A DNA stretch of 64,000 nt from assembly GCF_036785885.1 (NCBI RefSeq), contig NC_092320.1:10789557-10853556 (forward strand), in the 5' to 3' direction. The notes under the pieces were generated by a model. The model was given only the letters and a program-made list of their open reading frames with translations. It had not been told where the DNA came from and did no database searches. Every line of letters starts with the position of its first letter. Position 1 is the first letter of the stretch. The DNA comes from Coffea arabica (taxonomy: Eukaryota > Streptophyta > Magnoliopsida > Gentianales > Rubiaceae). The position numbers and the translations under genes were made by a program. Below, piece after piece: positions 1 to 64,000 of this stretch.

Positions 1-302
1 TGGTCATATCAAAAGACTAATACATTAAATTTTTGTTCTTCGTTTTTCTTCCTGCAACCTCACATACCAATGACAGTGAAACCACATCAAGTACTTTAGC
101 TTGAGTTTCTCAAGACTCGAGTATTCAACATATTTCACTCTCGAGGAAGTTGTTCTATCCATTCCAGGGTAGAAGAGCCGCTGCTGTTGGCGGCATAGAA
201 ACCAATACTACCCAACTTAAGCGATGCACAGTCGAAATACACACAATTCAAATTGTTCAAAGAAAGTAGAGTAACGTGCATAAAAAACTTACACTCTAAA
301 AT

Positions 303-3300
303 CTAGAGTTTTAAATTAATCCTCTCAGACCATTTGAAAATATCAGAGTACACTCTATCTCCGCCAAGGTCTTGACCAGTAGCACCAGCTGCTACCCTGA
401 GAATATCTTCAATCAGTGCAAAATTTCCCATTATATCAACATGAGCACCACTTTGTGTACCCCTTCCCTCTAGAAGATTAGCTGGAGGCGCGTGATTATA
501 CTCCCTTATGTAGGTACGGATGCCAGAAGGATTAAACCGAGTCTTTCCGCGCCAACCTTTTGCAGACATGAAACCTGCGCTAAGTGTAGGAACTGTTTCA
601 TCTCCATCAACAGAAAATACTCCCCCTTTTAAACAAGTACCTTCATATCCAGCTTCAGCTGAGGTATCGATCCGGAAAGGGGTAAAGCACTCAGGGGTAG
701 GACTAAACTCGTAAACATATGCTCTTTCCGTGGGGATGCCAACTCCATACATTGACAAAATTTCCATGTCTGGGGCATTTGGTAATCTGCAAAAGCAACA
801 TATAAAGAACTTTGTGCTGTCAAAAAGGCTTCCTCTTGATCATGCAATTTGTGCAGAGATGATAAAGGAACATTTCCATTCTCATTTATAATGCCAACTC
901 CCAACAGATGAACAATTGGATGCTTGGAAAAAATAACACAAAGTAATTTTAGAAACTCATTGTAAATATATGCATAAAAAGGCGTATTTATGTGGTGAGA
1001 AGGAAGCACTTCTCACCCAAAATTTAATCAGAAGAAGGGAAGATTATTGATAAACTTAGGTTTAAACTCCAAGAAAGAACCTCACTTTGTTTCCAAAGGA
1101 TTTGACCAATATTTGTAGTGTTCATATTTTTCATCATCCAGATCATCAGCGATTCCATATGAAAAATGTGCACCACCTCGTTTCATCATCTTTGGTGCCA
1201 CAAAGTGAAGTAAATCCAAAACTGATCCTGCTGTGTAAACCTTAAAATCTGCAACAGCTTTGACACCCTCAACACCCATATCATGGTATTCATTCCATAC
1301 ATCGTGACAGGTTGTATTTGCAAGGTGATTGCCCTTCATAGCACCCTAAAGGTCAATAAGAAAGAAGGTAAGCTGAAAAAAAAACATGCATTTTGAATTT
1401 GATATAGACAGAAATGACATGACAGAAAATCAGAAAAAGATTCTGTTAATTAATTGAATGAGCCAGAATCCAATCTTCTGCAACATCATGCATCAGCCAC
1501 AAATTGTAGCACAGTGGCATGTCCCTCTCTTCCACTTTGCATTTGCATCAACAACATTTAGATTCTAATAAGAAATAGTGATACTGATTATTGCTGCAAC
1601 TGGATTCATATTCAATATTCTAGGTATTATGCATCGCATACAAGAAAATATAACTGCCACCTTAAAGTGCTGTATCTGAATCCTAATTACTCATCATTCG
1701 CACAATAAATTGTACTCAGAAGTTTCAGAAGGCTGCATAATAGGAGCATTCATCACATGAATTTCCAAGCATGCATTTGGTAGAAATCAAAGTGACAGTT
1801 GAATAAAATTTTTAAAAGAAAGGGGGGGGGGGGGGGGGGAAGGGAACGAGCTGGTTGATTTTGATCCAAGTTTTTACACTATTCACGATGGCCACCTGAT
1901 AACTACAAGATACCTAACTACAAGTCAATTAGATTGGCACACACCACAATGAAGTTATCAAAAACCTTGGAAAGGTTGCACAATTGACTAATAGGTGATG
2001 TTGTTTCCATCACTACTTGTCAAGAAAAAATCAATCTTTCCAAAGAAAACTTGCAAAAAAAGAACATAACCCCTATGCTAACCAATTTCCAGGGAACAAA
2101 AACAAGCATAGATATAAATGGTTCTATTACATATGGATCAACCACATAATGAAGACAAAATTGTTTTTTAGGGGACATAATTATTCGATAAATAAAAGTT
2201 GGCACCACTACCAATCTACTTAAAAGAATGAGCCATTTGTACAGGATTTTGGAAAGATTACTGGTGGGAGGTTCAGACGGGTATGTTTCCAATTTAATTA
2301 AATGGCCTATATATCATAAAGAAAAACAAGGTCAAATATTACCCTAAAATCAACTCTTTCAAGCTTTGATGAATGTAACTCAGCTACACCCTTCCCAAAT
2401 GAAATCATTCTTCCGTAATGAACCTGAGTTGCATTACCCAGATTCCCAAACCCATTTTGGCCTCCTGTTTCACTATTGTTGTTGTTCTGTTTCTTTGGGC
2501 TACACTCATACCCTTCTTCTGGAGACCAGTCAAGGCCACCCCAAATAGTGTCCCCACCCTTTGGAATCATTGACATGGTTGAATCCCAGGTACGAGTCAT
2601 TCGCATGACATGTTGCAAAGTTTGAAGACCAAATACATCCATATCCAGAAAACCTGGTGCCATACCCCTGTATGAAGATAAAATCTGCTTAGCAAAAGAT
2701 ACAAGGTACAGCTATAGAGAATAATTTTGATTGCCAGAATAAATTCCTAGTAGCTTTGGATTATCAACGAACATGGCAGAGTTCTACATTACATGATAAG
2801 AAAGAAAGTTAACAAGCTTATGTTGACAAAAAACAAAATTTACGCTTTCAACTCTATTTTACTTGGTGCATAGTTTTCAAGGTATTGCACCAAAGGACAG
2901 TGAAAACAAGAACTTGACACAGAAGCACTATATGAAGGTAAATATTGCGGAAGGGAGGGAGGGAGGGAGGGGGAAAGAGAGAGGGAGAGGGAGAGGGAGA
3001 GAGAGAGATCAAGGTAAGAGGGACCTAGAACCAACTTATCATAAGTTACGAGAAAAACCTGGCCACGGCTATATCTCTGGCTTCTGCAGAAAGTAACCCA
3101 GCAACTGATTTTGGGACACCCAGAAATGGTCCACCAATATTCATTACAGCCTTGATATGCTCAGCACACCAGTCTGAGCCACCTCCGCCACCCATGGGAG
3201 CTGGAGCCTCAACCCATTTCATAAAATGCAGGAAGTACAAAACACCCATTGAATGAGGAATTACCACCACCTTTTTTCCACCACTTGTAGCTACCATCAG

Positions 3301-6300
3301 TTCTATGTTACTCTTTATAGTGCTCAAAGTTTGGTCTCTAACCTGATCATTTGTAAAGCATTCATCTAAATTGTTAAGAGTAAGATCAGAAAAAAGGCAA
3401 GGTTAGGCAAACTTCTAAGGCAGAAGAGACCATTTCTACATCCATCAACATCCTCAGAAAATCATCAAAGATGCAATAGGAGAAAATTTTCTCGAGTGTT
3501 TCTCATGCATGGATGGAGTTCAAAAGTATTTCATCCAATAAGACACTTCCTATCGTCTCTGAGAAATTATTAAGGTTAAGAGCTGTCAAATTCCAATTTT
3601 CAGCCTAATGTATTCAGTGCACAAAACTCATAACAAATGAAAGCAGTCAAGCATGTCATGTGAGAGAGGGGAAAAGATCTATGAAGTGAGTTCTTATGAA
3701 AATTCAATACCTCAGTATTCTGGAACGATATCCTCCAATCATAAGCAGCCATGTACATGTTTTTCTCTTCATATCCGATGCGCGCCAAATTAGCTATCAA
3801 AACAGCCCATACAAAATAACCTGGTGCAAAGTAATCAGCTGCCACAAGTCCAGATACAGGTCTGATCCTTATACCAGGAGGATCCAAACCAGTTTCATTA
3901 TCCAGTGACATGTGCTCAGCCCAACACAAAGGTCTGCACGAAGAGCAGATAAACTCAAGGAACCAAGACAAAGAACTTAGATTACAAAGAAAAATAACTA
4001 AAGAGACATTGAGAGAACAAAAGGAACACCATTCGACCAGAAAGGAAGATATTCACAACGGCATCTACAGTAACCTATTAAATTGGATTTCCCACATGAT
4101 GGGAGAGCATGAAAGGTAGTGCTCCAGCATTTTACTATGAAACTATGCGTTAAAAATCTACCGTGCAGGGAAAAGATATTGTCTCTTGACTAAACCATAA
4201 AACTTTTTCCACAAACTTTAATTGATCATTTTGGATGTACAATCACAGAAATATGCAATAAATGAGCAGAATTGTGTGGTTAAATGTACTTACTACAAAA
4301 TCCTGCTTGCATGTATCCACTTCCAGCTTTAAAATGCAACACAATCTAAGAGAAACCACTGTATCTAGCCAGTGATGCTCTCAAGAATGTCTTATAATTT
4401 TGTTAGTCCTTTTTCTATGCGGTATTCTTTTGCAAGACACTGCCTTTTGCTTTTGATCGAAGTAATAAGCACACTATAATCTACCTAAAGGGGCAAAAGT
4501 TAGCAAGACAAAGCTACAGTCTGAGCATAAATAACCAATTGAACCTAAATTACACTACTACTACAACTTCTTCCGAGCTTAATCTCTTGCAATAAACAAT
4601 ATTAACATACTGGTAAATCACCAAAAACTGGTATCCCCTAGCATTGCGTTATAAGATGCTGTGATCCAATTACATCAATCATATGCTGGTATACAACTTC
4701 TTTTCTAAATCTTGTTCACCTGAGATCTTTTTTTTTTTTTTTTTTTTTTTCTTATCCTATATTTCAGATCCTTAAATTTTCATTTAACATCCAACACTTC
4801 TTAAGAGCCACAGGAGCAACATTTCAGCAATCTTTGCCACTAAATGGTGTAAGGATATAAATTTATGCAATTTAAGACTTCTGTACCTTAAAAGCAATAG
4901 TCACCTTGCCCCAGTAACCACTAACTGGTGTCGTCATCCTCTGTCTTAATGATCAGATATGTCCCTGAATCAGCTAAACAAATGATCCACAGGTAAAGAT
5001 GACATCTCATATTAATCTTTCGTATTTGAGTCCATTTTTCCCCCATCAGTATTTACCATATCAAAACTTCCTATTACGTCAAGCTTTGGTACAAACTAAT
5101 TAACAAATCAAAACTACATAGAATTTAGACTACCCACATGAAGCAAAACTTGAGTTTTCATTGAAAATTTCTCTTTCCTTTCTGAGAAATCTACAATATG
5201 AAGTTGTTACAACATAGCCGACCATCACTTGAAATCGTCCAATTTTGCACAAGATCTCCAAGTTTATGAGTTATACCTAATTACAAATTCAGTGAAAAGT
5301 AACTAGATTGCCCTGTCGCCTATAATTAAATAAAATTTATCCTTCAGCAACCGTAAATAACACACGCACACACTACCTAAGGGGAATCCACGGCCCAATC
5401 CAAAAGGCATGCTGACTTTCAGGCCACACCGAGGACCTTAAGTAGAACACACACACACCACTCACAATCGATGTGGGCTTAAGGAAAGGGGGAGGGGAAA
5501 CATCTAGACTATTGCCCAAAGGCTCACCTAATAAAATAAAATTTATAAAAAAAAAAAAAAAACTAGATTCCCCTGTCTAGAGAACACCTAGTCCCCATGA
5601 TTAGTTCAATGAAAGTACGCGGCCTTCACAAAGAAACGGACAAAGTAATTCAATGAAAACAAGTGACAAAGGAGAAGAAATGAGAGAGAGAGAGAGAAGA
5701 AGAAGAAGAAGAAGAAGAGATCTACAAGCAAGTTCTTTTGCAGTTTGGAGTATAAAACTTGAGCTTTCAAGTTCCCAGTAACCTCAGCATACCATTTCTC
5801 ATAAGGAGGGGAAAAAAAAAAGAATAATCCCTCAGCATGTCAACTGATAACACATGTTGCACTCCATCAATTCTATGATTCATTCAGTACCGTCCACTTT
5901 TTCTTCACACCAAAATTAATTAAAGCAGCTCTTAACAATTTCAACAATTACAGTTGCCCAATTAAACATGAAAATCAGGTTCCTGGATTAATCTAACAAC
6001 CCCCAGTTCAACATCAAAATAATACAAAACAGAAAACACCCAATATACACTGGGAAGCAACGCTACCTTTTATAGATTTCGCCAAATGTACCACCCCAGA
6101 GCCTCTTTCTAAACAGCCCTTCAGCACAATGATGCCCTTCCCACAACTCTAGCCCTCCAGTCACTATCCCGGGCACAAAAACCACCGGATGCTTTGCCTT
6201 CAACCCTTCCTTCGCCAGTTTCACTCCCGGCGGGTCTGGCAACGGCCCTGTGATTGCCTCCGTCACGTACTGCGGGAAAGACGCCGGCATTGCATTGTAA

Positions 6301-6569
6301 GAGAACAACAAAAACCACCATATCGAGCATATATAACCTACAAACCAACAACAACTATCCAAACAATTCCACGATCTCCCCCTCGACTTCGTACTCGATT
6401 TCCAATTCAAATTCTTGGAATTCTCATTCTCGTTCTCATTTACATTTAACTTTCCATTTTCAGCTTCAAAGTTTTTCTTTTGATCCTTATTTTCGTCGGA
6501 TTCTGATTGCAGCGGTGATGAAGTCAGAGGTTTTTTGGGTTCCGCACCCGCCTTTCTACGCCTAATCAT
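303..6569 (-). CDS. PDAT1: Phospholipid:diacylglycerol acyltransferase 1 (PDAT1-type)
   Basis: The enzyme moves an acyl group from the sn-2 position of a phospholipid to diacylglycerol, giving triacylglycerol and a lysophospholipid at the ER. Six exons join in phase: 6569-6067, 3933-3711, 3342-3059, 2667-2343, 1345-1086 and 786-303. The product is 692 aa, close to the roughly 670 aa of Arabidopsis PDAT1. Visible parts are a basic, Asn/Glu-rich N-terminus, one membrane anchor at about 72-91, and an LCAT-fold lumenal domain. The nucleophile Ser273 lies in PHSMG, Asp594 in VDGDETVP and His647 in SGAHVD, which together make the expected triad. The start ATG is followed by IRRRK, like the basic start of known PDATs. 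Intron 1 (2.1 kb) holds poly-T and GA tracts and a possible repeat. Similarity to the plant PDAT1 family as I remember it is strong along the whole length, and no break was seen. The exon count matches my recollection of the Arabidopsis gene. Confidence 0.95.
5340..5560. repeat. Unclassified repeat-like segment in PDAT1 intron 1
   Basis: This stretch of intron 1 has CA-rich runs, the motif CGATGTGGGC and a GGATTGGGCC-like box (read on the minus strand), and ends in an A-rich tract. The motifs resemble pieces of plant retroelement termini, but I see no paired ends or coding remnant. The class is not resolved. Confidence 0.25.
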
Positions 6570-7636
6570 CGATGCATGTGCCTATATACGTATACAATTG
6601 CTGCAACTAAACCTAGTCTATACATACATGTTTTTGTATGTATACACCAAAAGAATGATTAGTTCATTAAATGCCTGACCATCACGTTAGATAAATCTAA
6701 AACCCCAACTCCAATGATTGGGTCCATGCTCCACATTGGAGTCAACCCAAAACCGCACTTTTAATCAGTAGTAGGGAAGAAGAAGAAGATCTTTCCGGTG
6801 AAAGATCGGAAAATGAAGATTTTTCGGGATCGAATAAGGAAGAAGAAGAAGAAGAAGAAGAAGGGAGAAAGAAATTCGAGGGAAATGGAGGGATGCGTGT
6901 GGTGTCCAGTGGATGACGTGGAGAAATGGGGGTACCGTTGAATGGGTGGAAAATGACGGGGGTGGTTGGAGATCGTCAGACCGGACGGTGGGGAACTGAA
7001 GTGTGACGGCGCGATGAATGGCAGAGGGGGGGGGGAGGGCCTTAACTTTTGGTGGAAATGGGGTTTTTCTGGGAGTTTGGGAAGCGTTGAGGAGTGATGT
7101 GTAATTAGCGTAGAATCATTGCATGTCGAGCCAAAAAGGAATGTGACGTAGATCCTCTGCAAGTCTGGTCCTCTGAATCGCCGTCTGAACTTAGAATAGA
7201 AAGTTCAAACAAACAACAGCCAAAAAGGCCAAAAATACAATTGAGATTTGTTTTGGTGGGCGCTAAAATGAGGAGAAATTTCTTTTGCTTTTGGTTTTCT
7301 TTCTTTCTTTTTCCAGAACAACCTTCAGACTTTTTCTGGGTTTTGTATTCGGAACCATCTAGAGGTGCAAGGAAGGTACACTGTGATCAGCTCATGGTGG
7401 TCATTTAAAATGGAGGAGCATCATCTGTACCAACCAAACCGTACAACAAACAATTATTTATCTAAAACGCATGATCCAACCAACTTCCTCGTAGAAGTTG
7501 GCCAGATTATATGAATTGTGGGATGGAAGATCAAGGATTTAAATCTTAATTCTCATTAACGTATCGTCGCATATGTGACTTCTTTTAAATTCATAGAGAT
7601 ACGTGATGTACTCGTCTAATTCGATGATGATTCATG
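6570..7636. other. PDAT1 upstream region, no gene seen
   Basis: About 1.1 kb upstream of the PDAT1 start. It holds GAA-rich tracts near 6778-6863, which read as CT-rich leader sequence on the PDAT1 strand, and a G-run near 7026. This is probably the 5' UTR and promoter. No clear TATA box could be fixed. Confidence 0.5.
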
Positions 7637-7781
7637 GTGCGTTTGAATTATCATTTTTCAAAGAAAAATTATTATATTTTTCGTGAATACATTTTCAATC
7701 ACTTTTTTATTTCATATATATCAAATCGTTACTGTAATTGTTTTTATAAAAAATTCAAAAAAATACAATATGAACGAGGCC
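7637..7781. mobile_element. Small MITE, family 'GTTTGGATTG', copy 1
   Basis: An AT-rich unit of about 145 bp, starting GTGCGTTTGAATT and ending near a CAATATGAACGAGGC end. Its interior (TTCAATCAC..., TCAAATCGTTAC) is shared with copies at 11218, 17906 and 31582. The ends are weakly inverted. The superfamily is not resolved. Confidence 0.55.
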
Positions 7782-7916
7782 CAGTCTCCATTCCCGTCGA
7801 TTCTCTCGACTCGGTAAAGATTGAAGTAACAAATCTTTTCATCCTTCTAACTGAGTGTTCGTAACACAAACTTTAGATGTTCATATTTTGAAAAACATAA
7901 CATTAATTAAGAAAAA

Positions 7917-8098
7917 GAGCGAATTGCGCAAAATGTCACTAAACTATTTCAAAGTGCCGGTTCTGGTCACTAAACTTTTTTATTAGCGCGAAATATCACT
8001 GAACTAGTAAATCTGTACCGTTTTAATCACTCCGTGTATTTGTGCCGTCAGAAGAGACAGAAATCAACTTTTTGAAGGGCAAATTCGTTTGCACAGTC
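7917..8098 (+). repeat. Left TIR of the Pack-MULE
   Basis: This 182-bp repeat begins GAGCGAATTGCGC and is the inverted partner of 9349-9530. The two differ at only scattered bases. Both start exactly at the 9-bp target duplication. Confidence 0.93.
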
Positions 8099-8305
8099 AA
8101 AAATCATTGTTGTCACGAGCATTTTTCCATGCTTCAACTGCCATCTTTACATCACGCATAATATTAAATAAAAACCAAGTTCAATCAGTGTAATATTTCT
8201 TTAATTGACGCTGCCAAGTAGCGCCCATAATATTTCTTACTTTTGTGAGAAAATTTGGGAAACAAATAGGTGAGTGCTTGAGCCCGGCAGGATCCTATTG
8301 CATCC

Positions 8306-8680
8306 GCCATCGACCCATTCTTCCACGTCCTCAAAATCCTTCCCTATTCCTTCCTCCGCCCTCCTCGTCTACGTCTAAAGCTCCCATCCTTCACTCTTCC
8401 ATCCACCATGACCATCTACGCCTTGATCCTCCTCACCTACTTCCTCGTCGTGTCAGGGCTCGTCTACGATGTCATTGTTGAATCTCCGGGCATCGGATCT
8501 ACTCAGGATCCTCGCACCGGATCAGTTAGACCTGTTGTTTTCCTCCCGGGTCGGGTCAATGGGCAGTATATTATCGAAGGGCTCTCCTCTGGGTTCATGT
8601 TTGTTCTTGGCGGAATTGGGATTGTGCTTTTGGACTTGGCTTTGGACAAAAATCGGGCTAAAAGCGTCAAGGTTTCGTTT
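8306..8680 (+). pseudogene. Captured OSTC fragment (oligosaccharyltransferase subunit)
   Basis: Reading in the frame of the ATG at 8408 gives a segment matching plant OSTC (DC2-like, a small membrane subunit of the ER N-glycosylation complex). Upstream of that ATG the same frame already reads IDPFFHVLKILPYSFLRPPR, so 8408 is an internal Met. It continues through the membrane segment YALILLTYFLVVSG, then GIGSTQDP, RPVVFLPGRVNGQYIIEG and LDLALDKNRAKSVKVSF. Homology stops at about 8680, where the SPL piece begins, so the last 25-30 family residues (the final membrane helix) are missing. The first 15-20 residues are also missing, and a stop lies just upstream. No intron interrupts the piece. I infer a non-functional fragment, although the captured frame itself is open. 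Confidence 0.9.
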
Positions 8681-8686
8681 GACTCA

Positions 8687-9225
8687 AGATCCTGCTGGAC
8701 CCACTGCATCAGGTCTAAACAACGGGCTTCCTTCACTACCAACCAGAGAAGCGTATTCCAAACTCAGTTCATTTGCTATTCTCTCTGGGACATATCTTAA
8801 TAGTAGCTCCACCAAAGGCTTGGAATTTCTTCTCACTGCTCTGTGAAGGAGACCCATCTCAAACATTGCAGACCTTAACAAAGGCTGCTCTCTTGCACCT
8901 ATATTACCATCAAGAAGAAGATCTAGGAGTTTCTTCACGACAGCACACCAACCATGGTCTGCTGAGAACTGTATAATCCACTTGAATCGTGTGAAAGCAA
9001 ATGGATGAGAATTTTGATCTCAGTGCCCTAGTTTAGACTTCAACTGACTTCTATGGAGAAGCCAACCAAATTCATGTATAAAATCCATGGCCAATTTTCT
9101 ACTTTCGATTTTCACACCAAGACAATCTGTCTCAAGTAATTCCATTTCACTTTCAAACATACGGATATCAGAGCAAACATCCTTTTCAGCAACTATAAAA
9201 GGAAAAAAGCTGCTACTAAGGCCAA
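8687..9225 (-). pseudogene. Captured SPL1/SPL12-type SBP-box factor fragment
   Basis: On the minus strand this reads as the C-terminal part of a large SQUAMOSA PROMOTER BINDING-LIKE protein, after the SBP DNA-binding domain and leading into the ankyrin region. Recognisable blocks are [55 protein letters not shown] and LFRPDAVGPAG, where the family continues into LTPLHIAAG. The piece is cut off there at the join with OSTC. One in-frame stop follows KLGH, so it is broken as well as truncated. No SBP box is present. It lies antisense to the OSTC piece within the same Pack-MULE. Confidence 0.9.
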
Positions 9226-9348
9226 GATCTTCAAGCTGGATGGTTAAAATATATCAAGAGTAAGGAAAACAAGGAGAATTGCACCCAAATCATAAATTGG
9301 AAAAAAAGAATTTAAATTTTCTCACTATATTAAATAACCAACAGAAGA

Positions 9349-9530
9349 GACTGTGCAGACGAATTTGCCCCTCAAAAAGTTGATTTCCGTCTCTCCTGAC
9401 GGCACAAATACACGGAGTGACCAAAACCGTACAGATTTACTAGTTCAGTAACATTTCGCGCTAATAAAAAAGTTTAGTGACCAGAACCGGCACTTTGAAA
9501 TAATTTAGTGACATTTCGTGCAATTCGTTC
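9349..9530 (-). repeat. Right TIR of the Pack-MULE
   Basis: Inverted partner of 7917-8098. Read on the minus strand it begins GAACGAATTGCACG at 9530 and abuts the right copy of the 9-bp target duplication. Confidence 0.93.
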
Positions 9531-9539
9531 TAAGAAAAA

Positions 9540-11217
9540 TATATCAATGCAGGGTATAACAATTAATTGTCAGTGTACGAAATCACGCAATAGGTTATGT
9601 CATCAACACACACTACTGTATTCTCGTGACGAGCACTTATTTTATAATAATAATAAAAAAAACCCTTTAATAAATTACAACAGCGATTACAAACAGAGCT
9701 GCGTAGGTCATGTCCATCTCTGTTGGATAAAGGAACGGAGATGTGTGGGTGTCAATTTCTGATGGATTGCTTATGTAAGGTGGAGGGGCCCAGCTGAGGC
9801 CATTCCAATATTTTTCCCTATGAGGCTATGACATGTTTCTACTACTGTCCGTCGAGTTAACGAAACGGAACATATCTGATGGTTCTACCGTCCATTTGGT
9901 TTAAAGTAATGACAACGACCCTATGACATGTTTCTACTGTCCGTTTAAGGAAACAGGGGGCTGCCCTTCCCAGCATCCATAATAATGCTAATGCTGACAG
10001 AATCTGAGTGCTGCGGACTTCGCACTTGGCCGTCTATGCATGCGACAAAAAAGTCCTTGTGCAAGATCCTCATAATTTTAAAGCTACTATTTCCATGGGC
10101 TTGACAAAAATGCGTTCAAGCCATTGCAGCCCAATAGTTTCTCCATATTCACAACACAAGCAATCCTTCCTTTTTTTTTTTTTTTTTGCACCGTAGTCCT
10201 TTAGTTATCAAACCCATTGAAGATTAATTTTCCTAACACTATGGAAACTAGACGTAACGAAGAAAAATATGATCCAACTAAAATTGTAATCATCCAATGA
10301 ACCCAAGGTAGAGGTCCTTCAGATAGTACGTAGGGACAAATGGACCAATTTTACACCATAAGTTGCCAGCCCAGATTGAGTTGCTCGAGGAAAAAAATTG
10401 GATCTCACAAGGGCAAAGGAGAAGAGGAAGAGCCCAAGCCCACTTAAGCAAAAAGATTATACAGGAAAAATAATACATATATTAAAAAAAAGGTCTTTTT
10501 ACCAAAGGGGGCCATTTTAAGATGCGGCTCGTCCATTTGGATTAAAGGCTCAAAAAGGACAAAAAAATATCGCCACCACTATGTTCATGAGTTAACCCGC
10601 GACAGTGATGTTGCATGAAATACAAAAAGCAAAGTCCCCAGTCCTCCCCCCCCCCCCCCCCCCCCCCCCCCCCAAACAACCACTTAAAAGAAGAATCTAA
10701 CTTTGAAAGTATAAATACAAAAGGAAATTAGAAATAAAAAAGAAAAAGAAGACAAAAGGCCCACTAAAGCTTTAGCTTAAGCTTCGCAGATCCAAAGCCA
10801 CTGAGTCTTTTTTTTTTTTTTTCTTTCTTTGTTTTTCAAAGAAAAAAGAAAAGAAAAAAGATTTTTGGTAAAGTGAGCATTCTCCTTTTACTCGAACTTA
10901 CTTAGTCAGCACGTACCATAGATTACTATTATTACATACTGAAAGTGGCTTGTGACCTTGATCCAGAATGTGAAACATGACCAAACTCAAATAAAACCAT
11001 ATTTCCACTTTTGGTCTTTCAAAATCTAAAAATTCTCCTAAATGTACTAATTAAGACCAAAAACATGCGTATAAAAATATAATGACAAGCATATCCGTTT
11101 CGTAACGCAACCTTTTTGGTTGGTGTGATACGTACACAGAGCACGGTCTCGTAATTAGTAGTACCAGATTATGTACTAGTAGTACCAGTTACAACTTCAT
11201 GATCCGAGGAATTTTAG
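9540..11217. other. Intergenic, no gene seen
   Basis: This stretch has low-complexity tracts: a 28-base C run at 10646-10673 and long T/A runs near 10171 and 10809. A short motif, CTATGACATGTTTCTACT, occurs twice at about 9825 and 9921. No coding frame is recognisable. The C run may be a sequencing or assembly weak point. Confidence 0.5.
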
Positions 11218-11541
11218 GGCGCGTTTGAGTTGCAATTTTTCTTCTGGTTGGATAGGGTGTTATTTGAAATAATTATTGTAACATTTTTTTATGGTTTGAT
11301 GTATGTGAGATAAAAAAAAGATAATTGAAAATATAAAAAAGTGAGTTGAAAAATGTGTTTACGAGGTAAGCGAAATATTATTTGCCAAAAAAAAAAGAAA
11401 TATTATTTGAAAAAATAAGGTATCCAAACAAATCCCGCGTGTACATATTTTTTAATCATCTTTTTATTTCACATATATTAAATCGTTACTGCATTTTTTC
11501 TATAAAAATTTCAAAAAAAATGCAATTCAAACAAAGCCTTA
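11218..11541. mobile_element. MITE copy 2 plus an adjoining partial copy
   Basis: 11218-11439 starts GGCGCGTTTGAG and ends TATCCAAACAAATCCCGCG, a loose inverted pair. It shares ATGTGAGATAAAAAA and TGAAAAATGTGTTTAC (inverse strand) with the copies at 7637, 17906 and 31582. About 10 bp further on, 11448-11541 matches only the right half of the family (TTCACATATATTAAATCGTT, CAATTCAAACAAAG). This is a second, truncated unit side by side with the first. Confidence 0.55.
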
Positions 11542-11720
11542 GGTACAGTTGATGTTGCAGATTACATACCAAAGAAAATGTTATACTTATTTAACTTTAG
11601 AAAAATGTTATTTGTATTGTCACTATTTATTTTATCATATAATTTGGCATGTGAATAATATATGATTAAAATTATAATAAAAATGTGATTAAAAAATAGG
11701 GGTATAAATAACATTTTCTT

Positions 11721-11723
<3 letters not shown>

Positions 11724-11763
<40 letters not shown>

Positions 11764-11876
11764 GTGCGTGTCTGTGTGTATGATTTTTTATTTTTATTTT
11801 TTATTTCTGGGAGGGGAGGGGAGGGGAGGGGAGGTGAGGGGTGTGGCGGGGGACTGGGGGAGGGGTTTGGAGGGTT
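11724..11876. repeat. (TA)n microsatellite and G-rich tract before the BRX gene
   Basis: About 39 bp of TA repeats (11724-11762), then a run of GGGGA units from 11809 to 11876 on the plus strand. The spaced G runs could form a G-quadruplex about 450 bp upstream of the BRX start. Confidence 0.7.
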
Positions 11877-12324
11877 GATTTTAATGCATTGGAATCTCTT
11901 AGATGGCGCAATTTAAGGGATGCAATAAAAAGTTGCCTGGGCACCATCTCCATTTCCCTAGCGGCTAGTGCTTCGTTATCTCCCCACCCCTTTCTTCATT
12001 TCTTACCATTTTCTCAACTCAACCCCACCAAGCTAGCTACCCTCTACTGCTCCCCACTCTCCACAATCCATCCCTCCCATTCTTCTTTTCCCCATATTCG
12101 GGTACTAATATATGCCTTTCACTCCCATTTCTTTCATTTTTTCTTCTCAATTTCGTATCTTCATCTTATGCTGTTTCTGGTTTCGAAGGTTATTTGCAGA
12201 ATTCTAGTGGCTGGTATATCATGACAACGTTGTTTCCTTGATCAACTTTCAAATTTGCTCCCACAGCAGAGAGCCGTACCAATACGATCGGGCAAACGGA
12301 GAGAAGAACAAAAACATTAAAAAG

Positions 12325-15300
12325 ATGCTAACATGCATAGCACGTTCCAAGCAACCCACGGATGATTCCGTTGATCATGAGCCCAATGGCAATCCCACTA
12401 GTAAACAAGCCATCAGAAATCTCACTTCTCAGGTGCAATCCAATTCCCAACACCCTTCATCACTAAAGAGATTCTCTCTGAAATATACTTGAACGCATAA
12501 ACTTTTTTATGTGTCCCACACATTTTCTTACGTTGATTTATGGTTCAATGGCAGATTGTTTCCTAACTTCATCTTTTTTTAAAAAAATTTATGTTTGGTT
12601 TTGAGGTGTTAAAGATCAAGGATATGGCATTGAAGGCTTCAGGGGCGTATCGTCACTGCAACCCGTGCACGACTCAGCCGGTGCAGCAGCAGCCGCGGAA
12701 GAATGGGAGCAGCAGCGGCGGCGAGTCGGACTCGGTGTTGTCCGCCTCGTCCGAGAGGTTCCGGTGGTCCTACAGGCGGACGGGGAGCTCCAACTCCAGC
12801 TCCACTGCGGGGAGGAAGGAGCTGGAGGCTAGGTTGAAAGGAATTTCCAGCGGCGAAGGAACGCCGGTATCAGCGAGTGGTCGGCGAGTCGACCCGGTGG
12901 TGTTCGTGGAAGAGAACGAGCCTAAAGAATGGGTGGCTCAGGTGGAACCCGGTGTTTTAATTACCTTTGTCTCTTTGCCACGCGGCGGCAATGATCTTAA
13001 GCGAATTCGGTTTAGGTAATTAATACTCTCTTATTTTCTACACATAATTTTATCTGAATTTTGACGGAGTTTGGTGAGATTTTTATTTTTATTTTTTTTA
13101 AAATTATTGTTCTCCTCTGGATATAGACCTCTCCATTAATGCCATGTCTTTAGTTTTCACTTTTCGCATATGATAGTAAAAAAAAAAAAAAAAAAAAACT
13201 AGTAATTTTTTTTTTTAAAAATCACAATATTTTACTTACTATTTATTTTATGGTGATATTGGCATATATCGTACATACTACATGTAATCCAAAAAGGTGA
13301 ATTATTTCTTTTCCAGAAATAAACACTAGTTGTGATAATAATTGAGTTGTCAGTGGTGACTATGATTTGGCATAATTAATTTCTTGGACCAACCTGCTGC
13401 CGAAGTTTCTATCTTGACAAAGTTGCCCTCTCGTGGATTTCATGAGCAAATGTTGCATTACTAGCCAAGAAACTGCCGCAAACCTTTTAATGCATACATT
13501 TACTTTATACTGGCCACGCTATTGAAAAGCTCTCTATTCTAGTCTTCTAATTTCACTTCTTACCTTTCCTTTCCTCCCCCCCCTTTTTTTTTTTTTGAAT
13601 CTAAAAAAATTACAGAGGGCAGAAAACTTCAAGAGTGAAAATTCTCACTTTCGCGTTCGAGTGATATGTGGGGTTATAGTTTAATTGAATGTCAAGTCAT
13701 GCCCATCATAATGTGAGACACTTTAGCGCAAGAGAACATGTATACATCAAGTAGAGAATAAAAGAGCCTAGTTATATAATGACATGGGGAATTTCTTGGA
13801 AGGATTTCTCTAATATGAGAGGGAAGCTGCGTCATTGACTTGTGTTCGTGAGTTGCCTTAAAAAGGGTTGTAAAAGATTTCTAAAAGTTCACCTAAAAAA
13901 CTTCTTCTCTTTATAGGATTGTTTATACCTTTTGCTGCTTTCCTGCATCTTGTGGATAATGCCACCCAATACAATGAATTGATCATGCATATTTTTTATG
14001 TTGAAATGGCGAACAAATGATGGCCCAATACTGGTTATTGGTAGTTTCTATCATTTCCAGCAATGTGCAAATGTCAGGTATGGTTATGGTGTAGGTGGGA
14101 AGGAAACAGGGGGTTTGGTTTTTGTTTGCCATGCAAAAAGGATACTTATTGCACTTATTACAAAAAGCAAGCGTGTTAAAAGTAAATTTTGACGCTCCAT
14201 AAAAGTGGGTTTTAATCCTCCGTTAATTTCAAACCACCAGCATTTAGCAGGGCTTGAAGCAATTATGCTCTTGAGATAATGGAAAGGCCATGAGAATATT
14301 TATAGGACTTTGGCTACTTTTCAAAGTCCACAAAGGCAAAAAAGCAACAAATTCATCAAGACTTTGGTGGGTCAGGTTTGATTGTGTTGGCCAACCTTTC
14401 ACTAGTTGTTGCAGTCTTGTCGGAAGATTGCAAATGCTTTCATTTTCCATCTTCCTCACGCGCACCGTTTGATTTGTCATCTTGTACCATTGTTGTCAAT
14501 TTGTCTGTGAAGGACTAGGATGTAGGCGTTGCAACATTTGCACTTGCGGTCGCTTACAACTGCAATTTTGACAAAATGTGAATCTGAAATTGGCTTCTAA
14601 ATAAGGGACATTACTGGGGAGCTTTCACTTTCTTGTTTGCTTAGAGTAAATACTACTATGATAAGGATGTAGCATTGTGAGATGGATGATTCATTTTCCA
14701 GGGGACCATAAAACTCTCTTCCTTTCTTGATGATGATAATGAACCCTCGTGCCACGGATATCCCAAATAACCTAATATTTTGTAAGGTTGGACATATTGT
14801 ACTAGCTTTCTGGACTTCTAATATCTCTTCATGGATTGTGACTCAATATCCAAACCCGTGAAATGACTGGCTGTTTTCTTGGTTGGCTGCTTTCGCAAAT
14901 TATGAGTCATGACCCCATTGTTTATTCACACTCTGAAAGCATCCATCCAAAGTCAAATCTATTCCCTTTCATCATCCATGCACCATGGATAGTTGTGGTT
15001 TTTTAAGTATGAATGGCGTCCTCTACTCCAAGAAATTTGTGGTGGCCTAGCTTAGTGGCCTACCACAATTAACACTGGTTGAATAAAGAATGAACTACTA
15101 CTTTGCTAGGTGTAATCTTGTTTACCATAAGAATTCAGGAAGAATAATAATAAGAACAATAAAGAAATGTAATGGCAGGTATAGGGAACAAATCACTACT
15201 TCGTCCACCACGAAAACCAATAACAAAGTAATGCAGCACAAGAAATTTCTCTTATTGATGTTTCCATTGCTATGAGTTAGGCATATACAAAATTAAAAGA

Positions 15301-16872
15301 AGAAAGACGTATTATCACTTATCTGTTGCATGGTCATGAAATCTTCTGCATCTTTAACATCAAGTTTATCCCTCAAGACAATATTTACTGCTACCTAATT
15401 TCATTGTTGCACGTCTCTTCGGGGACATCCGATAAAATATAATTTCATTGTTACGCTCGTCATCTGTGTAGCTGATAGCTTTTGATGCATCAGAATGTAT
15501 GCTTTTCACTTGTAACATGCAGATAAGCTAACTAACGTTTGCTGATATACTCTGTTCATCGGCCTGGTCAAGGCATCTGATTAAAGTTTATTATCTGCAT
15601 TAGTCGAGAAACGTTCAACAAATGGCAAGCACAAAGATGGTGGGCAGAGAACTATGAAAAGGTTATGGAGCTTTACAATGTCCAGAGGTTGAATCGCCAA
15701 GCTTTTCCTCTTCCAACACCTCCGAGATCTGAAGATGAGGTGAGCGTACTTAACCATGAGATTATGTTAAACGCTTTGGCAGTTGGATCCTGCATCATAG
15801 ACATAGTACCAATTTCAAACTGAGGACATTATGTACACTTTGTTATCCGAACATCCATTTTGTGGATTTTAGCGCATCCTCCAAGCTGCTGACTAGTATT
15901 AATCCGATTAAGCTAATCAGGTCACACAAATTAGTGACTTGCTCTTCTTAACAGTGACATTCTAATCACAAAGTGTCATTCTTTTATAGAGTTCAAAAAT
16001 TGAGTCCGTTGAAGACAGCCCCGTAACTCCACCATTGAGTAGAGAACCGCTTCCTCGTACCCTCTATCGCCCAACAGGAATGGGATACTCTTCCTCTGAT
16101 TCCCTTGAACAACATTCGGCAATATCTCGTCATAATTACGACTCTTGTGGTGTTGCATCTACTCCAAAACTCTCAAGCATAAGTGGTGCTAAGACAGAAA
16201 CATCATCAGTTGATGCCTCGATGAGGACCAGCTCATCAAGAGATGCAGATCGCTCTGGAGACATATCAATCAGCAATGTCAGTGATCTAGAAACTGAGTG
16301 GGTTGAACAGGATGAGCCAGGAGTTTACATCACTATCAGAGCACTAGCAGATGGAAGAAGAGAACTCAGACGTGTCAGATTCAGGTTTGTTCTTCTGCAT
16401 CTTTGCACACTACTGTACCTGCATACGTTTTCGAATGCATTGAAGCAGATGGTCAACAAGCTTCCTAGAGAAGAATGCTATGCTGTTGGATGGTAAAGCT
16501 TACTTATAGAAACTTACTGCCCTCACCATATGTTTGCTTAACACTTACTGAAATCTAGCAGAACACAGTTTGATAAGCGAATTCATTTGATTCAGACAAT
16601 TCAGTCATGTCTCACAGGACTTTTAGCTTCTATTGTTTAACCAACCATCTGTTTAGATGAACTTCATTTGATTCACACTGACGCATCTCAAATGAAACTA
16701 CAAGAGTCTAACCCTTTGTTTATTGTTATATTTAGGTAAATAGGGCATGCTAACTTGATTTTTTTTGCATGTATAATTCTCTGTCAAATGCAGTCGTGAA
16801 AAATTTGGGGAGATGCATGCTAGACTATGGTGGGAAGAGAACAGAGCCAGGATACATAAACAATACTTGTAA
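12325..16872 (+). CDS. BREVIS RADIX family protein (BRX-like)
   Basis: BRX proteins are plant-specific, polar membrane-associated regulators of auxin transport and vascular or root growth. Five exons join in phase: 12325-12432, 12615-13015, 15604-15739, 15990-16384 and 16794-16872, giving 372 aa. The N-terminus MLTCIARSK carries the usual Cys for membrane attachment. The conserved IKDMALK block opens exon 2. Two BRX domains follow: one at about 140-197 ([10 protein letters not shown] to [15 protein letters not shown]) split across exons 2 and 3, and one at about 318-372 ([14 protein letters not shown] to [14 protein letters not shown]) split across exons 4 and 5. Each split falls at the same RIRFS/RVRFS site, as expected from an ancient domain duplication. 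A Ser/Gly-rich linker lies at 67-125. Intron 2 is 2.6 kb and contains a retroposed U6 fragment. Which BRXL member this is cannot be decided here. Confidence 0.94.
15409..15439 (+). ncRNA. Retroposed 5' fragment of U6 snRNA
   Basis: From 15413, 26-27 bases match the 5' end of plant U6 snRNA (GTCTCTTCGGGGACATCC, then GATAAAAT) with one mismatch. The insert is flanked by a perfect 13-bp direct repeat, TAATTTCATTGTT, at 15396-15408 and 15440-15452, the signature of LINE-type retroposition. It is only a fragment, in BRX intron 2, and not a working snRNA gene. Confidence 0.75.
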
Positions 16873-17905
16873 GTTGGACGGGTTTCTACATATACCGCTG
16901 CTTGTTGCTGTTTGAGGAATGAAGAGGAGAGCTTCTGCCTGCTAGAAGGCAGCAGTATTCATTCCAAAAAAACCAGAGTCCCTCTCTGAGAAAATGGACC
17001 AAATTTCACACATGAAAGTGATGCATCATGTTAGAAGAGTTCAAGCCTTTCGACTGCAATTATATATACGCAACCTTCTGGTTGTGAGTCATTATAATCT
17101 TTTTGCTTTTCATGTTTATATTGTCTAAACTATGATGGGTGGGGAGCATCCATACCATTTGTGGGGGTCTAATTGGTATACAATTTGAGAGTCAGGAATA
17201 TTGAAGGTGCACATCAAAAAAGATGTTTATGTGGGCAAAATTTTCCATATTATCCACCCATTAATATATTTCATGTTATGAATGAATCACCCTTTATGGT
17301 CTGTAAATGTTTCATGCTATGCTTTGGGAGAATGAATCAGAGATCGAATTTGATCAATCCTCATTTTTCTTATTTTGGTTTGTTGCCTTGCATGTTGAGC
17401 AATGAGTCTTGCGGTCTTGACCATCTTCTTTTCACTAATCAAAATAGTTCACACACCCGAAGACAATAATATTTCTAAACACAATTTCAAACGCCAAAAC
17501 TACGCAAAGGCACAAGAAACAAATCATTTTTGAACTGAAATCCTAGTAAGCATAAGCATGGTGCCTCTTGAACTATGAAATCTTAAAACTAGCAAAAGGT
17601 ATTAACGCTGCAAAAAAGTTCATACTGATTAATATCCACAAGCTGTATCTAGGCAAATTCCCAAAAAAAAAAATAAATTCACCAAAGCATGCATTCTAGC
17701 AGTCATATTCACGAGAAAGAGCAAATTCCAAAGAATTATTCAATAAGCAATAAGCATGCAGTCTAGTTGTAAAATTGTATCTTGATTTAGCAGATGATAC
17801 ATAAGAAAACCGACCAACAATGGACATGCTTAAACCTCCTTGAAAGAAGTACGAATTCATAGACTTTCCAATAAACTTTGCTCAAATGGATTTATCAACA
17901 TTGTA

Positions 17906-18058
17906 CTTGTTTGGATTGTGATTTTCTGCAAAAAAGAAAAAAAAATTTTTTTACGTTTTCTGTGAATACATTTTTCAATTACATTTTTACCTCACATACA
18001 TTAAATCGTTACAATACATTTTTCTACAAAAACTTCTTGAAACGGCAATCCAAGCAGG
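17906..18058. mobile_element. MITE copy 3, best preserved ends
   Basis: A 153-bp unit with ends CTTGTTTGGATTG and CAATCCAAGCAGG in inverted orientation. Its interior carries TTTTCAATTACATTTTTACC and CACATACATTAAATCGTTAC, shared with the copies at 7637, 11218 and 31582. No clear target duplication was found. Confidence 0.6.
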
Positions 18059-18398
18059 TTAATTCTTCAAAATGACCAGCAAGAGAATTAGGAATAAAGA
18101 TTTACGAAAAGCAAAAATAGATGGGTGATATGAAGATAGTAAAAGGAGATAACATAAATATAGTTAAGGGATTTTGAGTTGGCTGGTGCTTTCTTTGTAA
18201 TCAATCCTTTGTGACAAATTAATAGTACAAGGTGTTGAAGTGGAATAATTGGAAGTCTAGGTTGGAAAGTTGCAATTAACCCAAAAAAGAGAGGCAATAA
18301 GGGTTGAGGTGGACCATTCACATTCCACCATAGCATAAAAAATGAATTAAGTAGTTCAGTTAAATCCGTTGAGGCGACATTTCACAATTTCGAAACCC

Positions 18399-18404
18399 AG
18401 AGAG

Positions 18405-18438
<34 letters not shown>
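18399..18438 (+). repeat. (GA)n microsatellite in omega-amidase leader
   Basis: About 40 bp of AG/GA dinucleotides. It lies within an 87-codon stretch without a stop that is in frame with, and upstream of, the omega-amidase ATG. Length variants would shift that upstream frame. Confidence 0.9.
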
Positions 18439-18442
<4 letters not shown>

Positions 18443-18629
18443 AGCGGCCGTCACTGCGATTCAACTGCACTCACATCCTTCAGCATTCAACTTCGCCAGC
18501 CAAAAAAATCCGAGTTGTTTTCCCTCGGCTTCTCATCTCGACAGCTCACATTTCTCTCGGAAATTTAACTCCCATTTTTCGTTTACTTTGAATTCTGGAA
18601 AATCGATCAGAACAGTTCTGCCAGCCCCA

Positions 18630-21600
18630 ATGTCAATGTGCACCATCACTTCTTCGTACAAGCCGGAGGAAGCTAGGGTTCCGCCTGCGATTCCCATCCC
18701 GAAACCTCCTATTACTAAGGCAAGCTTAGAGATTGACTAAGAAAATACTACTTGTATCCGAATTGTTTGAAATGCTTGTTTTACTATCAGTTAATTATCA
18801 TCATTTGTGTACTAAACTGTCCTACTATGATCATGTGCTTGTCGAATCTTGTGGAGTTTGTTGCTCCTTAAATTCCATTCACTTTAAGAAATTAACGTGG
18901 GTTTTGAATTATTGTCCCTAACAACTATGTTTTTAATAAATTTCAGTTCAAAATCGCTCTTTGTCAATTGCTAGTAACAGCTGACAAGGAAAGGAACATT
19001 GCCCATGCTCGGAAGGCCATAGAAGAGGCTGCAGGAAAGGGTGCTCAGCTTGTCCTTCTTCCCGTGAGTAGCAGACTTCAATTTGTTCTTGTGTTCTTTA
19101 GTTAATTCAGACTTGTGGATTATGTCTCTTTCTGGTATTACAATCTATCCTTGCCAAAATTCTCAAGCTAAAAGTTTCTTCTGATTGGGTGCTAAGATAC
19201 TACGTTGAGGAAGGCTGTCTCTCCTGTATTCTCTGGTATTAGTCAACCTGTTGTTGCATGCTTCATTAAATTGTAAAGTTGCTTGAAATGACTAGATTTT
19301 TCCCTTCTTAAAGCTGAAAAACTAGTTGGCCAAAACGGCAACACTGTCTAATCTAATCTAGGGAGGAAGCTCGACGATAGTGCATTGGTCAGTCGTGCTA
19401 CTTGTGTGGATTTATCTATAGTATCTCTTCATCCATGCCTTTGCTTCTTGTAATGTCAAAGAAAAATAGCAACCTTTTTTACCCCTCCTGTGACGTCAGG
19501 AAATATGGAATATTCCGTATTCGAATGATTATTTTCCAGTATATGCGGAGGATATAGATGCCGGCGTTGGTGCTTCTCCTTCAATTGCAATGTTGTCTGA
19601 ACTATCTGAGAGGCTCAAGATCACCATTATTGGTGGCTCCATACCTGAACGTAGTGGGGATAAATTGTATAATACTTGCTGCGTCTTTGGTGCAGATGGA
19701 AAAATTAAGGGCAAGCATCGTAAGGTCAGTCTTTACGGTTCTGGCTAATGTTATGTGTCCAATGTCCAATATAAGTCTTCAGCTTACAAACTCTGAATTC
19801 ACTGAGAAAAATGATGCTGTAATTGTTTGATTTAATAAATTATTTCAACCACACTGCATTGTTACAGATACATCTCTTTGACATTGACATTCCAGGCAGG
19901 ATGACCTTCAAAGAATCAATGACTTTTACAGCAGGGGAGAGTCCAACTATTGTGGACACAGGTTCTTTGTGCTTTCTCTTGTACTGATACAATTAAAGAA
20001 TAATTGTTTAAAGTTTGACACAGGTTTAAGAGCTCTATGCCAAATCCAGTCTGCAAACTACATTTCTTTATCTTAAGGAAGACTGTTGTTCTGTTTGCTG
20101 ATAGCTTGAGAAGTGCAAAGTTAATTGGCTTACTTTCAATAGGATACCAGTTAAATTCGGCTAATGTCAACTAATGTTTACTTGCTTGAATGAACTCATT
20201 ACTTGTGTTTCTATTTTCAATTTAGTCAAATGGAAAACCTTGGTTTTGTATGCAGAAGTTGGGCGCATTGGAATTGGGATATGCTATGACATTCGGTTTC
20301 AAGAACTGGCTGCCATATATGCAGCAAGGGGTATAATTTTAATTCTTTCTCTTACAACTGACCTATAATCAGTATTTAAAGAAAAAAAATCCAGATTTTA
20401 CCCTTAAGTTATAATTGTACTCACTTTACATGTCATTCTGCGTATCATCATGATTAATTTGTCAATAGTGCTAAAATGGGCAGGTGCTTGATATACGAAC
20501 TTTTTTTGAGATGACGTGCTGGGATTTATGTACCCAGGAAATGCCATCAGCCTTGATTTTTTATTTGAAATGGATTCAGTTTTCATTGGGAAATTACCTT
20601 TTATTGTTTCAAGTTAATTAGATGATTTTATATACACCTTCTTGGCAATTAAAAGTTTCTTAACTTTTTTAGAAGCTTGTTAAAATTATTGATCTTGCAT
20701 GTTTAAAAATACTTTGCTAGGTTATAATAGTTATATGTTGATTTTCTTCCACAGGAAAAGAGAAACAACACCGCATTTCTGGCCAATTTAATTAGCCTGG
20801 CAGTTTTTTCTACTTCAATATTCAACATCATTTACATCTTATACTGGTTAATCTGCTAGAAATGACTCTTTGAGAAAACTTATCTGTCTTTTATCTAGGT
20901 GCTCACTTGCTTTGTTATCCTGGGGCTTTCAACATGACCACTGGTCCACTGCACTGGGAGTTGTTGCAAAGGGCAAGGTAATGGAAAATTAAATGTCTTT
21001 GAATACAGGAATGTTTCATTGGCATTTGGTGTGTTCAATGTCCTGATGGATGACTTCAACTTGTTGTCCACTTCTAAGCATATGGATGTTTTCTTGAATC
21101 TTTCATGAACTAATACTCAGTATTTGTTTCTTGACCTCCAGGGCAGCAGATTGTCAGGTAATCTATGGATATCAACATAATCTCTGGTGCAATTTTTATC
21201 TGTTAAGTTTTATCTGTTGACTTATCGTCTGCCTGCCCTGATTGGACAGTTGTACGTTGCTACTTGTTCACCTGCTAGAGTGGATAATGCTAGTTATGTG
21301 GCTTGGGGGCACTCTACTGTTGTTGGGCCTGTAAGTAACTTGTAATGCCTCCTTTTCTTTTGACACTTGCGTTTGTGATAAATGTTATTTGTTCAAGTAC
21401 TCGAAAGTATGAGATCTGCCACCAATTTGCTGTGAACAAAGCCTTACAATGACATCAATTCCAGCCATGTGATGGCATTTTGTCTACTAATGTTGGCCTT
21501 GATAATTTTGAATCATTAATCGGACATAAAGTACTGTGCTAAAGAAACTTATTTTGCAGTTTGGGGAAGTGATTGCGACAACAGAACATGAAGAGGTGAT

Positions 21601-22191
21601 AGTGATAGCAGAGATTGACTATTCATTAATAGAACAGCGAAGGTAAAATGCTGAGTTTGCAGAGTTATTTAGACTTACAATTAGGCATAACTGTCTTTGG
21701 CTTTCTTTCTGTGTTTGCTTTTGCATTTATGCATGTTGTTCAAGAGATTAATAAATGCTCATATATCCTCTTGACTAAATGGTTATAGTTTGTGCTTGCT
21801 AAATGTGATTTCTGATTGACATGAAGATCAATTGGTACCATAATTTGCTTGATCTATTGATGTGAACGGTTTCTTTTTGTTACCGAGAAGGAAAGAACTT
21901 CAATATTGCTTTGATACTTTGAAATGCATGCCAAATCATTCCTCAAATCTGGAATGAAAGTAGATGCCAACTAAAAGGAAAAGAAAGAGAAACAAATGAA
22001 GCACATCCTAGCGAGCATGTGCTGCTAACGTACCACCATCTTATTTCTGTGCTCGTCTCCTGTCACTGGTATCACTCACTTGACGCATTTCGTATTTTAT
22101 ATACAGGACGTACCTTCCATTTCAGAAGCAAAGACGAGGTGATCTTTATCAGCTAGTTGACGTCCAAAGGCTAAATACAGGAAAGAGTTAA
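18630..22191 (+). CDS. Omega-amidase (NIT2-type, nitrilase superfamily)
   Basis: It hydrolyses 2-oxoglutaramate and 2-oxosuccinamate, clearing transamination products of glutamine and asparagine. Ten exons: 18630-18719, 18947-19063, 19500-19724, 19868-19961, 20256-20330, 20899-20977, 21142-21157, 21250-21330, 21560-21642 and 22107-22191. The product is 314 aa, close to the core of plant and animal omega-amidases. The catalytic triad is Glu70 (LLPEIW), Lys144 (HRKIHLFDID) and Cys185 (GICYDIRF). Intron 1 uses a GC donor (AAG then GCAAGC), and exon 7 is only 16 nt. The first ATG in the leader is 18630. Upstream, 18369-18629 stays open in frame and reads like a Ser-rich plastid transit peptide (SHFSRKFNSHFSFTL), similar to the Arabidopsis extension, but it has no ATG. 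A plastid form would need a non-AUG start or a different transcript start. Identity is very secure; the N-terminus is not. Confidence 0.94.
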
Positions 22192-23084
22192 AAAGTTCTC
22201 ATCCATTGATACAGCGGAGATCCGGTTGTAAGGAGGAATCAGTTGGAGATCTGGAGGATGCCTTGAATGCCTGGTCCCTGTAGTTCACAGGGCCACAGCA
22301 GCGTCTGCGACTTGTGATACTCATTACTGTATAGACCTTTTTGCCCTCCATCCTTGTGCCATACACTGGGATGCAAGGCTTTTTCTTGGTTTTGCTCATT
22401 GAGGTAATAGGCGGAACTCGAATTCTTGCAACAAAAGTTTGGTTAAGTCTAATGCAAATTTAGTGCGTTTGATCAGCTTGAATAACGAATATTGAAGCAT
22501 TATTGTCATTTACTTATCCACATTCCGTTGGCTTAGCAGTGGTGCGGAAATTGGAAGCTGAACGTGTCCCATGCTGCTTTAGACTCCAATTTAGGGTTTC
22601 CGGATGGCACATCCGGCCCTTTTTCTCCCCCAGATCACCGTCCTTCGCCTCTGACAAGGAAAAAAAAAAAAAAGTGAATTTACAGGTTTTGCTGCTTAAT
22701 GGTTGTTAAAATTTAATGTGTAAGGCTTTGTTCCCTTTAAAGAAGAAAGTAATTCCGCCTAACTTATGTTGGTTGTTTGCGCTCACATGCTAGCATAGAA
22801 ATGGAGACATTCGGAAAGCCTTTTCTTTTTTCTTTTTTTAAAAAAAAAATCCTTTTCCTAGCAGGAGACAAGTGGGATTTAAGAAACAAGCAAAATTTTT
22901 TAGGTTTTGAGATTCAAAATTGAACCATCCACTGTGGTTGGATATAATATAAGAGAATAGACCTGAAAAGGTGCGGCAAAGTAAAGCGAAACTGAGCAGC
23001 TCTCACGGAGGCCACCCTGTCAGTACCAGAATCACACGCACGCGCGGCAAGACCTTTCACTTCACTGTGTGTGTATATAATCCC
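22192..23084. other. Intergenic downstream of omega-amidase
   Basis: Omega-amidase 3' UTR followed by AT-rich DNA with A/T runs. No recognisable coding sequence or RNA was seen. Confidence 0.5.
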
Positions 23085-24195
23085 CGGGCGGGATAATTGC
23101 AGAAACCTCAATTGCACTCACCTCCTCTAATGTTTTGAAAATAACACTGACCTCCCCCAACTTGAATTTGGGACCTATAACTAACATAAGATGGAGTGAA
23201 TTTACTTCTATGCCCTAAGAATTTAAGGTTGTTAATAACAAATATGAGGCAAAAAAAATTAGGACAATAAACAAGTTCATGACAACTAATTCAACAAGAT
23301 TAACAATTTTTTCTTCTTTGATTGTGCACTACAAGTGTGCGTCACAAAATGGCGCCAATTGATGCTCTAGCATAGTGCCATTTTGTGAATGATAGCACTT
23401 GAGAGGATAATCCAAATCATATATTATCTGCATATAAAAGAAGCAGAAGTAAGAAAAATACGGGGGAAATAAACCTCCAGATAAGGATCCATAAGAGAAT
23501 AAATTCTAACGGTTTTGGCTAAATTCACTTCATCTTAAGCATTCATGGAACGGAAGGAGGAAGAAAGTAGAAATAAAGGTACAATATCAATAGTCATTAA
23601 AGCAATTATTAGATTGATGATGAGTAGTGTGTTGACTATGGCATTTGGTTGTTCTGACTTTGCCATTTTGGTGAATTCCATGATTTTCCCCCAGTGGCTT
23701 GACGAAGCCATTCTTTTGGCACCACTACTTCATTTTTAACTAGCAAACTAATCACCAAAAAAAAAAAAAATTACTGTTAGTGGTTTTTGAAAAGTTTCTA
23801 TGCATATTAGTGAAGGAAAATTTTTTGAGTTAGTTGTATACTTTATATGTTTTAGAATTTCAGATTTCTGAACGTTTGTTCGTTCTTTCTTCCAGTTGTT
23901 GCTGCTCCACTTATTCTCTTTGCATTTATATCCCCTTGAATTTCACTAGTTGTTTTTACCTTTTAATATTTTTTATTCTTTTAATAATACAAACTCACAA
24001 TAGGTAAAAAGGGAACAAATGGAACAATATTATTATCTCACTTCTCAAAAAACTTTCTTAATGGTATTTTCTCTGGCATGGACTGAATTTGCTACTAAAA
24101 CGTTAAGTTCAGGGGAGGTTCGTGCTATTTTCGAAACCTCAAGGGAGGTGAGTGCAACCACAAAAAACCTCAGGGGAGGTTTCTGCAATTATCCC
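23085..24195. mobile_element. Non-autonomous MULE-like element, copy A
   Basis: A 1.1-kb unit with inverted ends. The left begins GGGATAATTGCAGAAACCTC at 23090, and the right ends with its complement at 24195. A 9-bp direct repeat, TATAATCCC, flanks it at 23076-23084 and 24196-24204, with five extra bases (CGGGC) between the left repeat and the conserved end. There is no transposase frame. An inner foldback around CACAAAATGGC...GCCATTTTGTG lies at about 23345-23393. Same family as copies B to E. Confidence 0.85.
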
Positions 24196-24613
24196 TATAA
24201 TCCCCTCCTATTTTCTACATGTCAACAGGCATCAATTACCAGTTCTATGTGTCTCTCTCTCTCTCTCTCTGGTTCCTATTTAGTCCCAACATTTAAGCCG
24301 TAGCATTGGGCTTTTCAATTTCACTCTAATCTCGATATCAACTATCATTCCCTTCAAATTTTCTCTCTTTTAACCAGTTCGTAATCATCAACTACAGTAT
24401 ATGCAGCACTGTGCTCTCTTGCATTCCTGCATCAGTTTTCATGTCAAACATAATTCTGTTCTCAATCTAACATCATCACTTGCGCTTACATTTTCTTCTC
24501 TTTGTAGTTCTTTCACATGAATCTCATTTCCATCTATTAATGCCAGTTTTCTGTTTCTTCTCCTTGTAACTTTCTTCCTTTCTTCTTGTTTGTGAACATA
24601 TACATATTCAAAC

Positions 24614-25684
24614 ATGACTACGTGGGAGAGGCCTGTTAGAGGAGAAAGGCATCAACAGCGAAGAAAAACACCGTCATTTTCTTCATCTCTTCTTGATGCC
24701 ATATATCATTCCATTGATGAATCCCAAGGCAAAGAAGAAGAGCCAAGGCAAGAACTGGATCCTGCTCTCCTCCATAGAAAGAGAAACAATGCAGCTGAAT
24801 TTGAAGAAGAGATTGCAAGTATCCGACGAGCAATCATGGTTGAGAAATGGATGGAAAACTACGGAAGCAGTACTAGAGGCTCGAGGTCGAGGCACATCAA
24901 TTCAGATTCAAGCTCGTCAACAGACTCGAGCTTGTTTTCATCCTCAGAAACAGACTCTGCATCAAAATCCACTCCAAAATCTTCAGTTTTTCATGCAACA
25001 CCGAAAGCAGCTCACCAAACACTTGTTCCTGGAGCAACTCCAAAACATGAGGGCGGGTTCATGCGGACAAAATCAAGGGCCCCGAAAATCTATGGAGACT
25101 TAAAGAAGGTGAAACAACCAATTTCTCCAGGTGGGAAAATCAAGAATTTTTTGAATTCCATTTTCACTCCAAGAAATTTGAAGAAACATGAAGGGATGGA
25201 AGATTGGAGTTCAGTGAGGAAATCGAGATCAGTCAAGGACTCATCTACCACATGTTCTCTGACTTCCAGGTCTTGCTTGAACAGACCACCACCTCCTTCA
25301 AGAGGTAAATCAAAGCGGTCTGTCAGATTTTGTCCTGTTAGTGTTATTGTCGACGAAGATTGTCAACCCTGTGGGCACAAGAGCATAAATGATCATCATG
25401 ATCCAAGTCTAACACTGGTGCCAAATATTAACAGTCATTTCCTCAAGAAGAACATTGACAGTTTTAGGAATTATGAAGAAAAGAAATCAAAGAAATATGG
25501 CTTCAGGGGATTTTATGAGAACAGTGATGATGATGGTAATAGCTGTACTAGTTCGGATCTGTTTGAACTCGATAACATTGGCATTGTTGGGGTTGGCCAT
25601 GGAGCTCATAGGGAGGAGTTGCCAGTCTATGGAACTACAAACCTGAAAATCAATCAGGCGATTGCCAACGGGTTGCTTATGTAG
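24614..25684 (+). CDS. BIG GRAIN 1-like protein
   Basis: BIG GRAIN proteins are plasma-membrane-associated positive regulators of auxin response and transport, named from a rice grain-size gene; their biochemical activity is unclear. This is one uninterrupted exon of 356 aa, which is usual for the family. Conserved blocks: PSFSSSLLDAIYHSIDES at 20-37, the region around MVEKWM, KVKQPISPGGKIKNFLNSIF in the centre, KRSVRFCPVSVIVDE, and the C-terminal SSDLFELDN followed by LPVYGTTNL. The middle is Ser/Thr-rich with many charged stretches, and no membrane segment or enzyme domain is visible. The pattern fits the BIG GRAIN 1-like E branch best, but I could not test that. About 420 bp upstream lies MULE copy A, which may border the promoter. 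Confidence 0.9.
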   Translation: MTTWERPVRGERHQQRRKTPSFSSSLLDAIYHSIDESQGKEEEPRQELDPALLHRKRNNAAEFEEEIASIRRAIMVEKWMENYGSSTRGSRSRHINSDSSSSTDSSLFSSSETDSASKSTPKSSVFHATPKAAHQTLVPGATPKHEGGFMRTKSRAPKIYGDLKKVKQPISPGGKIKNFLNSIFTPRNLKKHEGMEDWSSVRKSRSVKDSSTTCSLTSRSCLNRPPPPSRGKSKRSVRFCPVSVIVDEDCQPCGHKSINDHHDPSLTLVPNINSHFLKKNIDSFRNYEEKKSKKYGFRGFYENSDDDGNSCTSSDLFELDNIGIVGVGHGAHREELPVYGTTNLKINQAIANGLLM

Positions 25685-28417
25685 CTCAACTTGTAGTTAG
25701 CTAGTTAGACGAGTCATGTAACATGAATGGTTCATGGATAACTGATCATTTTCTTCTCTGTTTGTGTTATGTTTATCTAGGTTTGTATCATAATGAAATT
25801 GATTTTCGAGACTACTTTGGATACTTCAAGGTTCTGTAAAGTTCAGGGGAAAAAAGTGCTCAATGGGAATTATCGCGTGGAAGCAGAGACATTTACGGCC
25901 TCGTGAAATATGAAATCTACTAATGATCCTCGGTTTTTTCTTTCTTTCTGAAAGAATCTAGCAAATAGCCTTTCCAAACTCTATGCGCGTTATTGTTCTT
26001 CTAAAAAGCATCTGCAGTCCACCAGATATTTTGGCATCAGAATTATCCAAGGAGTAAATCAAATACACCTTTAATCTCAAAGAATTAAAAAGCACGCAAA
26101 GGCTTTCTTGAAACACCATATATGAGTAACTTGCAAAAAATTTTCCTTCCAGAAGGAATAACCCTTAATCAACATATATCTGTCCTTTAGCCTTATCTCT
26201 TCCGGAAAACATATAAATATTTGTTTGATAGTAGTGTTTTTTTACTTCAACATCTCAAAAGCAACTTCTTGGACCAGCGCCATAATATTATTGATAATGC
26301 AAGGAGAAATTTCAAGTTCTGGTAGGTCTTTTTCTACTGTCACAATCGTGATGATGGTGATCTATACATGTTTCTTTGTGTTGAAGAAAAATGATTTCTT
26401 TTTAACTTTTGCAATTTATTAATAAGTGGAGCATATGTCTACTTATTATCAAATTGTTCAAATGTCACTATGTGAAACTGTTTCATGATTTAGTTAATTT
26501 CAATGTGTCGCGACCACGCATTGCATTCCATACTTTTGGACAAAAAGAGAAGTTTCAAAAGCGACCTCTTCAGAGAAAGGGCAGCAGCATCTTTACAGCA
26601 CGGTGATATTGTATGATTCTGTCTACTATTGTGACAAGAGCTGGAATTGAATTCATACGCATAGTTGTTGAGAAGATGGACAACATTGACCTAGAAACAT
26701 TTCCAAATGTGAAAAGAAGAACAAGGAAGACTGCTACAAAATCGTTTGAATTGAACCCTTCAAACAAAAACTGGGAACTTGCACCTATTTTGATTCTTAC
26801 CGTGCTTCAGGTTTTAAAAAAGTTGCACCACCAATGCGCCTTTGCTTTCAACCAACCAACTCCACTCGCAGGGGGACTAATTTGACATGTTGCGGGCAGC
26901 AAATATTGTTGTAAATAATAGGGATATTTCAAAAGACTTTGTCCCATATTAAAAAATTAAAGCGACTTCTTATCGTTTATAATGCTTACCTTTTATCAGG
27001 CTTGTATTAAGTTGGTAACTAGTGTGGACTAGCGCGCATGAGAGGAGGGAAGTTGAGTTGGGCCGTTTTGGTACAAATTAGCGGATTTAACCCCCCCCTC
27101 CCGCGTGTGGGTTAAACGCGGCCCAAGTTAGTCAGGGCACATTCATTTCTGTCATACGAAAAATTAGGCAGTCACTCAAGCTACATTTTTATTAGCTTTA
27201 GTTAACTCAAGCTACAAATATAACTCTCAAACTCAAAAAAGAGAGTCTGCTGCTTCCTGCTACTACTAAAATGGTCCGGACCATTCAATACAGTTGAGCA
27301 GTTACAGCTGTCAAACCCAAATCTGATCATCAGCTTGCCCTCACTCGTGATTTATCTCATTTTCTGGGGTAAGTAGACTGCAATCGTTCTTATTACATCT
27401 TCAGGACAGTTAAAATTTGACACTACTGTTATTATGCCATAATTATGGTTGTCAAGCAAGACTACTGTTCGAAAGCAGGAACAAGTCATGTATCTTCTAT
27501 ACCTAAATATAGCAGCAGGTAAGGTGACTTTGATAAAGCATGTACTGCTGCTGCTCTATTAAGATATGACTGACTACTGTTTGCGCCCAGCCAAACAGAT
27601 AAAAGGCCAATCCAAGCACACAGTAATATCTATGTCACATTCACGCAAGAAAGGACAGGACGGGGGAAAAAAATTATATTGGAGTCCTAGTGGATGAAAA
27701 AGGGACCCCTGAGGAATCTCAGAAGTCAAAGTATAGCAGGATCATACATGATAGCGCACATGCACACTCCGCTTTTGCAACCAAGAAAAAGTAGATTTGC
27801 AGGACTTCACTTTGCAACCCCCCATGGCGTTGGGGCATGGCTTCATTGCGGAGCCACTAATTATTTGAGTATTATATTAAAAATCTAGATGTAGAAAAAA
27901 GGATTCAATATCCATATTAATAATTCTCTTTTCTGTTTTAGTACTTTCATTGCTCTTTCCTCTTAATTGAGAATTTTGAGACTATCATCGATCAATTGCT
28001 AGTGCTTTGGCGCAGTGCAAAATTTTCCATTGTAACCCGCTTTTTAGTGAACTTTGTTTGAACCCTGCGATTATTAACTCAACTGGCGACCTCTTGAGTA
28101 TTTATTTATTACTCGAGAAAAGACTAACAGTCGTGGTGGTGAAAATATGATACATCAATAATAAGGGTTGGTGATCTAATAATAATAAGAGCTGCGAAAA
28201 GATTGGTTGGTGGTGGTAAAAACGTATATGGCCATAATTGCAATGCCAATTGAATTTGGCATTCAGCTGAGATTGATGCTCATTAACTTGAAGATTGATT
28301 TGAGAGAGAAGGGATGAATATCGCCCGAAAGTTACTTGTACAAAGTTGCAGAATCAATTGCCAGGAGAAAGACGCATTAATTAGGACAGTAACAACAATT
28401 TTCCTGACAAAAAAAGA
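25685..28417. other. Intergenic, no gene recognised
   Basis: AT-rich DNA. A 90-codon open stretch at 26613-26885 begins with a non-ATG codon and resembles no family I know; I treat it as chance. No transposon ends were identified. Confidence 0.45.
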
Positions 28418-28931
28418 GGAGGCCTTTGATTTTTTTTTCCCGAACCAATTGGTGACAGGAGGATGCTTCCATGAACTTTAAACCCAGAGTGAAGACCCCA
28501 CGATCTTTCGATGTGGGATAGAAGAACTCCCATTCCCCCCCCCCCCGGCGCAAGCCACACCACTTATATGGGTTTGTTTTTTCCGTGAAGATCCCACGAT
28601 CTTTCGATGTGGGATAGAAGAACTCTCATCCCCCCCCCCCGGCGCAAGCCACACCACTTATATGGGTTTGTTTTTTTCGAAACGAAATTAACACACACAC
28701 ACACACACAATGAACACATGCACTTATATGGGTTTGTTTAATGCATTGAACACATCGGCCCAAACGAGCAATTTAAGGTGGGATCCACGAGAAACATTCA
28801 TCCAGCCAATTGATGACAGGAAGATGCTCCCATGAACCTTAAATTCAGAGTGAAAATCCCACGATCTTCCTTAAACCTAGAGTGAAAATCCCGCGATCTT
28901 TCGATGTGGGATAGAAGAAGGAGGCCTTTGA
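28418..28931. repeat. Local repeat cluster with ~100-bp tandem unit
   Basis: A unit of about 100 bp (TCTTTCGATGTGGGATAGAA, a C run, GGCGCAAGCCACACCACTTA, TATGGGTTTGTTTT) occurs twice in tandem at about 28491-28680. Related pieces recur at 28804-28920, and the motif GGAGGCCTTTGAT occurs near both ends (about 28419 and 28919). On the minus strand each unit carries ATCCCACATCG. A (CA)n run sits at 28691-28709. This looks like a decayed repeat duplicated in place; its family is unknown. Confidence 0.6.
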
Positions 28932-30851
28932 TACTTGGTGGCAACTTTGTGTTGCTGCTAGCTACTGAAAAGTCAGTAGTGTTCATTTCAAATAGTAGTG
29001 GAATTTTGTTGCTCAAGACAACATCATGGGAGATTCTCTGTTCTGCAAATTAATTACCAGCCAATCATTCTTGTTTTTTTTCTCTCAAGCTGTTAAAACT
29101 AAACAGACGCTTTTTTGCTTATATGTATATCCAAATACCCTCCACATCCTTAAGTGATGGAAATAACCTGCCATTCTTGGCCTCGCATTTTCTACCACGT
29201 ACGGTGATTGTCCAATGGCCAGTTGACACGGTACAAATCACTGACCCAAGGCCACTTTGGATTCAATAAAGTTAAAACGAGAAAATATTCTCAGCACAGC
29301 AAAGTCAAACATAATCATTTGCATCGCAATCATAAAAATTCTGATTTTTTGTTCTTTTGGGGCGACCCGTAAACTGGTGATACCAGTAATGAAGAAGTGA
29401 CATTGCTGTAATTATCCCGGCACACATTATCCACAGAAAATGTATGTAGGTTGATCTCATGTGCCGCACCGACCTAGCAATTTTGGAGCAGATACCATAA
29501 ATTGCATCTGAATTATTACTATTTTTTTTTATTTTAACAAGCCAACCAAAGAACAGAGATCAGCTGTCAGTTTCTTTGGTGCCATCCCCTTAAATGCCCT
29601 TGTCCTGCCAGGAGGCGGCTAGCTAGCCTTCGTCCAATTCGCACTTGTTCTGTAATTTGTTCACAATTTGATACAGCAATCTGAGTGTAATACAGCAAAT
29701 TTGGAACAAACGTACCAACCCTTCCCATCATCCGTTTATAAATTTAAAGGGCCATGTAGCTTTACTAATGATAAGTCAATTGATGATGATCTCAACATCC
29801 AAGGTGCCTCTTTTGACCATTACATGTAGAGATTCATGAAAATGTTGTGTAAATGTGAAACATTACACTTCCAAAAGGAAACAAATTAGAACGAAATTAT
29901 GCCAACATCTGCTCGTCCTATAAAACTTGTCCAGTGCGTCTTATCTCATTCGTAGGTTTACCCAATGTGCATTCTCGAATCGCGGTTGCGCGTTTCCATT
30001 ATCAACACAAGTTATGTAAACAAAATTGAGCTTAAGTGAACCGACATAAATTGAACACTGCACATGCTGTTGTAACATACAAGGCATGGATGGGTAGGTT
30101 TAATTGCAAGCAAATGAACTTGAACTAAAATACTAATTCAAGCAACTTAAAAAAGAAGGTTGTTTTGGTAGATGAATTTATGGTTTAAATAGAGGTTGTC
30201 CTTCTTCTCCTGATTCCTTTACAAGCTTCAAGGACAGCCAAGTTCTTGCTCAATCGGTCTCCCCACCTTAATTGGGGAAGTTGGTCCTTTTTTTTTTTTT
30301 AATAAGATTATAATGAGCCCAGAATAGTGGCAACAATATAAACAAATTACCATGCAGATTAACTTGCGAATGCTGAGAATTATAACTATATATCACTACA
30401 AATTAGCCTGCATAAAGTATGAGAAGAAACTCACGTTCAGTAAGATTTGAAATCAGGGTTTTTAAATTCTAAAATCTCAAATTTTTAGGGAGAAATTGGT
30501 CTATTTAGGCGGACAATTTTCAATATTTTGATACGAATATTATTTGATCCAATTGCAGGAACGGTGGGGCTATGTGCTATAGTAGAACAAAGCTGGACGA
30601 CATACTTGGGTTAGTATTCCATGCAATTGATTGTTAAAGCAATTGCACATCCTAATTTCATTTAAGATAAACTTATATGGATAAATTGATCATAAGACAA
30701 TAATAATATTTGTTGCGTCGTCGTATGATATTGCTAGTGCATACGTTGTGTAGTCCAATTGAAAGTAACAATTGTAGAAATTTTGATGCGAACAACACAC
30801 TAGTGGGGTGAGAGGTCAGGGTTCAACCCTTGCCTCCTATTAAATTATCTG
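28932..30851. other. Intergenic, no gene recognised
   Basis: AT-rich DNA with short A/T runs (for example at 30289). Near 30814 there is a box-B-like AGGGTTCAACCC just left of the SINE below. It may be a piece of a neighbouring tRNA-derived repeat. Confidence 0.45.
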
Positions 30852-31046
30852 TCCCTCATGGGCAACTCGATTGGTCTCGATAAATCTCTTTAGGAGCTGG
30901 TGTCCAGTACCTGCAAGGGTCCGAATCGTGTGGTTATCGTGTTCGGAGGGATGGGACCTTTCCTCAAGAATTGGAGTGGGATTAGTCGCATCCCATAAGA
31001 ATTGACCCGGACACCCACTCTGTCAGCAAAAAAAAAAAAAAAAAAA
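30852..31046 (+). mobile_element. tRNA-derived SINE, copy 1
   Basis: A box-A-like stretch (GGCAACTCGATTGGTCTCG, about 30861) and a box-B-like AAGGGTCCGAATC (30915-30927) are followed by TTATCGTGTTCGGAGGGATG. The body ends CCGGACACCCACTCTGTCAGC with a 19-base poly(A) tail at 31028-31046. The 3' body aligns with the SINE at 50892-51108, so the two are one family. The left boundary is uncertain. Confidence 0.7.
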
Positions 31047-31581
31047 TACTAGTATTTAGAAGTAAATCAAAAAAATAAAAAAAGAAAAACAAAATAGGCA
31101 CACGTGCACTAGAATTGGCTGGGGTGACTTACAAAAGCGTGACTGCAACGTGTGAGGAGTCAGAAATCATAAAATGGAGACAAAGACAGAGAAGCGCACG
31201 TGACCACCTGACTTTGCAATTTGCTTATGCTACTGTTGATCAGATCTCCTGCTCCGCCCTCTATGGCAGCTTTCACAATCCAAAAATTCCCAAAAAAAAA
31301 AAAAGGAGAGAGAAGAGATGATTGAAACAAAGGAGGAGGAGACAAACGTCAGGTTGCCCTTTCCCGGCGTGACCACGATTTGATCGTCCGTTCTTGATTC
31401 TACGCCCCTCACAGTTTTGACGCAGTTGACACTTGACGCTACTGCTGCACCACTTACTATTTCTCTTTAGTAGCACTGTACTACAATTCATGGTCCCAAG
31501 TCCTAACTCCAAGTCGTGCATGTATTCAATTGTATCATTCCTCTTCCATCTTTATTTATTTATTTATTTTATCTTCCTTAG

Positions 31582-31699
31582 CCTTGTTCGGATTGCATTT
31601 TTCTGAGTTTTTTTTGTAGAAAAATTAATATAGTAATTTGATATATGTGAGATAAAAAGGTGATTGAAAAATGTGTTCACAGTAAACGTAGCAATTATT
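31582..31699. mobile_element. MITE copy 4, right end not found
   Basis: Starts CCTTGTTCGGATTG and carries TTGATATATGTGAGATAAAA and GATTGAAAAATGTGTTCAC, as in the other copies of this family. The matching right terminus is not seen, so the copy is probably truncated. Confidence 0.5.
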
Positions 31700-31776
31700 C
31701 ATAAGTAGATGCCTACTAAGCTAACTAATGGTCTTTTTTTAGAATTTAGTGAAATGAATATTCAAGTTCTATCACA

Positions 31777-31885
31777 TTAACCATTTCTCATTTTTTTTAT
31801 GCGTGTCATCATCCCTGTGTGCAGGGAACATGCTAATCTTCTCTGTATTATTTTCAATTCTATCGGATGTCCCCGAACGACAGAC
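31777..31885 (-). ncRNA. U6 snRNA pseudogene
   Basis: On the minus strand this follows the spliceosomal U6 sequence in order: the TTCGGGGACATCCGATAGAA 5' stem region, then ATACAGAGAAGATTAGCATG, which contains the invariant ACAGAGA box, then a CCCTGCACA block, GATGACACGCAT and GAGAAATGG. It has several small insertions and substitutions compared with the highly conserved plant U6. No USE box (TCCCACATCG) or well-placed TATA lies upstream on that strand. I infer a dead, retroposed or duplicated copy. Confidence 0.85.
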
Positions 31886-32719
31886 GTTCTATCGCCGCTT
31901 TTTTCCTCTTTTAAATAATAAAAATATATGACATTGTAGGTGATTTAAAAGATTAGAAGTGGCGAATATGAAAGTATTTCTAAGTTACTAGATGTGACAA
32001 ATTGATTGATTTGTGTTATATGTGGGTTCTTGCTCCATCTGCATGCATCTCTGTGTTTATTAGTTTGTTACCAAGTCCCTTTGATTAAATTGGGTCTTGG
32101 ATCATTTGACAGTGTCTTTTTTACTTACGTGGTCATGGTTTCGCTGCTTGCAAAGGCAGTAGCAAGTGGCAATGTGACTGTTAGCCTGGCCCAATATGGG
32201 ACATGCCATGTAAAGGCCCAATTCCGGCCTTGACCAAATGTGAATACCATTAACCGTCTACGCATTTCCGAATTAAGCCCAGCAATATATCCCAGTTCGC
32301 TTCTGATCCGACAATCCAACTCCAGCGACAAAAATCTTACTACTACTATTAAAATCCAGAGTATTAATAAAGGTTAAGTAAAAAAGTTGGAGTAGTAAAA
32401 GAAAATAAATAAAAGACAAAGGAAAAAGAAAAAAAATCTAATCTTATCCGCGTTGATTTACTTTGCTTCTGTTATTCCCTCGCAGCCCCTATCGGCCTAT
32501 ACCGCGTAAGCTTTAGATTAAAATAGAACTTCAACAAACATCTTCAATCTTCATCTTCTTATTGTTATTCTTATTCGACAACTTTTCGGGGCTACTTCCA
32601 TTAATTGATTTGGGGCAAAAAAAAAAAAAGAAGAAAAAAACTTAGCTTAATCTTTCGATCTTATACTTATAGTGACGATATTTTTTGTGATCGGTCGGTA
32701 ATTTGCCATCATCATCGTC
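31886..32719. other. Upstream region of VPS2
   Basis: No gene was recognised. The last 200-250 bp before 32720 is the likely 5' UTR and promoter of VPS2. An upstream 75-codon open stretch (32006-32233) has no family resemblance. Confidence 0.4.
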
Positions 32720-34473
32720 ATGAGCTTCTTATTCGGCAAGCGGAAAACTCCCGCAGGTTTCTTCTTTATTTCGATTTCAATTTCTATTTCTATTTTGTTT
32801 GTTCTTATCTTTTTATGTTAGTGATTGTTTTTATCCTATCATTTTGTTATCTAGGTCAAGCTCAGAAAATTTGGCTTTTCTTTTTTTGTATGGGTGATCG
32901 AAATTTGTCGTGTTTAAAGAAAATTTGGTTTTATATTTTAACTTTATTGTGGATGATCGAGATTCCGATCAAGAAAGGATTAGCAATTTGAATCCAGTAT
33001 TGAGTTTTAGGAACGCTGTGGGCCCTTTTTTTTTGGTTAAAGAGAGAGAAGAAAATTTGAGCTGGAATGTACAGTTGATGATGATCCTGATTAGAATCAA
33101 TTGAAACTAGGAGGATCAGTAAACTTGCTTGTTCAAATTTGAGCTTTTGTTCAGCCACAGTACAGTGGTCGAGAGTTTTGTCCTTATTGACAAATACTGT
33201 TATTGTTTTTAGAACTCCTGCGGGAGAATAAACGGATGCTGGATAAATCGATCAGAGATATAGAAAGGGAGAGACAGGGATTACAAGCACAGGAGAAGAA
33301 GCTGATCGCGGAGATAAAGAAAAGTGCTAAGCAAGGCCAAATGGTTTGTCTATCTTCTGCATCATTCCTCATAATATTACCTGTCATACAATTAGCTTCT
33401 TTGCTTGTTTCTACTCTTTTGAGTAGATTAGATTCCGAGATCCCTATCAGATATTCTACTCTCTGTTTAGACACTATTTTATCAGATTCTGGGTCATCTT
33501 ACCGATATTTGGTTGTGCTGACCGCACATTGGATATTACAGGGTTTGGGGATGTTGGGCTGTCATACAATTAGCTTCTTTGCTTGTTTCAGCTCTTTTGA
33601 GTAGATTAGATTCCGAGATCCCTATCAGATATTCTACTCTCTGTTTAGACACTATTTTATCAGATTCTGGGTCATCTTACAGAGATTTGGTTGTGCTGAC
33701 CGCACATTGGATATTACAGGGTTTGGGGATGTTGGGCTGTCATACAATTAGCTTCTTTGCTTGTTTCTACTCTTTTGAGTAGATTAGATTCCGAGATCCC
33801 TATCAGATATTCTACTCTCTGTTTAGACACTATTTTATCAGTTTCTGGGTCATCTTACAGCTATTTGGTTGTGTTGACCGCACATTGGATATTACAGGGT
33901 TTGGGGATGTTGGGCTGGGTGATAGTGCAAGTGAAGTATCTAGTGTTTGTGTAGAATTCAGAAGTTGATCTGAACAAATTTGCATAATTTGGTGTCGTGT
34001 GTGACTTAGTTATTTGGGTAGAATTTTTTTGGTTATGACAATTTTTTATGCCTGCATTTTTATTATGGAAGTACACTTTCTTGATCAAGATGTTCTCTTT
34101 CTTCACAAATTTCTGATAATCATGGCATAATTTTAGTCCTAGTCTGCTATCCCTGAGCTGTAGTGCTGTTTTTTCATAGGTGAAAATTTTCTTTTGATTC
34201 TCACAGTAAAATGATTTGGGGTGCTATTTTTCAGGGAGCTGTCAAAGTAATGGCAAAAGATCTTATCAGAACAAGACACCAAATTGAAAAATTCTATAAG
34301 CTCAAGTCTCAGCTCCAAGGTGTATCCCTCAGAATTCAGGTATTACATTTTTTTCCAGTTACATATTGGTGGTGATTGTCTATTGTGCTTGTTTTATTAT
34401 TGATTTACTTTATTTGTTCGTTTTGTAATCTGCTCTGCCATGCTTCTCTCTCTCTCGCTCTCCCTCCCTCCCT

Positions 34474-34514
<41 letters not shown>

Positions 34515-35555
34515 ACGCACACACACCCACACCCACTCAACTAGAGCTAATGGGTGAAAGCTGAAAATCTGATACTGTTGCTATGTTTTCATGGGTGATT
34601 ATTTGCACTTTGAGCTTATTGACTCATGAAACTTTTGGGGATACACTATCATGATAGCTAAATAGCTACGTCTCTGCCCCTTAGTAGTTATGTTTGCTAT
34701 TTTTCTGTGTAGCAGAAGTATGGTAAAGGCAAGCTGCCTTTATTCAAGTGGTTTTTAACTTGGTCTACACAATAATTTCCTGTTATGGTGATAACTAAAG
34801 AGTTCGTCTTGGAGGAACTTGTATCTTCCTGATTAGGAAGCCATGGATTATTCTTTTCTGATTCCATAGCACATATGACCCTGCTGAAATTTTCATTGTT
34901 TTATTCTGTTAGTTTTCATGAGAAGTTATGCAAAAAGTTGATTTGCATTGACAGTGCAGACACCTCGAGTTTCTGCTTGTTAAGTTTGATATTGGATATC
35001 TTTCCTCAAAATAACTGCAATTGTACCTATCAGACCTTAAAATCAACCCAAGCAATGGGAGAGGCAATGAAAGGTGTTACAAAGGCAATGGGGCAGATGA
35101 ATAGGCAGATGAACTTGCCATCATTACAGAGAATAATGCAGGAATTTGAGAGACAGAACGAAAAGATGGAAATGATGAGTGAGGTGATGGGCGATGCTAT
35201 TGATGAGGCTTTGGAAGGGGATGAGGAAGAAGAAGAAACAGAAGAATTGGTGAACCAAGTCCTTGATGAGATTGGTATCGACATCAATTCTGAGGTAATT
35301 TGTGTTATATCTTCTCCTCTTCTCTTCTCTTCTTATTCAGATCTTATGAACTCACATGCACCAACTTGCCTTATGAAGAAGATTTATATATTTTTGTTGT
35401 TTTCCAACCAATGCCAGCTCGTGAATGCACCTTCATCAGCTGTGGCTGCCCCAGCTGCAAAGACTAAAGTTCCACAAGCTGAGGCAACTGGAAATGATGA
35501 CAGTGGCATAGATAGTGACTTACAGGCCAGGTTAGACAACTTGAGAAGGATGTGA
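32720..35555 (+). CDS. VPS2.1: ESCRT-III subunit VPS2 (CHMP2A homologue)
   Basis: VPS2 caps ESCRT-III filaments on endosomes and recruits the ATPase VPS4/SKD1 for multivesicular body formation. Five exons in phase: 32720-32756, 33213-33343, 34235-34339, 35034-35294 and 35418-35555, giving 223 aa against about 225 in Arabidopsis. The N-terminus MSFLFGKRKTPAELLRENKR and the basic helices alpha1/alpha2 (ERERQGLQ, KVMAKDLIRTRHQIEKFYKL) are intact. The Met/Gln-rich helix (AMGQMNRQMNLPSLQ) precedes an acidic stretch (EGDEEEEETEEL). The C-terminus DSDLQARLDNLRRM is a canonical MIM1 motif for the VPS4 MIT domain. Intron 2 contains three tandem 178-bp repeats and intron 3 a long CT microsatellite. Similarity favours VPS2.1 over the more divergent VPS2.2/2.3. 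Confidence 0.96.
33383..33916 (+). repeat. Three tandem 178-bp repeats in VPS2 intron 2
   Basis: Units at 33383-33560, 33561-33738 and 33739-33916 begin GTCATACAATTAGCTTCTTT or its equivalent and end GTTTGGGGATGTTGGGCT. They differ at only a few bases (for example CTTACCGATATT, CTTACAGAGATT and CTTACAGCTATT). Because 178 is not a multiple of three, the open frames across them are not conserved as protein. The near identity indicates recent tandem duplication. Confidence 0.95.
34441..34511 (+). repeat. CT/CCCT microsatellite in VPS2 intron 3
   Basis: A run of CT repeats with an inner CCCT block, just before short CA repeats. It lies about 100 bp into intron 3. Confidence 0.9.
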
Positions 35556-37305
35556 TTACTTGTAAAAGTTCTGGAAGATGAGATGATCTGTGGTCTTGTA
35601 ACATTTGTGAAGATATTGCAAACTATGTTCTGGCAAAGATTGATATAACGATAGAGGATTTTCTCCGCCAATATTTATCTTCTCCATGTAATTACTTCTG
35701 GAGTGAAACCGTGAACCTATCTTTTATCTGAGTTCCTTATACAGACGAGAGATATATTATTGTTTTGCATAGTTTTTGTCACCGACTTGGAATTCAGCAG
35801 CCACGGGAATCCACCTCTGTTTTGCTTTTATCTTGTCTCGCCTGACTTCAGCCCCGGTAATTTTCTTCTTGTTTATTCTGTTCTCTTCCGCATCCCCACC
35901 CCATCCCCCGTACCCTTTTTTGCCGTTTTGCAGACTAATGGTTGTTTTTGTTCCAAGTATTCAATCGGATGCTTCTAAATTCTATTTCCGTTGGGAAAGT
36001 AGAAAAAATGACGAATGTGGAAAGATCTATGTCATGTAAGGATTTCAGTGACACGTTTCATGAACGAATTGTCTGAAATTGCTCTATAAATAATCGTGAA
36101 ATGTGACTGGATAATAAGTTGCCCATCTCCACATAACTTCCAGAGTCTATTAGGTATCATTTTGCACGGGGCTAAAAAGATTTGGCACGGATCGCCTGCT
36201 AATAGAGAACAGCCTCGATAGGCGAGAGTACGCGTTTTGGAAGAGAAATAAAACAAAAGAGGAACCTCGATGGGATATGATGCCAAGCCAACCCGTCTTG
36301 TATCAGTTATTTCATATAGACAGGAAAAAAAAAAGATGTTTACAGACATAACTTGTCTTTTTGTTTCTATAGACTATATAATAAAAGAAAATAGAATTGT
36401 GCAAAATGCTCAGAGGGAATGGATGGAAGAAGAAGAAACAGTGTCCAAAAAACACAGAACGAGCACAACAGAAACAGCAACAATCCAGGAAGAGCATTAC
36501 CGGGAGCAAGAAGCAGAAGGAACAGCAATTCTGAGAACTGCGACGCAAAGCCAGCAAAGGCAACCCATGCTTGGAACTGGTGTAACAGCCATGATTGATT
36601 AACCCAAACATAACAATTGCAAGCTGGGCCATGAAGGAACGAAGCTCGGGAAGCAAGAATGTTAATGAAACTGTGGCGATCAAACTGGTAATGTGCAGGG
36701 CAGTGGAACAGCAATGGAGAAGAATCAAAATACAAATGCAGAACAAGGAACTGTTGTTAATATCTCAGACAGCTCTGGATAGCAAGGTGGCAACTCTAAT
36801 GGAGGATATACAAAGCTTAAAGGTGTTGTTTCAAATGTGGTCTTTTTGTTTAGATAGTGAAAACAGGAATGAAATTAGTGAGCAGATCAACTCTTATGCC
36901 ACAAGTTATACAGCATTATTTGAGCCTTTGCTCGCTACAGTTAAGCTCTTACCAACGTTTTAGAAAGAAAAAAAAAAAAAAAACGCATTAATTTATGCCC
37001 GTTACACTTTTGATCGATTCATCTTCTCTCTGTTTCTCCCATATGTATACCGAGTCGAGCTAAAGCAGCTACCTTTACGAGTTTTACTGTTTACCAACGA
37101 GATGGGAAGAATTGGGTTCTATATTTCCTTGTCTGTCAATTTCATCTTTCTCCATCGGGGTCCACATTAACCTTGAGTTGTCAAAGGCCAAAATTTTCCA
37201 TAATTGCAGGCGTTCATGCACAGACTAAAATGTCATATGCCGACAAAAATGCAGAATACAACGACGGGCCAATTTGACAGGACGGTAATTCCAGAGAAAC
37301 ATTAA
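35556..37305. other. VPS2 downstream region with unrecognised short ORFs
   Basis: After the VPS2 3' UTR two plus-strand frames stand out: 36270-36602 (110 aa, MGYDAKPTRL..., Gln/Glu/Thr-rich) and 36631-36963 (110 aa from an internal Met, ending LLATVKLLPTF). They are in different frames and nearly adjacent. I recognise no domain. The stretch from 36415 to 36770 is purine-rich, which alone can keep frames open. It could be a decayed gene or chance. Confidence 0.25.
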
Positions 37306-37857
37306 TTACACGGGGATCCTACTGGAGATTTGCAATCCTTCTCTGGAATGCCCTGCCCGCCTTGTAGGTTCGTTGAGAACCCGGTTCAGGACTGGTGGAT
37401 CCACCGGAGAACGGCAAAGAGGACAGTCCAGATGAGAGTATAGCCACATATCTATACAAGAAGCATGAAACGAGTGTTTGCACCTTGGAAGCTGCCTCAA
37501 TTCTTCATCCTCTTCATACACAGATAAGCAAACTGCACATTCGTACTGGCTATAGTGAGCTTCATCTCTTGATGACCCTCCTTTCTTGTACTTGAAACTG
37601 GAAATCAAGTTCACATTAAGGCTATCCAAGCTCTGACTTGATGCTGAAGCAGCCTCGAACCGCGACGGAGCAGCCATGCCTTGACGCGGCCTGTCTGCCT
37701 GACTCTGAGAGCACCATCTCAGGATGATCAAGTTGTATACTGCAAGAATTAGAGCTGCTGTCCCGGCAACCACCATTCCATAATAAAACAAAGGCATATT
37801 GTTTGATGTTGTTGGGGGTGGTGACGGTGGTGAGTAGGGGATTGGAGAGTTTCCCAT
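37306..37857 (-). CDS. ATL-family RING-H2 E3 ubiquitin ligase
   Basis: ATL proteins are membrane-anchored E3 ligases that pass ubiquitin from an E2 to targets, often in defence or stress signalling. The gene is one exon of 183 aa, typical for this mostly intronless family. A short Pro/Ser-rich N-terminus leads to one membrane helix at about 24-47 (LFYYGMVVAGTAALILAVYN). The RING-H2 finger spans C107, C110, C126, H128, H131, C134, C145 and C148, with the ATL-type WLYSHLDCPLCR end. The GLD motif between helix and RING is weak (LNVNLISSFKY), so it sits outside the best-known ATL branches. The target is unknown. The Met at 37857 is the first in frame and precedes the whole membrane anchor. Confidence 0.92.
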   Translation of the reverse strand: MGNSPIPYSPPSPPPTTSNNMPLFYYGMVVAGTAALILAVYNLIILRWCSQSQADRPRQGMAAPSRFEAASASSQSLDSLNVNLISSFKYKKGGSSRDEAHYSQYECAVCLSVYEEDEELRQLPRCKHSFHASCIDMWLYSHLDCPLCRSPVDPPVLNRVLNEPTRRAGHSREGLQISSRIPV

Positions 37858-38673
37858 GGCTCTACCAAAATGATTTAGGCTAGCGGAGGGTTAAGGTTTA
37901 CAGTGTATGAACTAATTAGTAAAGAATATACAGAACTCTTATCTAAATTTTTTACTGTTTTGTATGATAGAAGTATAGCCTTTAAAACCGTGCCAGGTAA
38001 GGAGCATAGACATGGAAGGATTTGCCTGTGAATTGCGATTGGTTGTTCAGGATGCAGAGAATGACAAAGCAGCGTACATCAGAAAGCAGTGGACAAGTTG
38101 ATAAAACTGAATTTTGATTAGTTTTTGGTGTGTTTCTTGTGGAGAGTAAAAGAAAATTGATCAAAAGATTCTAGTTTTGCGGTCAAAATTTTGCTGTGTC
38201 CAAATCCGCACGGAAATCTGTGGCTCCACAGCAAATAAACCGTAAAAATTGACACAGATTCGGCCGTTTCAACCTTCCCGTTTTAACAGCCTTATAGCAG
38301 CAAAGAAGGCTTTTTAATGAATTCTTATGTGGAACACTGCGAAATGTAGTCCGACTTTCCCGTAGATTCCTTCGCGAGTATAGAATCCGTTTTCTATGGC
38401 AATATATACCATGTCAATGGTCAAAGTGAAGGCAGTTCAAGTAAGACTTCTGTTCGCTACCATAAAACACTAAAGACCAGAGTATCGTTTAGTTGTGGAC
38501 CACTTGCTGGATAATTGTCGACCATAAGAACAGGCTCATGTCGTCATCAAAATGAAGCTATCCTTCCAGCCCCTCTACTTTGGCACTTCACTTATCAGGT
38601 TCAAATTTCCAACCTAGTACTAATGTATTGAAGACAAAGAAAATGGAAAATGATTATGGCAATTATAGTCTTC
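37858..38673. other. ATL upstream region, no gene seen
   Basis: Probable promoter and 5' UTR of the ATL gene (minus strand), then DNA with no recognised content up to the LINE insertion. Confidence 0.4.
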
Positions 38674-38912
38674 TTTTTTTTTTTTTTTTGGTAATAAAAG
38701 GGACTATATATTAAATAAACTTAAGGTATAGGTACAAAACGCGGGAAACAAATTCCCTTAAGATCTGCATCTACTAGACCTCTCAAAACATAAGGGATAC
38801 TTTCATAGCATACAAAATTCACGTCTTGTTGAACACCCAATTTTACCAATCTGTCAGCACACTGGTTTGCTTCTCTCATGCAGGTTCCTGAACCTCTGCT
38901 CTGCCGAAAGGT
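38674..38912 (-). mobile_element. 5'-truncated LINE tail with RNase H-like remnant
   Basis: Minus-strand orientation: a poly(A) tail (T run at 38674-38690 on the plus strand) preceded by CTTTTATTACC, a common plant LINE 3' end. Upstream lies a frame (38721-38927) reading MREANQCADRLVKLGVQQDV and then RGLVDADLKGI, the C-terminus of the RNase H-like domain found in plant L1 LINEs and related frames. A perfect 13-bp target duplication, AATTATAGTCTTC, flanks it at 38661-38673 and 38913-38925. Only about 239 bp were inserted. Confidence 0.88.
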
Positions 38913-38925
38913 AATTATAGTCTTC

Positions 38926-41900
38926 ACCTTATATATTGTTAGATCAAGTTTTGTTTCAATGCAACCGCTAGAGTAGGTTCACTGGTTAGAAAAAGCACTC
39001 TTAGAATTAGAATCTTTCTAACCGGATAACGTTATAGTTTCCAGCACAATAACCATGGTTGTGTGTGTGTGTGTGTTTTTGGAGGGGAGGGGAAGGGGGG
39101 ATGTTGACCGGCAGGCAATCATTTTGATAGAGTTAGGACAATACTGCAGACGTGTAATCACTGTCTAATGGCCGTAATTAGGAAATATTTGTATTATAAT
39201 CATATAATACATGTTCGTATATGTCATTTTAAAAAACTTTTATATTTCATATATTTAAAAAATACTTGTATTTTTTAACTAATCATATAAAACATGCAAT
39301 AAACTATTAATGTATTATACTTCAATTTTTCAAAAAAAAAATTTTTAATTTTGAATAAGGATAATGACATACTTTCTAAGCTATATAGAAAATAGAAACG
39401 ATATGATATCATAAAAATGGTAGGTGTATCTATGTTTAAATAATAAGGTGATAAATTTTAAATAATTTTAATGTCTCATATATAAAAATAGGTTTAAAAT
39501 TAGTATAAATGTAGCATAGTCTTACAAATCTATAATATAATTATCCATATTTTTAGATCCGTAAATTTCAAATATATTCGTATTGTTCACATACAAAATT
39601 GTATGCATAATTTTGCCGAACACGTATTTTTATTCCTAACTTTTCATCGGACTTTTGAAAAAAAAATTCATATAATATGTATGTGTACGATATCTCGTCT
39701 GACAAAAATTTGGTAAACCCGATCTACGGGCCCGCTCATGGACAGAGAGATCTACAATCTGCCACGTGAACACTATGAATTAAATGGCGAGAAGCTCTCT
39801 CTATTCTCTTTTTGACCTTTTCCTCTCTCTTTCCCCAAACGGTTTCTTCCCCAAACTTCTGGCAAAGATCTCTGAACACTCGCAAGTCGCAACGTGCTCT
39901 TTTTTTGTTTTCTATTAAATTCTGTACTTTTTTTCATACATCTATTAATTTATGGATAGATTTTGGTTTTCTTTGAAATTTTCCGTAGCTTTTACCAAAA
40001 AAAAAAAATTAATAATAATAAACTTTAAGTTTTGCAAGAAAAAGGGAAGACAACTAGGAGGAGAAGATGGCGGCGACACTGTCCGATGAAGATTCAGCGG
40101 ACAACTACTTCCATGGGAGAAATTTCTTCAGTCTATTAAAACAAAAAAAATCGGATATTAGGGAGTTTGTGAGAGAATGGCTCTACTAATCAATGGGTGG
40201 GGAAATCTCTCTCTCTCTGTAGATGCTGCCGCTTGCTCCTCCAATGCAATCGGTGTTCGATGGCGGCGGAGGAAAGGGGAAGGAGAGGAAGTTTCGAAAG
40301 AAGTGAAGTAAGAGAGCAGCAGCAGAATGATCAATGATGGTGGCGGCGAAACCGGTGGATGGATTTATGCTGTTGAAGTCTGGGGTAGAAGGCAAAATTG
40401 GTAGTAAAAGAATTAACTGTGCTTTTGTCCTGGAGCAAGAAGAAACAAATTCTCAATTATTAATTCATACAGTGTAAATGTGACGGGTTGTCTCCGTCAT
40501 GATTGCCTGCAATTGTTATAAACCTCACCAACTGCAATTATCCCTTATTTCTTCTACATTTTGTTAGTACCATCCTCTTAGAATTCGGTTAAGAAAATTC
40601 CGAGCCTTGAGTTCAATTCCATCCATGTGTTGACGTTGATTTTTGACAGCCGATGAACTGTTGTCAATGGAATAACATATTGATGTTGGTGAAAATGCGA
40701 ATGCGCTGATTTGATGCTGACTTCTTAGACGGCCAGTGTTCGTCCTGCTTTGGGACAATCGTTGTTCGTCCTGCTTTGAGCAGTCTGAAGGACTTAAAAT
40801 TCGTATCAAAAGTGATTGATTATAAGAAGATACCACTGATTTAAAAAAAAAAAAAAAAAAACTGACTTGCGAATGAAAGTTACCGTATTGCTTAAAAGAA
40901 ACATGAAGTTCGCAGCACACTCATAAATATTGCTTAGAATCAATGTTTTTAAATTCGAACGGGGAGTGGATCGAAAAATCTTCACAAGAGACGTGACTGG
41001 TTCGTGATTCAATCGGTCGATTCGATCCAATTTTCAAAACATTGCTTAGAATGAAAAGAGGCTTCATAACAACTCTAGTTGAGTCATGGAGACAGTGGTA
41101 ACTATCCATTCTTATCTTTTAGGATAAGATGGCCACCATCAGCCAATTATGACTAATTATTAACCGCCTTTAAATGAATGAATGCTGCCGATAAATTATA
41201 AATATTTTCAGCCTCAAAGTTCGTACCAAAAACTTGGACCATTCGGGATGCAAAATGTAATTCAATTTTGAAGCCATATTCAAACTCGACTCTAAACCCT
41301 CGTCAGAATTTCGGTTCATTTTAGTTATTTGGATTGAAAATTTTTTCGAAAATACAACTACAGAAGTTGAAAGACGGAGCCTATAAATACAACTACACAC
41401 AGATGTTGAAACTTGAAAGACAAAAACTAAAATTGACGTATGTAGGGCTAGGCCGAAGAAGAAATTCTAAAGTCCATATAGACACCTATCTCTTGTGCTT
41501 TGAAACCACTTTTAGGCCCAAATTTCCAAACAGATAAGAAAAAAATATGATGGACCACATAAGACAATGACTTGCTCCTTAGCCGTCTGACAAATTTAAC
41601 AAAATGAAGATTGAATTGATACTGATGACCACCATTTGCAAGCCGACGAACTTGATCTGTCAAAAATTTCAAACGCAAAACGCAGTGGATTAGTCTTAGT
41701 CAGTGAAACTTCACCGCCCGAGTCCGACTTTGAATTGGCAGCTTAACGTGTAGTAATTGTGCTTTTCGATTTTAAAAAAGGATTAAAACAAGAAAGTTAG
41801 TAGTAGTGTTTCTCTTCCGGAGAACGGGAAAGTTATAAAGCCGTTGTTAAGTTTGGAAGTTCCGCTAAATCACTAATTCTTTTCCTTACTATAATTGTTT

Positions 41901-42255
41901 CTCATTATCATAAGTTTTGTTTTAGGTACTGCCATGCATTAATGGTACTCTCCCACGCCATGAATTTCAAAGCATGCAACTGCTCCCAAAAAAAAAAAAA
42001 AAAGACGATAAAAAGGAATCATTTGCAATAATGATGAGATATTTTACTAAGAAAAGATAAAAACAAGAAGGGGACCCGGACACAGAAAAAGTTTTTGAAG
42101 ATAAAAGAAAAGGGCCAAAAAAAAAAAAATTCCATTTGCATTTCTATTGTCCCTCTGCAAATTTCCTAAGCATGACCAATTTTCTCCTATTTAAGCCCGC
42201 CATTAGTTACCTGCTACTGAAGTCGTTGGGTTAGATAGATGGAGTCATTAAGAAG
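38926..42255. other. Intergenic, one short ORF of unknown status
   Basis: A (GT)n run lies at 39060-39076 and very AT-rich DNA at 39180-39720. A CT-rich leader-like stretch near 39795-39860 precedes a 40-codon ORF at 40067-40189. Near 42189 there is a TATA-like TATTTAAG followed at 42240 by a short ATG frame that runs into the MULE below. No other recognisable content. Confidence 0.4.
40067..40189 (+). CDS. Possible small ORF, 40 aa, unknown
   Basis: It starts MAATLSDEDSADNYFHGRNF in a good ATG context (AAGATGGCGGCG), after a CT-rich leader-like region and a CACGTG box at about 39763. It ends after 40 codons with WLY. I recognise no family. It could be the first exon of a lost or truncated gene, or chance. 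A TCTCTCTCTGTAG sequence at about 40210 looks like a splice acceptor but leads nowhere convincing. Confidence 0.2.
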   Translation: MAATLSDEDSADNYFHGRNFFSLLKQKKSDIREFVREWLY

Positions 42256-42524
42256 GGAAAGGTTTCTAACACTAGCACTCACCACCTCCTCTGTGATTTA
42301 AGAAATAGCATTGACCTCTCTTGAACTTGCTGATTCTTCGCATATTCAGTCCAAACTAAAAAAAAATGTCATTAAAATATTGTTTTAGAGAGTGAGATGA
42401 GAAATTTGTGCTAGATGTGCCCTTTGTGCTACATACCAAGTACTATTAGCGAATGAATGAAAAAATACTACAAATCAATTAATAATTAATAAACTTTAAG
42501 GGCTGTAGTTTATGGGTAAATGGG

Positions 42525-43335
42525 CATTACCCATTCAAAGTATCAGATCTTTATGAGCATTTTACTATCAAACATTTAACTTATGATAAATACATCAATG
42601 CTTGTGAGTAAAATTCAAAAAGTGTTATAGTAATATTATTACAAAAAGGAAACCGGTAGATTATCTATTTAATATAAATTAAATATTTTTAAAAAAAGAA
42701 ATGGCTCATAAAGTATTAATTCTTTATGGCTTTTCTCCATTACATGAATAAAGTATCGGCTCTTTATAGGCATGTTATTCTGAATTATTTAATTTATATT
42801 AAATATATACATTTTTGTAACTAAAATTGAAAAAAATGTTACACTAATATTTTTAAGAAAGGGAAATTGGTAGGTTTTGTATTTGATAAAAATTAAATGT
42901 GTGAAACTAAAAAAAAAAAAGAAATTACCTATAACATACCAGTTCTTTCAACTTGGGATCCTCGGTGACATGTTTTCTATGCCAACTCAATGTCACCTAT
43001 AGTATTGCGCCAAGTGTCATGTTATTATTTACACTTGTGTTAAACCAAACCAAGTTAAATTATTAGAAAATTAAAGTGTAAATAATAACAAGACACTTGG
43101 TGCAATACTATAGGTGGCATTGGATTAGCATAGAAAACATGTCATCGAGGATCCCGAGTGAGTTCTTTATGGGTTTCCTCTATTACAAGAACAAAGTACC
43201 AAGTATTTTATTTTGAATCATTTAATTTATGTTAAATACATAATTGTTTGTACGTAAAATTCAAAAAGTGTTACACTAATATTTTTACAAAAAGAAAACT
43301 AGTAGGTTTTGTATTTAACAAAAATTAAATACGTG
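42525..43335 (+). repeat. Three related ~180-bp repeats inside MULE copy B
   Basis: Units at about 42525-42690, 42725-42905 and 43170-43335 share CTTTATGG, ATTTAATTTATATTAAATA-type, AAAATTCAAAAAGTGTTACA and AAACCGGTAG/TGGTAGGTTTTGTATTT blocks in order. The third is separated from the second by the MITE at 42949-43160, which must have inserted later. Confidence 0.75.
42949..43160. mobile_element. hAT-type foldback MITE
   Basis: A 212-bp element whose two halves (about 42953-43033 and 43078-43158) are nearly perfect inverted repeats around a loop of about 40 bp. The ends are CAACTTGGGATCC and its partner GGATCCCGAGTG. A perfect 8-bp duplication, AGTTCTTT, flanks it at 42941-42948 and 43161-43168. 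An 8-bp target duplication with CA-type ends indicates the hAT superfamily. Transcribed, it would form a long hairpin. Confidence 0.88.
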
Positions 43336-43856
43336 AAAGTACCATTTACAGGTGGTTTAATTAGTTACTTAATTTGTTGACAAGAAATAAGGTTTCTTTT
43401 GCAAAATTTGTTCATTAGATTTCTCCAAATAATCAGGGTATAAAAGTAAATTTTTACAATCTTTTGTTAGCAAATCGGCACAAATTTCTCATCTCATTCT
43501 TTAAAATAATTTTTTAATGGCACTTTTTCTAGCCTAGACTGAATATACAAATAATCAGTAAGTTCAACAGAGGTCAGTGCTATTTCTTAAACAAGAGAGC
43601 AGATGATGAGTGCCAGTGTTAGAAACCTCAGGGGGGTTTCTGCAATTATCCGCATTCAGAATGACCAATCATGCTCATGAGGCAGACCCTCACCGAAGCG
43701 TATCCAAAACTGGGGATCCTTTTAGTTTTCCATGTATACATCGTCAACAAGCAACTGAAATAACTGCTGATTGATTCAGTAATTGGGTGTAGCTAAATCT
43801 GGTGCTCGGGGGTTTCATTTGATTACAGCAGCACATTAGATACTGTTGGCTATTTA

Positions 43857-46800
43857 ATGGAAGGTGGAGCAGTCTTGAAACAGAAAGTTGGGACAGATGA
43901 GGTTGTACTAATGATTCCAAATCCCCAACAAACTTCAAAATCGACCAAACAGATTGGTGGGTTGAACGGAAATACTACAACTCCTACAATTCTTGAATCT
44001 ACTACTTCATTCTATTCTTACTCTGCAATGGAGCAAGGAAATGTCCAGTCAACAACCGTACAAATGAGCACTTCTTCTTCTTCTCCAGCAACAGGCAGGT
44101 TGAGTAGTTCAGTGCTGAATCCACCATCAACATCAAACCAACCTCCATCTGAAACAAGTACCGGTAGTATTAGTATTCGGAGGCGGCCATTAGCCCAGTT
44201 TCGATGCCCCAAGCCTAAGTCAAGACTAGTGGAGCCGCCACAGCCTCCCAAAGTGAAGCTTATTGAGGACGGTAACATACAACCACCTGCACCTACGACA
44301 ACCTCGCCTTACAGGAGCCCGATACGAAGGACTAGTACTCCCAACACTCCGAAGACTACAGGTTCAATTACCCCGAAAACTCCATTAATGGCATCGCCAG
44401 GATATCATGAAGATCAAGAGGATGATGATGATGATGATGGTGGAGTTTACCAGCCTGGGTATATCCCGGATCAGTTTGAAAAGAAAAGAAGTAAAAAAGT
44501 GGAATTTATCATTTTAATTGAATGGATTGCATTGTTTAGCATATTGGGTTTTTTGATTGTTAGCTTAACTGTAGATAAATTGAGTAGTTTGTACGTTTCG
44601 GGATTGCGCATATGGAGATGGTGTGTGTTGGTATTGGTGTTTTTCTGTGGGCATTTGGTTACTCAATGGTTTACTGAGTTGTTAGTGTTTGTGATTGAAA
44701 GGAATTATTTGCTTAAGAACAAGGTTTTATATTTTCTTTACAGTTTGAGGAAGAGTTTTCGAGTATCGCTTTGGTTGGGCTTGGTTCTGATAGCTTGGGC
44801 ATTGTTGATTAATAGAGGGGTCAAGCGGTCAAGGCATACTATGAGAGTACTGAATCATATTACAAGGGCTCTTGCATCTAGTCTTATTGGATCAGTTTTG
44901 TGGATGGTAAAGACTTTCCTAGTAAAGCTATTAGCTTCTTCATATCATGTCCAGGCATTCTTTGATAAGATTCAAGAATCCATTTTTCATCAGTATGTTC
45001 TTCAGACCCTTTCAGGCCCTGCATTGATGGAAAATGCTGATACAGCTGGACGGTTCAGGAATAGCGGGAGGTTGAGCTTCAAGTACTCAATGAAAGGGAA
45101 ACAAAAGGGGAAAGGGGATGAGGTGGTTAATGTGGATAAACTTTACAATCTGACACGAGAGAAGATTTCTTCTTTCACAATGAATGGGTTAGTTCAAGTA
45201 ATAAGGACTTCAGGATTATCAACTATTTCTGATGCGCTTGAGCGGAGCGATGATGACGAAGAGGTTCCACAGAAGGAGATTGTAAGTGAGGTTGAAGCAA
45301 AGGCTGCTGCTAGAGATATTTTTAAGAAAGTAGCCAAGTCTGGCAACAGGTAAGATAAAATGCCTTGTATTTAGATTCTTCAATTTTGGTTGACACTGAT
45401 TGTTGCATAAAATCTTTTCATCCCGGCCTAGGTATATTGATGAAGGAGATCTTTTGCGGTTTTTTCCACCTGAGGAAGTTGGTAATGTGCTTCCACTATT
45501 CGAAGGAACTGCACAAACTGGACAGATCATGAAAGCATCCTTCAAGAGTTGGGTGGTGAGATCTGTCTTTACTTATAAATTTCAAATTGATTCGTGGACT
45601 CACAGAAAAGTACTTATAGTTATTAAACGCGGTTCATTCTTGCATTCTATCATGAATTCTTCAATAACATCAGCTTGACTAGTTGACAGGTCACGGAAGT
45701 TGAGCTCTAATACTCATTTTATGTTTCTGAGATTCTTCAAATAAAAGCATTTTGCAGATTTTGAGTGGTTGGTTTTGAACATTTACTTGGAAAACTAACT
45801 TTAGACTGCAAAATAGGGATTTACTAACTTGTTCAAGAACACAAATATAACAGATGTATGAATACGGAGACTGTTGAACAAACTGTTTATGGAAGTGTTT
45901 TTATTTTCAGTTCTGATAAAAGTGGTGATTGGTCACAGGTAAAGGTCTACAATGAACGGAAATATCTAGCACATTCTCTGAATGATGCCAAAACAGCTGT
46001 TGAAGAGCTTAACAAGATCTCTTCTGCAATTATTTTAGTAGTCATCATTATAGTGTGGTTGCTGTTGATGGGATTTGCTACAACTAAAGTGTTGGTCTTC
46101 ATTTCATCTCAACTTCTACTGGTGGTCTTCATGTTTGGCAACACAGCCAAAACGGTATTTGAAGCAATGGTCTTCGTATTTGGAACCCACCCGTTTGATG
46201 TTGGCGATAGATGCGTTGTCGATGGGGTGCAGGTGATCCCTTATCCCAAAGTGCATATCCTTTATTTTCTGTTCCACTTCTTCTTCCTAGTGTACCCTAA
46301 CCCCGTTGAACTTCTCCAGATGATTGTTGAAGAGATGAACATTTTGACAACAATCTTCTTGAGATATGACAATCAGATGATATACTATCCAAATAGCATT
46401 CTTGCTACTAAACCAATCACCAACTTTAATAGAAGTCCACCGTTGGGTGATTCTGTGGAGTTTTCTGTCGATTTTTCCACTTCAGTCGAGAGCATAGCAG
46501 CTCTGAAGGCCAAACTAAAAGGGTATGTCTCTACCTCGTATATTTCATCTTATGATTCAGAAAGAAATGATAACTATATATTTAGTTGCCGCCTTCTCAT
46601 TTTTATTTTTTTTTTGAGAATTTCCTGCCCTGCCCTTCCCTTCTTGTCTTTGTTTCATGGGTGTTGGCTGATGCCAATTTGTGTTGAGAAGGCTTCAGGG
46701 GCAGAAAGGAATAATACAGTCTATTAGGAGCTTCTAAATTTTAGAGTATTCAACTTTAAGTTCATTTTCCAAATTAGCCTCCCAGTTAAGCATGGTAATA

Positions 46801-47597
46801 GCCAGCTTTCAATTCATTAGTCCGTTAGGATTTGAGGTTTCACAAGAACTCGATATCTGCTGATACAGGATGATACTTTCCATGAAAGATGTTCGCAATT
46901 CACCTGTGTTTCGGATTGATTTCCGCAACTGTAATAGTGTCATCCGTTTCTTCAGGTTTTCATTATTGCTTCGCACGCCAAGCTTCATGTAATGACTTTG
47001 GACAGTTCAACTTCAATTTTCCTTTCTAGTTCCATCCTGCAGCTGTTCTTTTCTAGTTCCAACACACACTCGACGAGATTGATTTCGGCAAAAGAACCAA
47101 CTGGATACACAGAACTCCCCCTGCTTTTCTAGTTTCTGCTGTAGTACAAGTAAACCTTGCTCTGTAATGCAAATTGCATTGGCAACCAGAAAAGAAATTT
47201 ACTTAGTCTGACTGTTGCTGCCCAGTACTTTTACATTTCATTTCTGGAGCCCAAATGAAAAAGAAGGAAACTTCCATAATTGGTTGTAGATGTAGTGTTT
47301 TAATGGACAAGGTACTTTGTGGTGTGTTTCAGGTATTTGGAGAGCAAGCCTGAACAGTGGCAGCCTAGCCACAGCGTCCAGATCAAGGAAATTGAGGATG
47401 TGAACAAGCTCAAGATGGCTCTCTACGTTACTCATGCCATAAACTCATCATCATCGCAGAGAAGCAGCCACAGATCTGATCTAGTCCTTGCGCTGAAGAA
47501 AATTTTTGAAGTTCTTCAAATCAATTATCATCTTCTTCCTCAAGAAGTGCATGTCAGATATGTTGGATCAGAGTTTCCTCCATCTAACACCTATTGA
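43857..47597 (+). CDS. Mechanosensitive channel MscS-like (MSL10-type), copy 1
   Basis: MSL10-group proteins are plasma-membrane channels opened by membrane tension. Exons: 43857-45349, 45432-45555, 45939-46232, 46320-46522 and 47333-47597, all in phase, 792 aa (the group is about 730-800). The soluble N-terminus is Ser/Thr/Pro-rich with an acidic EDDDDDDGG stretch before residue 200. Membrane helices lie at about 216-240, 254-280, 302-320, 340-362 and 570-589, with the pore-lining helix at about 590-620 (QLLLVVFMFGNTAKTVFEAM). The MscS signature PFDVGDRCVVDG follows at 624-635, then the beta domain (YDNQMIYYPNSILATKPITN) and a C-terminal alpha/beta domain ending in LLPQEVHVRYVG. The helix spacing (four, a long loop, two) is that of the MSL10 class. 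A second copy lies 8.3 kb downstream with the same intron phases. Confidence 0.94.
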
Positions 47598-48726
47598 ACG
47601 ATGATATATTCTTCTTCAACATTCATTCTTTCAAAACTATAGCAACAAAGTTGCTCGTGGCATTATTAGCATTTGGAATCACACACACACCCTCTTTTGG
47701 AGTTTTTTTTTTTTTTTTTGGAGAAAAATAATACTGTAGCCATATATACGAACGAGATGAAAATATACTAATTACTCAATACGTCAAGAAAATATTTCAA
47801 AAAAAAAAAAATTTCCCCAAAAATTCACAAAAATTTGTCGTTTTGAGAATGCAGTAGGTTTGCCAAATCCTTCAAAGAGTAAAGATCATGCATGGTTCTG
47901 GTTTAGTACGAATGGATTTGTCATCCAATGGAAAAGATCGAGAATCCATTATTATTATTCGGGTTATTATCCAATTCAGACAATCATTCACCTTTGTTTT
48001 CTTCCGGGTTCTGCTTTAATAATTGCCTAAAACTAAAAGGCTTCATCTAATCTCTCTTTGACAACCTTAGAAAATGAAATAAAAGTGAACGGGACAGCAC
48101 CAAGCATTGGGAAGCATGGTCGGTCAGAGCAGCGTAACAATGCCCTGTAATTATTGGCAATGCCCAAAAACGTGCACTGTTCTTCCAAAAAGACAGTTCT
48201 TGGCTTTACATCCACTAATATCGCCATGGAGCGAAGAGATAAAATGGCATGGCAGCACGTAATTCCAATCGGACCCAATATCATTTCTCCAATATCAAGA
48301 ATCTCTCCCTCTCTTCTCTTCTCTTTTCTTTTCTTTTCTTTTCTTTTCTTTTTTGGATTGAGGGATTTGGATCGAACTGATTCAAATCATTCATCCAAAT
48401 AACTATTGAATTACAAACCTATTCATCCATTCACATCAAACCCATTGATTCTGTTTAACTCTACGCTGAGGTGAAGGAATAGGCCCAAGGAGGGACTATG
48501 AGAAAAGCAGCTGGCCTGACTTGATTACCCATCAAGTATCAATCATGTCTCCTCTTTTCTGAAATTCCAAAGCAGAGAGATTCACCCTTTTTTACTGTCA
48601 TCTTTTACTTATTGTATTCTGCTCACATATCTGTCATGCATCAGCTTGGAATTTACACCCCACAATACAGCAAAGCCTTCACTCTTTTCTAGTTTTCGTG
48701 TTGCACGCGCATGCTACTGTTTGATA
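47598..48726. other. Intergenic downstream of MSL copy 1
   Basis: 3' UTR then AT-rich DNA with T/A runs (47705) and a (TTTTC)n microsatellite at about 48318-48352. No gene was recognised. Confidence 0.45.
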
Positions 48727-49077
48727 CTCCCTCCGTCCCGTTTTGTTAGTCTTGATTTTTTTTTCACATATATTAAGAAAGTATAATTAATTTGGTTGGA
48801 AACATAAATTTAGATTAATAATTTCCTAAAATACCCTTATGCTAATCACGAAGAGTGCCAATTAATATCAGTTATAACTAATGGGGTTAGTATTGGAAAA
48901 GCTCAATATATTCAATGTAGTGGGTTAGTATTTAATAACAATGTATTAATAACAAGATATTTAATAAGGGTATTTTAGACAATTTGAAAGATTACTACAT
49001 TTCTTAATGGAAAAGTGGATTACAATTTGGGACAGACGAAAAAGGAAAACAAAACTATCAAAGTGGGACGGAGGGAG
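48727..49077. mobile_element. Stowaway MITE (Tc1/mariner type)
   Basis: Ends CTCCCTCCGTCCC and GGGACGGAGGGAG are perfect inverted repeats with the classic Stowaway sequence, flanked by TA on both sides (48725-48726 and 49078-49079). Length 351 bp, AT-rich interior, no coding capacity. Confidence 0.93.
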
Positions 49078-49312
49078 TATCATGTTCCCTCCTTCAAGTT
49101 TGGTTTCATGTGTGGGCGAGCCTACAAGTTTTGGATCACTCCTGGATAAGCATAATATGATCGACAATTTCTATTTCATTCCTTTTAAAATAAAAGAAAA
49201 GAAAAGAAAAACTAGTGAATTAGTGCATCCACATTCTAGCTAGCTTTCTTGGGCATGATGCGTCCAGAAAACGAGTTTTGACCATAAGCCTTTGCGGGGC
49301 ATGAGTATGGAT

Positions 49313-49605
49313 GGATCAGGATTGCCAGCGAGGGTAAAGATGGGAAAGGCGAGGTGTTCCATGCAGGGAAAGTGAGTCAAAAAAGTTGTGGACTGGTGCA
49401 TCCTTGAATGCTGCAACCATGTCCTGGCCATGGCACTTGTGGATGAGAGCATGAGCGAGTATAAGTGGAACTGGGCTCCCGTCGGCTTGAGCAACAACCT
49501 ACTTGTTTGGATCCTTTTGGGTGTCTTCGCTTTGATTTGGTCCCTCTACGTTGTGTGCGCCAGCACACCCTTGAAGAGGATGAAGAGCGCCTGAGTCTGG
49601 ATTCT
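49313..49605 (+). pseudogene. Photosystem II PsbW pseudogene
   Basis: The frame containing the ATG at 49388 reads like the nuclear gene for PsbW, a small thylakoid subunit of photosystem II: GKARCSMQGK near the end of the transit peptide, [14 protein letters not shown] at the mature start, and [20 protein letters not shown] for the single membrane helix. A stop follows CSMQGK at 49373, and the thylakoid-targeting part is out of frame or degraded. The acidic tail ([10 protein letters not shown]) is readable only in another frame after about 49563, so there is at least one frameshift. No introns are visible across the matched part. I infer a broken, possibly processed, copy; no intact PsbW gene is in the window. 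Confidence 0.85.
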
Positions 49606-50891
49606 CTCTCTCTCGCTACTATTTCATGACAAATAAAAGTGAAGTTTAGGAGAATTCGATTTCAATCGTTATTATGTGTCACAGGATGTGTCCGATCACT
49701 TACAGATATTTTCTTGTCCCACAAAGACAATTTTCACATCGACAGATCACTTACAAACATTTTCTTATTTCACTAAAAATAATTTTCACATTGACAACGA
49801 ATTTGAATACAGAATCTTTCATAAAAAAAGAGAACCTTTCTTGTTAATCGAGCAAACTTGTATTAGCGTCTGGATTGTTACTATAAACTCCACAATTCAA
49901 GTCTTACCGAATTTGTGTCATACTACTACTACTTCATTTGATGGTATTTCTGTAAAACTTCTCAAGTGTGTTTGGATTCTCAAGTGTGTTTGGATTGAGA
50001 TGATTTTTGAAAAAATAGTTTGTTTCACGAGTTTCAATCATTTTTTTTTATATGTCACGTTATAAAAAGTGTTAAAATAATTACTCAAATAAATCATCCA
50101 AATAAACTCCTATTTGGTTGGCTTCTCCTCCTAGCTTTGCTATCATAAATTCATTTACCTCTTGTTTTTGGTTTTGGTGGTTGTCAATCAAAATCTACTA
50201 AATAGCTCGAATTATACAACCAAAGCTCGCGGAGCCAGAACAATTAGTGGAGATAAAGTAAGAAAGCAGTAATTAATTATCATTTCCTTTTAAAGTAAAA
50301 CAATCAAGAGCAAAAGTTTATTAAGGAAGTGAATAATGAACATTGAACTCTGGTACCAGACATATTGCAACTACCAAAATTTAATTTTGCAGGGCTATCC
50401 AAAAATGACTTCTTCTGCTGGAGAAAGGAAGGGATAACAAGTGCAGCAACTGTCTGATATACAAATACAAGGTTCTCACCGACTGCAAGCTTCGCCACAA
50501 AATTCACCTTCACAAATTTGTTTGTTGTGATGGCAGAACCGTTTCAGCAATTCTTGAATTAAGACAATCAGCGGCTCGGGCTCTTGGCAATTTTATGAGT
50601 TCTTCACAAATTACTTGCGCTATATTCACTTAATGGGTTTCGGGTTTTAACCAGAAGGGGGGGAAAAAACTAACCGGGTTTCAAGTTTTAACCAGAAAAG
50701 GAAAAATTAAAAAAATGGGGTGTGCACATTTACTTACAAAGACGGTTCCACATATCAATCTAAACCATCCACTTGGGAAGTAGTAGTAGTAGAGAATTAG
50801 TGAGTTGGAGTGTTGTTTTCTTTTCTCCTTTCAGTCATCCATTGCTTTTAGCCTACACTGACAAATTGAAGAGCACAACTACTAGAGGCGG
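49606..50891. other. Intergenic, no gene recognised
   Basis: AT-rich DNA. A duplicated AATTCTCAAGTGTGTTTGGAT-like motif occurs at about 49965 and 49980. Open frames here have no family resemblance. Confidence 0.4.
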
Positions 50892-51108
50892 AGCCCTCAA
50901 GGAGTAACCCGAGCGGTCAGCTCCCTCTTTTTAGAGTATGGTAAATTTATCTGAGCAATTAGGGTTCGAGCCTCCTTGCTATCGTGCTCAGAGTGGAGTG
51001 GGGCCTTCTCTCCTTGATCGGAGTGAAATTAGTCAGATCAAAGGTCCGGATATCCATTCCGTCACAGAAAAAAAAAAAAGAAAATACTACTACTACTACT
51101 ACTACTAG
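50892..51108 (+). mobile_element. tRNA-derived SINE, copy 2
   Basis: Box A (ACCCGAGCGGTCAGC, 50907-50921) resembles tRNA-Leu/Ser, and box B is GGGTTCGAGCC (50962-50972). The 3' body ends GATATCCATTCCGTCACAG with a poly(A) tail at about 51067-51079, then ACT repeats. A short direct repeat, TAGAGGCGG, flanks it at 50883-50891 and 51109-51117. The 3' body matches the SINE at 30852-31046. Confidence 0.8.
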
Positions 51109-51117
51109 TAGAGGCGG

Positions 51118-52029
51118 CGGGCATGGCAAGTTGGAAATCTGCACTTTAACCGGACCGCCTTTTGTCTTTTCGCATCTGGGATCCATCCATCCATCCATCT
51201 ATCAGATTCCTCTGTCGTTCACCACTTATTTTCAAAAGGCTAATCCTTTTATTACATCACCTAAATTACATCACCTAAATTGATATCACCCCCCAATCAT
51301 GTCTGTCTTTTTTGTTGTAAACTATCATCTCTGATTAAAAAAAAAAAAAATTTATGTGAGTGTTATCTCTTTTGACCAAAAATTTGTGTAGTAGGACAGA
51401 TATTTTGTCGTGTATCATTTATTTTTTACGTTTGAATTCTTTTATTAAAAAAAGACTGTCAGGTCCTGGTCCTTTTCTTCTTTTTTTTGGTCTAATTATT
51501 AAATGGAAGATTGTGATCGCATGAATATAATAGTACATTATTGTGATGTATCCAATCAAGTCAATAATGGGTTCCGAGAGCATTTGCTAATCTTTGCTAT
51601 CCACTCAAGTCATTGTGAAACAGTTTGTGTATGTTATTATTTGGCCCTACTTTTTTGTTAAACATAATCAATCTTTATGTGCTCGAATTGGATTGCAAAT
51701 TGCATATCCCATAATCATACATTTCATCTGGAAGATCAATGGGGCTAACGTATATCACCAGCTGCCACCCACAATCTTAATCCTAAGAAGGTTGGTATAC
51801 CAGCATATGTGGAGCTGATGACCTAACCATGGTAGCATATATCCTTTGGTTATCGTATGGGATAGCAACTTATCAAACAACAAAGATCAAGGCCCATTGA
51901 AAATCAAGAAATGAATTGATCCTATTCAGCATCCGAAGAGGTTAGATTCATTGTTCGAATATTTTCACAAATTTACCATAAAACAGTAGCGCAGAAAGTG
52001 GACGCTCTGAAGTTTCTAGTGAGATTTTA
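51118..52029. other. Intergenic, no gene recognised
   Basis: AT-rich sequence with no identifiable gene or transposon end. Confidence 0.4.
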
Positions 52030-52444
52030 GGGACAACTTTAGAAACCTTCCCTGAGGTTTCTGATAATTTCACTAAATTCTTTTGAGATTTTAAAAATTA
52101 CGCTTATCTCCTTTATCCATCTAAAATCACCATTAAAAGTAGTTTATCATAGTGGTGGAACTATTGTCATAATTGCTTATCAAATAATAAATATGGTATT
52201 GAGAAATTGACAATTTTTTCTTACATTTGTGTTAAATATATTACGATTATGTTGGATAGTAATTTAAACTTTATAATTTGAGGGCATTTTAGGGTATTTA
52301 TATAAAAAAAAATTTTTTTTGACAAAGTCTAATATTTGATTACCAAAAGTGTTAAATTAAGGGAGATGGGTGTAATTTTTAAAAATTTCAAGGGAACTCA
52401 ACGCAATTACTGAAAATCTTAAGAAAGGTTTATGAAATTATCTT
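52030..52444. mobile_element. Non-autonomous MULE-like element, copy C (short)
   Basis: The left begins GGGACAACTTTAGAAACC and shares CCTGAGGTTTCTGATAATTT with copies D and E. The right end (GGTTTATGAAATTATCTT) is the diverged inverse. About 80 bp at each end pair (TTTTAAAAATTACGCTTATC against its partner near 52370). Only 415 bp long. No convincing target duplication. Confidence 0.65.
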
Positions 52445-52603
52445 GAAATCAAAATGAAGTGTATTCCTAGTAGTCCCCATCAATGTAGCATTAAATGCAA
52501 AGTACGTATTACTGTGCCGATTTAATTACTCTTTGGAAAACTAGAGCCTCTAGCTGACACTACAGGGTCCACAGGGAAGTGGGCGCTGGATGCAATAAAT
52601 TTT

Positions 52604-53423
52604 GGGATACTTTTAGAAACCTCCCCCGAACTTTTTGATAATTTGATGAAGCTCCCTTGAGATTTATAAAATTGCATATGCCACCCTTGATTTGATAGTT
52701 TTAATAACCAAACCTTGAAACAACATTGATGAATACCCTACAATGCCTTCATATAATGAGTTTTAATTTACTTTCATATATAATTGTAAGATTATCTAGC
52801 ACAATTATAAGGAAAATGTATCAAAATTTTTATGTTCATATCTACAATTTGTTAAACAACTATAATAATAATAATTTTATCATTATGATAGAATACTTTT
52901 GATGATATTTTATTATGAATTTAAATTTATAAAATAGGGAGAAAAGTGTTGAAACAGTTTTTTACAATTTGTGAATTTTTTGTGTAGTAGGATTACCTTA
53001 ATTTAGTAGAAATTGTGGGCTAGATCTTTTTGATTTATTGTTGATTTTGATAAAAAAAAAAAACAAAAAAACAAAACAAAAATCTACAAAAAATATTGGA
53101 TTGCATATAAAGTTAACTTGTCAAAAAATCACCTAACTCGACATTTGATTAAAATAAAATCTAGAAACAATAGTGGTAATTCTATAGTTTTGTTGGCGAA
53201 AATTAAAAGAGAGGAATAAGATAGAAAAAGACTGAAAAATAATTTTAAAACACAATCTTAGTATAAGCATACCAAACAAGTGAATTTCATTAAAATGATT
53301 AAGAGTAATGTTATCATTTAAAATGGCAAAGGAGAAAGAGAGGTACCTATAATTTTTAAAATATCGAGAGAGTTGAGTGAAATGGTCAAAATCTCGCCTC
53401 AAGGAGGTTTCTGAAATTGTCCC
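52604..53423. mobile_element. Non-autonomous MULE-like element, copy D
   Basis: The left end GGGATACTTTTAGAAACCTC and right end GAGGTTTCTGAAATTGTCCC are inverted partners. The subterminal parts also pair (CTTGAGATTTATAAAATTGC against TATAATTTTTAAAATATCGA near 53350). Flanks AATAAATTTT and ATCAAATTTT match at 8 of 10 bases, a probable decayed target duplication. Length 820 bp, AT-rich, no coding capacity. Confidence 0.7.
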
Positions 53424-53576
53424 ATCAAATTTTATTGCATCACAAATTCACAGTGTACATGAGGATTGCAAATTCTAATTGATTGCACTTGAGATGGATT
53501 CGACATGAGACAGGTTTATTCATTTATTAATATTCAACAACCTATAGCTCTGAACCTGAGTGACACATTTATAAAT

Positions 53577-55401
53577 GGGATAATTTCAGAAACCTCCCCT
53601 GAGGTTTCTGACGCTTTCACTGACATCCCCTGAGGTTCTCAAAATTTCACTTACCTCCCTTGATAAAAAATTGGGCCCCTTTTCTGACGTCATCAGGGTC
53701 AAAATTACAGATATATCCCAAGTAGTTGGGGTTAATTACTACCGTTTAGTTACATAATGGCATCTGATATGATTAATTAAGCTTAACAACAATAATAGAA
53801 ACTTGATTCCTGATACATGAATTAATCCAGTCATTATTTCTTATGCAAATATAACATTTAATTATTTAAATTTGATTTTATTTTTACAATTTATAAAATT
53901 TTTATCACTTATATAATATTTTTAAAACCCTAATACATCTAAATTTGATTTTATTTTTCAAATTTATAAGATTTTTATTTAAAAAAATGGGATACGGATA
54001 AGATATCCGGTTGGTTCGATTTGCATAGGTGCATATGAGAATATCCGAATACTCCTGAAACCCGCAAGCGGGATTCTGTGTTTTTTCTATTTCAAGGTTA
54101 GCTCGCATGCGGGTTAATGTTATATTTGAGCGCGAGAAGAAAAAATTGGTAATTAGGCTCTTTGGGCATTATAAGTAAATATTTAAATTAATGGCAGTTT
54201 TATTACACCAATATTATTGTATTATCATTATTATGATTATTGTATTATTTCTTATGCAAATATAACATTTAATTATCCAAGCAGTTTGATTTTATTTTTA
54301 CAATTTATAAAATTTTTATCACTTATATAATATTTTTAAAACCCTAATACATCTAAATTTGAATCTAATTTTCTACAAGTCATACTTATAAATGCGAAAT
54401 CTAACAAAAAAGTTAAATACAATTTTTGCAGGTCAAATTTAACAAATGCGAGCTATTTGCAAAATTTTAAATATTTGCAACATTTTTTAAAACAAAAATT
54501 AGAAGCTTTCTGCAAATAATTCCCTACCTCTCAAAAAATACCAAAATAAAAAAGATAAGAGCTCGCATTTGCTTCCTAGAAATAATTCCCTAGCTCTTAA
54601 AAAAGGAAAAAAAAAAATTGAGAAGAGCTCGCATTCGTGGAATGCGAGCTCAAGCTCGCATTTCACAAATGCGAAGACCCCCTGACGGAAATTAAACCCA
54701 AAATCACTCCTTTTGTAGAATTTTTTTAAAATTCATCACAAAGTTGGAAATTTCTCAATAGAAATACAACTTGTCTGGATTCCTTTCACTCTCTGATATC
54801 ATTACGGTTGCTTTGCGATTACAGCGGCAAAACCTGTTTTTAATGGAGAAAGATGTAGGTGAATTCCATGATTCTCCCCTATGGCTTGAAGAGGCCATGG
54901 TTGCAGTTAAAACTTTTTACTCAGAGCTCTAATTGTAGCACAGCAAATGCACTTGTTATCACTCCAAATTAGTAGCAAAGAATGTTAATAGCTTGAAACC
55001 TCAGAGGTAGTTAAGTTGCTTTGCTTTATATGCTATTGCTACTGAAACAGCAAACCTTCTGGCCGTTGCAATTTGCAGCTAGCCGTTGCAAAATCTGCCA
55101 AATAACTGTTGCATGGCACATCTGGTGCATGCAATTTTTTGTATTGCACTTACCCCCCCTCAACTTTACTAATTAGTCCAAATCATTTATTCTTCTTTGA
55201 ATCTTCTACTAATACAACTTCTGCAAAGGGTAGTTATGGAATAAAAATACCTTCTCACACATGAAAATAATATTTTAATCTGATTTGGACTGGATTGTTA
55301 CCACAAAATCAAAAGCAAGGGAGGTAAGTGAAATTTTGAGAACCTCAGGGGATGTCAGTGAAAGTGTCAGAAACCTCAGGGGAGGTTTCTGAAATTATCC
55401 C
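53577..55401. mobile_element. Non-autonomous MULE-like element, copy E (best preserved)
   Basis: Length 1,825 bp. The ends GGGATAATTTCAGAAACCTC and its complement are perfect, and pairing continues for about 90 bp (CCCTGAGGTTCTCAAAATTT, CACTTACCTCCCTTG). A perfect 9-bp duplication, TTTATAAAT, lies at 53568-53576 and 55402-55410, which supports Mutator-like ancestry. The outer 40 bp are themselves palindromic (CCTCCCCTGAGG), so each end can fold on itself. Inside, a 117-119-bp direct repeat occurs at 53833-53949 and 54244-54362, and many GCGAGCT/AGCTCGC motifs occur at 54090-54680. No transposase. Confidence 0.9.
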
Positions 55402-55936
55402 TTTATAAATTATAATGTCCTGTGTTCTGCAGCCTCTGCACATGTTTTACAAACCTTTCCCAGTTACTCACTCGAGGTAGTCTGCTACTAATCAATCGAT
55501 ACAGTAGTTAGTTAAGGATAAACAACTGCTCAAAAAAGGCAACGATCATTCCTAATTTCCAGACACCCATTGTGGGGGTGTGTTTTTTTTTTTTGAGGGG
55601 TGAATTGTGCACATGTCTGAATGCGATCAGGGAGAATAGTTGAGAACATCCGACAGAAAGTTGTTGGGGCATTTTATATATCTCATCTGGCGATGCACTC
55701 ATTGTCAAATTCCATTCTGGTTGCAGAACAGCTTTATTTTGCTCCTTTATATATCTGCTGTCTTTTACTAGGCTATGGCAAGGGAACAAATTTCACATGC
55801 AACTTGTTCTTGGCTTTCAAGAAAAGGTGATCAGTGAGCTGCTGGTTTTTAGAGTTCTAGAAGTGAGAAAGAAACTAAATAAAGAAAGACAAGTAGATTC
55901 CCTTTTCTTTTTCATTTTGATGCGCATAAGAGGCTA

Positions 55937-58897
55937 ATGGAAGGTGAAAGAGGCAATGACTTGAAGCCACATGGAGGTGATATTGCAATTGCAATCGTAA
56001 GCAGTGCACAAGCATCTGAGACCAGCCTGCAAGGTGGCTACCCTAGACATTCAGCAACACCTGAATCTGGAGCACATTCCCTCTCAAATGCTTCTGTTCA
56101 GGACAAGGCATCAGATGGGAATTCAACAAATCCTCAGAATCTGAGGCGCAGGCTTTCTTCAAGGATCAGTGAGTCTGATTCAACACTAAGTGAACTCCAG
56201 CTCGGAAACCTATCAATGAAAAGGTCCAAATTTTCACAGACCAAATCAAGAGTGCTGGAAGTGGAAGAATCAAATCCTACTAGCTCGACTTTGTTTGGCC
56301 AAGGCAGCGAATTGAGGGCTACTAGCTCGACTGCCAGACGCTTCCTTTCCGAGAAGATTAATTCTATGAGAGCTGGTAACCTGCCACCACCAGCGGAAGC
56401 CAATGGTGACGAGGATGATGACGAGAGTGATGATGAAGTGGAGAAGGAGCAGCATAAGGGCGCTCAGAAAAATGCACGTACTCAAAGGTTTAAGAAAATA
56501 GGTAAGAATCTGAAAGCCATGGATGTTATTGTTGAATGGATACTGTTTATATGTGCAATGGCTATGATGGTTGCTGGCTTATATGCTCCCAATCTGAAGA
56601 CTAGTATACTATGGGGTTTAGAACTTTGGAAATGGTGTTTGCTGGTTGCCGTGATATTCTGCGGTCGTTTGGTAACCAAGTGGGCTAAGGATGCCATTGT
56701 TTTCGTGATCGAAACCAAATTCTTGTTCAATGAGAGAGTCGTGTATTTCCTACATGGTGTGAAGCAGAGCGTGCGGGTTGTGATTTGGTTGGGTTTAGTT
56801 CTCTTGGCATGGGTTCTGTTGATTGATAGAGGTGTAAATCGGTCAAAGGAGACTACCAAGATTCTGAACTATATCTCTAAGGCTCTTGTTTCATCTCTTA
56901 TTGGGGCAGTCATGTGGATGGTGAAGACTCTACTGGTAAAGCTCATAGCTGCTTCTTTTCATGTGAAGACATTCTTTGAGAAAATTCGAGAGGCCATCTC
57001 TGATGAGTGTGTTCTTTTGATGCTGTCCGTGCCGCCGATGCCGAAAGTAGAAGAAAATGGAGACAATTCTCGGCCAAGTGGTAAATTTTGTTGTTTCAGA
57101 CCTCCAAAATGGTGGAGAAATAAAGAGAATAAGGAGGAAATTGAGGTAGAAGATCACAAAAAGGTGGTGCAGGAAAAGACTAATCATGTACAGAAGAAAG
57201 AGGAGATGACATTAAAGAAGCTAGGAAGGATGAAAGCTGGGAAAATGCCTGCTTCAACCATGAAAAACTTGATTGATAGGATAAGGAGCTCAAAGTTATC
57301 TATTGTTTCAAGTGCCCTTGATGGGAGCCTCGATGATCTAGGCGAACAGAAGGATATTACCAGCAGATATGAGGCAGAACAAGCTGCTTCCCTAATATTC
57401 AACAATGTTAGAAGGCATGGCCGCGAGTAAGACATATATTCGTGCATAAATTCGTTTACCCTTGTCAATTTGATTCCTTTGTTTTGTCTTTCAGGAGGTT
57501 TAACGTGTATCATTTCGCAATTCCTGAAGGTACATCAAAGAGCGTGATCTTTTTCATTTTATGAATGAGGAGAATGGAACCTGTCTGCTCGCTTGGTTTG
57601 AGAAAGTGGCGGAACAAGGGAAGATATCTAAGGAGTCTTTAACTGATTGGGCGGTAAGCCGTAGCAGCTTCCATTCGGCTGCTTCTTCTTCTTCTTTTTT
57701 CACCTGATCATTATGTTTTTTCTGTCTGTCTTTGGCTTAGTCTACCTACACGGTTCAACTTCTCCGTGAACCTCAACAATTGGTTCAGTGAGGCATCTCC
57801 TCTTGAATAAAATAAAACGAAACCTAAATTGGTAAATAACATTCTAATATAGAGGATGAATCTCAAAATTTTGAGTTTGGTTTGCATTGCACTGTATTCA
57901 GTAGACTAACCTGCTGTATGGTCCAGGTAAACGTCTACAAGCAAAGGGAATATTTGTCACATTCATTGAAAGACGCCAAAACAGCTATTGAAGAGCTGAA
58001 CAGAATTCTGTCTGGAGTCGTTCTTGTCTTGATTGTTGTTGTGTGGTTACTTCTGATGGGATTCGCAACAACCAAAGTACTCGTGTTCTTGTCATCCCAA
58101 ATCTTACTCGTTGTGTTTATATTTGGCAACACCTGCCGGACTGTATTTGAGGCCATGATTTTTGTATTTGTCATGCACCCCTTCGATGTCGGCGATCGTT
58201 GTGTCATTGATGGCGTTCAGGTAATTCACAAAGATCATCAGGCTAACTGATAACTCAAATCTATGCTCTTTGATCATGCACATGATGATGATGCTAACTC
58301 AATCTATGCTCACAGATGATTGTCGAGGAGATGGATATCTTGAAAACTGCATTTTATAGATATGACAACGAAATGATTTACTATCCTAATGCTGTTTTGG
58401 CTACTAAATCCATCGGCAATTTTAATCGAAGCCCCGATAAGATGGGTGATACTGTGAATTTTGACGTTGATGTTTCTACTTCATTTGAAAGTATTGAAGC
58501 TCTCAAAGCAAAAATAAAAGAGTAAGCTAGCTCCACTTCCTCATCTTGACAAAGTAGCAGCTATCAATATTTGCTAAATTTCTTTTTTTCAGTCGGTAAC
58601 TTAATGAGCAATTTCAGGTACATAGATGGTAATCCTCATCATTGGCACCCAGATCATAGCGTGCAGATTAAAGAGATTGAGCAAATGAACAAGATGAAAA
58701 TGGCTCTTTTTGTCAATCACAAAATGAACTTTCAAGATTTCCTGCAGAAGATGAATCGTCGGACTGAGCTTATGCTAGCACTCAAGAAGATTTTTGAAGA
58801 TGTTGGTATCAAATATCATCTTCTCCCTCAAGAACTGCATATCAGTTACATTGGATCTGCAGTGGCAACTTCTGCATCTGTCATGCAGACGAGATGA
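55937..58897 (+). CDS. Mechanosensitive channel MscS-like (MSL10-type), copy 2
   Basis: Tandem paralogue of the channel at 43857. Exons: 55937-57426, 57530-57653, 57927-58220, 58316-58521 and 58618-58897, 797 aa. Exons 2 and 3 have exactly the same lengths (124 and 294 nt) and phases as in copy 1, showing common descent. The soluble N-terminus (1-193) is not alignable with copy 1 by eye. It is Ser-rich and acidic near DEDDDESDDEVEKEQHKG. Membrane helices lie at about 194-216, 231-258, 281-298, 318-340 and 569-588, plus the pore helix (QILLVVFIFGNTCRTVFEAM). The MscS motif PFDVGDRCVIDG and the beta domain YDNEMIYYPNAVLATKSIGN are intact. The loop near 360-430 is highly charged and Lys-rich. 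It ends VATSASVMQTR. MULE copy E ends 535 bp upstream of the ATG. Confidence 0.94.
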
Positions 58898-59484
58898 GTT
58901 CTCAGAGATGAAGACAGCCGACGCCTATCTTGTAGTAGAGTACTATGTATGACTAGAATGTATGCATATTCCAGTCATCAAAACTGCTACTAAAGCACTT
59001 ATCCAATTGTAATAGACTAGTAATAATTAAAAATGCTGGTAGGCAGGTAGCCATGGCCTTTGGGCAATAAACCAATGTAGACCCGAGTCTGAGTGAATGC
59101 AAGCAGTAAAACGGACACCGGGCAGAGTGTGTTTGCTTGAGTTTTGAAGCTCATGGTTCCTTTTTAATACTAGTAATATAAAGTTAGAAGTTCTCAACAT
59201 TGGATTTACATAACCGGCTTGAATGTATAAAAGAATGTCGTCTGATGCTTCTCCACAATGCATAAAAATCTTGGGTGTAGTCCATTTCTTCTTTTTTTTT
59301 TTTTGAACCGAGACTGAAACTGTGAGTTTGTTTTGAAGTAGACCCTATAAAGGTAAATACTAATCCAAACAGAATTTCTAATGCTCAGAGATAAAATTTG
59401 GGCTCCAAATTCACTAAAAAACTCTTTTTTGTTCCATAAGCCCTTTTCTTTTTCTCTATTATTTGATTGGCGGGCTTGTGTATT
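58898..59484. other. Intergenic between MSL copy 2 and PSBX
   Basis: MSL 3' UTR and spacer. No gene was recognised. A T run lies at 59292-59303. Confidence 0.45.
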
Positions 59485-59530
59485 AGATAACCCTATCCAA
59501 GATAGCCCATTGGAGGAGCTGCCACGTAGG
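59485..59530 (+). promoter_or_regulatory. Light-type promoter boxes upstream of PSBX
   Basis: Close together lie GATAACC (I-box-like, 59486), a second GATA core (59501), ATTGG (inverted CCAAT, 59509) and CCACGTA (ACGT core, 59522). They sit 160-200 bp before the PSBX start codon. This combination is common in nuclear photosynthesis genes, which often lack a TATA box, and none is clear here. The role is inferred from motif and position only. Confidence 0.5.
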
Positions 59531-59684
59531 ACAAAGAATAAGAGAGACAATCGCATCTCCATTTTCCACCTCTCGTCAACACTCTTTGCTCCATCATTTT
59601 TATGTAAAGACAGCAATATCAACAACATCCAACTCTCAAAATTCAGAGAAAGAAACTGTTGGGCTTCAGAGGTTGAGAGAAGCA

Positions 59685-60059
59685 ATGATGGCCTCTACAT
59701 CAGCAGTCTCTATGGGCGGCATGCCTTTGACCTACGCAAGCCGAAAGAGGCTACCAGCTGCAGACAGTTTCTTCAAGCCATTGCCAGTGAGGCCCTCCAA
59801 TGCTGCTGCAGCAGCAAAGCCCATTGCCAAGTTTCAGGTCAACGCTTCTTCACTCAAGGAAAAGGCGGTGACTGGATTGACAGCAGCTGCATTGACTGCT
59901 TCGATGATGATTCCGGATGTGGCTGAGGCTGCTGATTCTGGTCTTTCACCGTCCCTCAAGAGCTTCTTGCTGAGCATTGTTGCTGGAGGAGTGGTCCTTG
60001 CTTTGCTCTTTGGTGCTGTAATAGCTGTTGCCAACTTTGATCCTGTCAAGCGGAGCTGA
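59685..60059 (+). CDS. PSBX: Photosystem II subunit X precursor
   Basis: PsbX is a one-helix thylakoid protein at the edge of photosystem II, near the quinone exchange site. Single exon of 124 aa. It starts [12 protein letters not shown] (the second Met at 59688 may be the real start). A Ser/Ala/Pro/Lys-rich chloroplast transit peptide is followed by the thylakoid signal [22 protein letters not shown] with an AEA cleavage site. The mature part is about 40 aa: [20 protein letters not shown] is the membrane helix and the stromal end is NFDPVKRS, the family signature. The frame is open upstream to about 59586, but that part reads as leader. Convergent with RPA1A. I recall the same neighbour pair in Arabidopsis. 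Confidence 0.95.
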
Positions 60060-60686
60060 AAAACTGTTCGGAATAATACACACATTCCAATTTTCTCTCC
60101 CAACTTGTATCTATGTTGCTAGTAATGACTAATGTTTGTACTTTTGAGTTATTCATGCCTCCAATTATTATTGTGCTGGAAAGACGTGAATGTCAAAGTT
60201 TTTTAAGTTCCAGTCCAAAGTCGAGCAAGGAAAACCAGCTTGAGCTTACCAAATGGCAATTTACTGGCTCAAACAAAACACTGAATCTCCTATCACAGAA
60301 AAGAAGACCAACTTAGAAGCAAAACTGAGAGCAAGACAAGCGGAGAAATCCTGGATCTTCATCATCATTTGCTATGCCTCAGTCCCGTGTCAGTTTTCAA
60401 CAAAAGAATGAATAAATAAATAAAAGACGATGTCACTGTTAGATGGGGAAAAAAAAATGGATGACGAAGATATCTATAAGATGATAAATCACACTAATAA
60501 ATGAGTTGGTAATCGTGGAGCCCAACTCAAACGTCAGTAATCAATCTAAGACACTTTTTCTCAGCGTGAATATGGCGAGAAACCAATGGAAATCTCTAAT
60601 TAAATTTGTATCTCCAATATACAAAGAACTAGAACTATGGCAATGGGAACACCTTGTTCCTTGAGTTATTCTGTCTTCCTATGTAG
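60060..60686. other. Convergent intergenic gap between PSBX and RPA1A
   Basis: Holds the 3' ends of both genes (about 630 bp). No other gene, repeat or RNA was recognised. Confidence 0.5.
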
Positions 60687-63522
60687 TCAACGGAAAGAAA
60701 ATTTAGAAATTTGTTCAAGTAGATATCTGCATTCTGTAGAGCTATTCACCTTCTCAGCCTTGACAACTGTAATTTTCACTCTCTGTTCATCACCATATAA
60801 TTCCTCTTTGATTTTTAGCCTGAACATAAATTGTGTAAACAGACAGCTCTTAATCATCTCAGCGAATCTCAACTCATTTTCTTCTTCATACTTTAACAAG
60901 TACAAATCCTTTGCTGAACAACCCAATATCTCCTCACCAGATTCCTGGAAAGCAGTCACCCATGTCAGCCCCGTATGATCCTGAATTTGGGTTTGAAGAA
61001 GATATCTGTAATCACATTCCTCAAATTCTTGATTGCATCTGTCACATAGCCATCTAGAGTTTCCCGACCTCGCTACTTTCTTATTGCACTGTCTTTCCCC
61101 AATCATTAGTGGACAAGCTGTATAGCAAAAAGTGTCAGTCTTTATGAAAGATATTGTGGCCTTGACAGTGATCCAATCTGGTTTATCTGATCTTCCAAGG
61201 CCTTCATCTCTGATCTGAGACACAGTTTTACGTATTTCATTCTTCAATCCTCCAGGCATAATTTCCCTAGATATGGACTGGGAAGCAACATCTTTTCCTC
61301 CTCCATCAAACCAGTCCCTTAAGACGTGAGCCTCTGAAAAATCAGGGTCTATGAACAGCTGAGTGGAAGAAATAGTCCCCACTGATTTCCCAGTGAAGTC
61401 ATTAACTTTTCCAGCTTTGACAGCTAAAACAGGGAAATGCCCAGCTTCTACCATTTCCCGTAGCTTTTGGCCTTCCCGGTTGCAGAAGTCTCCCCAGAGA
61501 GTTAACTCAACACTCCTTCCAGACCTATCCTTTAAATTCAGGATTCTCCTCTGTGTTTCCATTCCATTCTTTCTCAAGATAGGAACAGAAGGATTAACAC
61601 TAATTACTATACCAATAACATCCAATATGGAATTATTCTCAACATTTTCAATATCACTAATAGGCCTGAATGAGAACTGCTGTTGTGGTATTGAAGCATC
61701 TTCATCTGGGCAAAGATCTACAGTTGAACTCGTGTCCAAAAATATTTCCCATTCATTCTTCAAATGGTTGAAGTTCTTTTGAGCTGGTTTTAAGCTACCT
61801 TTTGATATCATGTAAACTTTCCCAACTTCAATAATATCATAAAATCGGTCAACAACGGCATTGAAACAGGTAACTCGTATTTCCCCTCCATCAGAATCAA
61901 GAAGATCAAAAGAAAAGACCTTTCCGTCTCCCCTGGCATTGTTGTAGCGACGAAGATCTCCTTTTGCAGTCACTCTTGCCTTAACAGCCCAACGACCCTG
62001 ATAAGGATTCAATGCTGCAATTGGAACAATGCGTGCTGGGGCTTCATTTTTTACGATAGCACCATGGTTTTTGTAAATTGGAGGAGGTAGGTATGCGGGT
62101 TGAACTGTTGGCCTGAAACTCTGTACATTATTGCTCCCTGAATTACGAGAGATCAAATTATTGCTGTTTGAGAAGTTTGAACGCCCAGAGTTTTGAGTAC
62201 CCAAATTGTTATTGTTAGTCAATGTAGCAGACCCGTTATTCCTATCAGGCACTGATCTTTGAACCCCTGTATCCAAGTCGCCAATCATTTTTGGGTTCCC
62301 AATTATGTCACAATCCGGAATTATAGTTTCCATATTTAGGATAACTATTATCCTGCAAGAACGATTAAAAAAATTTTCAAGTCAAAATTAAACAAGAGAT
62401 AAAATCAACTTTCAATCAGAAAAAGATCATAGAAGCTGCTTTTTGGCATAGTAGTACTCTCTGAAGCCTGAACATAAATTCATGAAACACTTTTTCCTAA
62501 ACAAGCTATCCAACAGAGTAATCTTCTTGACAAACCAAGCAATGTGGACGCCTAACTTAACAAAGTACAAAGCATATACTTAATCCAGCAGTTTGGCAGA
62601 AGTAATGCTCATCTTAGTTTGCTGAAGTAGTACCATCTGATTTCTCATTTTAATAGATTTATCTCTTCCTGGTGCTAATTGAAAAGTAAGAGATGTAACT
62701 ATCTTTTACCCTGGTAGGTTCAAATTCAATTACACGTTCATAAATAGCAGCATTGGCTGTTTTTCTCCAATCCAAGCCAGTTTTCCTCCACCCGCTGTCT
62801 CTCAGTCCTTAAAATTTTGAGTACATCCAAACAAGCAGGTCTAAGGTGAAAGTGAAATCATATCTTTTGCTTTCAAATCATAGGAAAACATAACTAAACT
62901 CCTCAGAAAGTATATGAAAGGCGGGTTTGAACATTGTCCTACACGCCCATGTTTCACCATTTTTAATTTTATTATAACTGAATAAAGCAAACGACAGCTA
63001 AAACACATAACTTAATCAATGCAACTGGCACGAGCTATTAAAATGAAATTATTAAAATGAAATAATTAGCGAGATGCCAAAGCAAAGATTTGCTCGTAGA
63101 CATCTTTATGGTAAAAAAAAAAATACATGGAAAAAAAATTATCATACAGAATTGAAAGCTAGATTATCATAAATTCAAAGACATAACTATCTGATTACCT
63201 CCAGACCTAATGTAAGACACATATCATTCGTCAAATGCTTAAAGCTGAGAGTATTAACATACTTGCGATTCTGGACGGTGCTGCAGATATAGTCAATCAA
63301 CTGAACGACGGTACCCTTGCGGATGCGGCCTGACTTGACCAAGTCGTTGAGCTGAGTGGCGAGCATCGCGTGCTGAGTCAGAACCGAATCGGAGATCAAA
63401 AGGCGGTACCGTTCCTGAGTGGAGCCAATGAGCTTAATATCCAGAACCTGTACAAGCGGCTTCGAGTTCACGTCGCCGGCGGTTATAGCCGAGACGGCAT
63501 TCTGCGTCAGGTTCACCGGCAT
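60687..63522 (-). CDS. RPA1A: Replication protein A 70-kDa subunit, RPA1A type
   Basis: RPA1 is the large subunit of the nuclear single-strand DNA-binding complex used in replication, repair and meiotic recombination. Two exons: 63522-63263 and 62352-60687, 641 aa (Arabidopsis RPA1A is 640). Exon 1 encodes the N-terminal OB fold (MPVNLTQNAVSAI to QLIDYICSTVQNR). The intron falls inside the Lys before IIVILNMETI, just as sequence similarity requires. The linker is Asn/Ser-rich. DNA-binding OB folds A, B and C start at about 197, 325 and 477. OB-C has the zinc ribbon with C500, C509, C523 and C526 (ACPLMIGERQCNKK, WLCDRCN). The phrase ALNPYQGRWAVKARVTAKGD marks OB-A. The start Met at 63522 is preferred over the longer upstream frame because it matches known RPA1A N-termini. 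Confidence 0.95.
62353..63262. other. RPA1A intron 1 (910 bp)
   Basis: Bounded on the minus strand by the donor AA|GTATGT at 63262 and the acceptor TTGCAG|G at 62353. AT-rich, no embedded gene recognised. The frame continuing past the donor (KYVNTLSFKH) is intronic read-through, not protein. Confidence 0.8.
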
Positions 63523-64000
63523 TTTTGAATTCTTTTCAATAGACGAAAATGGGTGGGGAAACCCTAGGAAAATGAGAAATTGAATTAGAATTCTGCCTGC
63601 CGAAGAGGAAACTCGTGCGGTTGAAGAAAGGATTTTAAATAGGAAAATGGTGGAGAGCTTAGGGGTATTTTCGGGAAAGAGATTGAAGTTTAGGAGGGGA
63701 AAAAAATGGCGGGGGGTCAGCAACCGCAACTGACTTCCAAGTCTTGGAGAAACCGCGGCTGCTGAGGTCGTTGGAGGATAAATTAGTAAATTACTCGCGA
63801 TCAAATTACAAACGACAAATAACCTTCAGATTAGGGATTTTTACTCTTCTTTATTAGTACGACACAGATTGCCTTTGTCACTAATCACTAAACACTTGGT
63901 TCATCCCCAAATTGGGCCGTAAGCCTCATGCTTTCCCCCCTTGAAAATTGAAACTATGCCAAAACCGTGGCCCAAGTCACCCAAATTTATACGCATAAAT
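63523..64000. other. RPA1A promoter region
   Basis: Upstream of the minus-strand RPA1A start. GC-rich patches (for example TGGCGGGGGG at about 63706) and TCGGGAAA at 63671 are loosely like E2F sites but do not match the consensus fully. No other gene was recognised to the window edge. Confidence 0.35.

Follow-up and report, generated by a model that had tools for sequence, protein, structure and literature searches.

A Pack-MULE carrying fragments of an OSTC gene and an SPL gene

The 64,000-nucleotide stretch of DNA analyzed here (C11:10789557-10853556; the window) contains a Pack-MULE, a non-autonomous Mutator-like element with host gene fragments. A preliminary description of this DNA had proposed that identity, and it holds: besides the TIRs and TSDs, it is established by donor loci for both genes, five copies of the element, a relative that bears a transposase, and an empty site. 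We read the interior as a single capture of about 1.1 kb from an SPL gene, collinear with the genomic locus, with a piece of an OSTC gene embedded in it. Taken as a whole, the element is very probably a non-autonomous MULE that was built by repair, was moved in trans, and persists as a decaying passenger. As an ordinary Pack-MULE, it adds a clear case to a familiar class of elements, and its value lies mostly in being a clean and recent one. Since the window copy is 97-98% identical to its donors, the empty site is preserved, and five copies are available, the junctions can be read.

Ends, Insertion Site, and Copies

The 182-bp TIRs and the perfect 9-bp target duplication claimed in the preliminary description were both recovered (Table 1). 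Repeat detection on the window returned an inverted repeat pair of 183 nt at 93%. In a control of up to 20,000 random pairs from the window, with pairs less than 200 bp apart skipped, the best inverted 182-bp pair was identical at 80 of 182 positions, compared with 169 of 182 in the element. On C12, in a collinear region that we read as a homoeologue, the joined flanks of the window copy align with no gap at the insertion point and TAAGAAAAA is present once; for the window copy, to which this comparison applies, the region is a clean empty site. A chance inverted repeat is ruled out by the random maximum and by the five copies, and an assembly artefact by the different flanks and TSDs of those copies together with the clean empty site; either explanation strikes us as vanishingly improbable.

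The collinearity with C12 comprises seven blocks (window 1515-13025 and C12:9610500-9620400; 86-98%) and points to a recent whole-genome or large segmental duplication. Two host coding stretches lie in the neighborhood of the element, one from a BRX-domain gene (PF08381; window 12567-13016) and the other from an LCAT-like gene (PF02450; 306-839).

Table 1. Features of the window element and positions of its 5.7-kb relatives. Plain numbers are window positions; SPL pieces are compared with the C2 locus L052.
Feature	Position	Strand	Remarks
Left TSD copy, 9 bp	7908..7916	.	TAAGAAAAA; 9/9 match to right copy
Left TIR, 182 bp	7917..8098	+	169/182 identical to inverted right TIR
SPL piece 1, gene antisense	8101..8228	-	L052 5604-5477, 122/128 identical
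37-bp stretch replacing 4 bp of SPL donor	8229..8265	.	From comparison with L052
SPL piece 2, gene antisense, read as intronic	8266..8301	-	L052 5472-5437, 94% over 36 bp
OSTC piece, sense, 379 bp	8303..8681	+	Codons 6-131 of the 159-codon donor frame
ORF, 130 aa	8408..8800	+	91 OSTC residues (M41-F131), then 39-residue non-OSTC tail
Filler at OSTC/SPL junction, 9 bp	8682..8690	+	Repeats a sequence found within the OSTC piece
SPL piece 3, gene antisense	8691..9348	-	Coding stretch plus flanking non-coding DNA (read as intron)
Right TIR, 182 bp	9349..9530	-	169/182 identical to inverted left TIR
Right TSD copy	9531..9539	.	TAAGAAAAA; perfect 9/9
L024, 5.7-kb MULE	C14:14972200-14979100		
L025, 5.7-kb MULE	C2:6367600-6374500		98.5% identical to L024
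L026, 5.7-kb MULE	C22:62607000-62613900		98.4% identical to L024

Five copies of the element, 1601-1615 bp long, were found in the genome searched (1.198 Gb in 131 contigs), on C11 (the window copy), C4, C14, C7, and C16. Pairwise they differ by 0.74-2.75%. Each is flanked by a perfect 9-bp TSD, all five TSDs are different, and the TIRs of the other four copies match at 175-180 of 182 positions. Besides the changes that isolate one copy, three sites carry partly shared changes and support three conflicting groupings; the pattern is therefore star-like, as expected if one master gave rise to all copies.

Private substitutions number 28 in the window copy, 15 in the C16 copy (plus a 13-bp deletion), 11 in C7, 8 in C14, and 3 in C4. 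C>T changes make up 48 of the 65, with 8 T>C changes and 9 transversions, a spectrum that draws 28 of its 65 changes from one copy. Per site, private C>T changes occurred at 12 of 114 CG, 11 of 130 CHG, and 25 of 452 CHH positions. Unpolarized controls gave transition:transversion counts of 82:63 for the SPL loci, 249:103 for the OSTC loci, and 59:32 for L024 versus L026, two of the relatives described below; in all three pairs transitions made up a smaller share than among the private substitutions. From the substitution spectrum alone, past cytosine methylation of the copies is likely. However, the weaker bias between L024 and L026 speaks against a simple methylation reading, as those transposons should be silenced too.

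Three 5.7-kb elements, L024, L025, and L026, are MuDR-type MULEs with the same TIRs and 9-bp TSD as the window element. L024, the one 5.7-kb element that was scanned, has MuDR DNA-binding, MULE transposase, and SWIM domains (PF03108, PF10551, and PF04434), whereas the three ORFs of the window element that were profile-scanned, out of 12 listed, gave no transposase match. The same frames occur in L025 and L026 in a more broken state, and in all three elements the transposase frames are interrupted, whether by stops, changes of frame, or introns. Judged from sequence, these relatives are the likely source of transposase for the window element.

Donor Genes

Parental loci were found for both genes, OSTC on C10 and C9 and SPL on C2, and the OSTC and SPL assignments of the preliminary description proved sound. 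The OSTC piece matches two PDB OSTC sequences (best E 4.6e-25), and its seven matches in the genome are the five element copies and the two OSTC loci, which have uninterrupted 159-aa frames and are 97-98% identical to the window copy. Of 15 matches to SPL in the genome, five are the element copies, two are the C2 loci, two are additional short matches, one per C2 locus, and six are more distant loci (69-73%). For each donor, a second, closely similar locus exists in the genome. The 8-10 kb fetched for each donor locus contained no match to the TIR.

The two SPL loci, L052 (C2:55485000-55494900) and L053 (C2:55742500-55752400), are near-identical (98.1% over 6.5 kb) and lie 257 kb apart in opposite orientation. 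Both loci also contain, next to the captured region, a 58-bp stretch that is duplicated at 88% similarity. Two SPL-side ORFs of the element were scanned against Pfam and gave matches below the cut-off only, a weak ankyrin match in one and an unrelated COQ9_N match in the other; SPL was therefore identified via the SBP domain beside the donor, which in L052 lies upstream of the captured region (E 4.9e-18, model positions 1-48 of 75). The narrower name, SPL1/12-like, comes from the preliminary description and from C-terminal motifs, and we use it as an assumption.

When the majority sequence of the five copies is compared with the donor loci, 3 of 379 OSTC sites are unlike both OSTC loci, and 2 of the 658 sites in SPL piece 3 are unlike both SPL loci. 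At the nine sites where SPL-a and SPL-b differ, the majority agrees with SPL-a at seven and with SPL-b at two. The SPL donor may predate the SPL duplication.

Anatomy of the Captured Interior

Apart from 8099-8100, 8229-8265, 8302, and 8682-8690, the whole interior is SPL and OSTC. The preliminary description had placed two gene pieces side by side in opposite orientation. Both genes and their orientation are borne out, but alignment with L052 replaces the side-by-side arrangement with OSTC inside one SPL capture: SPL lies on both sides of OSTC, and the 379-bp OSTC piece stands where 267 bp of SPL (L052 5436-5170) is absent. To the right of OSTC, the region of SPL piece 3 is identical to L052 5169-4508 at 652 of 662 positions and reaches the right TIR. 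To the left, SPL accounts for 164 of the 204 bp, which rules out the interior of a MULE as the origin of these 200 bp, and the only matches to 8095-8310 in the genome are the five element copies and the two C2 SPL loci.

In our reading, SPL piece 1 crosses from the end of an intron into the exon that follows. A retroposed SPL copy was considered and rejected, as the captured sequence follows the genomic order of the donor and takes in stretches that lie beyond its open exon frames. The OSTC donor frame is uninterrupted, so the OSTC piece is uninformative on intron removal.

At the right capture point, the inner end of the TIR and the SPL donor have GACT in common; the same comparison at the left capture point gave no clear microhomology. 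A single base (8302) that is assigned to neither piece separates SPL from OSTC at their left junction. For the 37-bp stretch at 8229-8265, the matches to candidate templates are short (6-13 bp): 12-13 bp to the 5.7-kb MULE, 10 bp elsewhere in the element, and 9 bp to SPL. In the other four copies this stretch has a perfect TTTCTTAC/GTAAGAAA inverted repeat.

Capture Mechanism

At the junction where OSTC gives way to SPL piece 3, the two genes had been described as joined within about 7 bp; a 9-bp filler lies there instead. Its majority form is ACTCAGGAT; the window copy has ACTCAAGAT, and C7 has one further change. The majority form is found at a single position in the OSTC donor, within the stretch that was captured, and is absent from the SPL and MULE templates tested. 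The match continues into the CCT with which SPL resumes, for a total of 12 bp in OSTC. In a shuffle control against the OSTC piece, 12-mers matched in 2 of 20,000 cases and 9-mers in 73 of 20,000, figures that apply to a match noticed after the fact. A filler copied from the OSTC piece fits template switching during replicative gap repair better than it fits simple end joining.

By such repair, about 1.1 kb of genomic SPL, introns included, would have served as the template for closing a break or gap between MULE TIRs. During this repair, or during a later repair within SPL, synthesis would have moved over to an OSTC gene for 379 bp, returned to a point about 180 bp earlier in OSTC to copy ACTCAGGATCCT, and rejoined SPL at the common CCT, skipping 267 bp. 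A transposase supplied by the 5.7-kb relatives would then have carried the finished element in trans to five or more places, and the element would now be a decaying passenger, perhaps methylated and probably without a selected function.

Two versions of the capture were weighed. In a stepwise version, which we rate just short of probable, an SPL-only Pack-MULE would have formed first and a later internal break would have been patched with OSTC. Such an order would account for the replacement of an internal 267 bp in an otherwise collinear SPL capture, and a separate repair is possible at each junction; however, no SPL-only element is present among the 15 SPL search matches, and a single event in which both gap ends invaded SPL would give the same map. 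Plausible too, if offered more tentatively, is a single continuous repair that ran from SPL to OSTC, back within OSTC, and on to the same SPL template 267 bp further along, which would have produced a two-gene Pack-MULE in one step.

Coding Potential and Regulation

The preliminary description had noted an open OSTC frame containing most of the protein. Most of the donor frame was indeed captured (Table 1), but the first in-frame ATG of the piece, at 8408, gives 91 OSTC residues only. Changes in this frame found in one or two copies have an N:S of 11:7 occurrences (10 and 6 distinct sites), compared with 123:76 for the possible C>T/G>A changes (p = 1.0, on small numbers). These changes fit neutrality rather than purifying selection, and on this comparison we reject a selected protein role for the OSTC frame. 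The 13-bp deletion of the C16 copy shifts the OSTC frame. In the SPL frame, an in-frame TGA at 9020-9022 is a stop in five of five copies.

Use by the plant of a truncated OSTC-like protein with a new tail is, in our estimation, extremely unlikely. The ORF from the ATG at 8408 is open for 130 aa in the window copy, for 130 aa in C14, and for 145 aa in C4, as such a protein would need. However, its start codon is a Met internal to the donor protein, 40 donor residues are missing from the N-terminal end and 28 from the C-terminal end, the C16 copy carries a frameshift, and N:S is as expected without selection. The tail in C4 also differs from that in C11 and C14, and the start string differs in C7 and C16.

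The preliminary description took OSTC and SPL to be two essential genes. A trans-acting regulatory role would have opposing read-through transcripts form dsRNA, from which siRNAs would lower expression of OSTC, SPL, or both. Per copy, 206-292 perfect 21-mers are common to the element and the OSTC-a region and 513-597 to the SPL-a region (introns included), and small RNAs from the element could in principle match the donors. In maize, elements with captured sequence (Helitrons, Pack-MULEs, and Sireviruses) are described in the review PMC13317346 as stores of siRNAs able to silence the genes from which the sequence came. Against this role, common 21-mers follow from any recent capture. Neutral change, the frameshift, and the stop oppose a protein role and not an RNA role. 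In a single read-through transcript paired with itself, the stem would come from the TIRs and the loop from the gene pieces, so that distinct transcripts running in opposite directions would be required for host-directed dsRNA. We consider a regulatory role of this kind very unlikely, and it would matter only if small-RNA data support it.

Comparison with Known Elements

Pack-MULEs are defined by long TIRs, a 9-bp TSD, the lack of a transposase, and fragments of host genes whose donors lie elsewhere. The rice Pack-MULEs reportedly treated by Jiang et al. in 2004, a study cited in PMC13317346, have long TIRs, a 9-bp TSD, and host fragments without transposase, all of which are also found in the window element. 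It differs from them in coming from another plant, in having its OSTC piece inside an SPL capture, and in containing a filler drawn from a captured piece. A literature search pairing Pack-MULE with squamosa promoter binding returned a match on rice ankyrin genes only.

MULEs with multiple parents are already known, and among MULE-derived chimeric putative genes of Oryza, functional constraint was found in a small proportion only, according to an excerpt of PMC4858842. The origin of Pack-MULEs is termed perplexing in PMC8277862, excerpts of which set out gap-filling and FoSTeST models for animal Pack-TIRs and report microhomology and short insertions at their capture points. The window element resembles these animal elements in its breakpoint microhomology and short insertions and in existing as multiple copies with distinct TSDs. 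In contrast, the examples named in those excerpts are hAT and FB4 and not MULEs, whereas the window element is a plant MULE.

Other Members of the TIR Family

Further copies of the TIR, anticipated in the preliminary description, are numerous: the genome search gave at least 40 scored matches among 441 candidates. Twenty regions were fetched of the 40 scored, and they comprised the four other copies of the element, 13 further elements with both ends, and three with one end. Twelve of the 13 two-ended elements have perfect 9-bp TSDs (a run of A in the case of L025), and the remaining one matches at 8 of 9 positions.

One family member (L034:1544-2810; C14:8847500-8851200) has the same ends and fragments of a PPR gene, making it a further gene-capturing member. 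Another (L031:1501-2097; C17:35414000-35417700) has the same ends and, in its interior, part of a different MULE transposase (PF10551, E 2.4e-14). Four elements of 1.4 kb (L016, L022, L027, and L033) have interiors of about 960 bp that are unlike the 5.7-kb element. The interior of L016 contains a 185-aa stop-free frame, with no Pfam match at E 0.01, that is possibly another captured gene.
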